From: SAR202 cluster bacterium
GTDB lineage: Bacteria > Chloroflexota > Dehalococcoidia > Lucifugimonadales > UBA2962
DNA length: 64,000 nucleotides
Assembly (NCBI GenBank): GCA_009392275.1
Contig: VFGV01000003.1
Coordinates: 1 to 64,000 of the forward strand
Direction: 5' to 3'
The position numbers were made by a program, and so were the translations under genes. Positions 1 to 64,000 of the stretch are shown here, piece by piece (the stretch's first letter is position 1; every line of letters starts with the position of its first letter). The notes under the pieces were generated by a model. The model saw only the letters and a list, made by a program, of their open reading frames with translations. It did no database searches and had not been told where the DNA came from.

Positions 1-55
<55 letters not shown>

Positions 56-253
56 GGGAGTTATGAGGATCTTTAAGTAAAGTCTCACGATGAATTTAAA
101 GAGAATCAAGGTCGGTCTATGGGTGGATGTACTTACTCCAATAGTGATTGAGCATGACTTAGGTATTTACTTAAGGGAGCTCTCATTAAAAGACAAGTAC
201 GTTCTAAATAGCCTATAGCCTAAATAGATGTAAGCAATTACATCAAAAAAACC

Positions 254-271
254 GGTGCAAGTAATTGCACC
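254..271 (+). other. small perfect hairpin in the 16S-tRNA spacer
   Basis: GGTGCAA (254-260) and TTGCACC (265-271) form a perfect 7-bp stem around the loop GTAA. It lies in the transcribed spacer between 16S rRNA and tRNA-Ala. It could be part of precursor folding or processing. No T-run follows, so it does not look like a terminator. Confidence 0.45.
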
Positions 272-337
272 AAGCAAATTGAATAATTTGTTAAATCAGT
301 AAATAGCGTTTCCTTCTACTATTCAAATGTTAAAGTT

Positions 338-364
338 TTAAAGGGTCCATATGCGGCCCTTTAA
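338..364 (+). other. hairpin just upstream of tRNA-Ala
   Basis: TTAAAGGG (338-345) pairs perfectly with CCCTTTAA (357-364); a U-G and a C-G pair can extend it to about 10 bp with a 7-nt loop. It ends 14 nt before the tRNA-Ala 5' end. A processing signal for the 16S-tRNA precursor is a reasonable guess. There is no U-run typical of a terminator. Confidence 0.45.
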
Positions 365-378
365 GTATTAATCGAAGT

Positions 379-454
379 GGGGCTGTAGCTCAGTTGGGAG
401 AGCACCTGCTTTGCAAGCAGGGGGTCAGGAGTTCGAGCCTCCTCAGCTCCACCA
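379..454 (+). tRNA. tRNA-Ala (anticodon TGC)
   Basis: Complete cloverleaf. The acceptor stem GGGGCTG pairs with CAGCTCC (one G-U). The D arm is GCTCAGTTGGGAGAGC. The anticodon stem CCTGC/GCAGG carries loop TTTGCAA with anticodon TGC. The T arm is AGGAG-TTCGAGC-CTCCT. CCA is encoded at 452-454. It sits about 325 nt after 16S rRNA, the usual place for a spacer tRNA, but no 23S gene follows. Confidence 0.97.
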
Positions 455-494
455 CCGTTCCTATATATTACCCCCCCCCGATGGCGAATCAGGG

Positions 495-518
495 GGCATT
501 ACTTAAGATTGTAATGCC
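495..518 (+). terminator. terminator-like hairpin after tRNA-Ala
   Basis: GGCATTAC (495-502) and GTAATGCC (511-518) form a perfect 8-bp stem with an 8-nt loop, followed by AATTTTGAT. It lies 40 nt after tRNA-Ala and probably ends the 16S-tRNA transcript. A C9 run (471-479) could instead pair with the G5 run (492-496), which overlaps this stem, so the two folds exclude each other. Confidence 0.5.
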
Positions 519-521
519 AAT

Positions 522-581
522 TTTGATCAGCAATTATTTTGTAAATAGGAGTCAGTAGTTTAAAGTTCGCCAGCTCCGCGA
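522..581 (+). pseudogene. probable decayed tRNA-Ala copy
   Basis: Positions 551-581 align without gaps to the 3' part of the intact tRNA-Ala (424-454) with 21 of 31 bases identical, including GTCAG, AGTT and CAGCTCC. Positions 536-549 match the anticodon arm (408-421) at 9 of 14, and all five differences are transitions. The D-arm side is shortened. It cannot fold as a cloverleaf. It looks like an old tandem copy or integration scar of the tRNA; chance similarity is not excluded. Confidence 0.45.
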
Positions 582-901
582 TTAACTGTGATTAAAGATG
601 TGAGTACGCCATTTATAGAAATTAACGTAAAACTCAATCGCCACTAGAGAACACTATTAACAACGAAATGATGTACGATGCCATATAATGATTAAAACGG
701 CTATATTAAACATACAGATCGTATTAAAGGCTTAATTTAACTATCTTGCTGCTGCATGCCCGATCAACATGAGTGCCACACATATAGTTATAAAAAACAA
801 GCTCGTAAATTTATGGACTTATCAATCTTATAACCATTCTGTTTGCCCATTACATATGAGATCATTTTGTATCTAAATAATATTTAAGGACCTGCAAACC
901 T
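582..901. other. AT-rich intergenic region before typA
   Basis: About 320 nt with no convincing open reading frame or RNA gene on either strand. It must carry the typA promoter, but no clear -35/-10 pair could be chosen. The only clear element is the ribosome binding site AAGGA at 886-890. Confidence 0.5.
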
Positions 902-2743
902 TTGTCCACAACGAATTTTCGTAACATAACCATAATTGCGCATGTAGATCATGGCAAAACAACTCTTGTCGATGCATTACTGAAACAGAATAATGCTTTT
1001 GATGATCGAGAAGAGCCTGGCGAATTGATAATGGATAGTAATCCTTTAGAAAAAGAAAAAGGGATAACTATACTAGCCAAGAACACATCAATACGGTACA
1101 AGGACGTAAAGGTTAATATTATTGATACTCCCGGCCATGCCGATTTCAGTGGAGAGGTTGAACGTGTAATGAACATGGCAGACGGGTGTATATTACTAGT
1201 TGATGCAGTTGATGGACCAATGCCTCAAACCAGATACGTTCTACAACAAGCAATCAACTATGGACTGACTACAATTGTCGTCATCAACAAAATAGATAGA
1301 CCACAACGCAGGCCTAATGATGTTCTAAACCAAATTGATGATCTTTTTCTTGATTTGGCAACCAATGATGATCAACTTGATTATCCTGTTTTATACGCGT
1401 CTGCCAGAGATGGATACGCAGTACTAAACCTAGATGACCAGCCTGATGATGGTATCAGCCCTCTTTTAGATGTAATACTAGATCGTGTCCCCTCTCCAAA
1501 AGGATCAGATTCAGATCCTTTTCAAATACTGGTCACGGCTCTTGACCACGATGATTATGCTGGGCAGATAGCAATTGGCAAAATATCAAGAGGAACGATT
1601 TCACAAAAATCTAAGGCTGCTGTAATAGGAACAAATGGGTCGATTTCAAACCACACTGTCGAAAACACATTTGTGTTTGATGGAATGCAGAAAGTAAAAG
1701 TTTCCCATGCATCTGTGGGAGAAATAGTTGCGATAACCGGGTTAGAAAATGTTCATATTGGAGACACCATCGCTGACCACGAACACCCAGAACCTTTGCC
1801 TCCAATACATGTAGATGAACCAACGGTAAAAATGACCTTTGGAGTTAACACCTCTCCACTTATGGGAAAAGAGGGAGATTATCACACCACACGTGAATTA
1901 TATAAAAGGTTAAAAGACGAGCTACGCACAAATGTAGGTCTCAGAGTTTCACCGACAGATAATACAGATGAGTTTAATGTTAGTGGAAGAGGAGAATTAC
2001 ACCTTTCTATTTTAGCTGAAACCATGCGAAGAGAAGGATACGAATTCCAAGTTTCTCAAGCGAAGCCTATATTTAAACTGATTGATGGCAAAACACATGA
2101 GCCTTATGAGACTCTGCATATAGAAACTAATGAATCTCATTATGGGGTTTTAACTGAAAACTTAAATCACAGGCTGGCAGTATTAGAAGACGTCGTTAAT
2201 GATGGGTCAGGAATCTTGCGGCTGCGCTTTTTAATTCCTACCAGAGGTTTAATTGGATTCCGTTCTTTTTTCCAAAATGCCACTCGTGGCGACGGAATAA
2301 TGTCCAGTACATTCGCAGGTTATAAGTTTAAGACAGGCACTGTCAGCCAATCCACTCAAGGATTTTTGGTGGCTTCACAAGCAGGCACTTCCGTAGCATT
2401 TGGACTAACAAATGCTCAAGAGCGAGGAAAAACAATGATCTCGGCTGGAAAGCAAGTTTATGAAGGAATGATTGTTGGCCTACACAAAAGACCTACTGAT
2501 CTTGCAGTTAACGTATGTAAGGAAAAGAAATTAACAAATATGCGTTCTTCAACTGCAGATATAACCACAAAGCTAATCAAACCTATAGAACTATCTTTGG
2601 AAGAGTCATTAGATATTATCTCTGAAGAAGAGTTGATTGAAATTACTCCAGACCACCTAAGACTCCGCAAAAGAATTCTTTCAACTACAGAACGTCTCAG
2701 ATTTGAAAAACGGATAAAGCAAACCGCTGCAGCAACTAAATAA
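902..2743 (+). CDS. typA: TypA/BipA ribosome-binding GTPase
   Basis: Translational GTPase of the TypA/BipA family, which binds the 70S ribosome and helps ribosome assembly and stress adaptation. The 613 aa length is normal. G1 AHVDHGKTT is at residues 13-21, the KGITI switch near 63, DTPGH at 75-79 and NKID at 129-132, followed by the beta-barrel, EF-G-like domains and the TypA-specific C-terminus (GRGELHLSIL, PTRGLIGFR). The start is TTG, 11 nt after AAGGA. It stands alone, convergent with the next gene only 18 nt away. Confidence 0.97.
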   Translation: MSTTNFRNITIIAHVDHGKTTLVDALLKQNNAFDDREEPGELIMDSNPLEKEKGITILAKNTSIRYKDVKVNIIDTPGHADFSGEVERVMNMADGCILLVDAVDGPMPQTRYVLQQAINYGLTTIVVINKIDRPQRRPNDVLNQIDDLFLDLATNDDQLDYPVLYASARDGYAVLNLDDQPDDGISPLLDVILDRVPSPKGSDSDPFQILVTALDHDDYAGQIAIGKISRGTISQKSKAAVIGTNGSISNHTVENTFVFDGMQKVKVSHASVGEIVAITGLENVHIGDTIADHEHPEPLPPIHVDEPTVKMTFGVNTSPLMGKEGDYHTTRELYKRLKDELRTNVGLRVSPTDNTDEFNVSGRGELHLSILAETMRREGYEFQVSQAKPIFKLIDGKTHEPYETLHIETNESHYGVLTENLNHRLAVLEDVVNDGSGILRLRFLIPTRGLIGFRSFFQNATRGDGIMSSTFAGYKFKTGTVSQSTQGFLVASQAGTSVAFGLTNAQERGKTMISAGKQVYEGMIVGLHKRPTDLAVNVCKEKKLTNMRSSTADITTKLIKPIELSLEESLDIISEEELIEITPDHLRLRKRILSTTERLRFEKRIKQTAAATK

Positions 2744-2761
2744 GTCGAATAATACGTGCCA

Positions 2762-3865
2762 TCAAAGTATCCGATTCTTGTACGGATGGTCTGCATGACT
2801 ACCAAAAGGCATATTTACCCAAGTACTCATTTCATGGGGCAAAACCACAGGGTCAGCCTGACAAACAAAGTTGCCAGTCAGGTCTGAAATTGATGGGGCT
2901 CCTAATAAACCCATTGCCACAATCATTTCATCCTCTAAAATCTCCAACACCCTAACTAACCCTGATACTCCATTTGCAGATAATCCCCATGCCTGAAGCT
3001 TACCAATAGCAACAGCACTAACACCAGATGCCACCGCTTTTACTACATCAGAACCCCTAAGTATTCCCCCATCTACTATTATTTCTGCTTTATCCTGAAC
3101 GACGTTTCTTATCTCTGGCAACATATCCATAGTCCCTAAACAGTGATCTAATTGACGGCCTCCATGATTTGATATCCATATGAAATCTACTCCATGTTCT
3201 ACAGCCAATTTTGCATCCTCCGCTGTGGCAATACCTTTAACCATAAACGGCAATCCAGATCTTTCTTTAATTTTAGCCATGGCGTCCCAAGTCAATGCAG
3301 CTTGATGAAACCTGTCATTCGGCCTACGCTGAGTAGGAGGCTGCCATCGCATTAATAATGGGCGTTCTCTGCGACTATAATGCGCTGTATCCACTGTTAC
3401 ACAGAGAGATTCATAACCTGAAGCTACCACCCTGTCTACAATATCTTTAGTCCATTCCCAATCTCCATGGACATACAGTTGAAAAATTTTTGGACTATCT
3501 GTGCTTCGACTTATGTCTTCAAGCGAAGGCAATGTTACCGAACTTACTGTTTGAATAATCCCAAAACTATCAGCGGCTTTTGCAGAAGCAATACCTCCTT
3601 CGGGTTCAAAGACTTGTAATGAACCTATTGGAGCAAGGATTACAGGAATTCGCAATTTATGTCCTAGCAAAGATGTAGATGGATCTATCTTTGATACATC
3701 GACTAATACCCTTGGCCTGAACCCGACTTTATCAAAGGATAATCTATTTCGGCGCATCGAAGTCTCCGACTCTGAGGCACCAACTAAATAATTCCATGCG
3801 CCCTGGTTTAGAGCTTTTTTAGCTGCCAGCACAACCTCTTCGTTAGTTTCAAATTTTGAATCCAA
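2762..3865 (-). CDS. FMN-dependent alpha-hydroxy-acid oxidase/dehydrogenase
   Basis: Member of the glycolate/lactate oxidase family that oxidises L-2-hydroxy acids with FMN. The TIM barrel is complete at 367 aa. The signature SNHGGRQLD (residues 232-240) holds the catalytic His234 and Arg237; Lys210 in VKG is the usual flavin-contact lysine, and APIG at 78-81 lies in the FMN site. The start is TTG preceded by CTGGAGA with 7-nt spacing. The substrate cannot be assigned (lactate, glycolate, mandelate or longer acids). There is no neighbouring lactate permease or lutABC-type gene. Confidence 0.88.
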   Translation of the reverse strand: MDSKFETNEEVVLAAKKALNQGAWNYLVGASESETSMRRNRLSFDKVGFRPRVLVDVSKIDPSTSLLGHKLRIPVILAPIGSLQVFEPEGGIASAKAADSFGIIQTVSSVTLPSLEDISRSTDSPKIFQLYVHGDWEWTKDIVDRVVASGYESLCVTVDTAHYSRRERPLLMRWQPPTQRRPNDRFHQAALTWDAMAKIKERSGLPFMVKGIATAEDAKLAVEHGVDFIWISNHGGRQLDHCLGTMDMLPEIRNVVQDKAEIIVDGGILRGSDVVKAVASGVSAVAIGKLQAWGLSANGVSGLVRVLEILEDEMIVAMGLLGAPSISDLTGNFVCQADPVVLPHEMSTWVNMPFGSHADHPYKNRIL

Positions 3866-4100
3866 TTAAATTCTCCAGAAATATAATGTTTACAGTCTAT
3901 AAATATCTTATAAACATCCTAAATTTTGTTAGTGCAAATCGCAAGATGGAGCCAAGTATAAATTGTGAAAAACGCGAAATTTGCGATAACAAGCCTAAAT
4001 TTAGTTCAAATAAGGCTAATTTTTATATATATTGCTACCTAAAACACGATAATTTATTGTAAGGTGGCATTATCAATATTATGTTATACAGGGAGTTACA
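3866..4100. other. AT-rich intergenic region with divergent promoters
   Basis: About 235 nt between the divergently transcribed hydroxyacid oxidase and the DUF5679-like gene, so both promoters must lie here. A weak 68-codon frame (3856-4062) has no homology-like features and was rejected. The ribosome binding site AGGGAG at 4090-4095 belongs to the next gene. Confidence 0.4.
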
Positions 4101-4283
4101 ATGGCATATACAGCATATAGTGTGAAACTAAAGAAAATTGTCGAGATCAAGAACCCTGAGCTCGTAACAATGAAAAACGGCCGAAAAGCTATTAAAGGCG
4201 TCGCAGCTGAAGATCCTACTCAGAAGGTATTTAGGATCCTTAGCGCTGCTGATGCTGAAAAAGCCGCTAAAGACCTAGGATAA
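4101..4283 (+). CDS. DUF5679-like mini-protein lacking the zinc-ribbon cysteines
   Basis: A 60-aa protein with a good AGGGAG site 5 nt before ATG. The core (AYSVKLKK, EIKNPELVTMKNGRKAIKG, VFRIL) closely resembles the DUF5679 pattern, in which AYCVKCK, the KNP-VT-KNGR-A-KG block and CPVCGTKMFRI are usual. All four expected cysteines are absent: the CVKC pair reads SVKL and the CPVC knuckle is replaced by a stretch around AAEDPTQ. The protein therefore should not bind zinc. The C-terminus adds a short Ala/Lys-rich helix. Family assignment rests on memory of the pattern; function is unknown. A strong inverted repeat follows. Confidence 0.75.
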   Translation: MAYTAYSVKLKKIVEIKNPELVTMKNGRKAIKGVAAEDPTQKVFRILSAADAEKAAKDLG

Positions 4284-4290
4284 ATCAACT

Positions 4291-4351
4291 TAAGAGTTTT
4301 CGCTGGCCGATACTTTTTATAAAGTTTAGGAGTCACCAGCGAAAACTCTTA
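4291..4351. repeat. 16-bp perfect inverted repeat, 29-nt loop
   Basis: TAAGAGTTTTCGCTGG (4291-4306) and its exact reverse complement (4336-4351) flank a 29-nt AT-rich loop. It starts 8 nt after the stop of the DUF5679-like gene. The 5' arm contains TTTT but no U-run follows either end, so it is an atypical terminator. It could be a transcript-stabilising hairpin or a small repeat element. No second copy was noticed in the window. Confidence 0.75.
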
Positions 4352-4441
4352 GTTATATTAAAACCCCATAAATCAACACAGTTAATACGAAGCCTTATCT
4401 AGAGGCGCGTACGTGCTATTACCAAAACCAATAGCGTAATT

Positions 4442-5245
4442 ATGATAGCCGACCTCACAGGAAAAATAGCAATCGTCACGGGAGGAGCCCAAGGAATTGG
4501 TGCTGGGATTTGCACCGTGCTTGACCAACAAGGCGCAATAGTAGTGGTCGCGGACAAAAATGAAGATGCGGCTAATTCTGTATACAGCCGTCTTTTAAAC
4601 AAAGATTCATCACACGTTAACGTTGATGTAACCGATGATACTTCGGTAAATGATATGACCAAATCCGTAATCTCTACATATGGATCTATTGATATTCTGG
4701 TCAACAATGCCGGAATAATTGGAGCTGAAAAATGGTGGACTCGGGAAAACGGAAATGATGATGACTGGCAAACGACTTTTGATGTAAATGTACGCGGCGT
4801 AGTTAGATGCTCAGATGCAGTCACCCCACACATGCTTGAGAGAAACTACGGTAAACAAGTCAATATTGCTTCAATTGCAGCCCGAAGAGGCGGATCATTA
4901 CCATTTTATTGTGTTACTAAAGCTGCTGTAGTTAACTGGACGCAATCCAAAGCCGCAGCACTAGCTTCATCAGGCATTAACGTGAACGCAATTTGTCCAG
5001 GCTTAGTTTGGACCCCAATGACCCAGCGTATAACAGATCATAGAGGAAATTTTAATCCTGGCACGTTAAGAAGTGGATATAAAGACAAAGACGAATTTGA
5101 TGCTCTAGTCAAAGACTGGGTCCCTATGAAACGTGAACAAACCCCTATTGATATTGGCAAGGTGGCAGCATTTCTAGCATCTGACGATGCCCAAAACATA
5201 ACCGGTCAAGCATTCAATGTTGATGGTGGGATTTACATGAATTAA
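4442..5245 (+). CDS. short-chain dehydrogenase/reductase
   Basis: Classical SDR of 267 aa, NAD(P)-dependent oxidoreductase of unknown substrate. The cofactor motif TGGAQGIG is at residues 13-20, NNAG at 88-91, catalytic Ser near 144, and YCVTK gives Tyr156/Lys160. The C-terminal DGGIYMN is typical. The start fits the family (about 10 residues before the TGG motif), but there is no Shine-Dalgarno in front of it, so a leaderless or short-leader transcript is possible. It lies alone between the inverted repeat and rpsN. Confidence 0.9.
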   Translation: MIADLTGKIAIVTGGAQGIGAGICTVLDQQGAIVVVADKNEDAANSVYSRLLNKDSSHVNVDVTDDTSVNDMTKSVISTYGSIDILVNNAGIIGAEKWWTRENGNDDDWQTTFDVNVRGVVRCSDAVTPHMLERNYGKQVNIASIAARRGGSLPFYCVTKAAVVNWTQSKAAALASSGINVNAICPGLVWTPMTQRITDHRGNFNPGTLRSGYKDKDEFDALVKDWVPMKREQTPIDIGKVAAFLASDDAQNITGQAFNVDGGIYMN

Positions 5246-5307
5246 ACGCAAAAACCATTCGATTGATGTGACAAACTCAGCGTGATGTCAGTGCGACAAA
5301 TTAAAGA

Positions 5308-5613
5308 TTAAAGACTAGCTTTACGCACGCCTGGAAGGAGACCTTTTAAAGCCATCTCTCTAAAAGTAATTCTTGAAAGTCCAAAAAATCTAATATACCC
5401 TCTTGGTCTACCAGTAGCTTCACAACGATTCACGATCCTATTAGGGTTGGCATTTACCGGTAATTTGGCTAGCTCTCTTCGAGCATCCATACGAGTTTCA
5501 TGTTTAGCATTTGGGTCTTTAGCTATAGCTAAAAGATTATTTCTTTTCTCAGCGTATTTTTTTACCGTTCTTTGACGCTTAAGATTTTTTTGAACGGCTG
5601 ATTTTTTTGCCAA
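5308..5613 (-). CDS. rpsN: 30S ribosomal protein S14, long zinc-free form
   Basis: S14 of the 30S head. At 101 aa it is the long form, with the conserved stretch [17 protein letters not shown] and the C-terminal [12 protein letters not shown]. The CxxC pairs of the short zinc form are missing. It starts with TTG, with AGAGGA 5 nt upstream on the minus strand. It is not among other ribosomal protein genes; in many bacteria such isolated C-minus copies are Zur-regulated spares. An imperfect dyad lies about 40-80 bp upstream. Whether a second zinc-type rpsN exists cannot be seen here. Confidence 0.96.
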
Positions 5614-5650
5614 CTAATTCCTCTTAACTTTATTGATTATTTTAATTTCT

Positions 5651-5692
5651 AACAATTACTGATCTACGACTTATATTAAGTCATTACTTGTT
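5651..5692. promoter_or_regulatory. imperfect dyad upstream of rpsN
   Basis: AACAATTACTGA (5651-5662) and TCATTACTTGTT (5681-5692) match as inverted repeats at 10 of 12 positions; an inner palindrome GACTTA-TAT-TAAGTC (5668-5682) overlaps it. It lies upstream of rpsN on the minus strand and also upstream of the Cys-rich gene on the plus strand. An operator for a zinc regulator is conceivable, but the sequence is not a recognised Zur box. AT-rich chance symmetry is possible. Confidence 0.3.
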
Positions 5693-5865
5693 ATTATATT
5701 TGCACTGAGTCAATTTTAACAGACAAATCATAGCTGGTTAATTACTTATAATGATCTAGTTTTATGCAGACTAATCATATGCTTATACTGTATCCTGAAT
5801 AAATCAATTGTAAGCTGAGTAAAATTTATGTGCAGTCATAAGATACTTGGATTAGGAGGTTACAA

Positions 5866-6063
5866 ATGACAACATACACATGCTGTACCACGGATTGTGA
5901 CATGGAAGTCACCGGTCTCACCTGTGGAAAATGTGGAATTGAATTGGAACATGCAGTGTTGGAAAAAGACGATGGATCCACAGTGGGAGTTAGTCGCTGT
6001 CCAAAAGGATGCGGTAAAATCAAGTCTCCAATGTGCTGTGGCGCAGATATGGTTAATAGCTAG
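5866..6063 (+). CDS. Cys-rich mini-protein, probable metal-binding
   Basis: A 65-aa protein with ATG placed 6 nt after a perfect AGGAGG (5854-5859), the strongest ribosome binding site in this part. It contains nine cysteines: CC at 6-7, C11, a CGKC knuckle (20-23), C44, C48, and CC at 57-58. The order suggests two zinc or iron knuckles. It is not clearly a rubredoxin (spacing differs). Two adjacent Cys pairs (CC) are unusual for a plain zinc ribbon. Function unknown. It is followed 49 nt later by tatA and may share its transcript. Confidence 0.75.
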   Translation: MTTYTCCTTDCDMEVTGLTCGKCGIELEHAVLEKDDGSTVGVSRCPKGCGKIKSPMCCGADMVNS

Positions 6064-6112
6064 TATAACCAGGACATCAAATTGAACCTGAGAAATAATT
6101 GGAGTTTCACAA

Positions 6113-6328
6113 ATGCCATTTAGATTAGGACCAACAGAATTAATAATAATATTGGTAATAGTTTTACTGATCTTTGGAGCGGGTAAAATGCCTCAAATTG
6201 GCGGAGCCATGGGAAAAGCTATTAGAAACTTTAAATCTGGAATCTCAGGCAAAGATGATATATCGGATGATGCTACCGAAGATTTAAAGATTGAGGAACA
6301 ATCCGAGCGATCCAATTCAAAAAAGTAG
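6113..6328 (+). CDS. tatA: Sec-independent translocase subunit TatA/TatE
   Basis: Membrane component of the twin-arginine translocase, which moves folded, often cofactor-bearing proteins across the membrane. The 71-aa protein has the typical short periplasmic N-terminus, one membrane helix (about residues 7-21), the hinge FGAGKMP, then the amphipathic GKAIRNFKSG helix and an acidic tail. GGAG lies 9 nt before ATG. tatC and tatB are not adjacent. Confidence 0.93.
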   Translation: MPFRLGPTELIIILVIVLLIFGAGKMPQIGGAMGKAIRNFKSGISGKDDISDDATEDLKIEEQSERSNSKK

Positions 6329-6386
6329 TTAACTCTGATTTAATATCTAATTATTAAATACCATAACACTTATTTAAAAATTAATA

Positions 6387-6965
6387 TTAACGGTTAAACG
6401 TTATTCGACTTAATATAGGTAATGAAATAGTGCCTAGGACATCCAATATAACAAGAGTTATTAAAATTCTAAAAAGTGGATCTGGCATTTCCTCAACCCA
6501 TATTGTTCCTATCAAAATACATGCTACAAAACAGATGGTTACCGAAGTGAACTTCTGGATTAATTGAAGTGCTTTGGCTCGAGGTTTAACTATAAAAAGT
6601 AACAAAATATGATTAAGCCCAAATCCAACTACTCCCGCCGAAAAAGTTGATTTGCCCATTATCTCATTACCAAAATCACCCGAACCCCAAATAATAATTA
6701 AAATCAATAAGAAAAAAATAAGGCCCGCAAATATTCCCGGTTTTGCAACAAGTTGATACTGTTGCCGTTCTAAATTAAAAAGACTGGGCAAAGAAATTAG
6801 GCTAAAACCAGCCAGTGCTGTAACCGTACCTAGAATTTTAATTTGTCTCTCGCCGAAATCCCCGATAAGCACGATCATTATACCTAGCATGGCACTAGCA
6901 ATAAGGCATAAGACTAAAGTTATTAAAGCTATTCGTGTGGGCTTAATGTTGTTTGGAATAGACAT
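6387..6965 (-). CDS. integral membrane protein of unknown function
   Basis: A 192-aa protein made almost entirely of six predicted membrane helices (about residues 12-34, 43-62, 74-93, 105-126, 137-155, 162-185). The loops are short and weakly charged. No transporter signature, metal ligands or catalytic motif was recognised. It converges on tatA and is followed in the same direction, after its own promoter gap, by nothing on the minus strand within 600 nt. Its start is 24 nt after the stop of the DadA-like gene, so the two are likely cotranscribed. Confidence 0.7.
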   Translation of the reverse strand: MSIPNNIKPTRIALITLVLCLIASAMLGIMIVLIGDFGERQIKILGTVTALAGFSLISLPSLFNLERQQYQLVAKPGIFAGLIFFLLILIIIWGSGDFGNEIMGKSTFSAGVVGFGLNHILLLFIVKPRAKALQLIQKFTSVTICFVACILIGTIWVEEMPDPLFRILITLVILDVLGTISLPILSRITFNR

Positions 6966-6989
6966 ATAAAATTCATATTTTAGTTTAAA

Positions 6990-8246
6990 CTAATTGAAGC
7001 GGTTAGGGTCAAACATTTTGGTTGGCATAAAATGTTTTTCTTCATTAATTTCTTGAGCAACTAGTAAACCAGTACCAGGTCCCGTAGAAATACCCATCAT
7101 TGAGTGTCCTGCGGCGATAACAAGATTATCAAATCCTTTTGGCCGACCTACTAATGGCAATCCATCAGGAGTGGTAGGCCTCAATCCAGCCCAGGTTTTA
7201 ATAATAGGAAGGCTATCAAATTCAATTTTTGGGAAAAAAGTTTTGGCCGCTTGTATAAGAGACTCGACTCGCTTTTGATTAATTGATAAATCCATACCAA
7301 CAAGCTCTAATGTGCCTCCCACACGCAGTATATTCCCCATTGGAGTTACTGCAGTTTTTGCCTCAGAAAGCATTACAGGCATATTTAAAGATGTATCGGG
7401 TCGCGGATAACTTACACTGTATCCTTTAGCAGGTTGTATCGGAATGCTCAGGCCGAGAGTATTTGCTATTTCAGGAGACCATGACCCAGCAGCTAATACG
7501 AATTGATCTGCATATATCACACCATGGTTAGTGTTGGCCGCAACAATTTTCTTACCTTTTGTTTGAAAACTATTCACTTGTGTATCTGTCTTAATCTCAA
7601 CACCCACACTTTTAGCTTTAGAAGCCAATCCTTTAACAAAATCAGCTGGAGCCAAATGGGCGTCCCCAGGAAAATAAGTTCCGGCTATTGCCGTTGTATC
7701 GACTCCTCCTAGTTTTTCTTTAACTTGGTTTCTATCCATATCCACGACTTCGAGTCCCATGTCACGAAGTATTCCAATATCTTCTATACCATGCTGATAA
7801 CCATCTTGAGTGGCATATAAAAAAATGATTCCATTACGCTCTAAGTGAAACTCAAAATCACCCAAATCATCAAACGAATTATATAGCTCCATACTCTTTT
7901 CACTAATTTCACGAAGAACCACAGCTCCTTCTCTTTGATGTTTGGCTGTACAAGCCGCCCTAAACTTCCACAACCATAACCACAAAGATAAATTAAATCT
8001 GGCTTTGATATAAAACGGGCTTTTAGAATTAAACATCCATCTAACTCCTTGAGAAATAACTCCAGGAGATGCCAGAGGCAGACTGTGACTAGGAACTAAA
8101 AGACCCGCATTACCCCAAGAAGTGGATGCGCAAACATCATCTTTATCTAATAGCGTTACCTTAAACCCTCTTTCAGCAAGAAAATGAGCACTATTCACTC
8201 CTATAGAGCCTGCTCCGATAACGAGAATATCGGTTTTAGTACCCAT
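6990..8246 (-). CDS. FAD-dependent D-amino-acid dehydrogenase-like (DadA family)
   Basis: FAD oxidoreductase of the DAO/DadA superfamily, expected to oxidatively deaminate D-amino acids or a related small amine and pass electrons to the respiratory chain. The N-terminal Rossmann motif VIGAGSIG is followed by the ERGF-VTLLDK segment, and the C-terminal half has WAGLRPTTPDGLPLVG and GHSMMGISTGPGTG, both typical of DadA. Length 418 aa is usual. Two ATGs are adjacent; the second (8246) is 6 nt from AAGGA and is preferred over the first (3 nt). It lies 25 nt downstream of the kelch lipoprotein gene. Confidence 0.88.
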   Translation of the reverse strand: MGTKTDILVIGAGSIGVNSAHFLAERGFKVTLLDKDDVCASTSWGNAGLLVPSHSLPLASPGVISQGVRWMFNSKSPFYIKARFNLSLWLWLWKFRAACTAKHQREGAVVLREISEKSMELYNSFDDLGDFEFHLERNGIIFLYATQDGYQHGIEDIGILRDMGLEVVDMDRNQVKEKLGGVDTTAIAGTYFPGDAHLAPADFVKGLASKAKSVGVEIKTDTQVNSFQTKGKKIVAANTNHGVIYADQFVLAAGSWSPEIANTLGLSIPIQPAKGYSVSYPRPDTSLNMPVMLSEAKTAVTPMGNILRVGGTLELVGMDLSINQKRVESLIQAAKTFFPKIEFDSLPIIKTWAGLRPTTPDGLPLVGRPKGFDNLVIAAGHSMMGISTGPGTGLLVAQEINEEKHFMPTKMFDPNRFN

Positions 8247-8274
8247 CATAGATCCTTATTGCTGAAGTAAACTA

Positions 8275-9960
8275 TTACCTGAGTAAACTGGATAAAAACA
8301 CTACTACAGTAACTTTAGCATCTTCTGCTATGGTTACTGGATCAGGTTCTAATGATAGTAATCCTACAGAGTATTTACCAAATTTCTTATAGGTCGGTTT
8401 TGTTTGTCCACTCTCTAAAGTCATAGCAGCGCCTCCAAGAGGTCCGGCCGGAGTGAATAATTCTAATCTAACTGTAGCCGTTCCACCTGTTAAACGATTA
8501 TCCTCAATTAATTCGGTAAACTGAACGATTATACCGTTAATTCCTGTAGGACTGTTCATTTTCTGCTTAAGGCCCATTCTCACCGGAATTTCCGTAGCAA
8601 CATGAAAATTGGAACTACCGTCATGATCGATAGTTGGCTGAAATTGTAAATCTACCGTTTGCTGAACATCTGGTGTGGGTGTTGGTACCGGTGTTGCAGT
8701 TGGTATAGGTGTTGCTTCTGCAGCAGCTGATGGGTCAACATTTAAAATAGTTGCTTCTATTTCCTCTCCTATGTCCAAGCTAAAAGCTTCTGTAGCTGCA
8801 AGAATTCCATCAAGAGCTTGTCCGCCAATTAATAGTATTCTTCCATCATTTAATAAAGCCGAATTAAATCTATATCTTCCCATCAACATATCACCAACAA
8901 TAGCCCAACTATTTGTGCTTGGGTCATATATTTCAAGGTTATCTCTGCTACCTGTACCTCCTGCAACTATTACCCGACCATCAGGCAAAAGTTCCGCTAT
9001 ATGTTCTGCTCGCGGAATGTTTAGATCAGATTTTGAAACCCAGGTATTATTAGATGGATCATAGATTTCCGCAGTCATCCTTTTACCCCTACCTCCTACT
9101 ACTAATACTCTTCCATCTTTTAATAACGTCGCTGTATGTTGAGATCTACTTACACTCATTTCCCCTGCCGAGCTCCACAAGCCACTCTCCGGATCAAATA
9201 TTTCTGCGGTCTTAATCCATGGGCCGTCAGGTTTTCCTCCACCGGTAACTAAAATTCTTCCATCACTTAATAATGTTGCAGTATGCCAAATCCTTTTCTC
9301 AGACATCTGGTCAATTTCTACCCAGCCGTTTGTTGCAGGGTCATATACTTCTACCGTAGTTACAGGTGCATATGTATCATCTGCTCCACCAATTACCATC
9401 ACTCTTCCATCACCAAGAGATACCATTGGCATGGTCTCATGTGCTTGGTTCATTGGTAAAGTTGGTGTCCACAGCCCTGTTTCTGGATCCCATATTTCAG
9501 CTGTGTCTATAGCTCTATTTTCAATACTTCTTCCACCGGCTACTATAACTCGTCCATCGGGCAATTTAGCCATAGCATTTTGAAATCGAGCATCCGTCAT
9601 CGCTTCGGTCCATTCCCAAACATTAGAGTTGGGGTTGTACACCTCAGCTGTATCCGCTGCTCCTGCAGCCCATTTCGGACTTTTACCACCAGCGACTAGC
9701 ACTCTTCCATCATCCAACACCACCGCTGGAAACCACGCTCGTTGTTCTCCCATATCGCCTACTGGTGCGGATGTTCCTGTAGTAGCAGCCACTTCTTTCT
9801 CTGTACCTGCAGATGGATCAAACCTATTTTCTTCTGAAGTTGTATCTGTATCACTTCCCTTAGCAGTATCACCTGAGTCACCTCCACTGCCACAAGACAC
9901 TGATATTAAAACAAGAGCGAAAAGTAAAGTTAGGGCTAGAATTTTCATTTTGACAGTCAT
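8275..9960 (-). CDS. seven-bladed kelch-repeat lipoprotein with C-terminal extra domain
   Basis: Exported 561-aa protein. A signal peptide (residues 1-22) ends at Cys23 in a lipobox-like ISVSC, then an acidic Ser/Thr/Gly linker. Seven kelch blades follow, each with a DGR-(V/I)-(L/M/I)-V-x-GG turn (for example DGRVLVAGG, DGRVMVIGG, DGRILLIGG). After a proline/threonine hinge (TPIPTATPVPTPTP) there is a separate C-terminal beta domain of about 130 aa that is not a kelch repeat. It probably works on the cell surface as a binding or carbohydrate-related scaffold; no catalytic residue is visible. The gene differs from the tandem kelch pair at 18.9-21.3 kb. Confidence 0.85.
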   Translation of the reverse strand: MTVKMKILALTLLFALVLISVSCGSGGDSGDTAKGSDTDTTSEENRFDPSAGTEKEVAATTGTSAPVGDMGEQRAWFPAVVLDDGRVLVAGGKSPKWAAGAADTAEVYNPNSNVWEWTEAMTDARFQNAMAKLPDGRVIVAGGRSIENRAIDTAEIWDPETGLWTPTLPMNQAHETMPMVSLGDGRVMVIGGADDTYAPVTTVEVYDPATNGWVEIDQMSEKRIWHTATLLSDGRILVTGGGKPDGPWIKTAEIFDPESGLWSSAGEMSVSRSQHTATLLKDGRVLVVGGRGKRMTAEIYDPSNNTWVSKSDLNIPRAEHIAELLPDGRVIVAGGTGSRDNLEIYDPSTNSWAIVGDMLMGRYRFNSALLNDGRILLIGGQALDGILAATEAFSLDIGEEIEATILNVDPSAAAEATPIPTATPVPTPTPDVQQTVDLQFQPTIDHDGSSNFHVATEIPVRMGLKQKMNSPTGINGIIVQFTELIEDNRLTGGTATVRLELFTPAGPLGGAAMTLESGQTKPTYKKFGKYSVGLLSLEPDPVTIAEDAKVTVVVFLSSLLR

Positions 9961-10039
9961 CTCACATATATAGATTTGATTAGATAAATATAACGTATGG
10001 CTCTACGAATTATACTGTTTATTAAACTTAAATGACTAG

Positions 10040-10073
10040 CATAAGCCGAGTCATAGTTTTGACGCGGCTTATG
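10040..10073. terminator. strong hairpin between GYD gene and kelch gene
   Basis: CATAAGCCG (10040-10048) pairs with CGGCTTATG (10065-10073). Inside it GTCA (10050-10053) pairs with TGAC (10060-10063) after a single A/G mismatch, leaving a 6-nt loop. It lies 38 nt beyond the stop of the GYD gene on the minus strand, where a terminator is expected. No clear U-run follows, so Rho-independent function is uncertain. Confidence 0.6.
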
Positions 10074-10110
10074 TTGCATACATAAAACTATTTATAAATT
10101 CATTGCGGTA

Positions 10111-10431
10111 TTAGCTGCCAGCTGGTTTGTAGTTGACCACTACTTTACTAGCTGCATCTATTTCCTCTGGGGTTATTAAAGGCATAACACTAACTTTTAC
10201 TACTCCACTAGCATTAACTGCCAACGACATTGCAGTAGCTGTTATTCTATCCGGCATATCTGCAAAACCGACTACATCGTCTTCACCATGTGAAAAATAC
10301 GCCGATTCAAGCGTGCAACCATGATCAGCAAACAGCTTTGAGATGTGCTTAATTCTAGATGATCCTCCTTCTTTCAGAAGACCTCTTACACCTTCAGCAG
10401 CATAGCTACCTTTAAACATATATTTAGCCAT
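10111..10431 (-). CDS. GYD domain-containing protein
   Basis: A 106-aa single-domain protein. It resembles the GYD family (ferredoxin-like dimeric alpha/beta fold): an N-terminal YMFKGSYAAEGVRGLLKEGGSSR segment, the central FSHGEDDVVGFADMPD and the TAMSLAVNASG helix are characteristic. Function of the family is unknown; small-molecule or regulatory roles have been suggested. AGGAGGT lies 9 nt upstream of the ATG on the minus strand. It is a single-gene unit followed by a hairpin. Confidence 0.85.
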   Translation of the reverse strand: MAKYMFKGSYAAEGVRGLLKEGGSSRIKHISKLFADHGCTLESAYFSHGEDDVVGFADMPDRITATAMSLAVNASGVVKVSVMPLITPEEIDAASKVVVNYKPAGS

Positions 10432-10576
10432 TCTACGACCTCCTTAGTAATTAAATTATCGTAACGGGCTGTATTGTAAATCATTATTACTAATCAACTC
10501 AAAAATACGTCATTTATTTGAATCTTTTTTAATAAAATCAATTTACTTATCAAAACATTCATGTAATCTAGCCTGA

Positions 10577-11845
10577 ATGCTTTCTAATACTGTAATGAAT
10601 ATCTGCCGGCCTTTATATTCGGGGTTATCAAACCTTGGTGGTAAAGATTCAAGCTTTTTATATTGGATTACATTCGGCCATATCGTAATGCATTGGTATC
10701 AAAACCTATTCCCCTTAATACTCCCTTACTTCAAAAGTGAGTTCGGCCTATCTGCAGTTCAATTAGGTTCATTGAATACAATACAGATGGGGATTGCCAG
10801 TGGATTAATGGTAGTAGTGGCATACTTTGCAGACACACGCAGGCATCTGCAAAAAATTATATTGATTTCCGCTATTTTAATTTTGGGAATATGTTATTTC
10901 GGAATAAGCCTTCTACCAACATATGCTTGGACCTTAATCTGGTCTGGACTAATAGGTTTATCTGTCGCTCTATGGCACCCTACAGCTATGGGAGGGCTAT
11001 CATTGAAGTTCCCAAAGAAACGAGGGATGGCTCTGGGAGTGCATGGTGTCGGAGCCAGTATCGGTGATTCATTAAGTCCAATAATTGTTGGTGCTTTCAT
11101 AATGACATTCGCGTGGCGCACCGTACTTCAGTTTCATTTAATTCCAATAGCTATTATCTCTATAATCATGTGGCGTGTGCTTAGTAAAAATGAAGTTGAT
11201 GGTCAAAATACAAAAAAAAATTCAGACAAAAATAAAGTTGATTTTTATACCTACTGGACCGACCTGAAAACATTAATAAAAAGCCCACAGGCTTTATCAG
11301 TAACAATATCTAATGCTCTTATATCAGGCGCCAGAGTAGCTGTACTTACGTTTCTACCTATATATCTTTTCGATACTTTAGGTTTTTCATCGTTAAAAAT
11401 GGGGGTATACCTAGCATTACTGTTTGCCATGGGTGCTATATCCCAACCAATCATGGGGATATTGTCAGACAGGGTCGGACGAAAAGTAATTCTTGTTCCG
11501 AGTTTCTTAATACTAGGGGTGCTGTATTTATTGATAGTATCAACCCAAAATGACATTTTGCTCGGAATAATAATTGGGATCTTAGGTGCTTTTTTCTATC
11601 CAATACTAAATATTGCACAGGCAGCGATCATGGATGTCGGAAGCAAAGATATTCAATCTACGACAATGGGTGTCTCTGGCTTAGTTGGCTGGCCAGCCAT
11701 TTTAGTATCGCCAATTATTGCTGGCCTTTTAGTTGACAAATTTAACATAGAAATGGCCTTTATATTCGCAGGTGTGATATCTCTTGTATCAACCCTTATA
11801 TTGGTGCCCATCAAATTTACGCCGCCAGCAGATTTTAAGGATTAA
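10577..11845 (+). CDS. MFS transporter, fosmidomycin-resistance (Fsr)-like
   Basis: Major facilitator superfamily permease with about 12 membrane helices in 422 aa. The segment ALWHPTAMGGLSLKFPKKRG in the first half and GILSDRVGRK in the second half match the Fsr-like group. It likely exports or imports a small molecule; the substrate is unknown. There is no Shine-Dalgarno before the ATG; a second Met occurs at residue 7. It is followed by tRNA-Ser on the other strand. Confidence 0.85.
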   Translation: MLSNTVMNICRPLYSGLSNLGGKDSSFLYWITFGHIVMHWYQNLFPLILPYFKSEFGLSAVQLGSLNTIQMGIASGLMVVVAYFADTRRHLQKIILISAILILGICYFGISLLPTYAWTLIWSGLIGLSVALWHPTAMGGLSLKFPKKRGMALGVHGVGASIGDSLSPIIVGAFIMTFAWRTVLQFHLIPIAIISIIMWRVLSKNEVDGQNTKKNSDKNKVDFYTYWTDLKTLIKSPQALSVTISNALISGARVAVLTFLPIYLFDTLGFSSLKMGVYLALLFAMGAISQPIMGILSDRVGRKVILVPSFLILGVLYLLIVSTQNDILLGIIIGILGAFFYPILNIAQAAIMDVGSKDIQSTTMGVSGLVGWPAILVSPIIAGLLVDKFNIEMAFIFAGVISLVSTLILVPIKFTPPADFKD

Positions 11846-11866
11846 ACTAGAAATGAAATTACAGTA

Positions 11867-11956
11867 CGGAGAGGGCGGGATTCGAACCCGCGAGCCAGCT
11901 ATACACCGGCTACTCCCTTAGCAGGGGAGCGCATTCGACCACTCTGCCACCTCTCC
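11867..11956 (-). tRNA. tRNA-Ser (anticodon GCT)
   Basis: Read on the minus strand. The acceptor GGAGAGG (11956-11950) pairs perfectly with CCTCTCC (11874-11868). The anticodon stem CTCCC/GGGAG carries loop CTGCTAA with anticodon GCT (codons AGC/AGU). The long variable arm characteristic of class II serine tRNAs is present, and the T loop TTCGAAT closes the CGGG/CCCG stem. The discriminator is G at 11867. CCA is not encoded (TAC follows), unlike tRNA-Ala above. Confidence 0.97.
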
Positions 11957-12068
11957 ATATTGAGTTACATTCTACAGTAAAGCGGTAACCTACTGATAAT
12001 AAAACACAAGGAATTATAAAATTCTTTCAAGCATTAAACCATTATTAACTACTGCTCATAAAAAAAGA

Positions 12069-13478
12069 GTGCTAATAACTGTATCGTTTGGTTACATGTT
12101 GGTACAACTTTCAAGCTTACCTATAGCTATAGCAATTCCTACTTTAGCATCACAATTTAATGTCGGTGTCGAAGATGTAGCATTAATGGTCGTTGCTTAT
12201 CTGACAGCATTAGGAAGTTTTGTTTTGCTCTCCGCCCGTATAGGCGACTATATAGGCCACAATAAAGTGTTTATGTTTGGGTTAATAACATTAACCGTAG
12301 CCTCAGGGGTTATTTGCACCGCAACAGATCTATGGCAAATAATTGGTTACAGGGCAGTGGCTGGCTTAGGCTCAGCTATGATTATGGGTAACGCAAATGC
12401 TATGGTTGCAGCTTCATTTAACCCAGATGAAAGAGGCAGAGCTTTCGGGTTTTTAATAATAGGAGCTAGGTTTGGAACATTCATAGGATTGGCTTTATTT
12501 GGACTAATGTTGCAATTTATTGGCTGGAGGCCAGTCTTTGCAACGTTTATTCCCCTCGGAATCATTGCAGTATGGCTAGCATTCAATTTAATCAAGTCAG
12601 ACTCTGAATCTAATAAATCTTTGAATATTACAAAGCTCGGGAAATCTATTGATTGGACAGGAGCTCTATTCCTCGCCAGCGGAGCCATAGTACTAATTCT
12701 TGGCGGAAATCATCTCCACCAAGGCGAGGAGTCTTTTACCAGTGCAGACGGACTTACTTATCACGTTCCTATGCATATTGCGGGTCTTCTTTTAATAGTT
12801 GTTTTCGTTTTTGTGGAAAAATTTGCTAGAAACCCTGTAATTGATTTAAGTCACTTCAGAAATAGTGCTTTTTCTTTGTCTTTGATAACCAACACTATTT
12901 ATCATTTTTCAATGCTAGGAGCTTTCACCCTAATTCCCATTTTAGTTGAGCAAGGTTTTGGACGATCCCCTTTATGGGTCACAGTCGTTTTACTGCCTAG
13001 TCAGGCTCTAGGCCTATTTCTCCCCGTAATTGCCGGGGCAATTTATGACAAATATAAGCCAGATTGGCTCCGCCCTATAACTCTAATAGCCATAGCAATC
13101 GGATTTCTAACGATCGGGTTAGTAGCTAACCAAATACCTTTTTGGGCTCTACCACTTCTAATGTTTATCATCTCAATCGGGACTAACATGTTTAACCCTA
13201 TAAATAATGCCACAGTGATGAATTCATTAACCTTAGAGCACCGTGGAGTTGCATCTGGCATGCTTGAAACAACAAGAGAGCTGGGTCATGCATTGGGTGC
13301 TACTGCAGCTGCAGCAACTCTTGCTTTAATGCTTCCACAGAAGCTAGGCTTTATGACTCAAGAAATAATACAAAGCTCTTACATTGATGGATTTCAACTC
13401 GCTGCATTAATGGTTGCTGGAGTATTGGTGTTTGGTTCGCTCATAGCCAGCCTCCATCCAAGAACTAAAGTCACTTAA
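12069..13478 (+). CDS. MFS transporter, DHA2 (14-helix) drug-efflux type
   Basis: Major facilitator permease of the DHA2 drug:H+ antiporter type with about 14 membrane helices. The motif ARIGDYIGHNKVFMFG is a motif-A variant, and GYRAVAGLGSAMIMGNANAMVAASF and ALGATAAAA are typical. The GTG at 12069 has no Shine-Dalgarno and begins inside helix 1. The frame stays open upstream to 12003, and AAGGAA (12008-12013) stands 7 nt before an in-frame ATT at 12021. That start would add 16 residues including a basic KKR before helix 1, as is usual in this family. Substrate unknown. Confidence 0.85.
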   Translation: MLITVSFGYMLVQLSSLPIAIAIPTLASQFNVGVEDVALMVVAYLTALGSFVLLSARIGDYIGHNKVFMFGLITLTVASGVICTATDLWQIIGYRAVAGLGSAMIMGNANAMVAASFNPDERGRAFGFLIIGARFGTFIGLALFGLMLQFIGWRPVFATFIPLGIIAVWLAFNLIKSDSESNKSLNITKLGKSIDWTGALFLASGAIVLILGGNHLHQGEESFTSADGLTYHVPMHIAGLLLIVVFVFVEKFARNPVIDLSHFRNSAFSLSLITNTIYHFSMLGAFTLIPILVEQGFGRSPLWVTVVLLPSQALGLFLPVIAGAIYDKYKPDWLRPITLIAIAIGFLTIGLVANQIPFWALPLLMFIISIGTNMFNPINNATVMNSLTLEHRGVASGMLETTRELGHALGATAAAATLALMLPQKLGFMTQEIIQSSYIDGFQLAALMVAGVLVFGSLIASLHPRTKVT

Positions 13479-13495
13479 ATAAAATCATTGTTTTT

Positions 13496-14695
13496 CTATA
13501 GGCGAATTAAGTTATTTGATCGATCATATATTGACTGGACCACAGGATTACCATTGCTTACACCGGATACAGTCGCAATATGAGCTGATCTGGTCATAAA
13601 CACCTGTGGTCTAAAAAAGTAGACTGCAGTATCACCTGGTTTTACTTTTTGTTTTGTAGTCGGGTATAACCAAGCATAGTAATCCATCCACTGAGGTATT
13701 GGCGCTTCGGCATCTACTTCGTTTTTAAGTATGGTGTCTGATCTATCGCCAACAAAAGCTTTTTTTATGCTCATCATCTCATGCCCCGCTCCATCAGCAT
13801 AAAACCCTCCTCCTAAAACTTGAGCTGTGTCTCCAGACCAATGAGATACTTCAGTCACATAAACCTGTGCAGGAGTGCCAACGTCATTTCCATAGATCTG
13901 CTGCATCGCCATTCCCCAAAGGGCGCTCCCTGGTTCAGCGTCAGTAGCTCCATAGGAAGCAATTAATTCCATGGTTTCACAAGATGAGCTACCCGGAGCA
14001 TTAATATGTTTAACATCTATTCCAAGCTTTGAATCTAATAATTCGGCTGCTTTGATAATGGTATTCAAATTAGGACTTGCGTTCATCTTGCGTGTTTCAA
14101 AATCATATAAAGCACAAGGAAAGCCAGTGACTCCCACTATATTTAGGTTGTCGAATCCTGATATAAAATCGGCGGTCTGCAGAACATCGTCAATTAATAT
14201 CCCTCCCTCTTGAGCAGGGTATGCCATATCATCCTTATCAATGACTTTCAATATAATATTCTGCTTAACATTCAGTTCAGTCGCAGCTTGAGAAATAAAG
14301 CTCGCATGGTCCTTATGATGAACTGTCCATATTTCAGGTTCCATTTTTAGAGCTTCTTTCATCCTATTTCTTGGAATTTGCGATAGATGGCCAACATGAC
14401 CAACTTTACAATTTTGTTCATCGAGAACATAAGCACACTCCATATCTACTGCAACGAATGATTCGAATCCAGATTTAATAATAGTCTGGATCATTGATGG
14501 GTTACGATTAATCTGTTTGGTCATTACATATGTTCTTAGCCCGAGCCGTTTCGCACATTCATATATCTCAAGGGCGTTACTTTCAACCAGGTCTAAGTCA
14601 ACAACATAACAATCACTTGGTATGCTGCCTTTACGATGCAGTTCTGTTGCCACCATTACTAAATTTGGGTTTTGCTCTTTAATTACGTCAATCAT
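13496..14695 (-). CDS. YhfX-like PLP-dependent protein (alanine racemase N-terminal fold)
   Basis: Fold-type III PLP protein resembling E. coli YhfX. Matching stretches are YVVDLDLVESNA, YVMTKQINRNP with the expected PLP lysine, the AVDMECA segment, GHVGHLSQIP, NAPGSSSCETM, GATDAEPGSALWG, and near the C-terminus FRPQVFMTRSAHIATVSG. Length 399 aa is close to that of YhfX. Activity is not firmly known for the family; an amino-acid racemase or related PLP reaction is likely. A weak AAAAGG lies 9 nt before ATG. It converges on the DHA2 transporter. Confidence 0.85.
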   Translation of the reverse strand: MIDVIKEQNPNLVMVATELHRKGSIPSDCYVVDLDLVESNALEIYECAKRLGLRTYVMTKQINRNPSMIQTIIKSGFESFVAVDMECAYVLDEQNCKVGHVGHLSQIPRNRMKEALKMEPEIWTVHHKDHASFISQAATELNVKQNIILKVIDKDDMAYPAQEGGILIDDVLQTADFISGFDNLNIVGVTGFPCALYDFETRKMNASPNLNTIIKAAELLDSKLGIDVKHINAPGSSSCETMELIASYGATDAEPGSALWGMAMQQIYGNDVGTPAQVYVTEVSHWSGDTAQVLGGGFYADGAGHEMMSIKKAFVGDRSDTILKNEVDAEAPIPQWMDYYAWLYPTTKQKVKPGDTAVYFFRPQVFMTRSAHIATVSGVSNGNPVVQSIYDRSNNLIRL

Positions 14696-14764
14696 AGGGT
14701 ATAACCTTTTATAATTTATCCATAAACTGTTAAGTCAATAAGTTATTTATTTACGGAGAAAGTA

Positions 14765-15166
14765 ATGTTATCACCAGATGAAATAAGAGCCATAAACGAA
14801 AACTACAGGCAAGATTTCAATAGGCATGATGCAGATGCCTTACAAAATTATTATGCAGAGTCAATCTTATGGACTAACTCTAATGTAGATGGAGAAGTCA
14901 CAGACCCTAAAGAAGTCTCCAAGCAGTATGAAGATTTTTTTATAACTTTCCCGGATGTTCATCTTGAATTTCTTGACGATTTTTCTGAAGGTTTTCACAA
15001 CGCTCACAGATGGAAAATGAAAGCGACCCATAAAAACGACTCAGGTGAAACCAACGATATAGAGATAGAGGGTTTCTCTATGTTAATTGTTGATGAGAAA
15101 GGTAAAATTGTAAGAGATCACACGTATTTTGATGTTCAAAACCTGAATGCCCAACTAGGAACATAG
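14765..15166 (+). CDS. SnoaL-like / NTF2-fold protein
   Basis: A 133-aa single-domain protein of the SnoaL-like polyketide cyclase/NTF2 fold. It has an N-terminal helix with NENYRQDFNRHDADAL, a central FPDVHLEFLDDF strand pair, and a final DHTYFDVQNLNAQLG as in ester-cyclase-type members. The cone-shaped pocket binds small hydrophobic molecules; the substrate is unknown. GGAGAAAG stands just before ATG. The next gene starts 2 nt after its stop, so the two are cotranscribed. Confidence 0.85.
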   Translation: MLSPDEIRAINENYRQDFNRHDADALQNYYAESILWTNSNVDGEVTDPKEVSKQYEDFFITFPDVHLEFLDDFSEGFHNAHRWKMKATHKNDSGETNDIEIEGFSMLIVDEKGKIVRDHTYFDVQNLNAQLGT

Positions 15167-15167
15167 C

Positions 15168-16772
15168 TTGTCATTTGAACTTGACATTAAGAAACACTTT
15201 AACCAACTCGATAAAAATTCCACGATAAGTCGTCTCTGGGAAAGAGACTATACTTTATGGGATGATCAAGACGCTTCAATCAAAAAACGTCTTGGTTGGC
15301 TTTCAGCTGCGGAGCAGATGAAAACTAAACTCGGAGAAATTGAAGCCTTCGCTAATGAAATCAAGTTAGAAAACCTTAAGTATTTCGTGCTACTCGGCAT
15401 GGGGGGCAGTAGTAGGGCAGCAAAAGTCATTCATCGGACGATTGGATGGAATAACTCATTTCCTAAAATGGTACCACTCGAGTCAACGGTTCCCTCAACT
15501 ATTGGAAAAGCATTAAACGAGATAGATTTAAAAAGTACTTTAGTGATAGTTGCTTCTAAATCAGGCAACACCATGGAGCCGCTCCTGACTTACGAATTAT
15601 TTAAGAGTGAAATTGTCAAAGCGATCGGTCATCACGAAGCAATGAACCGGTTTGTGGCAATAACGGATGAGCACTCTCCGCTACATCAACTTTCTGTGAA
15701 AGAGAATTTCAGGAAAGCATTTTTAAATCCAAAAGATGTAGGGGGCCGATTTTCTGGCATTACTTATTTTGGCTTAGTACCAGCTGCATTATTAGGTGCA
15801 AATATTCGAGCGATGATTGATTCAGGAGAACATATGAGATCTTTATGCGCACCAGATAAGCCAACTGCAGAAAATCCTGGAGCTGTGCTCGGTGCCACAA
15901 TAGGATACCTGGCTAAATGCGGCCAGGACAAACTAACTTTAATTACGTCACCTTCCGTGTTTGGTTATGGATTATGGGTAGTCCAGTTAATTGCAGAAAG
16001 TCTGGGTAAGTCGGGTAAAGGCGTGATACCCATAGCTGGAGAGCCTTTAATGAAACCTGAACATTACGGGGACGACAGATTCTTTGTTTACCTTAGACTT
16101 GATACTGACGACAATGCGCAGACGGATACAGGAATCGCTGAAATAAAAAATAACGGCCATCCAGTAACCACAATTAATATGTCTAACATTAACTCTTTCG
16201 GTGCTGAAATATTTAGGTGGGAGATTGCAATTTCTATTGCTGCATCTGTATTGGAAGTCAACCCATTTAATCAACCAGATGTTCAGTTATCAAAAACTAG
16301 TACGCATGAAATCCTGTCTGATTTATCAACAAATAAATTAATAGCTAATATTGCACCTGACCCAATAAGCAAGCTTAATAGTTATTTAAATTCATGCCAG
16401 CCTAATGACTATTTTGCACTGCTTGCATATCTGCCGCATAACTCAACTATCGATCAAGCCCTGAGGTCAATGAGAGAGAAAGTAGCAAGAAAATATAAAA
16501 TCGCCACTACTTTAGGCCACGGACCAAGTTACCTGCACTCAACAGGACAATTACATAAAGGTGGTCCTAACTCGGGGATTTTTCTTATGTTAACAGCACC
16601 ACATGAGAATGACATTTCAATTCCCACTAAATCATATACATTCGGACAAGTTACCGATGCTGACGCAATTGGAGATCTGCAAACTTTAAAGAACCTAAAC
16701 AGAAGAGTCGTCCATATCAAACTTGCGAATGACTCTTCAGATGCAATATCCTGCTTAACGGAGCATCTATAG
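15168..16772 (+). CDS. glucose-6-phosphate isomerase of the transaldolase/PGI-fusion type, stand-alone
   Basis: Two SIS domains of a phosphoglucose isomerase. The sequence follows the PGI half of bifunctional transaldolase/PGI proteins: LLGMGGSSRAAK, ASKSGNTMEP, GGRFSGITYFGLVPAALLG, FGAEIFRWEIA followed by NPFNQPDVQ, and LHSTGQLHKGGPNSG. It should interconvert glucose-6-P and fructose-6-P. The 534 aa contain no transaldolase domain and no such gene is nearby. It starts with TTG, 2 nt after the previous stop and 8 nt from AGGA. Confidence 0.85.
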   Translation: MSFELDIKKHFNQLDKNSTISRLWERDYTLWDDQDASIKKRLGWLSAAEQMKTKLGEIEAFANEIKLENLKYFVLLGMGGSSRAAKVIHRTIGWNNSFPKMVPLESTVPSTIGKALNEIDLKSTLVIVASKSGNTMEPLLTYELFKSEIVKAIGHHEAMNRFVAITDEHSPLHQLSVKENFRKAFLNPKDVGGRFSGITYFGLVPAALLGANIRAMIDSGEHMRSLCAPDKPTAENPGAVLGATIGYLAKCGQDKLTLITSPSVFGYGLWVVQLIAESLGKSGKGVIPIAGEPLMKPEHYGDDRFFVYLRLDTDDNAQTDTGIAEIKNNGHPVTTINMSNINSFGAEIFRWEIAISIAASVLEVNPFNQPDVQLSKTSTHEILSDLSTNKLIANIAPDPISKLNSYLNSCQPNDYFALLAYLPHNSTIDQALRSMREKVARKYKIATTLGHGPSYLHSTGQLHKGGPNSGIFLMLTAPHENDISIPTKSYTFGQVTDADAIGDLQTLKNLNRRVVHIKLANDSSDAISCLTEHL

Positions 16773-16805
16773 TATTATATTATCCAGCATATACATGAGG
16801 TATTA

Positions 16806-18503
16806 ATGAACCCAGAAGTTTTTAAGCCGGATGGCACAAGCATTGAATACGATGTTGGTACCATTATGCCTGATGGAACAAGACTATCATCGGACATATA
16901 TTTCCCTTCTAAAAGCCGACCTGGTCCATATCCAGTAATATTGTATAGAACTCCATACAGTAACCAGATGGATTACTTAGTTGAAAGAGGTAAATATTTC
17001 TCACAGAACGGGTACGTTGTAGTTTGCCAAGATGTAAGGGGAAGACACGACTCTGCCGGTGAATTCATAAGATGGAAACATGAGTTTACTGATGGCAACG
17101 AAACTATTAATTGGATAGGAAACCAGGAGTGGTGTGACGGAAACGTAGGAATGGCAGGGCCTTCTTACCTAGGTTATGTGCAGTGGCAAGCAGCCTGTAT
17201 GGAAAATGATTTTCTTAAATGCATAATACCAACTGTAATGAGCGGAGATTTGCATGAGGCGCCTCACTATCAGGGAGGAGCTTTCCAGCTAGCACTTAAT
17301 ACAACTTGGTCGTTCAGGACAGACGGTAAAACCATGCAGACAATCGATGATTATGACTGGGAAAGACTTTTTTACCATCTGCCCATTAGAGATATACCAT
17401 CCGCTGCAGGGAAAAATATTCCAGACTTTGTCGAATGGGTTGATAATCCAGATTTCGGTGATTACTGGGATGAAATAAACGTAATAAACAAACTAGAGGC
17501 TATTAAAATTCCGTGCCTTCACATAGGTGGTTGGTACGATCTATATCCACAAGGCACCTTGAACCTATTTAAAGGTATGCAAGAACGTGGAGGTTCTAAA
17601 TTTGCCCGTGAAAACCAACATGTAATAATCGGTCCCTGGGTCCATAACGCCAGTGAAACTACAACGGCAGGCGATATAGACTTTGGTGTTGATTCAATAC
17701 TAGATCTAAAAGAAATCGAACTTTCATGGTTCGACAAGTGGTTAAAAGGTATACCGGACAGTTTTGAACAATCATCCCCCGTAAAAATTTTCATGATGGG
17801 AAGCAACGAGTGGCGTACCGAGGAATCTTGGCCGCCAAAAGATATAACAAACACCCCTATATTCCTACACAGTAATGGAAATTCAAATTCTGCTTCCGGA
17901 GATGGATTTCTATCTTTTGATAAACCCGGTAAAGAAAAGACAGATGGTTTTACGTACAACCCTATGTTTCCGGTACCAACCAAAGGCGGAGGCAATTGTT
18001 GTGATCCACATATAGTAAATTGGGGAGCATTCGATCAAAGAGAGGTAGAGGCCAGAGCCGATATTCTCGTATACACAAGCAAAACTCTGACTTCGGAAAT
18101 GGAAATCAGTGGGCCAATAATACTCAAATTATTTGCGTCCACAGATTGTCGTGACACCGACTTCACGGCAAAATTGGTAGATGTTTTTCCAGATGGTAAG
18201 GCTATCAATTTATGCGACGGGATAATTAGAGGCAGGTATAGAGATAGCACTAAGCAACAATCTCTTTTGAATCCAGGCGAGGTTTATGAATTCACGATAG
18301 ATTTATACCCTACTAGCAATGTATTCCTACCAGGTCATAAAATTCGATTAGATATATCAAGTTCTAATTTCCCAAGATTCGACCGTAATCCCAACACTGG
18401 CAATGAATTCGGTAAGGACTGTGAATTAAAGACAGCAAACCAGACTATATATCATGATGAGAAATTTGCTTCTCACTTATTATTACCACTAAAGAAAAAA
18501 TGA
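16806..18503 (+). CDS. CocE/NonD family hydrolase (X-Pro dipeptidyl-peptidase S15 fold)
   Basis: Alpha/beta hydrolase of the CocE/NonD family (565 aa). The nucleophile elbow GPSYLGY holds the catalytic Ser, the preceding DVRGRHDSAGEF block is typical, and the C-terminal half is the family's jelly-roll domain (DFTAKLVDVFPDGKA, PGHKIRLDISSSNFPRFDRNPNTG). Members cleave esters, acylated amino acids or X-Pro peptides; the substrate is not predictable. No signal peptide is visible, so it is probably cytoplasmic. TGAGG lies before the ATG. Confidence 0.88.
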   Translation: MNPEVFKPDGTSIEYDVGTIMPDGTRLSSDIYFPSKSRPGPYPVILYRTPYSNQMDYLVERGKYFSQNGYVVVCQDVRGRHDSAGEFIRWKHEFTDGNETINWIGNQEWCDGNVGMAGPSYLGYVQWQAACMENDFLKCIIPTVMSGDLHEAPHYQGGAFQLALNTTWSFRTDGKTMQTIDDYDWERLFYHLPIRDIPSAAGKNIPDFVEWVDNPDFGDYWDEINVINKLEAIKIPCLHIGGWYDLYPQGTLNLFKGMQERGGSKFARENQHVIIGPWVHNASETTTAGDIDFGVDSILDLKEIELSWFDKWLKGIPDSFEQSSPVKIFMMGSNEWRTEESWPPKDITNTPIFLHSNGNSNSASGDGFLSFDKPGKEKTDGFTYNPMFPVPTKGGGNCCDPHIVNWGAFDQREVEARADILVYTSKTLTSEMEISGPIILKLFASTDCRDTDFTAKLVDVFPDGKAINLCDGIIRGRYRDSTKQQSLLNPGEVYEFTIDLYPTSNVFLPGHKIRLDISSSNFPRFDRNPNTGNEFGKDCELKTANQTIYHDEKFASHLLLPLKKK

Positions 18504-18576
18504 TCAGTCTATTCAATTATCCTGATCCTCTATGTATTATTACAGTTGAAAAATTACGAAATATAAAGGCGGTCTT

Positions 18577-18849
18577 ATGAGTATAAAAGTTGTTGTATCA
18601 ATGGATGTAAAAGACTTTGAAAGTTTTGGTAAAGTATTCAACGGCGAAGGGGCAAAGAATGCCCGTGAATCAGTTGGGTTGATGGCACAGGCACACAAGA
18701 ACTTAGATGATCCTAGTAATGCGGTAGTGATAGGCACTGCCCCATCCAAAGAAGCATTTCTTGGGTTTTTAACTACTCCCGAACAAGCTGAACGAATGAA
18801 ATCTGCAGGCGTGGTGTCAAAACCTACTGTCACGTTTTTGGAGAATTAA
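18577..18849 (+). CDS. small dimeric alpha/beta-barrel-like protein, unknown function
   Basis: A 90-aa protein with the pattern of small antibiotic-monooxygenase-like or DUF3764-like proteins: an N-terminal strand IKVVVSMDVKDFESFGKVF, a helix, a second strand NAVVIGTAPSKEAFLGFL, and a C-terminal strand VVSKPTVTFLEN. It has no catalytic motif that can be pointed to. It follows the CocE-like hydrolase after 73 nt on the same strand, and converges on the kelch pair. Confidence 0.7.
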   Translation: MSIKVVVSMDVKDFESFGKVFNGEGAKNARESVGLMAQAHKNLDDPSNAVVIGTAPSKEAFLGFLTTPEQAERMKSAGVVSKPTVTFLEN

Positions 18850-18872
18850 TTTTTATATGAATGAGGTTTAAG

Positions 18873-19948
18873 TGGATTAGATTTATTCTCCAGGAGAATA
18901 AATCTCTATTAAGTTAGACATTTCACGCCTATCAGCGTCTTCTGTTTCTGCTTGACCACCTATAACCATCACATTACCATCGTTCATTTTTACGGATGTG
19001 TGTTGATGACGCCCGAAAGTAAGGGAAGGACCGATCGACCATTGCCCTGATTCAATATCGTACACTTCAGTCTCTGCTAACGTATTTGATCCGCCTATAA
19101 CGATCAACGTGCCATTATCTAATAGATGAGCTGTATGAAGTTGCCTGCCCATCGACAACTCGCCTGTCAAAGTCCATGTATCTGCCGATGGATCATAAAT
19201 TTCAGCACTAGCTAAAGGACCCATTCCTCCAACAACTAACACCCGGCCGTCCTCGAGTAAATTGGCTGTGTGAGATGCTCTTGCGGTGTTCATAGGTGAT
19301 ACAAGAGTCCATTCACCTGTAGCCTGATCCCATATTTCAGCAGATGTTCGATTCAGTTCTGCTGAATCGGTATCTTGTGTATTTTTGGAGGACCCGCCGG
19401 CAGCAAGCACCTTACCATCAGATAAAACGGTCAAAGTAAATAACGCTCTAGATTCGTTCATTTCTCCAGTGAGAGTAAATTCATCCAGTGATGGACCGGA
19501 TATTTCAACTGTAGCTACGACGCCTATATCCGCACCACCAGCAACGATAACCGTTCCGTCATTCAGGGTAGCGCATGAATGCTTATATCGTTTCTTTTTC
19601 ATTTTTGGACCTTTGATCCACTCTCCACTAGATGAATCTAAGATTTCTGTTGTTTTCAGGTTAACTCTGCGTTCATCTGCACCACCAATTATCATAGCCC
19701 TACCGTCTGCTAAAGTTACTCCACAATGAATTTCACGTTTTGAAGACATTTCATTAACAGATTTCCATTCACCTGTAGCTACTTCAAATACCTCTGCAGT
19801 AGCTAATCTCGGCGGTCTTATAGTTGCCCCTCTACCACGTCCTCCAGCAGAAACAACATCTCCATTACCTAGTACCAAGCTTACAAAATCCATCCTTGCA
19901 TCAGTCATGTTTGCTCCATCACTGAAAGAGCCTAAATCTCTATCTGAT
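18873..19948. repeat. kelch tandem duplication, copy A
   Basis: This 1076-nt block repeats at 20064-21139 with a fixed offset of 1191 nt. The only differences noticed are two substitutions near 18893-18901 (one changes Pro to Ser in the C-terminal YSPGE/YSSGE). It covers all kelch blades of the gene at 18883. Identity this high points to a very recent duplication, gene conversion or an assembly effect. Confidence 0.9.
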
Positions 19949-20049
19949 TGATCCACGGCTTGGGTTTCAGTTTCTTGACTTTCATTAGAACAAACAACTG
20001 TACTTATGATTAGAAGACCTAGAAAAAGTACTTTTAGCATTGTTTTCAT
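18883..20049 (-). CDS. seven-bladed kelch-repeat lipoprotein-like protein, copy A
   Basis: Exported 388-aa beta-propeller. The hydrophobic signal (residues 4-19) ends at Cys20 in STVVCSNES, a poor lipobox (Val at -1) but in the right place. Seven kelch blades follow, with turns such as DGRAMIIGG, DGTVIVAGG, DGKVLAAGG, DGRVLVVGG, NGTLIVIGG and DGNVMVIGG. AAGGAAGG is 6 nt before ATG. It is the downstream gene of a tandem pair, 24 nt after copy B. From the linker onward it is identical to copy B except the penultimate-but-one residue. The linker is shorter (TQAVDQSDRD). Role: probably a surface binding scaffold. Confidence 0.85.
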   Translation of the reverse strand: MKTMLKVLFLGLLIISTVVCSNESQETETQAVDQSDRDLGSFSDGANMTDARMDFVSLVLGNGDVVSAGGRGRGATIRPPRLATAEVFEVATGEWKSVNEMSSKREIHCGVTLADGRAMIIGGADERRVNLKTTEILDSSSGEWIKGPKMKKKRYKHSCATLNDGTVIVAGGADIGVVATVEISGPSLDEFTLTGEMNESRALFTLTVLSDGKVLAAGGSSKNTQDTDSAELNRTSAEIWDQATGEWTLVSPMNTARASHTANLLEDGRVLVVGGMGPLASAEIYDPSADTWTLTGELSMGRQLHTAHLLDNGTLIVIGGSNTLAETEVYDIESGQWSIGPSLTFGRHQHTSVKMNDGNVMVIGGQAETEDADRREMSNLIEIYSPGE

Positions 20050-20063
20050 CTTGTGCCTTCCTT

Positions 20064-21139
20064 TGGATTAGATTTATTCTCCAGAAGAATATATCTCTAT
20101 TAAGTTAGACATTTCACGCCTATCAGCGTCTTCTGTTTCTGCTTGACCACCTATAACCATCACATTACCATCGTTCATTTTTACGGATGTGTGTTGATGA
20201 CGCCCGAAAGTAAGGGAAGGACCGATCGACCATTGCCCTGATTCAATATCGTACACTTCAGTCTCTGCTAACGTATTTGATCCGCCTATAACGATCAACG
20301 TGCCATTATCTAATAGATGAGCTGTATGAAGTTGCCTGCCCATCGACAACTCGCCTGTCAAAGTCCATGTATCTGCCGATGGATCATAAATTTCAGCACT
20401 AGCTAAAGGACCCATTCCTCCAACAACTAACACCCGGCCGTCCTCGAGTAAATTGGCTGTGTGAGATGCTCTTGCGGTGTTCATAGGTGATACAAGAGTC
20501 CATTCACCTGTAGCCTGATCCCATATTTCAGCAGATGTTCGATTCAGTTCTGCTGAATCGGTATCTTGTGTATTTTTGGAGGACCCGCCGGCAGCAAGCA
20601 CCTTACCATCAGATAAAACGGTCAAAGTAAATAACGCTCTAGATTCGTTCATTTCTCCAGTGAGAGTAAATTCATCCAGTGATGGACCGGATATTTCAAC
20701 TGTAGCTACGACGCCTATATCCGCACCACCAGCAACGATAACCGTTCCGTCATTCAGGGTAGCGCATGAATGCTTATATCGTTTCTTTTTCATTTTTGGA
20801 CCTTTGATCCACTCTCCACTAGATGAATCTAAGATTTCTGTTGTTTTCAGGTTAACTCTGCGTTCATCTGCACCACCAATTATCATAGCCCTACCGTCTG
20901 CTAAAGTTACTCCACAATGAATTTCACGTTTTGAAGACATTTCATTAACAGATTTCCATTCACCTGTAGCTACTTCAAATACCTCTGCAGTAGCTAATCT
21001 CGGCGGTCTTATAGTTGCCCCTCTACCACGTCCTCCAGCAGAAACAACATCTCCATTACCTAGTACCAAGCTTACAAAATCCATCCTTGCATCAGTCATG
21101 TTTGCTCCATCACTGAAAGAGCCTAAATCTCTATCTGAT
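20064..21139. repeat. kelch tandem duplication, copy B
   Basis: Second copy of the 1076-nt block at 18873-19948. Identity ends abruptly at 21139/19948 inside the post-signal linker. Beyond that the two genes share similar but clearly diverged signal-peptide DNA, so homogenisation stopped at the linker. Confidence 0.9.
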
Positions 21140-21282
21140 GTATCTGCTTGGGCCTGAGACTGAGACGCATCTGAAGTGGATTCTGATTGATCCATGGTTT
21201 CAGTTTCTTGACTTTCATTAGAGCAAACAACTGTACTTATGATTAGAAGACCTAGAAAAAGTATTTTTAGTATTGTTTTCAT
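20074..21282 (-). CDS. seven-bladed kelch-repeat lipoprotein-like protein, copy B
   Basis: Upstream member of the kelch pair, 402 aa from the preferred start. The first ATG (21291) abuts AAGGA, while the ATG at 21282 is 9 nt from it and gives MKTILKILFLGLL, matching the N-terminus of copy A. Signal peptide, Cys and seven blades are as in copy A. The linker carries about 16 extra residues rich in Ser/Gln/Ala/Asp (STSDASQSQAQADT). The linker is the only variable part, which suggests that the spacer to the membrane anchor may vary while the propeller is held constant. Confidence 0.85.
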   Translation of the reverse strand: MKTILKILFLGLLIISTVVCSNESQETETMDQSESTSDASQSQAQADTSDRDLGSFSDGANMTDARMDFVSLVLGNGDVVSAGGRGRGATIRPPRLATAEVFEVATGEWKSVNEMSSKREIHCGVTLADGRAMIIGGADERRVNLKTTEILDSSSGEWIKGPKMKKKRYKHSCATLNDGTVIVAGGADIGVVATVEISGPSLDEFTLTGEMNESRALFTLTVLSDGKVLAAGGSSKNTQDTDSAELNRTSAEIWDQATGEWTLVSPMNTARASHTANLLEDGRVLVVGGMGPLASAEIYDPSADTWTLTGELSMGRQLHTAHLLDNGTLIVIGGSNTLAETEVYDIESGQWSIGPSLTFGRHQHTSVKMNDGNVMVIGGQAETEDADRREMSNLIEIYSSGE

Positions 21283-21296
21283 ATTATGCATTCCTT

Positions 21297-21328
21297 AATA
21301 AACGCCCTCAATAATAAACGCCCTCAAT
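21297..21328. repeat. two perfect 16-bp tandem repeats
   Basis: AATAAACGCCCTCAAT occurs at 21297-21312 and again at 21313-21328 without a gap. The second copy contains the GNAT stop codon (TGA on the minus strand), and the first lies in the short gap before the kelch copy B start. It may be a simple slippage duplication. Loss of one copy would keep the GNAT stop and shorten the gap. Confidence 0.85.
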
Positions 21329-21890
21329 TAGTGCCAGTGTTATCAATCTTTAACTTCACATAAGTTACATAACCATCTGATTTATCGCAACTTTTTCCAT
21401 TTATTTGTATACATTCGTAATCTATGAAGTCCAATTTCTGTGCAACTCGTTGACTAGGGTAATTTTTTTGCTCGCACTTTATAAATACCTTTTCGAAAAT
21501 ATCCATATTAAATAAAGTTGATATTAGTCCGTTACAACTTCGAGTCGCTAATCCCCTACCACGATGATCCGGGGATACCCAGTAACCTAAATATGCACTA
21601 CTTTCTTTCCAATCCGTAGAGTACACGGTAATTAAGGCTGCCAACACTTTAGATATCCACACACCCAATGTTAAAGATTCCCCCTTTACTTTTTGTGATT
21701 CAAAGTTTCGGATGAGCTCACGTGTATCCGAAATACTTTCAGGACAATTTTGCCAGGTGGTCCATTTTAAAATATCAGTTTTATTGGCCTTCAAAAAAGC
21801 ATTGAGTTCTTCCGAATGGTATACATGCAACGGCATCATATATACGATGTCGTCTACTTTTAAATTTTTTACAGATTCAAATTTATTCAT
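21324..21890 (-). CDS. GNAT N-acetyltransferase, RimJ/RimL type
   Basis: A 188-aa acetyltransferase of the RimJ/RimL-like GNAT group. The acetyl-CoA site is in YLGYWVSPDHRGRGLATRSC, and the C-terminal VFIKCEQKNYPSQRVAQKLDF is the typical motif-B region with the N-x-S-x-x-V-A-x-K-L-D-F pattern. Substrate (ribosomal protein N-terminus, amino acid or antibiotic) is unknown. It is followed 41 nt later by the kelch pair on the same strand and may be cotranscribed with it. Confidence 0.85.
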   Translation of the reverse strand: MNKFESVKNLKVDDIVYMMPLHVYHSEELNAFLKANKTDILKWTTWQNCPESISDTRELIRNFESQKVKGESLTLGVWISKVLAALITVYSTDWKESSAYLGYWVSPDHRGRGLATRSCNGLISTLFNMDIFEKVFIKCEQKNYPSQRVAQKLDFIDYECIQINGKSCDKSDGYVTYVKLKIDNTGTN

Positions 21891-21954
21891 TTAAAAAACT
21901 GAATATATAATATTAGACTTAGGTTAACCAAGCTTCATAAATAAGGAAATTTCA

Positions 21955-22866
21955 ATTAATACCGAAAAGTTTAGTGTAGTTTTAGGTGCTAGTGGATCAC
22001 TTGGCCTGTCGCTAGTATCTCATCTGGTAGAAAAAGGCGAAAAAGTAAGAGCTGTAACAAGAACACCTGCCTCATATTGGAATAATCCGGCAGAAATAGT
22101 TCTAGCAGACATATCAACTCTAAGCGGTGCTGAGAAAGCATGCAAAGATGCTTCAGTTGTGTATAACTGTGTTTTCCCGCCAGAAGTCGAGCATGTTATT
22201 AAAGCATGTCTTAACAACCGATCAAAACTAATATTGGCTGACTGTCTTTCAATCTATGACTGTGGCAGCGGGCCAATGAATGAAAATACCCCGTATTTAG
22301 TCAATAATCGAGAAACTGCAAAAAGACGTGTATTGCTTGAAAATCTCCTGATATCAACTCGGAAATCACATAATTTAAATTTTGTGATAGCTAGAGGCAG
22401 CGACATGTTCGGCCCAGGGGTGATTGTGTCCACTATGGGCTCTACCATTTTCAGAAATGCTCTTGCTGGACGTTCCTCCACTTTAATGGGCGACATAGAC
22501 TTGCCTCATACATATACATATAGTAAAGATTTCGCTTATGCAATGGAGCAATTGGGAACAAGTGATAAAGCAACTGGTGGTGTTTGGCACGTGCCAAGTG
22601 CACCAACCTTAACGACAAATCAATTTTTAGATTTAATATATACCCAGGCAGGAACGCTTAAAAAAGTTAGGCGTTTAGGAAAATCAACTTTGAATTTTAT
22701 GGGTATATTTAACCCTCAAATTCGAGCAGCAAAGCGAGAGAAATTGTACCAATTTGAAAAACCTTTTGTATCAGATCATTCAAAATTTTCGAAAACATTT
22801 ACAGAAAATATAACCCCGCATGAAATTGCGATCAAAGAGACATTAGATTGGTTTAGTAGTTATTAG
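21955..22866 (+). CDS. NAD-dependent epimerase/dehydratase-like protein with probable ATT start
   Basis: Extended-SDR protein of about 303 aa. The cofactor motif VVLGASGSLG is encoded at 21976-22005, well upstream of the first GTG (22159), so the gene must start earlier. No in-frame ATG, GTG or TTG exists between the stop at 21925 and 22159. AAGGAA (21943-21948) stands 6 nt before an in-frame ATT at 21955, giving (M)NTEKFSVVLGASG. Later parts (GSDMFGPGV, the HTYTYSKDFAYAM segment, GGVWHVPSAPTLTTNQFLDL) match NAD-dependent epimerases acting on nucleotide sugars or small metabolites. The usual YxxxK is not obvious, so activity is uncertain. Confidence 0.78.
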   Translation: MNTEKFSVVLGASGSLGLSLVSHLVEKGEKVRAVTRTPASYWNNPAEIVLADISTLSGAEKACKDASVVYNCVFPPEVEHVIKACLNNRSKLILADCLSIYDCGSGPMNENTPYLVNNRETAKRRVLLENLLISTRKSHNLNFVIARGSDMFGPGVIVSTMGSTIFRNALAGRSSTLMGDIDLPHTYTYSKDFAYAMEQLGTSDKATGGVWHVPSAPTLTTNQFLDLIYTQAGTLKKVRRLGKSTLNFMGIFNPQIRAAKREKLYQFEKPFVSDHSKFSKTFTENITPHEIAIKETLDWFSSY

Positions 22867-22910
22867 CATAAAGCTTTATAAATATTCTATTGAAAACATA
22901 GGTGGCTAAA

Positions 22911-23879
22911 ATGAAATATGCTTTCGGGGCACTTGCCCAGGGATTATTTGGTAAACCAGAAAACCTTAAATTACTCGCTAATACAGGCGAGGCTCTCGGG
23001 TTTGACATTATGTGGGTTAATGATCACATCATTATGCCGTCCGATATTAAACCTAATTATCCCTATACCAAGACTGGAGAATTCAACGAGTTTGGAGATC
23101 AAGGAGATTATTTAGAACAGCTAACTGTCTTATCCTTCTTAGCCGGAATCACTCAAAAAGTTGGACTATTAACATCTGTGATGGTGGTGCCTTATCGAGA
23201 ACCTATAGTGACTGCAAAGGCAATAGCTTCAATAGATGTGCTTTCAAACGGACGTGTAATACTTGGATGTGGTGCCGGCTGGATGAAAGAGGAATTTGAG
23301 GCACTAAATAGACCGCCATTCAATGAAAGAGGTTCAATTACAGAGGAATACATTAAAATATTTAAGAACCTCTGGAGCGATAGTAGTCCTAGTTTTGAAG
23401 GAAAATACGCCTCATATAACGATATAGTCTTTGCACCTAAACCTAAACAACAACCTCATCCGCCGATCTGGATGGGTGGAGAAAGCAAACCTGCGCTAAG
23501 AAGAGCTGCCCGACTGGCTGACGTATGGTTTCCAATCATAGATAACCCCCGTAACCCACTTGATACCCCCAAAAGATTTGCCGATGGGATTAACCAAATG
23601 AAAGAAATAGCAGAACTTGAAGGTCGAAACCCGGATGAAATCGGTGTATCCTTCGCGATCAATTTATACGACGATACCAAAGAGCATCAAACCGCCTATG
23701 GTAAGCGTAGAGTATTCACAGGCTCACCTGAACAAATAGCGTCAGATATATCTGAATATAAAGCTCTGGGAGCTGAATGTCTTATGATCGGGTTCGCAGT
23801 TGATCCAAATTCTACTGATGCCACGATTGAGCAAATGCATAGATTTGCCGATGAGATTCGGCCTATGGTCGGCGATTAA
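22911..23879 (+). CDS. LLM-class flavin/F420-dependent oxidoreductase
   Basis: Luciferase-like TIM-barrel protein of 322 aa using F420 or FMN. The N-terminal strand KYAFGALAQG, GFDIMWVNDH, the GLLTSVMVVPYREPIVTAKAIASIDVLSNGRVILGCGAGW block and PPIWMGG are hallmarks of the LLM F420-dependent group. Substrate unknown. The ATG at 22911 has AGGTGG 5 nt upstream; a GTG at 22902 would add three residues but lacks its own site. It follows the epimerase-like gene by 44 nt and precedes an aldo/keto reductase, suggesting one redox unit. Confidence 0.88.
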   Translation: MKYAFGALAQGLFGKPENLKLLANTGEALGFDIMWVNDHIIMPSDIKPNYPYTKTGEFNEFGDQGDYLEQLTVLSFLAGITQKVGLLTSVMVVPYREPIVTAKAIASIDVLSNGRVILGCGAGWMKEEFEALNRPPFNERGSITEEYIKIFKNLWSDSSPSFEGKYASYNDIVFAPKPKQQPHPPIWMGGESKPALRRAARLADVWFPIIDNPRNPLDTPKRFADGINQMKEIAELEGRNPDEIGVSFAINLYDDTKEHQTAYGKRRVFTGSPEQIASDISEYKALGAECLMIGFAVDPNSTDATIEQMHRFADEIRPMVGD

Positions 23880-23925
23880 GATATTGATAAGATAGGTAAA
23901 TAATAAAAAAGTCGTAGGGAAATAA

Positions 23926-24975
23926 TTGAAATATAGACAATTCGGAAATACTGGATTAGAAGTGTCAGCAATAACTTTTGGAGGCTGGCCTATGGGTGGG
24001 ACACAATACGGGCCCACCGATGACGATTCGACTATTCAAGCAATACATGAAGCAATAGATCATGGAATTACATGTTTTGATACAGCTGCTGCCTATGGAT
24101 TAGGACATTCTGAAAAACTAATGGGGCAGGCAATTAAAAACAAACGCCAAGACATCATTCTCGTCACCAAGGGGGGACTAACATTTGATCCAGACAAACG
24201 AAGATTATTTAGGGATAGTTCAGAAAAAGCGATCATCGAAGGTTGTGATGATAGCCTGCAAAGGTTAAATACAGACTATATAGATTTGTATTTAATTCAT
24301 TGGCCTGATCCTACGACGCCATTCGAAGAGACTATGAACGCATTAGATCACTTAAGAACGGCAGGCAAAATACGTCACATTGGTGTATCAAATTTCATGC
24401 CATCAATGATGGAAGACTCTTTAAAATATGTAGACCTAACTACAAACCAGGTCGGCTATAGTTTATTTGAAAGGCGCGTAGAAAGAGACGTCAAAGAATT
24501 TTGCGAAAATCATGATGTTGGGATAATGGCTTATGGCTCTCTAGCTCATGGAATACTAGCTGAAAAGATGAACTTAAAAACTGAATTTGTAAACTGGGAC
24601 TGGCGCTCTACAAAAAATGTATTCGGCATGCCTTTCTTTAAACCTGATTATTTTGAAAAAAACATAAACACTGTTGATGCCCTCAATGCTTTAGCAAAAG
24701 AACATAATGTCACAGTACAAGATATGGCTGTTTCTTGGCTGTTAAATAAAAAGATAGTAACGACAGCGTTAATCGGATTCCGAACTCCTTCAGAGGTGAG
24801 AAACACTATGTCAAAAATGAATTTTGAATTAGACGCGGATTTGATCGAAAAAGTTGACAAAATTTCTGAAGAAGCATACAAATTTAACGTTGCTGGCGAA
24901 GATATGTCTCCAGCAGTGGGCACATGGAATCCTTGGGATCCCAAACCAAGTAAATTTGGAACTACAAGTAAATAA
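23926..24975 (+). CDS. aldo/keto reductase
   Basis: NADPH-dependent (beta/alpha)8 reductase of 349 aa. The catalytic tetrad is visible: Asp in CFDTAAAYG with Tyr four residues later, Lys in ILVTKGG, and His in YLIHWPDP. GVSNFMPSMM and the C-terminal ALIGFRTPSEVRNTM (NADP binding) are typical. The start is TTG with AGGGA 5 nt upstream. It lies between an LLM oxidoreductase and a D-aminoacylase-like gene, all on the plus strand. Substrate unknown. Confidence 0.92.
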   Translation: MKYRQFGNTGLEVSAITFGGWPMGGTQYGPTDDDSTIQAIHEAIDHGITCFDTAAAYGLGHSEKLMGQAIKNKRQDIILVTKGGLTFDPDKRRLFRDSSEKAIIEGCDDSLQRLNTDYIDLYLIHWPDPTTPFEETMNALDHLRTAGKIRHIGVSNFMPSMMEDSLKYVDLTTNQVGYSLFERRVERDVKEFCENHDVGIMAYGSLAHGILAEKMNLKTEFVNWDWRSTKNVFGMPFFKPDYFEKNINTVDALNALAKEHNVTVQDMAVSWLLNKKIVTTALIGFRTPSEVRNTMSKMNFELDADLIEKVDKISEEAYKFNVAGEDMSPAVGTWNPWDPKPSKFGTTSK

Positions 24976-25024
24976 TCACGGGGTACATAATTTAATTTAA
25001 TAAATCCCGGCTTTGGAGAGCAAT

Positions 25025-26620
25025 ATGTTTGATCTATTGATAAAAAATGGCTTGATAATAGATGGAACAGGAAACCCTGGCTTTTTTGGGTCAGTAGGAA
25101 TAAAAGATAACACAGTAACTATCGTTAGATCTGACTCCGGTCAAAAAGCAAAAAAGACTATCGATGCAACTGATAGGGTAGTCTCGCCCGGCTTTATAGA
25201 CGTTCATGCTCACTCTGCTTTAATGATTTTGAATGACCCCGACCACTTACCAAAAGTGCATCAAGGTGTGACAACTGAACTTATCGGCATAGACGGGAAT
25301 TCATATGCACCTTTTACTAACCTAGAAGACTTGAAACGAATGATTCAAATCAACTCTGGGCTTGAAGGAACCCCAGACCTGCCCGGGTTTTGGTCTTCAG
25401 TACCTGAATACTTAGACATGTATGATCGCAAAGTATCAGTGAATATTGCGTACATTGTGGGAAATTCTCCTTTAAGAGTCGGAGCTATGGGTTGGGACCA
25501 GAGAGCTCCAACGACTAAAGAGCTGGACAAGCAGAAAGGCATACTCAAAGAAAGCATGGATGCAGGAGCAGTCGGCATGTCGACTGGACTAGATTACCCG
25601 CCTGGAAGTTATGCTGACACAGATGAATTAATTTCCCTATCGAAAGAAGTAGCCAATATGGGTGGCATATACCACACTCACGTTAGATTTCCTTTAGGCG
25701 ACGGATACCTTGACCCAAATAAAGAAGCGATAGAAATAGGGAGAAAAAGTGGAGTACCGGTTCACATCACACATTTACTACCATCAGATAATAAAGGGAA
25801 ATATAAAGGGGCAAAACCCATATTGGATCTCGTCGAAGACGCACGAGAAAAAGAAGGCATAGATGTAACGTTTGATTGCTTCCCTTATTCCCATGGCGGC
25901 ACACGATTGACATATTTCTTGCCGCAATGGACTGCGGACGGCGGACCAGAGCAAATAATGAAGTGCCTGAAAGACCCTGAGATCAGAAAAAAGATGCGAG
26001 CAGATATGGATGTCGGGTTTGCTCGTTTAGGGGGAGGTTGGGATGCAGTTATGATCACGTATTTCAAGAAACCTCATAATCAACAGTTTGAAGGCAAAAC
26101 GTTAACTCAAGCTGCTGAAATAATGAATACTGACCCGATTGAAGCTTTATTCGACCTACTACTTGATGAAGACTTACAAGTATCATTTCATGCCCAAGGT
26201 ATCGACGCTGAAACCCTTCCTTTATTTGTACAACATCCATTGCAAATGGTAGGCAGCGATGCCTTGCTATTAGGTGACTTTCCTCCTGCAATGGCATACG
26301 GCACATTCCCTGTAATAATCGCCAAATATGTACGAGAGGAAAAAAGAATGTCATTGCCAGAAGCAATTAGAAAGATGACATCCTACCCTGCTCAACGCCT
26401 TGATATACCAGACCGTGGAATACTACGTGACGGAATGCGCGGCGATGTGGTGGTCTTTGACTTTGATAATATTTCAGCGCCGGCAACTAGGTATAATCCT
26501 AAACAGTTCTCAACGGGAATAGACTATGTCATAGTTAACGGAGAAATAGTAGTTGATCACGGTAAACATACCGGAATACATGCTGGCAGAGCTTTAAAGA
26601 GATCCCAATCTGGGCCGTAA
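25025..26620 (+). CDS. N-acyl-D-amino-acid deacylase-like amidohydrolase
   Basis: Metal-dependent amidohydrolase of 531 aa of the D-aminoacylase/D-glutamate deacylase group, which removes acyl groups from N-acyl-D-amino acids. Visible features: N-terminal beta-sandwich start LLIKNGLIIDGTGNPG, metal ligands in GFIDVHAHS, the GVTTELIGIDG strand, GMSTGLDYPPGSYA, HTHVRFP, HITHLLPS, the late Asp in MVGSDALLLG, and the final RGDVVVFD. ATG 25025 is 6 nt after GGAG; an upstream TTG is less likely. Together with the DadA-like and YhfX-like genes it suggests D-amino-acid use. Confidence 0.88.
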   Translation: MFDLLIKNGLIIDGTGNPGFFGSVGIKDNTVTIVRSDSGQKAKKTIDATDRVVSPGFIDVHAHSALMILNDPDHLPKVHQGVTTELIGIDGNSYAPFTNLEDLKRMIQINSGLEGTPDLPGFWSSVPEYLDMYDRKVSVNIAYIVGNSPLRVGAMGWDQRAPTTKELDKQKGILKESMDAGAVGMSTGLDYPPGSYADTDELISLSKEVANMGGIYHTHVRFPLGDGYLDPNKEAIEIGRKSGVPVHITHLLPSDNKGKYKGAKPILDLVEDAREKEGIDVTFDCFPYSHGGTRLTYFLPQWTADGGPEQIMKCLKDPEIRKKMRADMDVGFARLGGGWDAVMITYFKKPHNQQFEGKTLTQAAEIMNTDPIEALFDLLLDEDLQVSFHAQGIDAETLPLFVQHPLQMVGSDALLLGDFPPAMAYGTFPVIIAKYVREEKRMSLPEAIRKMTSYPAQRLDIPDRGILRDGMRGDVVVFDFDNISAPATRYNPKQFSTGIDYVIVNGEIVVDHGKHTGIHAGRALKRSQSGP

Positions 26621-26627
26621 TAGTTCT

Positions 26628-27623
26628 TTAGTGTTTATGCCCAAAAACAACTGTAGGGTTGAGTTTCTCGGCCACATTAACAAAGTCATTTAGCCTCGGT
26701 AATAGCAAGGGACTCTGAACCCCTGCATCAATATATTCGTTAATACGTTTTACACAGTGAGTCTGGTCGCCTATCACATAATATTGATCTACCATATCAT
26801 CAGTAATCATCTTATAAATTTCTGCCATATTTTGGTCGTAAACAAATTGCCTCAACTTAGATAGATATTCAGTAGAATTTAATTTACTTATTAGTAGTTC
26901 ACCGACAAACTTTTCACTTAGTATACGAGCTATTCGATATTTACATTCATTAATCAAAGAATCTGACACTTCGTCGGTTAGTCGTATAGGTAACATACAG
27001 GTTATATTAAATAATTTTGGATCCCTATCATTTTTATCTAAAGCAACGTTTATGATATCTAACGCGCGCCCTATATACGATATTGGCGAATAAGTATTCA
27101 GTATGACTCCATCTGCTTCCTTAGAAGCAAGTTTTATAGCTGTAGGCCCTATTGCAGCCATATAAATAGGCAATGAATTCTGAACAGGACTCACTGACAA
27201 ATTTATTGACTTCAAATCTTCTCTAATAACATGAGATTTAGATCTGAGCATCTCTCGAATCGCAATCATTCCATGGTTGAGTTTTAGTAATGAATTTTCG
27301 TAATCCAGTCCTAAAATACCAGTGATTAATCGTTTATCACTTCTGCCTAAACCTAAAATAAATCTGCCACCACTTAATCTATCTAAAGTTGCTGCTCCCA
27401 TGGCAATAAGGCTTGGAGATCTTGTAAACGGATTGATCACTCCCACACCCAAGTTAATATTATTGGTCGCAGCGGCCAAAAAACCTAGAAGTGAAAGTGT
27501 TTCCTCATGAAAATATCTCTCTGTTACCCACAACGAATTAAAACCAGACATTTCAGCAACACGTGCATATTTATTTAACTCAAAGCCTGACTGGATTCCA
27601 TGATGTAATACTAAACCTATCAG
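26628..27623 (-). CDS. LLM-class flavin-dependent oxidoreductase with probable CTG start
   Basis: Second luciferase-like oxidoreductase. The first conventional start (Met at 27551) would remove the first barrel strand. The frame upstream encodes IGLVLHHGIQSGFELNKYARVAEMSGF, a normal LLM N-terminus, but contains no ATG, GTG or TTG before the stop. A CTG at 27623-27621 overlaps the TGA of the preceding zinc-ribbon gene as CTGA, with GAGGA 6 nt upstream, so start by translational coupling is likely. This gives 331 aa, normal for the family. Motifs RLSGGRFILGLGRSD and LPIYMAAIGPTAIKLA are typical. Substrate and cofactor (FMN or F420) unknown. Confidence 0.85.
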   Translation of the reverse strand: MIGLVLHHGIQSGFELNKYARVAEMSGFNSLWVTERYFHEETLSLLGFLAAATNNINLGVGVINPFTRSPSLIAMGAATLDRLSGGRFILGLGRSDKRLITGILGLDYENSLLKLNHGMIAIREMLRSKSHVIREDLKSINLSVSPVQNSLPIYMAAIGPTAIKLASKEADGVILNTYSPISYIGRALDIINVALDKNDRDPKLFNITCMLPIRLTDEVSDSLINECKYRIARILSEKFVGELLISKLNSTEYLSKLRQFVYDQNMAEIYKMITDDMVDQYYVIGDQTHCVKRINEYIDAGVQSPLLLPRLNDFVNVAEKLNPTVVFGHKH

Positions 27624-27808
27624 TTTTCTTCCTCACAGTTTAAGTTTTTTAATAAATTATGTGCCCACTGCATATACAAATCATCTAAGTCACATCCGCA
27701 ATGCGGGCAGTCGATGTCACCAAACCTGATTCTAGTATCACAATCATTACAAAACTTAGATTCGCTGAAGAAGGCTAGTACTTTTGACATATTTGATTGA
27801 TTATTCAT
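27620..27808 (-). CDS. small zinc-ribbon protein
   Basis: A 62-aa protein with two CxxC knuckles, CNDC and CPHC (followed by Gly and another Cys), which together should bind one zinc. The acidic C-terminus ends CEEEN. Its last 4 nt overlap the following LLM gene (CTGA). No strong ribosome binding site is seen; a second Met at residue 7 could be the start. It resembles double-zinc-ribbon leaders in other bacteria, but the function is unknown. Confidence 0.72.
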   Translation of the reverse strand: MNNQSNMSKVLAFFSESKFCNDCDTRIRFGDIDCPHCGCDLDDLYMQWAHNLLKNLNCEEEN

Positions 27809-27846
27809 ATCATTAAATTTAGCTCTTTGAAGTCTCTAATAAACCA

Positions 27847-28530
27847 TTAGCCAATTAGCTCTACACCAATTAACCTACCGATTCCAAATGTCACTGCAGC
27901 TGCTGCCGAACCAATCAATAGCATTCTAATGCTACCTATTATCATCGACCGACCTGAAACTAATGCCACTATCCCTCCAACCAAAATTAATGCAATTGCA
28001 CTCAATACCAAACTTGAAATAAAAGATTGTGATCCAAGTCCAATTATATATGGCAATAAAGGAACTATGGCCCCTGCCACAAAACTGAAAAACGATGATA
28101 GAGCAGCTTTATATGGCGATCCTAGCTGTCCGCTGGATAAACCTAATTTATCCAAAACAATAGTTTCTAGCACATAATCAGGATTACGCATCATGTGACC
28201 CGACAACCTATCCGCTTCTACTAAAGACACCCCTTTGTCCACGTAAAATTTGGTTAGATAACTTTTACCTTCATCAGCACTTGATAATATATTTTGTCTA
28301 ACCTTAGAGATTTGATTTTCATAAATTTCTCGTTGAGAACGCATCGATATGTATTCTCCAGCAGCCATAGAAAAAGCTCCAGCCAGTAACCCGGCAAATC
28401 CCGCAATAGTGACTATCTCAGAACTAACAGTACTACCTGCAACTCCCATAACAAGACTAAAGTTTGATACTAAACCATCATTTAAAGCTAATACTGCTGC
28501 TCGTATAGCACCTTCATCTTTATTAAACAT
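27847..28530 (-). CDS. VIT1/CCC1-family transporter
   Basis: Membrane protein of 227 aa from the VIT1/CCC1 family, which moves Fe2+ or Mn2+ across membranes. The N-terminal LALNDGLVSNFSLVMGVAG and the GAFSMAAGEYISMRSQREIYE segment (metal-gating region) are diagnostic; three more helices follow the cytoplasmic loop. It likely exports or detoxifies iron or manganese. There is no ferritin-like domain attached. It starts 18 nt after the nfo stop on the minus strand and is probably cotranscribed. Confidence 0.9.
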   Translation of the reverse strand: MFNKDEGAIRAAVLALNDGLVSNFSLVMGVAGSTVSSEIVTIAGFAGLLAGAFSMAAGEYISMRSQREIYENQISKVRQNILSSADEGKSYLTKFYVDKGVSLVEADRLSGHMMRNPDYVLETIVLDKLGLSSGQLGSPYKAALSSFFSFVAGAIVPLLPYIIGLGSQSFISSLVLSAIALILVGGIVALVSGRSMIIGSIRMLLIGSAAAAVTFGIGRLIGVELIG

Positions 28531-28548
28531 AAGTCACTGAATTATTTA

Positions 28549-29385
28549 CTATTTACAGTTCTCCCTGATACCTTTTAATCGATTTATGTTTGCAAGATCA
28601 GGTCCATTACCCTGAATGCCTGGCACCTCGAGTATAAAAGGGATTTCTTTGAACAATTCATGGCTCAAAATGTTACGAAAACCATTATCACCGATATATC
28701 CATGACCTATATTTTCATGCCTGTCCTTACCCGAACCCAGATCAGTTTTTGAGTCGTTTGCATGCACAGCAACCAGACGACCTGTTCCTATTTCATTCTC
28801 AAACTCTTCTGCAAATACATCAAGAATTTCCGGTTTACTAATGTCATAACCTGATGCAATCGCGTGCTGAGTATCGATACACACCTTTAATCTAGGATTT
28901 TCTACTCTCGATATTAATTGACCGATCTCAGATAAATTTGATCCTATTTGCCCTCCGGCACCTGCACTATTTTCTATTATAAGTAGCGAATCTTCCGGTG
29001 TCTTATCTAGTACAGTCTCTAAACAGTTCAATGCTTGATCTAAAATAGCTTCAAAACCTGCACCTTTGTGACTGCCACAATGAAATATTACACCGTTTGC
29101 ATTAAGTTGGTGGGCAGCGTTCATATGTTCAATTAATGATTTAACAGACTTTTCCAATAAGTCGGCGTCACCTCCTAAATTAACTAGATAGCTTCCATGA
29201 AGAAAAACGGGTATGTTATTTATTTCTTTCAGGAATTTATCTACCGAATCCGACTTCTGTGATTTAAATGCCCATGCCCGTGGCGACGACGCAAATATTT
29301 GTATGCACTCAGCCTCTATTGCCATAGCGTTAGTGACTGCGTTGTGCACACCTCCAGAAGTGGATACATGTGCTCCGATCTTCAT
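28549..29385 (-). CDS. nfo: deoxyribonuclease IV (AP endonuclease, Nfo)
   Basis: Zinc-dependent apurinic/apyrimidinic endonuclease for base-excision repair. The 278 aa follow EndoIV throughout: GAHVSTSGGV, FLHGSYLVNLG, the FHCGSHKGAG strand, ENSAGAGGQIGS, CIDTQHAIASGYD and VHANDSKTDLGSGKDRHENIGHG, which provide the His/Glu/Asp ligands of the trinuclear zinc site. GAGGAG is 7 nt before ATG. It is part of the long minus-strand run after secF. Confidence 0.96.
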   Translation of the reverse strand: MKIGAHVSTSGGVHNAVTNAMAIEAECIQIFASSPRAWAFKSQKSDSVDKFLKEINNIPVFLHGSYLVNLGGDADLLEKSVKSLIEHMNAAHQLNANGVIFHCGSHKGAGFEAILDQALNCLETVLDKTPEDSLLIIENSAGAGGQIGSNLSEIGQLISRVENPRLKVCIDTQHAIASGYDISKPEILDVFAEEFENEIGTGRLVAVHANDSKTDLGSGKDRHENIGHGYIGDNGFRNILSHELFKEIPFILEVPGIQGNGPDLANINRLKGIRENCK

Positions 29386-29497
29386 AAATTACTCCTCAAG
29401 AAACGTAGGATAGTAGCCTTCCGATTTTAAACTGAAATGAATAAAAGTAACAAAGAGCAGAAGTTTTTAGTGAAGCAAATTGAAAATATTTGTAAAC

Positions 29498-30427
29498 TTA
29501 TTCCGAAGCAGGCAATCTACGCTTAGTTATTCTAGAGAACATTCTAGGAAAATCTTGTTTCTCCCATGCAACAACAATTTGTGTAGCTACAGCAATAGAA
29601 CTGTATGTGCCAACTAGTACGCCAATAATTAAGACCAAAAGGAAGGACTTTAACGTTGGTCCTCCAAACAGCATTAATGCCAGCAAAGTCAACAATAGAG
29701 TCAGGCTTGTATTTATTGATCTACCGATTGTCTCTCCGATACTTAAATCAACATTAGCTTCTAAAGATCGATTAGGTGCGGATATAATATTTTCTCTCAC
29801 TCTATCAAAAACAACGATAGTGTCGTTAACGCTATACCCAATTACAGTTAGTAACGCAATTAAGAACATGGTATTAACTTCAACGTCTGCTACATAACCC
29901 AATATTGCAAAGATACCAATTATCACTCCTGCATCATGTAAAAGAGCGATTATTGCAGCAGCGCCGTACCTGAATGGCTTCGGAATATTTCGAAATGCCC
30001 ACCATACATAAAAGAATATTCCAATAGCTGCTGCAAACAGAGCCCAAAAAGCTGCAATGATAGTTTCCTGCGCAACCAGCGGGGAAACTATATCAAATGA
30101 TAAAACATCGTAACCATTAGGAGATAAATCGGACTCTAAATATGAGAGTAAATCATCTTTTTCTGTCTCATTTAATTCTTTGGTTCGGATAAAAAATGTA
30201 TTTTCACCAAAGTTTTGTACAGTCGCGTCAGAAATATCCATAGATTCTAGCGATGTTCTAATAGACTGTTGATCTGTTATATCGGCAAATTTCACAGTCA
30301 TTGTACTGCCACCGGTAAAATCAATACCTGGATTAAGGCCAGGCGCGATGATCAAAAACACAATGCCAGGAATTAATAATATAGCGGAGATTAAAAAACA
30401 CCATCCTCTTTTTGCAGCTATATTCAA
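29498..30427 (-). CDS. secF: protein translocase subunit SecF
   Basis: Membrane partner of SecD that uses the proton gradient to help Sec export. 309 aa with six membrane helices; N-terminal GIDFTGGS is the SecF/RND motif, and the helix-4 region GYSVNDTIVVFDRVREN is diagnostic. The periplasmic P1 domain lies between helices 1 and 2. It follows secD after 18 nt, as in most bacteria. AGGAGACATG forms the start context. Confidence 0.97.
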   Translation of the reverse strand: MNIAAKRGWCFLISAILLIPGIVFLIIAPGLNPGIDFTGGSTMTVKFADITDQQSIRTSLESMDISDATVQNFGENTFFIRTKELNETEKDDLLSYLESDLSPNGYDVLSFDIVSPLVAQETIIAAFWALFAAAIGIFFYVWWAFRNIPKPFRYGAAAIIALLHDAGVIIGIFAILGYVADVEVNTMFLIALLTVIGYSVNDTIVVFDRVRENIISAPNRSLEANVDLSIGETIGRSINTSLTLLLTLLALMLFGGPTLKSFLLVLIIGVLVGTYSSIAVATQIVVAWEKQDFPRMFSRITKRRLPASE

Positions 30428-30445
30428 ATCATGTCTCCTTCGAAT

Positions 30446-32356
30446 TTAATCATTGCTCTTCGGCAAAAATTTCTTGCCTACTGGTACGAACCAGTCCGTC
30501 CTGCGAGATATTGCTAAAGTAGCAACCAATCTCAAAAATGTCCTGCTAATTGTGATTGCAGAAAACATGCTTATCAAAACTCCAATTGCTAGTGTCGCAG
30601 CAAATCCTTGAACTATTGAGGCGCCTAAAGTGTCTGCAAACCAAAATAAGATAATACAAGTAATCAAAGTGGATACATTTCCATCTCTAATAGCAGGCCA
30701 GGCCCTATTGAAGCCTACATTTATTGAGGTTAATAGGGTGCGACCAGACCGCAATTCGTCTTTCATGCGCTCAAAAATCAAAATATTAGCGTCAACCGCC
30801 ATGCCGACCGATAATATTGCAGCTGCAACACCTGACAAAGTCAGGGTTACAGGAATCAATTTAAACACAGTAATTAAAAAGCTTGCATAGAGTATTAAAG
30901 CAATACCAGCTATCAAGCCGGGAACCCGATAATACAAAATCATGAAAATAATAACTAACAATAAACCTATTGAACCCGCAACTACGCTTTTCTTTAATGA
31001 ATCTGCGCCCAATATTGCATCCACATCCCTCTCTTGTATTAATTCAATAGGTATAGGCAATCTTCCTGCTTCAAGCAATTGCGCTATATCTCTTACTCTA
31101 TCAGGGGTGAAATCACGACCTTCTATATAGGCTGATCCTCCCGTAATCACCTGATTGACTCCTGGAGCAATTAACTCTTCTTCATCTAAGAAAATAGCCA
31201 ATCTATCATCCGTATTTAGGAGGTCCCTGGTCAATTCGCCGAATCTTTTAGCTCCTTGAGCATTAAATTCTATGTTTACAATAGGTGCCCCAGTAGTCTG
31301 ATGTGTGCCAGCATATGCTCTAGACAGATCGTCTCCAGTTAATCCCACGTCTTCATCAATGGCACCTATTATTTCAACCAGATCAAATCCAATTTGAGGT
31401 CCAAATAATTCATTAGTTTTATCAATTGAGGGAGCTATGGGTTGGCCAATACCAGTGATCAATGCCATAGCGAACATGTTAGTTTCTGGTACACGCGCCA
31501 CTAATTGGAGCGGCAACTCAACGGTTCTAATTTCGTTCCCTCCACTTATCGATACTTGCAATCTATTTACTGTATATTGACTCTTAAGACCTGAAGCATA
31601 AGCCAATGTTGATTCAATCATTCTTTGAATGACTGAATCTAATGTTTCCGCTGCTTTATCATCAAGTTCGATGACTAGAAAAGATATTTCTTGAAAATTA
31701 TCGTTTTCTGAAGGCTCAGAGTCAGGCTCCATTGTACTTTGAACATCATCATTCACCACGGTGTCGGCAGTTGAAGTGGCTACAATTTGCTCCATTTCGG
31801 TCGATGATGTGGGAAGATCGGCCAAAGGGTTGTCTGCAATTTCTATCACTTCACCGGCTTCATCAATTACTGACTCGGGAAATTGTCCAATGTATGAATC
31901 AACAATAGAAGATGAATTTAACTCCACAGGAACCGAAACATCTACTTGTCGGTGCTTGAATTCCAATCGCGCCGTTTCGCCAATTATAGTCTTTGCTCTA
32001 GCAGGATCTGAAACACCTGGTAATTGAACTAACAAGCGATCCTCACCCAATAATTGGATCACCGGTTCTCCCAATCCTGTTTCATTAACCCTTCGATCAA
32101 TAATTCTTCTCAAAGAATCCATTTGATCTTCAGTTGGCTGTATCTTCTCACCTAACGCATCTTCTAAACTAGCTTGGTATACAAGGTGACTACCTCCTTG
32201 TAAGTCCAGGCCGAGTTGCAGTCCGAGTGGGTTATCGCTTACTCTTTCGAATCCACCTAATCTTATGTTTTGAAAACCAAGTGTTAGGCCAGAAATTACT
32301 ATTAACGCTGTTATAACTAAAATTGTTACGAAATATCTACGCAACGAATTCTCCAA
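30446..32356 (-). CDS. secD: protein translocase subunit SecD
   Basis: RND-type Sec accessory subunit, 636 aa. Features in order: N-terminal membrane helix, LGLQLGLDLQGGSHLVYQ, the P1 base with RRVNETGLGEP, a Ser/Thr/Glu-rich insert (about residues 175-225) with no conserved pattern, the P1 head, then five C-terminal helices with AVDANILIFERMKDE. The acidic low-complexity insert in the periplasmic domain makes it longer than many homologues. Order def, cca, secD, secF suggests cotranscription. Confidence 0.97.
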   Translation of the reverse strand: MENSLRRYFVTILVITALIVISGLTLGFQNIRLGGFERVSDNPLGLQLGLDLQGGSHLVYQASLEDALGEKIQPTEDQMDSLRRIIDRRVNETGLGEPVIQLLGEDRLLVQLPGVSDPARAKTIIGETARLEFKHRQVDVSVPVELNSSSIVDSYIGQFPESVIDEAGEVIEIADNPLADLPTSSTEMEQIVATSTADTVVNDDVQSTMEPDSEPSENDNFQEISFLVIELDDKAAETLDSVIQRMIESTLAYASGLKSQYTVNRLQVSISGGNEIRTVELPLQLVARVPETNMFAMALITGIGQPIAPSIDKTNELFGPQIGFDLVEIIGAIDEDVGLTGDDLSRAYAGTHQTTGAPIVNIEFNAQGAKRFGELTRDLLNTDDRLAIFLDEEELIAPGVNQVITGGSAYIEGRDFTPDRVRDIAQLLEAGRLPIPIELIQERDVDAILGADSLKKSVVAGSIGLLLVIIFMILYYRVPGLIAGIALILYASFLITVFKLIPVTLTLSGVAAAILSVGMAVDANILIFERMKDELRSGRTLLTSINVGFNRAWPAIRDGNVSTLITCIILFWFADTLGASIVQGFAATLAIGVLISMFSAITISRTFLRLVATLAISRRTDWFVPVGKKFLPKSND

Positions 32357-32380
32357 TCTATTTGTTTTAAACTATAAATT

Positions 32381-33877
32381 TTACTTACTATCATTCTTTA
32401 TTAATGTCCTCGCAAAATCTATAGCTTCTCTGCGAGTATTGATCTCTCCTGCCGCATAAGATTCTCCAATCAAATCAATAAGTTTACCAACAACAGGGCC
32501 AGGCTCTAAACCCAATTCAGACATTAAATCATATCCGTTTACTATTCGAAGATACATATCTGGATCATCTTTTTGCTTATTATTTAAAATTACAGATGCC
32601 ACTTTGCAATGGCGTTCCCAGTCGGACAAGTCAAAACTGGATTCTAATATCTTATCTCCTTTTGCAGCCATGTAATCAGATAGATTCAGGTAAATAGTAT
32701 CAATAGATACATCTTTTAAGTCTCGATAATACCGATAAATTGCTTTCTTCGATGGCATCAAACCCTTAGGAGCCAACTGACTTGGTCTCAGGTGATGCTT
32801 AACTATATCACTTACATATTCGGAAGCTTTTTTACTGAACCTCAACCGATCCATTATAGCCTGTGAAGTTTCTGCACCCAAGTTCCCATGTCCTAAAAAT
32901 CGTATTCTGCCATTATTTTCAATCGTTTTAGTTTGTGGCTTAGCTATATCATGTAACAAAGCCGCAAGCTTAAGAAAGGTCGACCTGGACGCGCCATCAG
33001 CCAAATTTTGCTGGAAAAAAGTGTCCCATTTATCGAATCGCGGAACCAATTTGACTGCCGGGCTATCTGTACTATCACTTAAAATCAATTCCAGCATTCC
33101 AGGAGTTTCTACAGAGTGTCTAAACACATCGTAAAAATGTTCATTAGGCTGTGAAATGCCTTTACAGCTATCTAGTTCTGGAATTATTACTGAAAGTAAA
33201 TTCAAACTATCCAATTTGTATAAAGAAGAAGATATATTAGGAGAGGCTAAAATTTTTAACAATTCGTCACGAATACGCTCATTAGAAACATTTGATAGTA
33301 AACCACTATGCTTTTTTATCCACTCCTCCGTATTATGATCGATTACAAACCCTAGTTGCACTGAAAGTCTAATCCCTCTCAACATTCTTATTGGATCAGA
33401 TTTAAATGCCCCTTCAGATGTGGCTCTTATCAAGCTATTTTGGAGATCAATAAATCCATTGGTTGGGTCAATAAGTTTTGATTTAGTATCGCTTTCTAAT
33501 TGAGTTAAACTGACCGCTATTGCATCAATAGTAAAATCTCTTTCGATCAGATTGTTTTCAATAGGTTTTGAATTATCAATATGGGTAATATCTACGGTCA
33601 AATTATTGTTTTCAAAAACAATTCGGTCGATATTACGTCCAGCATCAAGTGATATGCGTTTACCTTTAAGCGCCTCGGCCAATCGTGAACTTACGTGGGT
33701 ATCTGGCGACATAACTATAACGTCTAAGTCTTGAGTAAAACGATTTAGGCAGGCATCCCTGACCGCACCCCCAACTAAATAAGCTTGTATTCCATGCGTA
33801 ATAAAAAAGCGTTTTATATCTAAAACGTTACTACCAAAACTGGATGTTGATATATATATTTCTCTTAAGTTATTCAT
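32381..33877 (-). CDS. cca: CCA tRNA nucleotidyltransferase / poly(A) polymerase family with HD domain
   Basis: Class II nucleotidyltransferase that builds or repairs the 3' CCA of tRNAs. LVGGAVRD and the catalytic DLDV lie in the first 60 residues, followed by IERDFTIDAIAVSL and DPIRMLRGIRLSVQLGF; the HD domain (LLHDIAKP with FLGHGNLGAE) is at about residues 310-345. 498 aa. A poly(A)-polymerase role cannot be excluded. It is needed here at least for tRNA-Ser, which has no encoded CCA. It lies between def and secD. Confidence 0.93.
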   Translation of the reverse strand: MNNLREIYISTSSFGSNVLDIKRFFITHGIQAYLVGGAVRDACLNRFTQDLDVIVMSPDTHVSSRLAEALKGKRISLDAGRNIDRIVFENNNLTVDITHIDNSKPIENNLIERDFTIDAIAVSLTQLESDTKSKLIDPTNGFIDLQNSLIRATSEGAFKSDPIRMLRGIRLSVQLGFVIDHNTEEWIKKHSGLLSNVSNERIRDELLKILASPNISSSLYKLDSLNLLSVIIPELDSCKGISQPNEHFYDVFRHSVETPGMLELILSDSTDSPAVKLVPRFDKWDTFFQQNLADGASRSTFLKLAALLHDIAKPQTKTIENNGRIRFLGHGNLGAETSQAIMDRLRFSKKASEYVSDIVKHHLRPSQLAPKGLMPSKKAIYRYYRDLKDVSIDTIYLNLSDYMAAKGDKILESSFDLSDWERHCKVASVILNNKQKDDPDMYLRIVNGYDLMSELGLEPGPVVGKLIDLIGESYAAGEINTRREAIDFARTLIKNDSK

Positions 33878-33967
33878 TATCTATATTTAGGGAGGTTTTT
33901 AATGAAGTAATTATATTGACCTAAGGCACACCGAACTCAAATTAATCCAGTATCCAGATGTGTGTAT

Positions 33968-34537
33968 TTACTGTGGCTTTATTTCTGATTGCGAGTGAGT
34001 ATGAAAATGTTCAACATCATCAGTTTGCAGAGTTGTTTGATCTGGACGAATTGTCGAATTATACTCCTCTGGGCTTATAGAACGAAGTTTTTCATGTTCT
34101 GCCAAATGATCCATATATAGTATGCCATTAAGATGATCCACTTCATGCTCTAGCACCTGTGCAAGCAACGAATCAGCTTTAATACGAATCATTTTGGACT
34201 GCAGATCTAACGCACGGAATTTAACCCATATTGACCTCTCCACAGTGCCGACATAGCCTGGCACACTAAGGCATCCTTCTTCAACCATTCGAGATCCTTC
34301 CCTGTAAATGATTTCAGGATTAATATATATACGTGCTTCTTCCTCAGGAATCTGAACTACAATTAACCTCTTTAGCACACCAACCTGGTTAGCCGCGAGC
34401 CCAACTCCTCCAGCATCATTCATCGTATCAATCATGTCATATGACAAACGTTTTATAGAGCCGTCAATTGTTTTAATTTTACGAGCTTTTTGACGTAAAA
34501 TTTTGTTTGGAAACGTGATTATTGGAAGAATAGCCAT
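33968..34537 (-). CDS. def: peptide deformylase
   Basis: Metalloenzyme removing the N-formyl group from new proteins. All three motifs are present: GVGLAANQVG, EGCLSVPG (metal Cys) and HEVDHLNG (two metal His and the catalytic Glu). At 189 aa it has a C-terminal tail of about 30 residues beyond the catalytic core, rich in Gln/Thr/His (HFHTHSQ), not seen in minimal enzymes. It is the first gene of the long minus-strand run. Confidence 0.97.
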   Translation of the reverse strand: MAILPIITFPNKILRQKARKIKTIDGSIKRLSYDMIDTMNDAGGVGLAANQVGVLKRLIVVQIPEEEARIYINPEIIYREGSRMVEEGCLSVPGYVGTVERSIWVKFRALDLQSKMIRIKADSLLAQVLEHEVDHLNGILYMDHLAEHEKLRSISPEEYNSTIRPDQTTLQTDDVEHFHTHSQSEIKPQ

Positions 34538-34756
34538 TTACGTTGTGCCCTGATAAATTTTAAGCTTCTGTGGAAATTGATTATTTCTTGAAGAAGTTAT
34601 TAGGTGATTATACCAGTAGAAAAGACATGATATACGTGAATTACTCATTTTCAGATTATACCGAGCGAATATGGTAATAATTACAAATACAATAAACAGA
34701 TAGCGCTGTTAAAATAAATTTTCGTCAATTCAAATTATTGGGGAATACTAAACAGA

Positions 34757-36067
34757 ATGATCATCGCAGCAGTGATTTTTGGTATTACATATATGGCAAT
34801 AGCTATGAGTCGTATACCAAGTGCAATTATAGCTATTATTGGCGCGACTGCTATGGTAACAGCATTAGCAATTGTGTCTGACTTCTCTCCTCATGAAGCT
34901 TTAAGTTACGTTGATTTAGAAGTTATATTCTTGTTAGCTGGAATGATGGTATTAGCCGATGTAATGTCGCGAACTGGAGCATTCGAATGGGCAGCCCGCC
35001 AAGGAGCTCGTGTTGTAAAGGGCAATGGTTTCTTCCTAATCATTTTGCTATCTCTTATAACTGCAGTAGGATCCGCTTTGCTAGATAACGTAACCACGGT
35101 TGTTATTATGGTTCCGATTACGCTAAGTCTTTGCAAAAGTTTGGATCTCAACCCTATTCCCTTCCTATTAGCCGAAGTATATGCTTCTAATATTGGAGGC
35201 ACAGCCACAATAGTTGGAGACCCGCCCAACATTATTGTTGCTAGCCAAGCAAACATATCATTCTCCGAATTTTTCATTAACATGGCTCCTGTTTCTGCGT
35301 TATCATTATGCGCTTTATTTGCTTTGCTATATTTTTGGTTTAAAGATGGAGTCAAGGTTAGCCCACAAAAAAAAGACCAACTAATATCGGAGACTCAATC
35401 TGATTTAATTAAAGACCCAAATTTATTGAAGAAGAGTTTATTTGTTTTCTCTTTAACAATAATTGGTTTTTTCTTTGCCGACCAGATCGGAATAAGCCCT
35501 GCATTTGTGGCAATGGGTGGAGCTGCGCTAGTGTTATTAGTAAGTGGCTTAAACCCAGCAGAGGTACTTAAGGAAGTTGAATGGACGACACTTTGCTTTT
35601 TCGCGGGTCTCTTTATGCTGGTAGGCGGTCTCGAGCATGTTGGCATTATAGACAGGATAAGCGAGTGGATTGTAAGTTTATCTGCAAACTCCGATGGTAC
35701 TATCACACAGGATTCAGAGCGAAATTTGAGCATCATAATGGTATGGCTTAGCGGAGGTCTGTCAGCATTTATTGATAACATACCATTTGCAACAACTATG
35801 ACTCCAGTAGTAAGTGATTTGCTTAGCAATAACGAATCTCTGACATCAAGTGGATCGACTAATCCTTTATGGTGGGCCTTAACCCTAGGCGCAGATCTAG
35901 GAGGTAACTTTACTATAGTTGGCGCTTCTGCAAACGTTGTTGTTTTCACAGTTGCAAGGGCCAGCGGATATCCGATTAGTTTCTTTCAGTTTTTTAAGTA
36001 CGGAGCCTTAATTTCCATTATCAGCTTAGCAATATCATGTGCCTATATATTGCTTAGATATTACTAA
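34757..36067 (+). CDS. ArsB/NhaD-type ion transporter
   Basis: Membrane protein of 436 aa with 11-12 helices from the ArsB/NhaD (ion transporter) superfamily. Diagnostic stretches: LLAGMMVLADVMSRTGAFEW, ALLDNVTTVVIMVPIT, the NIGGTATIVGDPPNIIVAS hairpin and GADLGGNFTIVGASANVVV in the second half (inverted repeat). It may exchange Na+/H+ or move an oxyanion; the ligand is not decided. GGGGAATA lies upstream of the ATG. No ars genes are near. Confidence 0.88.
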   Translation: MIIAAVIFGITYMAIAMSRIPSAIIAIIGATAMVTALAIVSDFSPHEALSYVDLEVIFLLAGMMVLADVMSRTGAFEWAARQGARVVKGNGFFLIILLSLITAVGSALLDNVTTVVIMVPITLSLCKSLDLNPIPFLLAEVYASNIGGTATIVGDPPNIIVASQANISFSEFFINMAPVSALSLCALFALLYFWFKDGVKVSPQKKDQLISETQSDLIKDPNLLKKSLFVFSLTIIGFFFADQIGISPAFVAMGGAALVLLVSGLNPAEVLKEVEWTTLCFFAGLFMLVGGLEHVGIIDRISEWIVSLSANSDGTITQDSERNLSIIMVWLSGGLSAFIDNIPFATTMTPVVSDLLSNNESLTSSGSTNPLWWALTLGADLGGNFTIVGASANVVVFTVARASGYPISFFQFFKYGALISIISLAISCAYILLRYY

Positions 36068-36084
36068 TTGAATCTAATCTGAAA

Positions 36085-37815
36085 CTATCGACGTCCGAAC
36101 TGACTCTCAAGATAATTACTATTCAGGTGAATCACTGTAGGTCTTCCATGAGCACATGTTTGGGGTTCTTTACATATTTCCAGTGATTTAATAAGTTCTT
36201 GCATTTCCACTAAAGACAACGTCTTTCCCGCCCGAACAGCTGCATGACATGCAATAGTCTTGACTGCTGCATCTCGACGATCGTCAACATTTTCACGTAA
36301 TAGATTGGTTATAACATCAATAAATCCATCCTTTGGATCACTGGAATTAAATATAGTGGGCACGCCTCTTAAAATATAAGAGGAATCTCCAAAATGCTCA
36401 AAAACAAAGCCAATATCACTGAGTAAATCTGTAATGGAATCCATTGAATCAATTAAGTGGGACTCCAAATCCACAACGACACTATCTAATAAGGCTTGAG
36501 AAGCCGATGTATTTACACCACTTAAAAAATCCTCATAGAGAACCCTTTCATGAGCTGCATGCTGATCTATAACATAAATCCCATCCGGACCTTCATTCAC
36601 AATATAAGTATTTTTAACCTGACCTAAAACCCGCAATAATGGCAAAACTTTGACATGGGAAAATTGGCTGTCGGTGTCAATAGTATGATGTTGAATCATA
36701 GATTCCAGAATATTTGTCGTTCGATTTTCTGAAGATTTCAAATTGGAAGTCCAAAATGATCCGGATCTTGCAACATTTTCTGAAAACTTTTTACTAACTT
36801 CGTATGTTGTCGGTGTAGGTATGCCAGATTCTTCTATCAAGGTTTGGCGAATGCTTTGATGCACAGCACTAAATACAGCACTGGAATCTAAAAACCTAAC
36901 CTCAGTTTTAGCTGGATGAACATTTACATCAACCTCAGCAGGGTTTAGTTTTATGTCGATAACACATACTGGAAACTTTCGTTCAGGCAACAAATTATGG
37001 TATCCCTGTGTTACAGCCTGATTCAAAAGAGGACTTGAAATCCACCTGCCATTCACAAAAATGTGGATATTGGCACGATTTGATCTATTTATTTTTGTCG
37101 AGCTAATCAAACCCTGAACATTTATGTCATTACCAGTGAAGTTTTTTATCGGAATCATATTTTCGGATAATTCAACACCATATATACCAGTAAAAGCATC
37201 AATTAATTGCCCATTACCTGGAGTGATAAACTTGTTTTTGCCTCCTAGAGTTAAATTCCAAGCGACATCGGGATATGCCAGAGCATATTTTGAACATAAA
37301 TTAACGATCTTGGAAGATTCGGCTCCTGGCGACCTTAAGAATTTTCTTCTGGCAGGAAAATTCGCAAACAGATTTGACACTGTTATAGACGTTCCTAATG
37401 GAGATCCCTGATCTGTAATATTTACAATATCTCCTTCAATCAAATGAATCTTTGTTCCTATATCTTGAGTAACCGGGCGTGAAATCATTGTGGTATCGGA
37501 TACAGCTGATATGCTAGCTAGTGCCTCACCTCTAAAACCGAGTGTCCTTATCTGATCTAGCCCTTCAATAGTTTGTAATTTACTGGTTGCAAACCTATGA
37601 AATGCTAATGCCATTTGGGCAGACGAAATTCCCTGGCCGTCATCAACAACTTGTATAGTCTGAATACCGCCATGCTGGACGATGACATCCACTCTTTTTG
37701 AGCCTGCATCAAGAGAGTTTTCAATTAACTCCTTAACTATAGATACGGGCCGTTCTACTACCTCACCTGCAGCTATTAGAGAAGATACACCTTTATCAAG
37801 AATATTTATAATCAT
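36085..37815 (-). CDS. mutL: DNA mismatch repair protein MutL
   Basis: ATPase and nicking component of mismatch repair, 576 aa from the Met at 37815 (an upstream frame start at 37920 is not family-like). GHKL motifs: ELIENSLDAG, DDGQGI, GFRGEALASISAVS. C-terminal dimerisation/endonuclease domain has DQHAAHERVLYEDF, matching the DQHA-x2-E-x4-E nickase motif, plus ACHAAVRAGK and CAHGRPT. So it should be the nicking type used with strand signals other than MutH. No Shine-Dalgarno precedes the ATG. mutS is not in the window. Confidence 0.95.
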   Translation of the reverse strand: MIINILDKGVSSLIAAGEVVERPVSIVKELIENSLDAGSKRVDVIVQHGGIQTIQVVDDGQGISSAQMALAFHRFATSKLQTIEGLDQIRTLGFRGEALASISAVSDTTMISRPVTQDIGTKIHLIEGDIVNITDQGSPLGTSITVSNLFANFPARRKFLRSPGAESSKIVNLCSKYALAYPDVAWNLTLGGKNKFITPGNGQLIDAFTGIYGVELSENMIPIKNFTGNDINVQGLISSTKINRSNRANIHIFVNGRWISSPLLNQAVTQGYHNLLPERKFPVCVIDIKLNPAEVDVNVHPAKTEVRFLDSSAVFSAVHQSIRQTLIEESGIPTPTTYEVSKKFSENVARSGSFWTSNLKSSENRTTNILESMIQHHTIDTDSQFSHVKVLPLLRVLGQVKNTYIVNEGPDGIYVIDQHAAHERVLYEDFLSGVNTSASQALLDSVVVDLESHLIDSMDSITDLLSDIGFVFEHFGDSSYILRGVPTIFNSSDPKDGFIDVITNLLRENVDDRRDAAVKTIACHAAVRAGKTLSLVEMQELIKSLEICKEPQTCAHGRPTVIHLNSNYLESQFGRR

Positions 37816-37879
37816 GTTAAGGCGATTATACTGAAAATTCCATGTATCAGTAAAAATGTTAATTTTGTAAAATACATGA

Positions 37880-38854
37880 ATGAATAAAATACAAATGTAT
37901 CGCCCAACACTTAATGACATTCAAGCAGCTCATAAAAGAATCAAGCGGTATGTAACAAGAACTCCGTTGCATCGCTATCGCACTTTAGAAAATTTAATCG
38001 ATGCTGAAGTGTATGTGAAACACGAAAACCATCAGCCTCTAGGTGCATTTAAAATGCGTGGAGGTGTAAATCACTTAATGAAAATGTCATCTGAGCAAAA
38101 AAAGAAGGGTGTAGTTACAGCATCCTCGGGTAACCACGGCCAGTCTATTGCGTACGCTGCAAAACTTCATGAAATAGAAGCCGTGATCATTGTCCCGGAG
38201 AATGCCAACCCTGGGAAAGTTGCATCGATGAAATCTTTAGGTGCAGACGTCAGGTTTTATGGCAAAGATTTCGATGAATCGAGATCCGAAGTAGAAAGAC
38301 TATCTAAAGAAGAGGGTTATACATATATTCATTCAGCAAATACTCCAGACTTAATAGAGGGTGTAGGCACCTACACTTTAGAAATATTAGAAGATCTACC
38401 GACAACAGATGTAATCGTTGTCCCAGTCGGTGCCGGCAGCGGTGCTTGTGGAACAGCTATTGCTGCAAAATCAATTAATCCTAAAATAGAGGTTATCGGA
38501 GTTCAGTCGAAAGCTGCTCCTGCTGCATATTTATCTTGGAAATCAGGTGATTTACAGTCTAATCCTAATAAGACTATCGCCGAAGGCTTAGGAACAGCCC
38601 TTGGATTTTCCTACACTATAGAAATTATGCGGGATTTAATGGATGATTTTATTTTGGTCTCAGATGAAGAACTGGAATCGGCTGTTTTATTACTGCTAGA
38701 ACACACTCATAATCTTACAGAACATGCTGGTGCTGCCTCTTTAGCTGGTGCATTAAAAATAAAAGATCGTTTAGTAGATAAGCGGGTTGTCCTTATAATG
38801 AGTGGTGGAAATTTATCTATGCAACACCTGAGAAACATAATTAACAAGAAATAG
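37880..38854 (+). CDS. threonine/serine dehydratase family PLP enzyme
   Basis: Fold-type II PLP enzyme of 324 aa, deaminating Thr/Ser or racemising Ser. PLP lysine in GAFKMRGG, SSGNHGQS, the phosphate loop VPVGAGSGACG and the final SGGNLS are all present. There is no C-terminal ACT regulatory domain, so it resembles the catabolic form or serine racemase-like enzymes. The start is divergent from mutL by 64 nt and lacks a Shine-Dalgarno (second Met at residue 6). Its 3' end overlaps pyrD by 14 nt in convergent orientation. Confidence 0.9.
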   Translation: MNKIQMYRPTLNDIQAAHKRIKRYVTRTPLHRYRTLENLIDAEVYVKHENHQPLGAFKMRGGVNHLMKMSSEQKKKGVVTASSGNHGQSIAYAAKLHEIEAVIIVPENANPGKVASMKSLGADVRFYGKDFDESRSEVERLSKEEGYTYIHSANTPDLIEGVGTYTLEILEDLPTTDVIVVPVGAGSGACGTAIAAKSINPKIEVIGVQSKAAPAAYLSWKSGDLQSNPNKTIAEGLGTALGFSYTIEIMRDLMDDFILVSDEELESAVLLLLEHTHNLTEHAGAASLAGALKIKDRLVDKRVVLIMSGGNLSMQHLRNIINKK

Positions 38855-39884
38855 AATCGACAGAATAAATATCCGCTACGTTCCCTATTCCTTCTCTCCT
38901 CATTCTTATTAATAATTCTCTTTTAATATGTCTTATTGCCAAAGGCCCTCTGTATACCAGGGCTGTGTAGATCTGAGCGGTGTTTGCTCCAGCTCGCAAG
39001 GCACTGAATACATCATCTCCTGTAAAAATACCTCCACATGCATTGATTATTGGTATATCCCCCAGGTTTGAGCGGAAATATGACACCATCTGCAAGGTAG
39101 ATTTTAATAACGGCGCCCCACTTAACCCTCCCTGACCTACTGAAAGTCTGGGGTCTATAGTGGGATGGCTATTTGCTAATGTAATACCATCGGCCCCGGA
39201 ATCAATGCAAATTCTCGCCAATTTAAATGAATCTTCAATTTCATGGAGTTCGTCTATATGTGGAGGCAACTTTATTATTAACGGTTTTTCGGTTAAATCT
39301 CGTATAGCATTTATCATTTCAGATAACTTACCAGAGTCATGAAATGTTTTTAATCCAGAAGTGTTCGGAGAGCTAATGTTGACCTCTAGCCCAGAGACGA
39401 ATGGTGATAATTGAGCGCAAGACTTTTGCATACTAGTTATATCAGTTCCCGATATACTTCCAAAAACTGGTGACAACTTGATGTCATTTAAGGATTTGAG
39501 TGATTCGATTGCATATTTTATGCCCTTGCTAGGAAAACCCATACAATTTAATATCGCTTTTTGATCTGGATCTCGAAGCAATCGAGGTTTAGGATGTCCT
39601 GGCTGAGGATCTAGTACAACTGTGCCAGCAGTAATATAACCAAAATCTAATTCAGATAATGCCCGGAGCATACGAAAATCCTTATCGAAACCAGCTGCAA
39701 GACCTATGGGACTTGATATAGAAATACCACTGATTTCAGTATTTAATTGAGGGTTGTCTGAATTGATATAATTACCAAACAAAATCCATGGGGAATTAAA
39801 TCTCAGAATTGTTTCTGCAAGGTTTTGAGCCGTTTCCGGCGGCAAAAACAAAAGTAGCCGTAATATTAAATTGCGATATAACAT
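38841..39884 (-). CDS. pyrD: dihydroorotate dehydrogenase, class 2 (quinone-linked)
   Basis: FMN enzyme of pyrimidine biosynthesis, 347 aa, tied to the membrane by its N-terminal helices (the ETAQNLAETILRF region). AAGFDKD, EVNISSPNTSG with the catalytic Ser of class 2, KLPP, and GQGGLSGAPL are present. The usual NRMGF of this class reads NCMGF, an Arg-to-Cys change in the orotate site region. It overlaps the 3' end of the dehydratase by 14 nt. Confidence 0.95.
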   Translation of the reverse strand: MLYRNLILRLLLFLPPETAQNLAETILRFNSPWILFGNYINSDNPQLNTEISGISISSPIGLAAGFDKDFRMLRALSELDFGYITAGTVVLDPQPGHPKPRLLRDPDQKAILNCMGFPSKGIKYAIESLKSLNDIKLSPVFGSISGTDITSMQKSCAQLSPFVSGLEVNISSPNTSGLKTFHDSGKLSEMINAIRDLTEKPLIIKLPPHIDELHEIEDSFKLARICIDSGADGITLANSHPTIDPRLSVGQGGLSGAPLLKSTLQMVSYFRSNLGDIPIINACGGIFTGDDVFSALRAGANTAQIYTALVYRGPLAIRHIKRELLIRMRREGIGNVADIYSVDSISC

Positions 39885-39944
39885 TAACCAAATTATAAAA
39901 TAGTTATTACAATAAGAACTAGTAATGGATCACAAAACGAAAAA

Positions 39945-40697
39945 ATGAATTTAGATTTTGAGCGTGGAGAACCTCAGAAACCCAAAGGACACGCATTTAT
40001 ATACTTTACAGGTACGGAGTCTGATTCCACATATTTTGCAACCTACCTAATGGTGCAGCCAATAAATGTGGATGTTTCTAAATACGTACCACCTTTTTTA
40101 ATGAACCAAATGGGTGAATTAGAAAAAGATTTATCAGCTTTCGCATTTCCTCCTTCACCAGAACAGATTGATAGCTTAGATGACATAAAATATTTAGCCG
40201 AAATCAGAGAGGATGATTTAATTTACGGCGGAAAAATCCAAAGCAACGATCCAACGGCTGCGTTAATTAAAGTAAATGAAATTCTTGAGTGGTATTCAAG
40301 TGTTTACGAATCCAATAATAAACTCCTATCAAATAAAACGATCGACTCAGAAAATGGTACAAATGTTAACGAAGTTGTATATAGCCTAATGAATGATCGA
40401 GACAAGCTTGAAGAACTTACCAAGTTGATAGGTAAACTTCGATACGATGTTGATGTCACAGAAGAGAGACTATCTCAAGAAACTGAAGAACAAATTAAAC
40501 TGCTTTCGAAACATCTTCCAGAAAGTCACGAGATATCAAAAATAATATCAGCTGCAAAGGGAGCACAGAGCACTGATCACAAGCTGGCTGATCTATACCT
40601 TCAACGATCATTTCATTTAATAAACGAGGCTTTTGATGATTTAACTAATATCGACAGAGAAATTAAAAAGTTGGAGGAGATGGGCCCTGTCAACTAA
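39945..40697 (+). CDS. conserved hypothetical protein with C-terminal coiled coil
   Basis: A 250-aa soluble protein not matched to a known family. The first 130 residues appear globular (KGHAFIYFTG, ATYLMVQPINVDVSKYVPPF, SLDDIKYLAEIREDDLIYGG). The remaining part is a long charged helical region with heptad-like repeats (LMNDRDKLEELTKLIGKLRYDVDVTEERLSQETEEQ, and so on). No signal peptide or membrane helix. It is convergent with ribokinase, overlapping by 8 nt. Confidence 0.75.
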   Translation: MNLDFERGEPQKPKGHAFIYFTGTESDSTYFATYLMVQPINVDVSKYVPPFLMNQMGELEKDLSAFAFPPSPEQIDSLDDIKYLAEIREDDLIYGGKIQSNDPTAALIKVNEILEWYSSVYESNNKLLSNKTIDSENGTNVNEVVYSLMNDRDKLEELTKLIGKLRYDVDVTEERLSQETEEQIKLLSKHLPESHEISKIISAAKGAQSTDHKLADLYLQRSFHLINEAFDDLTNIDREIKKLEEMGPVN

Positions 40698-41640
40698 TTA
40701 AAGAGTCAACTTGAGACCTTGCAGGCATCGACATTTGTGCACCTGATTTAGACACAGCTAGCGAACCAGCCGCACAGCCCTTTTTAACTGCTTCACGTAA
40801 TGATAATTTTTCAGCAATTGACACGGTAAATGCCGCTCCAAACGCGTCTCCAGCAGCTACTGAATCTACAACATCTGTTGGTACAGAAGACACGAAACCA
40901 GATTCACCTGCGCTTTCATAATAAGCCCCTAGTTCTCCCATTTTGATCACTACTGTCGACACCCCTAACTTGAGCAAAATTGCAGATGCCTTTCTTGCTG
41001 AAACCTGATCTACAACTTTAATTCCAGTCAAAAATTCTGCTTCATTTTGATTGGGCATAATGACATCTGCAAACGGTATTATCTCTTTTATGTTATTGTC
41101 AGATGGAGCCGGGTCAAATATAACAGGAATTCCCAAAACATTGGCATCTTTAGCAACCTTTTTCGTTACTTTTAATGGCAACTCGTTTTGGATCATTAAC
41201 GCATCTACATCCGGCAAGCATTCTTGCGCAGCCTTGATTTCACAAGTGTCCGCCAACATATTTGCGCCCCTGACTTGAATTATGTAGTTTTGACCATTTT
41301 TATCTAATAGGATTATTGCTATTCCAGACTTTGCATCAGAATCTTTATAAACACATCTGACGTCAATCCCCTCTGCAAGCAGATTTGCAAGTAATTGTTC
41401 TCCATATTGATCGTCTCCAATACGGCCTATTAAAGATACTCTTGCTCCCATCCTCGATGCGCCAACTGCTTGGTTAGCTCCTTTGCCTCCTGGAGTTATA
41501 TTAAGATTATTTCCAGTAACTGTCTGGCCAGGCTCAGGTATTAAATCAGTTGATGTGATTAAATTAATATTAATCCCGCCCACAACCAATATTAACGGTG
41601 AGTATTCCAGTATTTCATGAACAGTTTCCACGTCAGCCAA
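40690..41640 (-). CDS. rbsK: ribokinase (PfkB family)
   Basis: PfkB-family sugar kinase of 316 aa, most like ribokinase. Signature regions are GGKGANQAVGASRMGARVSLIGRIG near the N-terminus and DSVAAGDAFGAAF near the C-terminus, with the catalytic Asp and anion hole. NPF-type variants with other sugars cannot be excluded. TTG start lies inside the HAD gene end (8-nt overlap), 4 nt after AAGGA, so translation is coupled. With rpiB elsewhere in the window it would feed ribose to the pentose phosphate pathway. Confidence 0.88.
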   Translation of the reverse strand: MADVETVHEILEYSPLILVVGGININLITSTDLIPEPGQTVTGNNLNITPGGKGANQAVGASRMGARVSLIGRIGDDQYGEQLLANLLAEGIDVRCVYKDSDAKSGIAIILLDKNGQNYIIQVRGANMLADTCEIKAAQECLPDVDALMIQNELPLKVTKKVAKDANVLGIPVIFDPAPSDNNIKEIIPFADVIMPNQNEAEFLTGIKVVDQVSARKASAILLKLGVSTVVIKMGELGAYYESAGESGFVSSVPTDVVDSVAAGDAFGAAFTVSIAEKLSLREAVKKGCAAGSLAVSKSGAQMSMPARSQVDSLIS

Positions 41641-42442
41641 TTAATCCTTTTTCCAGAAATGATGTCAATAAAATTGCAGGTCCATCTGATTCCACAGTCC
41701 CACACAAACTATCAGCTGACTTAATCACTTCTTCAGGAGAACCCTGTACAGCAACGCCTAGACCGGCCCATTTCAACATATGTATGTCATTGTATCCATT
41801 TCCGAAAGCCAATACGGATTCATTTGAAATACCTAGCCTAGTGCAAATAACCTCTAATGCTCTATGTTTACCAGAAAATGGATGCAAGATCTCACAAAAG
41901 TTGGGCAATGAACGTGTTATATGAAGTCCATCTTGAAAGTTGCCTATCAATTGTTTTTCTATCTCAGCTATTTCATTTTCGGCATCAACCAAAACAAAGC
42001 GTGTGGGTTTTTTATTCGCTATAGATTTCAAATCGTCAACTCTGACTATCTCTATGCCATTTCGATCTACATAGGATTCGGTCCACTGAGTTATTTTATT
42101 GACATATATTTTATGTTTAACAAAAACTAAAATCTCACCTGGCCAATTTTCGAGATAGTATAGTAAATCTAATGTCATTTTCTCTGTTAATGGCATATGC
42201 CAAATAACCCGAGATGTTATGGGATCTCCAATATGTGCCCCTTGAAATGAAACTATTGGAGAATCTAGATTTAACAAACGAGTAGCTGTTATAGCAGAAT
42301 TAAACGAACGGCCGGTCGCTATTGTAACTAATGCTCCAGCTTCACGGGTTCTACTCAAGGACCGTTGAGTGATCTCCGTAATTTCTTTATTTAAGTTTTT
42401 TATCGTGCCATCGATGTCTAATGCGATTAGTTTATACGTCAT
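41633..42442 (-). CDS. HAD-superfamily Cof-type phosphatase
   Basis: HAD hydrolase of the Cof/subclass IIB type, 269 aa. Motif I DIDGT with the nucleophile Asp is at residues 9-13, motif II in VTIATGRSF, the central Lys in the cap/core junction and motif IV GNGYNDIHML near the C-terminus. Likely substrate: a sugar phosphate, which fits its coupling to ribokinase (8-nt overlap), but this is not proven. Confidence 0.9.
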   Translation of the reverse strand: MTYKLIALDIDGTIKNLNKEITEITQRSLSRTREAGALVTIATGRSFNSAITATRLLNLDSPIVSFQGAHIGDPITSRVIWHMPLTEKMTLDLLYYLENWPGEILVFVKHKIYVNKITQWTESYVDRNGIEIVRVDDLKSIANKKPTRFVLVDAENEIAEIEKQLIGNFQDGLHITRSLPNFCEILHPFSGKHRALEVICTRLGISNESVLAFGNGYNDIHMLKWAGLGVAVQGSPEEVIKSADSLCGTVESDGPAILLTSFLEKGLIG

Positions 42443-42534
42443 ATAAAATCTATTACCTATGGAGTTGCTGTGATATTTTGCCCGTTATATATAATATTAT
42501 CTAACTCCATCAAAGATAGTGTTAATAAAAAATT

Positions 42535-42621
42535 ATGAATATAGGGCCAAGACAAATACTTTGGTTAATAACTGTACCAATTGTAATAGCCATACTGTTT
42601 CTGTCTATACGTGGAGTTTAA
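42535..42621 (+). CDS. possible 28-aa single-helix membrane microprotein
   Basis: A short frame (ATG 42535 to TAA 42621) encodes 28 residues: MNIGPRQ, then a hydrophobic helix ILWLITVPIVIAILFL, and a short SIRGV tail. The pattern (polar N-terminus, 16-18 nonpolar residues, Arg after) is that of a single membrane helix. No Shine-Dalgarno is seen. It fills the gap between the HAD phosphatase (divergent) and the molybdenum hydroxylase. It may be chance in AT-rich DNA. Confidence 0.3.
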   Translation: MNIGPRQILWLITVPIVIAILFLSIRGV

Positions 42622-42643
42622 TTAAGAAATTAAATTGATACAC

Positions 42644-44926
42644 ATGAAAAACAACTCAGGTTTCAAATATGTCGGCAAGCGACCTCTTAGACCAGATGGT
42701 GTTGAAAAAGTCACTGGTAAGGCTCTCTATGGAGCTGATGTAAATCTCCCGAGTACTATTTATGGAAAAATATTACGAAGCCCTCATGCTCATGCCAGGA
42801 TTTTATCAATCGACACTGATAAAGCTATAAAACTACCAGGTGTCCATGCGATAGTCACTTCAAATGATTTAGCGAAAAAGACTGATCAAATATACAAGGA
42901 TCTAGAAGGCACTCTATCGAGCTTACGATATCTAAGCAATAATGTGCTGGCTGAAGACAAAGTTCTATACGCCGGCCATGCTGTTGCAGCTGTGGCAGCT
43001 AACAGTCCTTATGTCGCTTTGGAAGCATTATCACTGATAACAGTCGAATATGAGGTTCTAACTGCGGTAACAGATGTTCAATCCTCTATGAGTCATGATG
43101 CGCCGCTTTTACATGATGATCCAACTACTGGATCTCCAAGACATAAAAAGTTTGAAAATACTAACGTAGTCGGGCACTGTGAGTTTTCAAGAGGTGACGT
43201 AGAAATCGGTTTGAGTAAAGCTGAAGTAGTTGTGGAAACTGAGTACAAAACTAACACCGTACATCAAGGATATATAGAGCCTCAATCAGCGACAGCTTTA
43301 TGGTCAAGAGATGACCGCCAATTAAAAATTTGGTGCAGCAATCAAGGCCATTTCAGCGTAAGACATGAAGTGTCTGCAATATTAGATATTCCAGTATCTC
43401 AAATTAAAGTTATTCCTATGGAAATCGGCGGAGGGTTCGGTGGGAAGATCACTGCTCATATAGAACCGATAGCAGCATTACTTTCAAGAAAAACTGGAAG
43501 GCCAGTTAAAATCTCTCTAGATAGATCTGAGGTGCTCCAATGTACCGGTCCTACTTCAGGAGGTCTTGTTAAAGCAAAAATAGGAGCTAGCAAAGATGGC
43601 AAGATAACCGCTGCTACCTGTGATATCTACCTTGAAGCCGGTGCATATCCTGGTTCATTTATAGAGAATGGCTGTAATACTGCATTTGCACCCTATGATA
43701 TTTCCAACTTTAATATAAGTGGCTACGACATAGTTACTAATAAACCAAAAACTGGAGCTTATCGTGCACCAGGAACACCTAACTCTGCTCTTGCTGTTGA
43801 GACGGCCATAGACGAAATCTCAAGAAAGTTGAATATTGACCCAATAGATCTGAGATTAAAAAATGCTGCCCAAAAAGGTACTAGAAAAGCCGATGGAACT
43901 ATTTATCCTGACATCGGCATGGTACAAACAGCACAATCGGTACTTGATCATCCACACTATTTACAGCCTAAACCCAAGCCATCAAATAAATCCATGAAAG
44001 TTGGTAGAGGAATAGCTTTTGGATACAGTGGAAACATTAATGGAGCATCAACAGTAATAGCAAACGTTGTGCCAGATGGAACAATTAGTTTAATAATCGG
44101 TTCAGTGGATATAGGAGGAACGAGGATATCTATAGCTCAACAATTCGCTGAGGTTTTGGGAATCAACCCAGAAAAAGTACATGTAACAGTCGCTGATACT
44201 GACTCTATCGGATACACGTCTGCCAGTGTAGGCAGCAGCGCATCTCATAAAAGTGGATGGGCCGCTTATCTATGTGCATTAGATATAAAAGATCAACTAG
44301 AAACACGAATATCAACTATTTGGGATGTGCCTAAAGCAACAGTGGTCTTTGAAAATGGTAATGCGACATCAACTAGTGGACCGGCTCAGGATATTTCATT
44401 TAAAGAATTATCATCAATGCTGGAAGATACTGGTGGACCCATAACAGGTAGGGGCAATGTGACTGCTGCTGGGTCAGCAGGTTCATTCAGTGCAAATATA
44501 GTGGATTTGGAAGTCGATATAGAAACAGGCAAAGTTAATGTAATAAAATATACAGCGTTCCAAGATGCCGGTAAAGCTATTCACCCTAGCTATGTTGAAG
44601 GACAAATACAAGGAGGAACGGTGCAAGGAATCGGCTGGGCACTACATGAAGAATACGTATTCGATAATCAAGGTAAAATGACTAATGCTTCGCTGTTAGA
44701 CTATCGCATGCCAACCGCTTGGGACGTCCCCATGATAGACGCCCAGATTGTAGAAAGTTACAATCCCGGACACCCGTATGGAGCGCGGGGGGTTGGCGAA
44801 GCATCAATAGTGCCTCCACTGCCTGCGATATCGAATGCAATAAATGATGCTATTGATTGCAGAATACCTATACTACCTATGTCGCCGACAAACATTTACA
44901 AATTTATTCCTAATTCTGACCATTGA
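42644..44926 (+). CDS. xanthine dehydrogenase/aldehyde oxidase family molybdenum-binding subunit
   Basis: Large subunit of a molybdenum hydroxylase (CoxL/XdhA-type), 760 aa. N-terminal GKRPLRPDGVEKVTGKALYGAD, the molybdopterin region GGGFGGK, AYRAPGTPNSALAVE, and the catalytic Glu in GARGVGEAS near the C-terminus are all present. No small 2Fe-2S or FAD subunit gene is adjacent, so partners must be elsewhere or another electron route is used. ATG 42644 gives the family-like N-terminus; no clear Shine-Dalgarno. Many different N-heterocycles, aldehydes or CO-like substrates are possible; the CO-specific AYXCSFR loop is not present. Confidence 0.9.
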   Translation: MKNNSGFKYVGKRPLRPDGVEKVTGKALYGADVNLPSTIYGKILRSPHAHARILSIDTDKAIKLPGVHAIVTSNDLAKKTDQIYKDLEGTLSSLRYLSNNVLAEDKVLYAGHAVAAVAANSPYVALEALSLITVEYEVLTAVTDVQSSMSHDAPLLHDDPTTGSPRHKKFENTNVVGHCEFSRGDVEIGLSKAEVVVETEYKTNTVHQGYIEPQSATALWSRDDRQLKIWCSNQGHFSVRHEVSAILDIPVSQIKVIPMEIGGGFGGKITAHIEPIAALLSRKTGRPVKISLDRSEVLQCTGPTSGGLVKAKIGASKDGKITAATCDIYLEAGAYPGSFIENGCNTAFAPYDISNFNISGYDIVTNKPKTGAYRAPGTPNSALAVETAIDEISRKLNIDPIDLRLKNAAQKGTRKADGTIYPDIGMVQTAQSVLDHPHYLQPKPKPSNKSMKVGRGIAFGYSGNINGASTVIANVVPDGTISLIIGSVDIGGTRISIAQQFAEVLGINPEKVHVTVADTDSIGYTSASVGSSASHKSGWAAYLCALDIKDQLETRISTIWDVPKATVVFENGNATSTSGPAQDISFKELSSMLEDTGGPITGRGNVTAAGSAGSFSANIVDLEVDIETGKVNVIKYTAFQDAGKAIHPSYVEGQIQGGTVQGIGWALHEEYVFDNQGKMTNASLLDYRMPTAWDVPMIDAQIVESYNPGHPYGARGVGEASIVPPLPAISNAINDAIDCRIPILPMSPTNIYKFIPNSDH

Positions 44927-44930
44927 GGGA

Positions 44931-44955
44931 CTATTGATATTAAGTTGATCAATAG
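44931..44955. promoter_or_regulatory. perfect 8-N9-8 dyad upstream of groEL
   Basis: CTATTGAT (44931-44938), a 9-nt spacer, and ATCAATAG (44948-44955) form a perfect inverted repeat starting 5 nt after the upstream stop codon and ending 41 nt before the groEL ATG. The 9-nt spacer equals that of CIRCE (TTAGCACTC-N9-GAGTGCTAA) but the arms are different. No T-run follows, which argues against a plain terminator. It is a candidate operator for the chaperonin gene. Confidence 0.5.
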
Positions 44956-44996
44956 ATAATAAATGGTCTCAAAAAACACGAGAGAGAAGATTAATT

Positions 44997-46700
44997 ATGA
45001 CAGCAAAAAAGTTCCAGTTTAAAGAAAATGCGAGAAAGCAATTAGTTGAAGGTATAGATATAGTTGCAAAAACTGTAGGGATAACACTTGGTCCCGCCGG
45101 TAGAAACGTTGTCTTAGATAAGGGTTTTGGCCCACCAAGAGTTTATAGTGATGGGGTGTCCATTGCTCGCGAAATTGATTTACCTGACCCATTTCAAAAT
45201 ATGGGAGCACGACTCATACAAGATGCTGCACGCAAAACAAATGATATAGCTGGAGATGGCACTACCACCTCAACGGTTATAGCTCAAGCAATCGTCCATG
45301 AGGGATTTAAAAATGTCGCCGCTGGAGCCAACCCGATGGCTCTTAAATCTGGAATTCAGAGTGCAGTCAAAGAAATCAACAATCAACTCAGTGTTTTAGC
45401 AAAACCTGTCGAAGGTCGAGACCAGATGGCTCAAATCGCTAGCTTGTCTGCTCATGAAGATCAAATGGGAGAAATGATTGCCGATGTTATGGAGAAAATT
45501 GGACAAGATGGAATTGTCACAATTGAAGAAGGCAAGGGCACATCAGACGAAGTAGAGTACGTTGAAGGAATGCGAGTTGATAGAGGATATATCTCTCCTT
45601 ACTTAGTAACTAATCAAGAAACAATGAAAGCTGAGGTCGACAATCCTTTCATTCTGTTGACTTCAGAAAAAATATCCTCTGCCAATGAACTAGTTCCTGT
45701 TTTGGAAGCATTATCATCTAAGAGCAAAGATATTGTGATTATAGCTGAAGATATAGAGAAAGAGGCATTAGCAACTTTAGTAGTTAATAAACTCAGGGGA
45801 ACTATGAATTGCTTAGCCATAAAAGCTCCTGCATTTGGAGATCGCCGTAAAGCTATATTAGAAGACTTGGCAATCCTATTTGGTGCTAACCTAATTTCTA
45901 AAGAAACTGGCAGAGGTCTAGAATCTGCAACGATTGAGGATCTTGGGAGAGCACGAAAAGCGATTGCTTCAAAAGAAGATACAACCTTTGTTGAAGGAGC
46001 AGGAGATCCAAAATCTATTGAAACAAGAATCCAACAAATAAAACTTCAAGCAGAAGACACAACATCAGATTATGACAGAGAGAAATTAAATGAGAGGGCA
46101 GCAAAATTATCCGGTGGAGTTGCTGTAATTAACGTAGGGGCTGTCACTGAAATTGCACTAAAGGAAAGAAAACAACGAATGGAGGATGCTTTAGCAGCAA
46201 CCAAAGCAGCTTCTGAAGAAGGTATTATTGCTGGAGGTGGAGCTAGTTTGATCAGAGTTGCCTCAAAGGTTCTGAAGGCAAGTACCGCAATCGGAGATGA
46301 ACTAACGGGTTATAAAATCGTCGCACAAGCGGTCGAAGAACCCTTAAAACTAATGGTTGAAAATGCCGGACTAGCTGGTGACGTAGTTTTGTCGGCAGTC
46401 AAGAAAGGAAATAAAAACCATGGTTTTGACGCTGAAAATCAGACTTATGGAAACTTATATGAAATTGGCATTGTCGACCCTGTAAAAGTCACTAAAACAG
46501 CATTAGAAAATGCTTCTAGTGTGGCTGCAATGATTCTTACAACAGAATCTCTGATTTCAGAAGTACCTGAGCCCATGCCTCCTATGCCTGGTGGTATGCC
46601 TGGTGGTATGCCTGGTGGTATGCCTGGTGGTATGCCTGGTGGTATGCCTGGTGGTATGCCTGGTGGTATGCCTGGTGGTATGCCTGGTATGGGATTCTAA
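44997..46700 (+). CDS. groEL: chaperonin GroEL
   Basis: Group I chaperonin that folds proteins in a 14-mer cavity with GroES. 567 aa. The N-terminal [34 protein letters not shown], the ATP-site [23 protein letters not shown] and the GGASLIRVA region are typical. The C-terminal tail is an exceptionally regular run of eight MPGG units plus MPGMGF, coded by perfect 12-bp repeats. No groES lies nearby. GAGAGA precedes the ATG, and a dyad sits upstream. Confidence 0.98.
46584..46688 (+). repeat. 12-bp tandem repeat array in groEL tail
   Basis: Eight perfect consecutive copies of ATGCCTGGTGGT start at 46584 and end at 46679, followed by a ninth partial unit (ATGCCTGGT, 46680-46688). Each unit encodes Met-Pro-Gly-Gly. 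The absence of any silent change between copies implies recent expansion or active homogenisation. Unit length is a multiple of three, so slippage would change tail length without a frameshift. Confidence 0.97.
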
Positions 46701-46731
46701 GTTTAATCATAAAAGTAAACACAAAACACCT

Positions 46732-47757
46732 ATGATAAAGCCACAAGTCGTCACCAACGAAAACTCAAATGGTAATCTCACAATTGAGGCTGATCAAGCT
46801 TCAAAAATTTTTGGTAACAGAAAAGCTGTAGATAACATTTCGTTCCAAATTAAAAGAGGGGAGGTTGTCGGATTTCTGGGACCAAATGGAGCCGGCAAAA
46901 CAACTACAATGAGAATGTTAACCTCATATTACACACCTGATATTGGAAAGGTGAAAATATCTGGAATGGACACTCAAGAAGCTGACATTGAAACTAGAAA
47001 AAAGATTGGGTATCTTCCTGAAAACAACCCTCTTTACGGTGACTTATTAGTTCATGAATATCTAAGTTTCGTTGCTGAACTCCGAGGTTTAATAGGAAAA
47101 GAAAAAAGACGAAATATTGAATTAGCCGTTGAGGAAGTCAGACTCACGGAAGTCTATTACTTGCCTGTCAGTTTCTTGTCTAAAGGTTACAGGCAAAGAA
47201 CCGGACTTGCCGGCGCAATACTACATAGACCTGAAATTTTAATCATGGATGAACCTACCGAAGGTTTAGACCCAAATCAAAGAATATCGATGCGTGATCT
47301 CATTAGATCATTGGGCAAGGATAGAACTGTATTGCTCAGCACACATGTATTAGGTGAAATTGAAGGAACATGCGACCGTCTTTTAGTGATTAATCGTGGA
47401 AAACTTATTGCTGATGACCCAGTTAGCACCATTTCGAGACGTGTTAGAAGTTCACAATCGGTAGTTGTAGAAGTCCAGGGTAGATCAGTCGAAAAATCAT
47501 TGAAGAAACTAAAACATATTACTGACTTAGAGCGTGAAGATGGAATTGGAGATCGTAAAAGATTTATATTAACTTTTGACAGTGAGGATGACCCAAGACC
47601 CGATATATTTAAAATGGCAAAGGATCAAAATTGGATTTTATGGGAATTGAGAGAATCCGAATTAAAACTGCAAGACGTATTCCAGGCACTTACCCAAACA
47701 CAAGCCTCAAATACAATTGATGACCTCCAAGCATCATCGAAAGAAATTGAGAGCTAA
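46732..47757 (+). CDS. ABC transporter ATP-binding protein, GldA-like
   Basis: ATPase subunit of 341 aa. Walker A GPNGAGKTT at residues 50-58, a Q-loop in GYLPENNPLYG, signature FLSKGYRQR (LSGGQ variant), Walker B ILIMDEP followed by TEGLDP, and the switch His in LLSTHV. The C-terminal extension (about 100 aa) is as in GldA/NatA-type ATPases. A longer frame start at 46591 reads the groEL repeat in another phase and was not used. It lies 32 nt after groEL and 3 nt before the permease gene. Confidence 0.92.
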   Translation: MIKPQVVTNENSNGNLTIEADQASKIFGNRKAVDNISFQIKRGEVVGFLGPNGAGKTTTMRMLTSYYTPDIGKVKISGMDTQEADIETRKKIGYLPENNPLYGDLLVHEYLSFVAELRGLIGKEKRRNIELAVEEVRLTEVYYLPVSFLSKGYRQRTGLAGAILHRPEILIMDEPTEGLDPNQRISMRDLIRSLGKDRTVLLSTHVLGEIEGTCDRLLVINRGKLIADDPVSTISRRVRSSQSVVVEVQGRSVEKSLKKLKHITDLEREDGIGDRKRFILTFDSEDDPRPDIFKMAKDQNWILWELRESELKLQDVFQALTQTQASNTIDDLQASSKEIES

Positions 47758-47760
47758 TTA

Positions 47761-50022
47761 ATGAACACATTCTTCGCTCTTCTCCGCAAAGATCTAAAAG
47801 GGTACTTCGACCAACCTACTGGATATGTTTTACTAGTGATTTTTGTTGGTGTAATTTCTTGGTTGTTTTTTAGGACTGCGCTAGCTGCAGGAAGCCAAGA
47901 CGCTTCTCTTAGAGCTCTATTTGATGCCCTTCCATTTATTTTGGCTATATTTATACCCGCAGCTACTATGCGGCTATTTGCAGAGGAGTTGAGAGACGGA
48001 ACTCTGGAGTTACTATTAACACAACCTCTACGTAGTTGGACTGTACTTGGCTCAAAATTCGCCTCCGGCCTGACATTTGTTTCAACTGGAATAATCCTTA
48101 CAATCGGCATACCGCTACTTCTTGAAACGTCTGGAAATATGGATACTGGTGCAATCGCCGCTCAATATATTGGATCAGTGTTTTTCGCGGGCTCTTTGGT
48201 AGCAATTGGAATGTTTGGATCTAGCTTAACCAGAAATCAAATTGTTGCATTTATTCTGGCTTTATTTATAAACATAGTTTTAATTGTTATTGGATTATCA
48301 TTTGTAACTCTCACAGTGCCTTCCTCAGTTGCAGTATTACTACAAGACCTCAGCCCATTAACTCACTTTGGAAATATGGCGAAGGGAGTAATTGCACTTA
48401 GAGATGTCATCTATTTCATTGCATTAACAGCTTTATTTTTATCAGGAACATACTTGAGTCTACGTAGCAGAACACTTAGTCATTCGACACAGCTATATAA
48501 AAATCTTCGATTAGGAGTAGCTGGTTTAGTAATTGCAAGTATCTTAGCAGGATGGTTTGGAAATTCAATTGCTGGACGTTGGGACATGACTGAAGACAGA
48601 GTTTACACTTTAAGCCCAGCAACTGAAGATCTTGTTAAAAATCTAGACGATCTACTAACTATCAATTTATATGTATCAAGCGACCCTCCAGTACAAATAG
48701 CAGGCGCTACTAGAGAAATTCAAGGTTTTCTGGATGGATTGGATGCGAAATCAGACATGGTTAGAGTAGTTACTCATACTGCAGACAAAAACGATATTTC
48801 TGCTGAAGCTGCCATGCTTGCAGGAATTCCTAAACAACAGTTCAACATAGAATCACAAGATGGGTATCAGGTAAAAGATGGGTACTTAGGTATAACCGTT
48901 AGCTACACTAATAGTCGTGAAATAATTCCGTTTATTGACACAGTAGACGGACTAGAATATCAGATCGCTACATTAGCCAATAAAATGGTTCGAACAGATA
49001 AAAAGACTATTGGATTTTTGACTGGTCATGGAGAAAAAGATCGTGCCACTCAATTCCAATGGTTTTCACTGCAGCTGGAAGAACAGTATAACTTAACAGA
49101 CGTATCAGTTAATGCCGATGGCAATCTAGACCTATCTGCCTTGGATATTATAGTAATAGCGGGACCAACCGAGCCTGTTAGCAGCTTAGAAAAGGATGCA
49201 CTTCATGACTTTTTGTCTAAAGGAGGAAAAGCGCTGGTGCTCATTGACAGTACCGTCACTGACACAGCCCGATTTATTGCCCTACCTAACCCAAACAATT
49301 TCAATGACTTTATTCTTGATTATGGAGCATTTGTACACGAAAACATTGTCGTAGACACTGAGTCTCATCGTAATTTATCCTTTACTACCCAAGGTGGTAA
49401 TGTTCTATTACCGTATCCGTATTGGATTAACGCTCAAACAGCGGCATCAAAAATAGGAGCGGCGGGTGAAGGTGCCACTTTAACATGGGCTGGATCAATC
49501 GAATTACAAGAAAATCCAAAAATTAATTATGTAGAGCAATATATACCGCTACTCCAAACTACCGATTTCGGTTTTATAAATTGGGATTATCAGGATATTA
49601 GCCCTAGACAAGATCTAGAAGAGTACGAATTCATCAATAGTGATACAGATAAACAATTACTAGCAGTAGGACTCGAAGGGCAAGCGTATAGTCCTAGATC
49701 GTCAACTGAAAAACAATTTCGTTTAGTTGTGGTAGGAGATTCCGACTGGTTAACTGATAATGTAGCAGCACGATACCAGAACAATTTGATATTAGCTTTA
49801 AATTGGATTGACTGGCTCGCACAAGAAGAGGCGTTGGCAAGCATTAGGTCCAAGGTCATAACATCTCGCACATTGTTATTCCGTTCTGACGCGCTAAAAA
49901 ACTTTGTTCAATACGCAAATATAGTCGGTGTTCCTGTCATAATAATATTGATAGGTGGAATTCGATTTATTAGGCGGCGCCAGTTTACTCAAAAAGTCTG
50001 GGCTGATAGGAAGGAGGACTAA
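47761..50022 (+). CDS. ABC-2 permease fused to GldG-like periplasmic domain
   Basis: A 753-aa fusion. The N-terminal part (about 1-240) is an ABC-2 type permease with six membrane helices (AEELRDGTLELLLTQPLRSW is the GldF-type cytosolic motif). From about residue 255 another helix leads to WDMTEDRVYTLSPAT and the GldG/ABC_transp_aux domain, including FLTGHGEKD and the KGGKALVLIDS region, and a final membrane helix near the C-terminus. GldF and GldG are separate in gliding Bacteroidetes; fused forms occur in many non-gliding bacteria. The transported substrate is unknown. Confidence 0.9.
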   Translation: MNTFFALLRKDLKGYFDQPTGYVLLVIFVGVISWLFFRTALAAGSQDASLRALFDALPFILAIFIPAATMRLFAEELRDGTLELLLTQPLRSWTVLGSKFASGLTFVSTGIILTIGIPLLLETSGNMDTGAIAAQYIGSVFFAGSLVAIGMFGSSLTRNQIVAFILALFINIVLIVIGLSFVTLTVPSSVAVLLQDLSPLTHFGNMAKGVIALRDVIYFIALTALFLSGTYLSLRSRTLSHSTQLYKNLRLGVAGLVIASILAGWFGNSIAGRWDMTEDRVYTLSPATEDLVKNLDDLLTINLYVSSDPPVQIAGATREIQGFLDGLDAKSDMVRVVTHTADKNDISAEAAMLAGIPKQQFNIESQDGYQVKDGYLGITVSYTNSREIIPFIDTVDGLEYQIATLANKMVRTDKKTIGFLTGHGEKDRATQFQWFSLQLEEQYNLTDVSVNADGNLDLSALDIIVIAGPTEPVSSLEKDALHDFLSKGGKALVLIDSTVTDTARFIALPNPNNFNDFILDYGAFVHENIVVDTESHRNLSFTTQGGNVLLPYPYWINAQTAASKIGAAGEGATLTWAGSIELQENPKINYVEQYIPLLQTTDFGFINWDYQDISPRQDLEEYEFINSDTDKQLLAVGLEGQAYSPRSSTEKQFRLVVVGDSDWLTDNVAARYQNNLILALNWIDWLAQEEALASIRSKVITSRTLLFRSDALKNFVQYANIVGVPVIIILIGGIRFIRRRQFTQKVWADRKED

Positions 50023-51017
50023 TGAAAGGGCGTGAGGTCGGATATGTATTACTAGCTCTGATTATACTAGGTGTCGCTGGCGTTATTATTAAATTAGTTA
50101 CAACTGGTAACAATAATGAGACGTTAACTGGATTATTACCTTTACATAGCGACGTTATTGATAGCATTACTATACGAACAACAGAATTTGGCCCTGACTC
50201 TCCGGAAGGTACTACTAAATTAAGTCGGTTAGGTGATGACTGGTCAGTAAAAACCGAGGCCGGTTCGCAAATTGCTTTTCAACCATATTTGGACCGTATG
50301 TGGGAAATGGTTTCAAGATTTGAAGGGGCGCAATTAATATCAACAAACCCTGACAGTCACAAAAAAATGCTAATTGATGACCAAACCGGTATAGAAATTA
50401 TATTTATGCTTGGGGCATCAGTACAGGAGAAATTCACAGTAGGTAGTGGTTGGTCTTCTGATATTCGGCATTGTTTTATAAGAAGAGCTGGAAACGATTA
50501 CGTCTATACTGTTCCATGTCAATACGAAAATATTTTTAATCCTTCCCCAAACAGCTGGCGTAATCCCGTCATAGTAAGTATTGCAAGAGAGGAAATAACT
50601 CTCGTAACAATTAGGTATCCCAAGCAAAACAACGAATTTTTTAGCGTAGATCTTAACGGGCAAACCAATGGTGTTTGGACGCCGTTTCTTGTACTTCCTG
50701 AAGGAAACGAATATGCAAATCCATATACGTCAGAAACCTTGCTTCGAGCTGTGAATGGTTTAGTGGGGTCTGACTTCGCTTCAAAAGAGCAAATAGATAG
50801 TATTAACTTTGATATACCAGATGCATCTATTCTAATTAAAACCAGAGATGGATCACAAATCCCTACGCAGCGTGTGTTATTCGTAAATAATAATGACGGA
50901 ACATATTTTGTTAAAAATACTAATAAGGCTGATGTATTTATATTGGAGTCAGACGTAGTTGAAACATTCGTATTACCAATTGACTCTTATGAGTTTCCAG
51001 AAGAAACCTTACCCTAA
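50022..51017 (+). CDS. DUF4340 domain protein
   Basis: A 331-aa protein with one N-terminal membrane helix (VGYVLLALIILGVAGVIIKLV) followed by an exported DUF4340-like domain (SRLGDDWSVKT, FTVGSG, YVYTVP). Its ATG overlaps the stop of the GldF-GldG fusion by 1 nt, with AAGGAGG upstream, so translation is coupled. DUF4340 proteins regularly follow GldG genes and presumably work with the transporter outside the membrane. No enzymatic motif is seen. Confidence 0.85.
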   Translation: MKGREVGYVLLALIILGVAGVIIKLVTTGNNNETLTGLLPLHSDVIDSITIRTTEFGPDSPEGTTKLSRLGDDWSVKTEAGSQIAFQPYLDRMWEMVSRFEGAQLISTNPDSHKKMLIDDQTGIEIIFMLGASVQEKFTVGSGWSSDIRHCFIRRAGNDYVYTVPCQYENIFNPSPNSWRNPVIVSIAREEITLVTIRYPKQNNEFFSVDLNGQTNGVWTPFLVLPEGNEYANPYTSETLLRAVNGLVGSDFASKEQIDSINFDIPDASILIKTRDGSQIPTQRVLFVNNNDGTYFVKNTNKADVFILESDVVETFVLPIDSYEFPEETLP

Positions 51018-51020
51018 CAG

Positions 51021-51974
51021 TTAGCCGATCGGTTGCAACTTTCTGAAGCTAACAACATTTTCCATCGAATCTAGCCATGATTTTCCTGCTGTCTTAGACA
51101 CTTCTCCAAGATATATACTGCCATCGTTATCTATAGCTATCCCATGTGGCGCAATCATTTGACCAGGTTGTTTACCAAATCCGTGTTCACCAACTTTCGA
51201 CAGTCTTTTGCCAGAGCGGTCAATAATGCTAACCCTGGGCCCAATATTTGGTACTAGTTGACTAACTGTTCCTTGAAAACCAAGCTCTCCCACATACATT
51301 AAACCATCAGGGCCAATTCTAAGAGCACATGGTCGGTGTACATTTGTGTACTCATGTTGAAACACCCCATCTTGACTAAAAACTTGAATTCTATGGTTTT
51401 CACGATCAGCTACATAAATGTATCCACCATCATCAATTGCGATGTTATGTGGTAATGAAAATTCCCCTGGATCAACTCCAGGGCTACCCCAACTTAAAAT
51501 ATGATCGCCTTCATGAGAAAATCTATGGATGGCTGAGTTCATGTACCCATCGCTTACAAAAATATCTCCAGTGTTTTTATCTACGGCAACATCAGTTGGT
51601 TTATTAAAAGGCTTGCCGCCGTGTATGGCTGAGGGCTTGTCTTGAGTTCCTAGAGTCAATTTTATTTCTCCGTCTGATGTCATCCACCTAATAGTATGAT
51701 CAAAATGATCCGTGCAATAAAATGTGTTTTCTGGTCCAGGTGTTATTGCATGCGCTGACGTAAAGATTCCTTGACCCCAAGTTTTTACATAATTCCCATC
51801 TTTATCTAAGACTAGAATCGGGTAATCACCCCTGGAAAAAATATAAATTAACTCATCAGAACCTACAGCAACACCAGCAACTTCATGCCAACCAATGCCT
51901 TCAGGCAATTTCGGCCAATTTATAAGATTCAAATAAGTGTATTGATTCTGTCCCAGTTTAATTTCGTCGCTCAT
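51021..51974 (-). CDS. NHL-repeat six-bladed propeller, peptidylglycine alpha-amidating-lyase-like
   Basis: A 317-aa beta-propeller without signal peptide. NHL-type units repeat, for example KPTDVAVDKNTGDIFVSDGY, LPHNIAIDDGGYIYVADRENHRIQVFS and APHGIAIDNDGSIYLGEV. The order resembles peptidyl-alpha-hydroxyglycine alpha-amidating lyases. The His in HAIT, LPHNI and APHGI could bind metal as in that family. A lyase reaction is possible but unproven. It converges on the DUF4340 gene (3 nt apart). Confidence 0.85.
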   Translation of the reverse strand: MSDEIKLGQNQYTYLNLINWPKLPEGIGWHEVAGVAVGSDELIYIFSRGDYPILVLDKDGNYVKTWGQGIFTSAHAITPGPENTFYCTDHFDHTIRWMTSDGEIKLTLGTQDKPSAIHGGKPFNKPTDVAVDKNTGDIFVSDGYMNSAIHRFSHEGDHILSWGSPGVDPGEFSLPHNIAIDDGGYIYVADRENHRIQVFSQDGVFQHEYTNVHRPCALRIGPDGLMYVGELGFQGTVSQLVPNIGPRVSIIDRSGKRLSKVGEHGFGKQPGQMIAPHGIAIDNDGSIYLGEVSKTAGKSWLDSMENVVSFRKLQPIG

Positions 51975-52115
51975 TTATGCATCCTCACATGTTCAGCCTG
52001 CAAATACAAACATTAATTATTTTTTTTCACTATAATACTATTTCAGATTTTAAACATACACAAAACTTCTAAATCAATACATACAAGATCGTAACAGCAA
52101 GAGAGGTCTTACATA

Positions 52116-52550
52116 ATGAATCAGATCAATTCAGGCACAATTATCAACCTGCAAATAAGTACACAAAAAGGTGATCCTGTGTCTCGTGTACCAGAATTAG
52201 AATTTATAAAAGGATTAGGAATATCTGGAGAGTCACATGCCGGCAAATCAGAAAATCGACAGGTATTACTGATGGACAGCGAAACCCAAAAACTATTTGA
52301 TATAACCCCTGATATAACTAGAGAAAACGTGACCACAAAGAATCTACAATTAAGCAAGTTGTCTCCAGGTGATATGTTAGCTTTAGGAAATTCAGTACGA
52401 TTAGAAGTGACTGGCGACTGCGAACCTTGTAAAAGCTTAGACATAAAAAAGCCCGGACTTAGCGAAGCGATTAAAGGACATAGAGGAATTTTGGCTAAAG
52501 TAATTGATTCTGGATTCGTAAAACTTAACGATACAATCGGCATGGAATAG
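52116..52550 (+). CDS. MOSC domain protein
   Basis: Small stand-alone MOSC (molybdenum cofactor sulfurase C-terminal) protein, 144 aa. Typical parts are GISGESHAGKS, ITRENVTTKNLQLSKLSPGD, LGNSVRLEVTG and the conserved Cys in DCEPC. MOSC proteins handle the sulfur on molybdenum cofactors or related metal-sulfur transfers, which fits the molybdenum hydroxylase 7 kb upstream. GAGAGG lies 9 nt before ATG. The next gene begins within 8 nt. Confidence 0.9.
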   Translation: MNQINSGTIINLQISTQKGDPVSRVPELEFIKGLGISGESHAGKSENRQVLLMDSETQKLFDITPDITRENVTTKNLQLSKLSPGDMLALGNSVRLEVTGDCEPCKSLDIKKPGLSEAIKGHRGILAKVIDSGFVKLNDTIGME

Positions 52551-52557
52551 AGTGTTT

Positions 52558-53478
52558 ATGATGAAAGAATATGAAATTTGGTTAAATGGCAAATATTACC
52601 CTAGAAGTCAGGCTAAAATCAGTATGCTGGATAGAGGTTTCAAGTTGTCTGACCTCGTATATGACACTTTGAGAACATTTGATGGCAAAGTGTATAGACT
52701 AGATGATCACATGGACCGTCTCGAACGCTCTCTTCATTATGTCAGAATTAATCCAGGACTATCCATAACAGAAATAGCAAATTTAATCTTAGAAGTTATT
52801 GATCATAATGAACCGCTAAGATCTGAAAATGGTGATGACTACATGATTTCCCCGATAATAACTAGAGGGGTTGGGTATAGGTTGAAAGACGTCGATAACA
52901 AATCAAGCATATCTATATTTATTGATCCAATTGATTTTGATTTCTACAGCTTGATGCATAAGCAAGGAGCTCACGGCGTGATTTCAAAAGCTAGAAGTTT
53001 TAGTTCCGAACAATTAGACCCAAAAGTAAAACATTTCTCTAGACTAAGTTATGTTATGGCAGACATTGATGCTACCGATGTTGACCCTAAAGCTTTTCCA
53101 ATAATGTTGGACATGGATGGAAATATTGCTGAAAGTGTGGGCGCAAATATTATGATTGTGAAAGATGGGGTCGTTAAAACTCCAAAAGACACAGCCATTC
53201 TGCAAGGTATATCGCGTAAGGCCATTATTGAGACAGCTACTAATCTGGGAATTGATGTAATTGAAGAAGATTTACAGCCTTACGATCTTTATACTGCAGA
53301 CGAAGCGTTTTTTACATCCACTCCTTTTTGCTTAATCCCAATTTCTAAGATTGATAAAAGAGAGATTACCGATCAAATACCAGGACCGGTCACAGCTCAA
53401 CTTCTTGCCGCATGGAGCGAATCAATCGGGCTTGATATAGTCGATCAAACACTAAAGCTCGGTAATAATAAAAAGTAA
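52558..53478 (+). CDS. class IV PLP aminotransferase (BCAT/D-amino-acid transaminase group)
   Basis: Fold-type IV PLP enzyme of about 306 aa: branched-chain or D-amino-acid aminotransferase or aminodeoxychorismate lyase. N-terminal SMLDRGFKLSDLVYDTLRTFDGKVYRLDDHMDRL is a hallmark; the PLP lysine is in VKHFSRLSY, and the cofactor-binding ESVGANIMIV and LQGISRKAI lie further on. Three close starts (GTG 52552, ATG 52558, ATG 52561) are possible. It is cotranscribed with the MOSC gene. Exact substrate cannot be read from the sequence. Confidence 0.9.
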   Translation: MMKEYEIWLNGKYYPRSQAKISMLDRGFKLSDLVYDTLRTFDGKVYRLDDHMDRLERSLHYVRINPGLSITEIANLILEVIDHNEPLRSENGDDYMISPIITRGVGYRLKDVDNKSSISIFIDPIDFDFYSLMHKQGAHGVISKARSFSSEQLDPKVKHFSRLSYVMADIDATDVDPKAFPIMLDMDGNIAESVGANIMIVKDGVVKTPKDTAILQGISRKAIIETATNLGIDVIEEDLQPYDLYTADEAFFTSTPFCLIPISKIDKREITDQIPGPVTAQLLAAWSESIGLDIVDQTLKLGNNKK

Positions 53479-53576
53479 TTAATCAATTTTAACCAAGGCT
53501 ATTGACGACAATAAGCTAGATTGCTAGCCTTTCCACTTTAAGGTTAATAAAGACGCAGATAAATCGGAGGAGACTA

Positions 53577-54629
53577 TTGCCTAAATCAGAACTTTCCGGA
53601 CTTGCACAAACAGTTATCGGTCCCGTTGATCCAAAAACACTGGGACCAACTATGACTCATGAGCACTTATTAATTGATTTCAGCACTATGTTTATAGAAC
53701 CTTCCGAAGCTTCCCAAAAATTCCTAGCTCATCAAAAGCTTTCCATGGAAAACCTTGGTTGGATTAGATATAACTGGACTTCTAACTTAGATAATCTGCT
53801 ATTAATTGAAGAAAAAACTGCGTTACAAGAAGCTATGTATTACAAAAGAGAAGGTGGAGGAACCATTGTAGATGCAACCACGATTGGGATTGGCCGAGAT
53901 CCCTTAGCACTTTCTAGATTAGCCAGAGCAACAAACGTGAACGTCATAATGGGAGCAGGATGGTACATAGATCAAGTACATCCAGAGGATATGGATTCGA
54001 GAACCGAAACTGATTTATCAAGACAGATGATTAAAGAAATAACCGAAGGAATAAATGATACCAATGTAAAGGCAGGAATTATTGGTGAAATTGGCTGTTC
54101 ATGGCCCTTAACAGATAATGAACGTAAAGTTCTGAGAGCCGCTGCAACTGCTCAAAGTGAAACTGGAGCTCCTATTTTGATTCATCCTGGAAGAGACGAA
54201 TCAGCACCAAATGAAATTCTAGAAATTTTGGCGGAGGCAGGTGCTAATTTAGAAAGAGTCATCATGGGCCATTTAGATAGAACTGTTTTTAGTGACGACA
54301 CAACTATAGAAATAGCAAAAAGTGGATGCTACATGGAATACGACTTATTTGGAAACGAGTCATCCCACTATCCATTACCGGGTTCATATATGCCAAATGA
54401 TGAACAACGTTTAGAAAAAATACAGTTATTAATGAATGAGGGTTTTGGTGAAAAAGTTTTAGTTGCACAAGACATATGCACCAAACATAGGCTAGTTAAA
54501 TATGGAGGTCATGGGTACCATCATATTTTACAAAACATAATTCCTCGTATGAAACAAAAAGGATTTTCCAAAGAAGAGATAGATAATATTGTTACAAATA
54601 ATCCAGCAAAAATATTAACCTTTGAGTAA
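53577..54629 (+). CDS. phosphotriesterase-family metal hydrolase
   Basis: Amidohydrolase-superfamily protein of the phosphotriesterase/PHP-like group, 350 aa. Metal ligands: HEH in MTHEHLL (near 28-30), Glu in IIGEIGCSW where the true phosphotriesterases have a carboxylated Lys, His in LIHPGR, His in GHLDR and Asp in AQDIC. So it belongs to the Glu-bridged subgroup. Lactonase, esterase or unknown activity is possible. TTG start, preceded by CGGAGGAG. Confidence 0.9.
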   Translation: MPKSELSGLAQTVIGPVDPKTLGPTMTHEHLLIDFSTMFIEPSEASQKFLAHQKLSMENLGWIRYNWTSNLDNLLLIEEKTALQEAMYYKREGGGTIVDATTIGIGRDPLALSRLARATNVNVIMGAGWYIDQVHPEDMDSRTETDLSRQMIKEITEGINDTNVKAGIIGEIGCSWPLTDNERKVLRAAATAQSETGAPILIHPGRDESAPNEILEILAEAGANLERVIMGHLDRTVFSDDTTIEIAKSGCYMEYDLFGNESSHYPLPGSYMPNDEQRLEKIQLLMNEGFGEKVLVAQDICTKHRLVKYGGHGYHHILQNIIPRMKQKGFSKEEIDNIVTNNPAKILTFE

Positions 54630-54676
54630 ATAAAGTCACACTATAGTAAATTTTAAAATATTAGTTAGGAGTAGAT

Positions 54677-55147
54677 ATGGGTAATATCGATGACAGAATA
54701 GCAAAATTAGGAATAACACTTCCGGAGGCACAATCTCCAGTAGCAAATTACGTGCCTAGTGTTAGAACTGGCAACCTTCTATACCTCTCAGGACTAGGTC
54801 CAGCAAACCGGCCGGACGGATCAGTACCTAATGGAAAACTAGGTCAAGATCTTGATACTGAGCAAGGCTATGAGGCTGCTAGGCTAGTTGGAATCAACAT
54901 GCTCGCTAGAATTAAAGAAGCTTTGGATGGAGATTTCACCAAAGTGAAACGAGTAGTAAAACTTCTATCAATGGTTAATTCCACAGCAGATTTCACTGAA
55001 CACCCCCAGGTTGCAAATGGATGTTCTGACTTAATGACCGAAGTATTCGGAGATAATGGTAAACACGCTAGATCAGCGGTTGGTATGGCAAATCTACCAG
55101 GAAACATACCTGTAGAAATCGAGGTCATTATTGAAGTGTCAGATTAA
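54677..55147 (+). CDS. RidA/YER057c/UK114 family protein
   Basis: A 156-aa RidA-superfamily protein that may remove reactive enamine/imine intermediates from PLP enzymes. Conserved parts are the N-terminal GITLPEAQSPVANYVPSVRTGNLLYLSG, the AARLVGINMLARIKEAL helix and the C-terminal ARSAVGMANLPGNIPVEIEV with the substrate-binding Arg. It is of the longer RidA-like subgroup, not classic RidA. A threonine dehydratase and PLP enzymes occur in the same window. TAGGAG is 7 nt before ATG. Confidence 0.9.
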   Translation: MGNIDDRIAKLGITLPEAQSPVANYVPSVRTGNLLYLSGLGPANRPDGSVPNGKLGQDLDTEQGYEAARLVGINMLARIKEALDGDFTKVKRVVKLLSMVNSTADFTEHPQVANGCSDLMTEVFGDNGKHARSAVGMANLPGNIPVEIEVIIEVSD

Positions 55148-55192
55148 CTATCATAAAAACTTAATCGATTTTAGATTGTGGGATAGTAAATT

Positions 55193-55969
55193 ATGACTGA
55201 AAGATTGAAAGGTAAAGTCGCCTTCATTACCGGAGGCGCATCTGGAATCGGTGAGGCTACTGCTTTTTTATTTGGAGAACACGGCGCAAAAATAATCGTG
55301 GCTGATATTGATAAGGATGCAGCTTTAAAAACATCTAATCAACTTAATTCTTCAGGTATCGATTCTTTAGGTGTGCAATTAGATGTAACACGTGATCTAG
55401 ATATCAAAAAAGCATTCTCACAAGCAACTGGAAAGTACGGGCCTATATCGATTTTGGTAAACAGTGCTGGGTTAAATCCTAGACTACCCTCATTAGAAAA
55501 TAAATCATCCGAAGAAGTTTGGGACCGCATTATCGATGTAAACCTCAAAGGGACATATCTCACTTGCAAAAATGTAGTACACACAATGCAAGAAAATGGA
55601 GGTGGATCTATTGTAAATTTGTCTTCAATAATGGGTGAGGTCGCCTATCATTCATCGATGAGCAATGGGTTTTCAGCGTATAACCCATCTAAAGGTGGTG
55701 TTTTAATGCTTACTAAAAATTTAGCAGTCGAATTAGCACCAAAAAACATTAGAGTCAATTGCCTAAACCCAGGGTTTGCAGAAACGCCGTTTACAGAGGC
55801 ATTAACCTCAGACACAAAGCTTGTAAAAAAAATTATTGACTTACATCCTATTGGTAGACTTGCTCAAGCAAAGGAAATTGCATATTGTGCTTTGTTTTTA
55901 GCATCCGATGAATCATCGTTTGTTACTGGAACTTCATTATTGGTCGATGGCGGATATACTGCTCAGTAA
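55193..55969 (+). CDS. short-chain dehydrogenase/reductase
   Basis: Classical SDR of 258 aa. TGGASGIGEA near residue 14, NSAG in LVNSAGLN, catalytic Ser in NLSSIMG and Tyr/Lys in YNPSKGG; the C-terminal LLVDGGYTAQ is typical. NAD versus NADP preference: Asp at the end of strand 2 (VADID) suggests NAD. It follows RidA after 45 nt on the same strand. Substrate unknown. Confidence 0.92.
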   Translation: MTERLKGKVAFITGGASGIGEATAFLFGEHGAKIIVADIDKDAALKTSNQLNSSGIDSLGVQLDVTRDLDIKKAFSQATGKYGPISILVNSAGLNPRLPSLENKSSEEVWDRIIDVNLKGTYLTCKNVVHTMQENGGGSIVNLSSIMGEVAYHSSMSNGFSAYNPSKGGVLMLTKNLAVELAPKNIRVNCLNPGFAETPFTEALTSDTKLVKKIIDLHPIGRLAQAKEIAYCALFLASDESSFVTGTSLLVDGGYTAQ

Positions 55970-56113
55970 TATCTGAATCCTGGATACATTTTTCTACTCA
56001 TTAACTTTTATATGGTTTCCAAGAATATAAACTTCTTATCAATTACAATGTGTGGTGAACATAATTGTAACTTTCACATTTTTGTAAAATTTAATATATG
56101 AAAGAGAATAAAC

Positions 56114-56560
56114 ATGATAGTAGTTATCGGAGCTGATCACGGCGGATTTCCCTTAAAGGAAGATCTTTCTCAATTAATTAGTGATTTAGATCATGAAGTA
56201 TTAGATGTTGGCGCACATGCCATTGATCCCCTAGATGACTACCCGGACTATGCCAAAGCGGTCGCTGAAGCGGTCGCTTCAGGAAAAGCCCAAAAAGGCA
56301 TTATGCTTTGTGGCAGCGGGGTGGGAGCAGCAATTACTGCAAACAAAATTCAATCCGTAAGAGCTTCAGTCTGTCATGACACTTATTCTGCTCATCAAGG
56401 TGTTGAGCACGATGATATGAATGTTATATGTATTGGATCCAGAGTGATCGGAATAGAGCTCGCTCGAGATATTGTCACTGTTTTTATAAAAGCTAACTTT
56501 GTGCCAGAAGAAAAATATATAAGACGCCTGAATAAGATTAAGAATCTTGAAGATCTATGA
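56114..56560 (+). CDS. rpiB: ribose-5-phosphate isomerase B
   Basis: Interconverts ribose-5-P and ribulose-5-P. 148 aa with the N-terminal GADHGGFPLKEDL, VLDVGAH, DYPDYA, the active-site loop LCGSGVGAAITANKI and the ARDIVTVFI helix. AGAGAA lies near the ATG. An inverted repeat TTACAAT/ATTGTAA (56043-56070) upstream may be an operator or chance. It is a single-gene unit. Confidence 0.95.
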   Translation: MIVVIGADHGGFPLKEDLSQLISDLDHEVLDVGAHAIDPLDDYPDYAKAVAEAVASGKAQKGIMLCGSGVGAAITANKIQSVRASVCHDTYSAHQGVEHDDMNVICIGSRVIGIELARDIVTVFIKANFVPEEKYIRRLNKIKNLEDL

Positions 56561-56703
56561 CTTGTGTCGAAATTTAAATTGTTTCATATAATTGGAACCC
56601 ATATAATTAACGTACTTTATCTAATACTAAAGGCAGCTAATAAACTTAACCAACTTACATCGATTAGGCTTCTTATGGCTACCATGTAACTGCTTTATTT
56701 AAA

Positions 56704-59367
56704 ATGATTACCAGTGAAAAAATAAGAGAATCTTTCCTTTCATATTTTGAAGAACAAGACCATATGAGAATGGCTAGTGCTTCTTTAATCCCTGTTGGGG
56801 ATCCTACCCTACTTCTAACTACGGCAGGCATGGTTCAATTTAAGCCATATTTCTCGGGTGAATCCACTCCTCCTCATCCAAGACTGACATCATCCCAAAA
56901 GTCTTTTCGGACTGTAGATATTGATGAAGTAGGAGATTCCACACATCTAACTTTCTTCGAAATGTTAGGAAACTTCAGTATTGGAGATTACTTCAAAAAA
57001 GATGCTATCAAGCACGGTTTAAACTGCCTATCTGAAAAAATGGGTCTAGAAAAAGATAAATTTGCAATCACGATACATACAACTGATGACGAAGCAGAAA
57101 GTCTTTGGATTGAGGCTGGCATTCCAAAAGATCGTATTTTCCGTTTTGGAGATGATGATAACTGGTGGGGGCCAGCGGGGGCGGAAGGCCCATGTGGACC
57201 ATGTAGTGAGCTGCATTATGATTTCGGGCCCAAACTGAGTTGTGGGAACAAAAATTGTGCACCAAACTGCACAAATAATATGCCAAATTCAAAAGAAACT
57301 TGTAAGCGTTATGTGGAGCTTTGGAATTTGGTATTTATGCAGTTCTATCATAAATTGGATGGCACTCGTGAACCTCTGCCAGCTCCAAGTGTAGACACGG
57401 GAATGGGACTTGAACGGCTAACCGTAATTCTTCAAGATGCTAAAGACATATATGATACAGATCTTTTTGAACCAATATTGGCTAAAGTATCTGATCTTTC
57501 CGGTAAAAATTATGGAGACAGTGGTGCAATCGACATAGCTTTTAGAGTTGTATCTGAACATGCTCGTAGTGCTGTGTTCTTAATAGCAGATGGTGTAGTT
57601 CCTGGAAATGAAGATAGAGGCTACGTACTACGAAGAATAATCAGAAGAGCTATACGATTTGGAAGAGTTCTTGGCTTAGAAGAAGGCTTTCTAGGGCCAA
57701 TAGCTGATATTGTTATTAATAAGATGAAATCCGTTTATCCAGAGCTAAATCTTCATGAGAATTTTATTAAAACAGTTCTGTCTCTTGAAGAAAAACGTTT
57801 TACCAACGTATTCCAACAAGGATATCTCATACTTGATGAGGCTTTGGAAATATCTATTAAAAACAAGACCAACTTATCTGGTGAATTGGCATTCAAGCTA
57901 TGGGACACATACGGGTTTCCATTAGAAATAACGTTAGAAATCGCTAGTGAAAAAAATGTATCAGTTGATGTTGAATCATTCAATTCAGAGATGGAAAGTC
58001 AGAAAAAGCGAGGAAGGGCTTCGGGTAAATTTGATGACGACAGGTCTAAAATTAAAGTTTATGAAAGTCTCTCAGTAGGATCTACTCAATTCTTAGGTTA
58101 TAAACAGCTAGCTGCTGACACGGTGATTGTAGGACTAATATCTAATGATACCAAGGTATCTACAGTTAAAGAGGGAGAGTCTATAGAAATAGTGATGCGA
58201 GAAACTCCTTTCTACCCAGAAGGTGGAGGTCAAGTTGGGGATGGTGGGCAAATTTCTGGAGATAATGGTGAAATTGAGATAAATGACACTCAAACCGTCA
58301 TGCCTGGATTAATTGTTCATTTTGGCAAGGTTAAACAAGGTGAATTTACATTAGGTGAGAAAGTAGGAGCTTATGTACATCCAGTTCGAAGAGAAGATAC
58401 CGCTAGGAATCATACGAGCACTCACTTAGTTCATGCTGCACTTAGGCAAGTTCTTGGCACCCATGTCCGCCAGGCGGGTTCATATGTCGCATCGGATAAA
58501 TTACGATTTGATTTTACTCATCCACAAGCAGTTACATTAAAAGAAATGAAACTCGTACAAAAACTAGTTAACGAAAAAATTCGAGCAAACGCGAGAGTAC
58601 AATCAAGTGAAGATGAATATACTAAAGCTATTGAGCGCGGAGCTTTAGCTTTTTTCGGAGACAAGTACGAACAAAAAGTTAGGCTAGTAGAAATAGCTAA
58701 CGGAGCAACTTTCAGTTTCGAAGTTTGTGGAGGCACTCATGTTAAGTCAACTGGGGAAATTGGATCAATGTATATCTTGTCTGAACAAAGTATTGGTTCG
58801 GGAATTAGGAGACTTGAGGCGGTAAGTGGTCGAGAGTCAGAAAGAATGGCCTGGGACATTTTGCAGCGACAAGAGAAAGTTTCACAATTATTGCAAGCAT
58901 CCTCAACAGAAATTGAGTCTCGTATAGAAAAACTTGTAGAGGAAAATAATCAATTAAAACGGCGCTCTGAAGAATCGGAGCGAAGGTCAGCATTGAATTC
59001 TGTAGCTGGTTTACTAGAAAAAACACAAACTATAGGAGGCATATCAGTATTATCTCAGAGAGTTGAGGCGCCAGATCAGGATACTCTAAGAAATATCGGA
59101 GACTGGCTTAGGGATAAATTGGGTAGCGGTATCGTTGTGGTTGGCACTGTTATTAATGATCGACCTCAATTAGTAGCTATGGTTACAAAAGACTTGATCT
59201 CAAAAGGACTTGATGCTTCAAAAATTGCTAAAACTTCAGCTAAAGTTATGCAAGGTGGTGGCGGTGGTAGGCCCGACGTTGCTCAGGCGGGAGGTAAATT
59301 AGCTGAAAAATTAGATGAAGCGCTTAGTAAAGTGCCTGAGATAGTTGAATCCAGCATTAAGAGCTAG
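56704..59367 (+). CDS. alaS: alanyl-tRNA synthetase
   Basis: Charges tRNA-Ala. 887 aa with all domains: catalytic class II core (LTTAGMVQFKPYF, LTFFEMLGNFSIGDYF, VDTGMGLERL), tRNA-recognition region, editing domain with HTSTH (His570 and His574) and CGGTH (Cys675, His679), and a C-terminal DHHA1 segment with a Gly-rich GGGGGRPDVAQAGG. No T-box leader is visible in the 143-nt upstream gap and no Shine-Dalgarno precedes the ATG. It is followed within 7 nt by ruvX. Confidence 0.98.
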   Translation: MITSEKIRESFLSYFEEQDHMRMASASLIPVGDPTLLLTTAGMVQFKPYFSGESTPPHPRLTSSQKSFRTVDIDEVGDSTHLTFFEMLGNFSIGDYFKKDAIKHGLNCLSEKMGLEKDKFAITIHTTDDEAESLWIEAGIPKDRIFRFGDDDNWWGPAGAEGPCGPCSELHYDFGPKLSCGNKNCAPNCTNNMPNSKETCKRYVELWNLVFMQFYHKLDGTREPLPAPSVDTGMGLERLTVILQDAKDIYDTDLFEPILAKVSDLSGKNYGDSGAIDIAFRVVSEHARSAVFLIADGVVPGNEDRGYVLRRIIRRAIRFGRVLGLEEGFLGPIADIVINKMKSVYPELNLHENFIKTVLSLEEKRFTNVFQQGYLILDEALEISIKNKTNLSGELAFKLWDTYGFPLEITLEIASEKNVSVDVESFNSEMESQKKRGRASGKFDDDRSKIKVYESLSVGSTQFLGYKQLAADTVIVGLISNDTKVSTVKEGESIEIVMRETPFYPEGGGQVGDGGQISGDNGEIEINDTQTVMPGLIVHFGKVKQGEFTLGEKVGAYVHPVRREDTARNHTSTHLVHAALRQVLGTHVRQAGSYVASDKLRFDFTHPQAVTLKEMKLVQKLVNEKIRANARVQSSEDEYTKAIERGALAFFGDKYEQKVRLVEIANGATFSFEVCGGTHVKSTGEIGSMYILSEQSIGSGIRRLEAVSGRESERMAWDILQRQEKVSQLLQASSTEIESRIEKLVEENNQLKRRSEESERRSALNSVAGLLEKTQTIGGISVLSQRVEAPDQDTLRNIGDWLRDKLGSGIVVVGTVINDRPQLVAMVTKDLISKGLDASKIAKTSAKVMQGGGGGRPDVAQAGGKLAEKLDEALSKVPEIVESSIKS

Positions 59368-59373
59368 TAGAAC

Positions 59374-59805
59374 ATGAGTAATGTCTCTCGGGTCTTTATT
59401 GGGGTTGACCTTGGAGATAAACGTATTGGATTGTCTAAAAGTGATCCTCTAGGATTAATTGCTAGTCCAATTAAAACCATACCATCTGTAAATATCGACA
59501 AAGACATCCAAAATATAGTGGAATTTGCGAACGAATGCGAAGCGCAGAAAATCATAATCGGCCTGCCGTTACTTATGTCCGGTGAAAAGGGATTTCAAGC
59601 AAATAAAGCGTCTGATTTCGTAAAGCTTTTATCTGATAATACCTCAATACCTGTACAAGCTGAGGATGAAAGATTATCTTCTAAAGAAGCTGAAAATATA
59701 CTAAGTTTTAATCGACAAAAACTGCCAACAAAAAATAAACCTTTGGATTCTTATGCAGCGGCAATAATTCTACAGAGGTATTTAGACAAGATAAACAGGG
59801 GCTGA
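59374..59805 (+). CDS. ruvX: putative Holliday junction resolvase / pre-16S rRNA nuclease YqgF
   Basis: RNase H-fold nuclease of 143 aa. N-terminal GVDLGDKRIGLS with the first catalytic Asp, GLPLLMSGEKGFQANK, the Glu in EDERLSS and the last Asp in LDSYAAAIILQRYL match YqgF. It acts in 16S rRNA maturation in E. coli and was proposed as a resolvase. The linkage alaS-ruvX is common. It is followed 6 nt later by aroE. Confidence 0.94.
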   Translation: MSNVSRVFIGVDLGDKRIGLSKSDPLGLIASPIKTIPSVNIDKDIQNIVEFANECEAQKIIIGLPLLMSGEKGFQANKASDFVKLLSDNTSIPVQAEDERLSSKEAENILSFNRQKLPTKNKPLDSYAAAIILQRYLDKINRG

Positions 59806-59811
59806 ATCAAC

Positions 59812-60657
59812 ATGAAACGAATAGGAATACTTGGGTACCCGCTTTCGCATTCGATTTCTCCCGAATTCCAACAAGCTGCACTGGATCATCATGAAATCAA
59901 AGCAACTTTCCATCGATGGGAGGTGACTGCAGATGATCTTAATTCATTCTTTGAAACAATCAGGGATAGTAACTTCATAGGCGCCTCAGTTACTATTCCA
60001 TACAAAGAAAAATGTTTAGATTTAGTTGATGAAATAACCGAATCAGCGCGCCTAATTGGAGCAATAAATTGTATCGTTAACCGCGACAATGTGCTCGTTG
60101 GACACAATACTGACGGTTCTGGTTTTATAAGAGCATTGAAAACAAAATATGGTTTCGAGCCAAGCGGTAAAAAAGTGCTTATAATCGGGGCGGGCGGTGC
60201 AGCCAAGGCTATAGCATATTCATTAATCCAGGAAGGTATTAGTCAACTTACCATAGCTAATAGGACAATCACTCGCGCAGAAGAATTGGCTCAACGCTTG
60301 GAACGAAATGGGCTGAAGATAAATTCAATTAAATTAGACAAGCAAACCTTGGTAGCTCCTTTAAGTAATGTAGATCTCATAGTAAACACTACATCAATAG
60401 GAATGAAAAATGGACCAGACCCTCAGCATTCTCCAATACCCCCTGATTTAATACCACAGAATGCCATAATAAATGATATAGTCTATAACCCAATTGAGAC
60501 CCCATTGATTAAGGCGGCTAAACTTAAACAAGCCCCAACAATCGGAGGCCTGGACATGCTTGTGTATCAAGGTGTAGAAGCGTTTGAATTATGGACAAAA
60601 ACACTTGCGCCTGAAACTATTATGTATGATGCTGCGCAAAAGGCTTTAAGATCATGA
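59812..60657 (+). CDS. aroE: shikimate dehydrogenase
   Basis: NADP enzyme reducing 3-dehydroshikimate to shikimate. 281 aa. Substrate side: LSHSISPEFQQAAL and VTIPYKEK (catalytic Lys) with NTDGSGF; cofactor side: IIGAGGAAKAIAYSL and NRT. The C-terminal GLDMLVYQGVEAFELWT is conserved. Its stop overlaps the aroKB start as ATGA, so the two are translationally coupled. Confidence 0.97.
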   Translation: MKRIGILGYPLSHSISPEFQQAALDHHEIKATFHRWEVTADDLNSFFETIRDSNFIGASVTIPYKEKCLDLVDEITESARLIGAINCIVNRDNVLVGHNTDGSGFIRALKTKYGFEPSGKKVLIIGAGGAAKAIAYSLIQEGISQLTIANRTITRAEELAQRLERNGLKINSIKLDKQTLVAPLSNVDLIVNTTSIGMKNGPDPQHSPIPPDLIPQNAIINDIVYNPIETPLIKAAKLKQAPTIGGLDMLVYQGVEAFELWTKTLAPETIMYDAAQKALRS

Positions 60658-62303
60658 ATAAAAATATTGTTTTTCTAACTGGATTTTCGGGAACTGGCAA
60701 AACCACCGTGGGTAGCTTGGTTGCTGAACTTCTTGGGTGGAAGTTTGTGGATATAGACGAAGAAATTAGCATGGAATCCGGTCAAGATATTAGCCAAATT
60801 TTTGCAAGCCATGGAGAATCAACATTCAGGAACCTGGAACACAAGAAGCTTGTGGAAACAGTAAATGGTGAAAACTTGATAATATCCACGGGCGGTGGAA
60901 TATTAACTGATAACAGAAACCAATCGGTAATGGCCAATTGCGGCTTTACAATATGTTTAGAAGCTAACGTAGAGACGATTATTAATCGGTTGAAACAGGA
61001 TGCTTCTTCAGAAATCCGTCCAATGATTAATGATGATTTATCATCAGACTCTGTTTTAAAGCTAAAATCAAATCGCCAGTATCTATATTCAAAAGCGGAC
61101 TGGACAATACATACAGATAAGCTATCCCCAAAGACTACTGCTAACGAAATCATCAGAGCAATAAAATTGATTAATCAAGCAAGAAATACACAAGTTTCGA
61201 AAATCGCCCCTAAAGAATTATCCAGTTTGGTGGACACAAAAAACGGAGAATATCCTATCTGGGTATCTCAAGGGAACTTAGGAACAATAGGAGCCAGATT
61301 AAAGAAACTCGTTAGTCCATCGGTTGGCTACATAATTACAGACCAAGGTGCGAGTATATATGCACGTGAAGTACAAAAATCTATGGAATCCAGCGGAGTA
61401 AAGTCTCACTCTTTTACTATGGAGCCAGGAGAAGAGCATAAAAATTTATCTACAGTGGAATTAATTTATAAGTGGCTTGCGGAGCGTAAAGCAGAGAGAA
61501 ATCATGTGATTATTGCAGTTGGTGGTGGCGTTGTCGGAGATTTGGCCGGTTTTGTTGCGGCAACCTATCTTAGAGGAATGCCAGTTGTGCATGTTCCAAC
61601 GACTCTTCTTGCCATGATGGATTCCTCAATTGGAGGGAAAACCGGTGTTGATCTTATACAAGGCAAGAACTTAGTCGGTAGTTTTCATCAACCTAAATTT
61701 GTATTAGTAGACACAAATACTCTTGTAACACTTCCAAAAAGAATTCTAACTGAAGGCTGGGCAGAAGGCTTAAAACATGGCCTAGCACTTGATAAATCAT
61801 TACTAGAACATTTTGAACAGAATGCCTCAGATCTAAAAAAACTAGACTTAGATATCACCACAAAGTTAATAAAACACAGCATAGCTATAAAGGCAGAAAA
61901 GGTCACGGAAGACGAGTTTGAGAAACTTGGAAAACGGATATTACTTAATTATGGTCATACGATTGGACACGCTATTGAATCTATTACCAAATATTCATCA
62001 TACCTCCACGGAGAAGCTGTGAGTATCGGTATGATGGCAGCAGGCCATATTTCTGTAGCTAAAAACCTATTAAGTATTGATGAGCTAGCAAGACAAGAAT
62101 CATTATTAAAAACATTTGATTTACCCGTTAAATTTAAAAATATAAATATTGACGATATAAAGACTAGAATTGTGTCTGATAAAAAACGTTCCAAAGGTAA
62201 GATTCATTGGGTGTTATTAAAGGGCATTGGATCAGCCACAACGAATTCGGAAGTGACCGATCTTGAAATAACGCAAGCTCTTAAAAACGTCAGTTCAGCT
62301 TAA
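60654..62303 (+). CDS. aroKB: fused shikimate kinase / 3-dehydroquinate synthase
   Basis: A 549-aa bifunctional protein. Residues 1-175 are shikimate kinase (P-loop GFSGTGKT at 10-17, DIDEEI, STFRNLEH, ISTGGGI). After a short linker, about 200-545 are dehydroquinate synthase (PGEEHKNLSTVE, AVGGGVVGDLAGF, PTTLLAMMDSSIGGKTG, NYGHTIGHAIE, LHGEAVSIGMM). The two steps are not consecutive, so the fusion may aid expression rather than channelling. Other aro genes are not in the window. It is coupled to aroE by a 4-nt overlap. Confidence 0.96.
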   Translation: MNKNIVFLTGFSGTGKTTVGSLVAELLGWKFVDIDEEISMESGQDISQIFASHGESTFRNLEHKKLVETVNGENLIISTGGGILTDNRNQSVMANCGFTICLEANVETIINRLKQDASSEIRPMINDDLSSDSVLKLKSNRQYLYSKADWTIHTDKLSPKTTANEIIRAIKLINQARNTQVSKIAPKELSSLVDTKNGEYPIWVSQGNLGTIGARLKKLVSPSVGYIITDQGASIYAREVQKSMESSGVKSHSFTMEPGEEHKNLSTVELIYKWLAERKAERNHVIIAVGGGVVGDLAGFVAATYLRGMPVVHVPTTLLAMMDSSIGGKTGVDLIQGKNLVGSFHQPKFVLVDTNTLVTLPKRILTEGWAEGLKHGLALDKSLLEHFEQNASDLKKLDLDITTKLIKHSIAIKAEKVTEDEFEKLGKRILLNYGHTIGHAIESITKYSSYLHGEAVSIGMMAAGHISVAKNLLSIDELARQESLLKTFDLPVKFKNINIDDIKTRIVSDKKRSKGKIHWVLLKGIGSATTNSEVTDLEITQALKNVSSA

Positions 62304-62330
62304 TTTATAAACTAAGAAAGATCTAATAAC

Positions 62331-63491
62331 TTGATTTTTAAGTTAGAAGCCACAGATGGACGAGCTAGAAGAGGATCTATTCATACCGCAAAAGGAATGA
62401 TAGATACTCCTGTATTTATGCCAGTAGGCACCCAGGCTAGTGTTAAATCTCTAGATCCCAATGACTTATCTAAACTAAATGCACAAATTATTCTTGGAAA
62501 CACCTATCATCTATATCTAAGACCAGGTGTTGAATTAATCAAAGATTTGGGTGGATTAGGAAAATTCATGGGTTGGGACGGACCGATTTTAACGGACTCA
62601 GGTGGCTTCCAGGGCTTTAGCCTAGGTAGGTTAATGAGAACGGATGAAGCTGGAATCGAGTTTACATCACATCTAGATGGTTCAACGCATATGTTCACTC
62701 CAGAAAAAGTAATTGATTATCAAGAATCTTTAGGTTCAGATATTGTGATGCCTTTAGACTGGTGTGTTGAACTTCCCAACGAATTTGATACGTTAAAAAC
62801 AGCCGTAGAAAGAACCACTTTATGGGCAGAACGATCACTTCACTCAAAAAGAACCAATGAATATGCTCTTTTTGGTATTGTCCAGGGAGGAACTGAAAAA
62901 ACACTAAGAGAATTGTCAGCCAAGCAAATTACTAGCTTAAATTTCGAAGGATATTCAATTGGAGGATTAAGTGTAGGAGAAACAAAATCAAAAATGTATG
63001 ACATTACTTCCTTTACTACCGAGTTGTTGCCAGAAGATAAACCAAGGTATTTGATGGGAGTTGGATCGCCGGAAGACCTAGTCGAATGTGTCGCTGTTGG
63101 GATAGATATGTTCGATTGTGTTTTGCCTACAAGAGTGGCTAGAAACGGAAGCTTATTCACTTCTAAAGGGAAAATTAATATAGTCGGTAAAAAGTATAGA
63201 AACCTGAATCAACCTGTAGATTTAAGATGCGATTGTTATACATGTGTGAATTTTACGGCGAGCTATTTAAGTCATCTGTTCCGAAGTAAGGAACTACTGA
63301 GTTACCGACTAGCATCAATACACAACTTGCATTTCATCACTAATTTGATGGCCAAAATCAGAAACTCAATTAAACTCGGAGAATTTAATGAGTTTAAAAA
63401 TTGCTTTTTAAACGAATATCGTCCGACCAACGAAAAACTTAGAATTGATCAAAAACAAAAATGGTTAGATATTAAAAAAGGGAACTTTTAG
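62331..63491 (+). CDS. tgt: tRNA-guanine transglycosylase
   Basis: Exchanges G34 for preQ1/queuine in GUN tRNAs. 386 aa. MPVGTQASVKSL, the active Asp in LTDSGGFQGFSL, GIVQGG, GGLSVGE, nucleophile Asp in FDCVLPTR, and the zinc motif CDCYTCVNF with His about 26 residues later are present. The start is TTG and has only a weak AAAG site; a start codon choice remains open by a few residues. It is probably cotranscribed with the aro genes. Confidence 0.96.
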   Translation: MIFKLEATDGRARRGSIHTAKGMIDTPVFMPVGTQASVKSLDPNDLSKLNAQIILGNTYHLYLRPGVELIKDLGGLGKFMGWDGPILTDSGGFQGFSLGRLMRTDEAGIEFTSHLDGSTHMFTPEKVIDYQESLGSDIVMPLDWCVELPNEFDTLKTAVERTTLWAERSLHSKRTNEYALFGIVQGGTEKTLRELSAKQITSLNFEGYSIGGLSVGETKSKMYDITSFTTELLPEDKPRYLMGVGSPEDLVECVAVGIDMFDCVLPTRVARNGSLFTSKGKINIVGKKYRNLNQPVDLRCDCYTCVNFTASYLSHLFRSKELLSYRLASIHNLHFITNLMAKIRNSIKLGEFNEFKNCFLNEYRPTNEKLRIDQKQKWLDIKKGNF

Positions 63492-63501
63492 AAATAAGAG
63501 T

Positions 63502-63780
63502 TTAATATCCACCAGCCACAGCAGGCACAATGGAAATCTCATCTCCAGAGTTAGTAGCGGTATCCAGGCCATCCAAAAATCTAACGTCTTCCCCATTGAT
63601 ATAAACATTAACAAAATTTCTTAACGAACCTGATTCGTCACATAGCCTATCTTTGATACCTGGATAAGCTTCGTTTAAAGCCTCCACGACAGCAGCCAGG
63701 CTTTCTGCTTCAACGCTTACTTTATCTGCTCCATTTGTGATTCTACGTAACGGGGCTGGAATCCTAACATCAATACTCAT
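63502..63780 (-). CDS. MoaD/ThiS-like sulfur-carrier protein ending Gly-Gly-Tyr
   Basis: Ubiquitin-fold sulfur carrier of 92 aa: IPAPLRRITNGADKVSVEAESLAAVVEAL, the NVYINGEDVRFLDGLDT strand pair and ISIVPAVAGGY at the end. Carriers normally end in GG so that the last Gly can be adenylated and thiolated; here a Tyr follows. It must therefore be trimmed first, as known for some carriers that need a JAMM protease, or it works in another way. It lies 20 nt after the NIL-domain gene on the minus strand. Likely role: sulfur supply for cysteine, methionine or cofactors. Confidence 0.88.
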   Translation of the reverse strand: MSIDVRIPAPLRRITNGADKVSVEAESLAAVVEALNEAYPGIKDRLCDESGSLRNFVNVYINGEDVRFLDGLDTATNSGDEISIVPAVAGGY

Positions 63781-63800
63781 ATTTTATAAAACCTCTAATA

Positions 63801-64000
63801 TTAACCTTCGACTACATCACCAGAGATTGGGTCTACACGGACACACTTGGTAGCAACCCAATCTAAAGCTTTCTGTATTTCGTTCTCGTCTCCCTCTATT
63901 TCTAGTACAACCCATCCCATATCTTCCCTAACATCGGCTCTTCTAATGTTTGTTACAAGATCAAAATCTTTGCTCAACATCGAAATAATTGGTTCTTTTA
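63801..64000 (-). CDS. NIL domain-containing protein (5' end outside window)
   Basis: Minus-strand frame running off the window end; 65 codons seen before the TAA. The sequence KEPIISMLSKDFDLVTNI, RRADVREDMGWVVLEIEG and DEIQKALDWVATKCVRVDPI-type pattern match the NIL domain, found in methionine transport ATPases and as short stand-alone proteins near sulfur-assimilation genes. It is the upstream gene of a probable operon with the GGY carrier protein. Confidence 0.8.
   Translation of the reverse strand, partial: KEPIISMLSKDFDLVTNIRRADVREDMGWVVLEIEGDENEIQKALDWVATKCVRVDPISGDVVEG

Follow-up and report, generated by a model that had tools for sequence, protein, structure and literature searches.

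A conserved CTG codon overlapping an upstream stop codon as the probable start of an LLM oxidoreductase gene in SAR202-type Dehalococcoidia

Results

A zinc-ribbon gene and an LLM oxidoreductase gene meet at a CTGA overlap

The 64-kb stretch of DNA that we analyzed (the window) carries two adjacent genes on its minus strand. The upstream gene (27808-27620) encodes a small zinc-ribbon protein of 62 aa with a CxxC-x10-CxxC arrangement (C20, C23, C34, and C37), which was found in all five genomes of the genus. The downstream gene encodes an LLM (bacterial-luciferase-like) oxidoreductase, whose coding sequence, if read from a CTG codon, spans 26628-27623 and gives a protein of 331 aa. This protein matches the PF00296 profile with an E-value of 2.3e-49 (168.9 bits against a curated cut-off of 27.9). 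LLM (F420/FMN) oxidoreductases are described as numerous in SAR202 in passages of PMC5395668, and the protein shares its PF00296 membership with other LLM and bacterial luciferase-like oxidoreductases, differing from them only in its start codon.

The zinc-ribbon frame ends in GAG GAA GAA AAC TGA, with its stop codon at 27620-27622. The LLM frame is offset by -1 from it, with the sequence TGA GGA AGA AAA CTG ATA GGT TTA GTA TTA CAT CAT, so that the open frame (27632-26628) begins right after an in-frame TGA and passes through three sense codons before reaching CTG. Reading the minus strand bore out what had been proposed from the sequence of the window: a Shine-Dalgarno (SD)-like GAGGA (27634-27630), able to form a duplex with the 16S tail, is followed by a 6-nt spacer (27629-27624) and then by CTG (27623-27621), which shares bases with the zinc-ribbon TGA to form CTGA. 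As the preliminary description had also stated, the LLM frame of this genome holds no ATG, GTG, or TTG between the in-frame stop and the ATG at 27551-27549, which would be Met25 if CTG is codon 1.

The N-terminal strand of the protein had likewise been placed upstream of this first methionine, and the structural model agrees. In an AlphaFold2 model (mean pLDDT 86.2), strand 1 occupies residues 3-6 (block pLDDT 86) and helix 1 occupies residues 13-25. An alignment of 16 homologues shows G3, V5, L6, H8, G9, G13, L16, Y19, and E24 to be invariant, and the residues from CTG onward are conserved even in homologues at 46-51% identity.

The CTG codon and the overlap are conserved throughout the genus

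We compared the window's genome (G000, a 1.53-Mb assembly) with the four other genomes of the genus (G001 to G004), all five being MAGs of SAR202-type Dehalococcoidia, which are uncultured bacteria of the deep sea. The zinc-ribbon gene, the LLM gene, and an identical CTGA overlap, including the TGA with the same base pattern, are present in all five, although the LLM orthologues have diverged to 85, 80, 74, and 66% identity with the window protein. Codon 1 is CTG in every genome, whereas codon 2 varies (ATA, ATT, ATC, ACC, and ACC). The SD-like duplexes before the aligned CTG are -5.6 kcal/mol in the window's own genome and -10.2, -5.9, -4.3, and -5.6 kcal/mol in the other genomes, the weakest belonging to G004; the 16S tail of G001 contains CCTCC.

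No canonical codon offers a shared substitute. In none of the five genomes can ATG, GTG, or TTG supply the conserved N-terminus; a TTG at codon 6 in G003 and the ATG at codon 25 in G000 both fall within the conserved N-terminal part. In G001, an in-frame TGA stands two codons upstream of CTG, and the first ATG, GTG, or TTG of the open frame lies 58 codons in; therefore, a start upstream of the single intervening AAA codon is impossible there. Another in-frame CTG, located 15 nt earlier, was considered and rejected, since a stop intervenes in G000, G001, and G003 and the frame stays open only in G002 and G004. CTG at 27623-27621 is thus the sole start-like codon that the five orthologues share in this region.

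Translation from Met25 would leave the conserved upstream residues untranslated, and we regard it as highly improbable. It has in its favor that this ATG is the first of the LLM frame in the window's genome. The aligned codon in the other four genomes, however, is AAA, AAA, AAA, and GGC, and protein-level conservation extends over the codons before it even in the homologues at 46-51% identity. In the AlphaFold2 model, a start at Met25 would delete strand 1 and most of helix 1. Differences from G000 before Met25 also fall mostly in third positions, with counts at first, second, and third codon positions of 6/2/8 in G001 (25 codons), 4/3/8 in G002 (27 codons), and 6/4/10 in G004 (26 codons), so that this region, judged by its substitutions, is evolving as coding sequence. 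As such, the possibility that homologues would consistently start at the methionine at 27551 did not materialize. The alternation of CTG with ATG, GTG, or TTG that relatives might have displayed was not found within the genus either.

The motif itself is common by chance. Counting both strands, the window has 38 sites at which CTGA is preceded at 4-9 nt by an SD-like tetramer, compared with about 25 in Markov-resampled sequence, and about 10-15% of internal CTG codons (n = 306; cut-offs of -5.6 and -4.3 kcal/mol) have equally strong SD-like pairing, with 15% reaching -4.3. Because the motif is this abundant, its bare presence proves nothing alone. What stands above chance, on the comparative evidence, is the protein-level conservation upstream of Met25 together with the identical junction in all five genomes.

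CTG very probably serves as a start codon at a putatively coupled junction

We conclude that CTG at 27623-27621 is very probably the genuine start of the LLM gene in this genus, presumably used through termination-reinitiation at the overlap with the aid of the SD-like sequence. The reading of CTG as the LLM start, as originally put forward, is thus upheld by its being the only start-like codon common to the five N-termini and by the overlap kept in each of them. The junction also has the layout of the familiar ATGA coupling, as had been suggested, with a 4-nt stop/start overlap on one strand. Among the genes that we surveyed, six junctions have an NTGA in frame (four ATGA, one GTGA, and one CTGA).

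In the proposed mechanism, ribosomes that finish the zinc-ribbon frame at TGA would be held by the GAGG-type SD inside the end of that frame, and the initiator tRNA would pair with the overlapping CUG. The protein would then begin fMet-Ile/Thr-Gly-Ile/Leu-Val-Leu-His-His-Gly, with formylmethionine inserted at CUG by reinitiation instead of de novo initiation. Restart by a ribosome already on the junction would be the simplest way for CUG to serve, and it is plausible that coupling is the reason why CTG suffices. Output from CTG is predicted to be weak and probably IF3-sensitive, and low, IF3-sensitive output might keep the LLM enzyme below the zinc-ribbon protein.

The same codon might instead be used through ordinary SD-driven initiation, uncoupled from the upstream gene, with the TGA overlap an incidental result of compaction. 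We consider this unlikely. The SD-like sequence in all five genomes would accommodate such initiation, and the putative starts of the genus's infC (ATA), epimerase (ATT), and MFS (ATT) genes are preceded by SDs without forming NTGA overlaps. Nevertheless, the overlap is kept exactly in all five genomes, and the -4-nt NTGA overlap is described, in passages of PMC12548453 and PMC6728339, as the commonest layout of close-set genes and as one of the known coupled layouts.

Two further explanations would alter the decoding of the junction itself. Under the first of these, a programmed -1 frameshift at AAAAC before TGA would yield a zinc-ribbon/LLM fusion in which CTG is an ordinary Leu codon. The LLM frame does lie at -1, and A AAA AAC directly precedes TGA in G002 and G004. 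The slippery heptamer X XXY YYZ is present only in these two of the five genomes, however, the others reading A GAA AAC (G000), T GAA AAC (G001), and A AGA AAC (G003). The SD-like sequence abuts the would-be slip site, unlike the dnaX frameshift, in which the SD lies about 10 nt before it. In addition, none of 15 folds around or after the stop had z < -1.6 and no consistent structure emerged (single-sequence, pseudoknot-free folding against mononucleotide shuffles), and the zinc-ribbon and LLM genes each stand alone elsewhere; altogether, a frameshift appears very unlikely. Slippage of RNA polymerase at the A run was also set aside, as this run is just 3-4 A long before CTG in G000, G001, and G003. 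The remaining possibility, that the zinc-ribbon TGA is read as selenocysteine rather than as a plain stop, merits almost no credence. Although selB scores above the cut-off in all five genomes and a DsbA-like gene of the genus has an in-frame TGA at a redox motif, read-through here would add selenocysteine and 0-2 unconserved residues before TAG, and the LLM frame would stay unchanged.

The two genes are separate outside the genus

Matches to the zinc-ribbon family occur in 70 of the 247 genomes of the order, mostly as short open frames, apart from a few weak matches that fall within longer frames; this distribution indicates that the zinc-ribbon gene is an independent gene. Three loci that were read (L116-L118) show it as a small gene standing alone, and no LLM gene lies directly behind it. 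In six genomes from other genera of the order that have the LLM gene, the zinc-ribbon gene is located elsewhere in four, e.g., about 159 kb away in G009. Conversely, no zinc-ribbon frame was found upstream of the LLM homologues in 31 loci examined (some of which are duplicates of one contig; L006 and L063, of 33 loci, were left out owing to their orientation); CxxC-containing frames in five of these 31 (L044, L048, L049, L058, and L060) were judged by eye to be spurious.

With duplicates of one contig removed, 28 distinct homologous loci outside the genus were compared for their starts. In 24 of these, the LLM homologue has a canonical start two codons upstream of the CTG position (21 ATG, 1 GTG, and 2 TTG), while the other four (L035-L038) have no canonical start two codons before it. 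Since the genes are separate elsewhere, they appear as two independent genes joined in this genus. After the joining, the downstream LLM start would have become the CTG formed by the end of the upstream open frame, a history that we infer from these comparisons.

CTG is retained where a synonymous change would give TTG

TTG is a far better start codon than CTG. The zinc-ribbon frame closes with AAC (Asn), whose third base directly precedes TGA, and the synonymous AAT would turn the start into TTG. Despite this synonymous route, AAC is kept in all five genomes, and CTG never swaps with TTG. Among the conserved two-fold C/T codons of the zinc-ribbon and LLM genes, 2 of 51 are invariant C, both of them AAC before TG (zinc-ribbon codons 57 and 62). 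Across 19 five-species gene groups, the corresponding counts were 54 of 894 for all such codons and 9 of 166 for those encoding Asn. Against this background, the AAC invariance is unusual at about the 5% level, which is suggestive of selection at the last zinc-ribbon codon but falls short of proof.

Relation to known coupling and near-cognate starts

CTG is very rarely annotated as a start in bacteria, yet five species keep one within a stop overlap and a single synonymous change away from TTG. As cited in PMC11497404, CUG accounts for 0.024% of bacterial starts and gives 0.86% of AUG output, and in the mycobacterial start-codon library reported in passages of PMC4633059, CTG was not enriched, whereas ATT was. 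We found no CTG start paired with a stop overlap in bacteria among open-licence PMC papers. The junction resembles the NTGA termination-reinitiation coupling treated in parts of PMC6728339 and PMC12548453 in its 4-nt overlap, in the SD inside the upstream frame, and in the shared strand; it differs in that the restart codon is CTG here and ATG, GTG, or TTG there. It offers a clean natural setting in which to ask if restarting at CUG is easier for a ribosome that has just terminated than initiation there is for a free 30S subunit.

Further parallels come from near-cognate starts controlled by IF3. Passages of PMC5472188 describe AUU/AUC start codons of infC with IF3 autoregulation in E. coli and Streptomyces, and IF3 repression of near-cognate starts both at infC itself and at the GTC start of Streptomyces sigR. 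Since IF3 is the factor known to repress such starts, the natural hypothesis would be that it also controls the LLM gene. The LLM start is like that of infC in combining a near-cognate codon with an SD and in being conserved among relatives, and the genus's own infC apparently starts at ATA. It differs from infC in being CTG rather than ATN and in overlapping a stop codon, and any IF3 response here would be hypothetical. With sigR (PMC5472188, in part), it shares a genus-conserved rare start in a two-gene unit that is missed by ORF callers restricted to ATG, GTG, and TTG; in the sigR unit it is the upstream gene that carries the rare start, whereas here it is the downstream gene, with the codon inside the coupling overlap. 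In the window's genome, gene callers limited in this way would drop the first 24 residues of the LLM protein, and in some relatives the start would be placed further downstream still.

An initiator tRNA was found in G000 and G001, with the ordinary GGG/CCC anticodon stem, and infC was found in four of the five genomes, which are incomplete. Therefore, the genus shows no sign of having generally lost start-codon discrimination.

Other candidate near-cognate starts in the genus

We surveyed start codons in the window (41 gene groups) and in about 133 kb of the G000 contig C22, the infC block (115 groups), judging the groups by eye; given this coverage, we claim no genome-wide rate. An earliest, pairwise version of the survey had over-flagged genes because G001 is very close. 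The group survey flagged 7 of the 41 window groups and 14 of the 115 infC-block groups. Most of these 21 were dropped as N-run assembly gaps, antisense frames, paralogue misalignments, block-edge genes, or starts differing in position. The LLM gene, an epimerase gene, infC, prfB (frameshift), and a DsbA-like gene with an in-frame TGA were kept. As the survey also flagged prfB and the DsbA-like gene, the method finds real recoding.

The infC gene (L074, G000:C22:151324-151833; also L073, L075, and L076) appears to start at ATA, a further near-cognate example for infC, with AAGGAG upstream. The ATA column is common to the three block genomes, with SD duplexes of -7.4 to -8.5, and it is aligned in G001 too. 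In G003, AAGGAG is followed after 7 nt by ATA GCT AAA, and no canonical codon is present there. The epimerase/NAD-binding gene (21928-22866, plus strand) has a likely ATT start at 21955-21957, with AAGGA 7-8 nt upstream in all four genomes in which the gene was detected (G000, G001, G002, and G004). No canonical start is shared for more than 100 codons, within which the NAD-binding Rossmann motif is encoded. G000, G001, and G002 do not differ at all in the start region or the first codons, which points to recent exchange or strong constraint, and the count of four includes these three near-identical copies. An MFS transporter gene (PF07690; 12003-13478, plus strand), which came from the pairwise comparisons and was unflagged in the group survey, has a possible ATT start at 12021-12023, again with AAGGA 7-8 nt upstream in all four genomes in which this gene was detected. 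Coding-like conservation extends upstream of a GTG at 12069; a GTG/ATG column exists at this position as well, so that the ATT is perhaps a start and the case is ambiguous.

With infC at ATA and the epimerase at ATT, this genus would be worth a start-codon survey. More speculatively, the near-cognate set (CTG in the LLM gene, ATT in the epimerase gene and perhaps the MFS gene, and ATA in infC) might be tuned by IF3, with CTG actively kept over TTG to hold a low, coupling-dependent ratio of LLM to zinc-ribbon protein; we put this forward tentatively and hold it to be rather doubtful.

Several other genes deserve mention. In prfB (L096:5374-6414, minus strand, G000:C22; TIGR00020), the conserved N-terminal part of the main open frame has no canonical start ahead of it. 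A +1 frameshift is usual for RF2, and this pattern is as expected for it, the frameshift itself being predicted. The DsbA-like gene (L098:5931-6548, minus strand, G000:C22), which matches PF01323 when TGA is read as U, has the motif YI-U-PFAYNAA in all three genomes examined and, with selB above the cut-off in five of five genomes, probably encodes a selenoprotein. In a ribokinase-like gene of the window (40690-41640, minus strand), the N-terminal column reads GTG, GTG, ATG, ATG, and, in G003, ATA, which could be a near-cognate start peculiar to that species, although the gene has other starts available. Two adjacent, nearly identical Kelch-like frames (18883-20049 and 20074-21291; together 18883-21291, minus strand) represent either a recent tandem duplication or an assembly duplication. 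Finally, at 46591-46700 (plus strand), the GGMP repeat tail that closes a GroEL-like frame runs into the ABC-transporter frame that follows.
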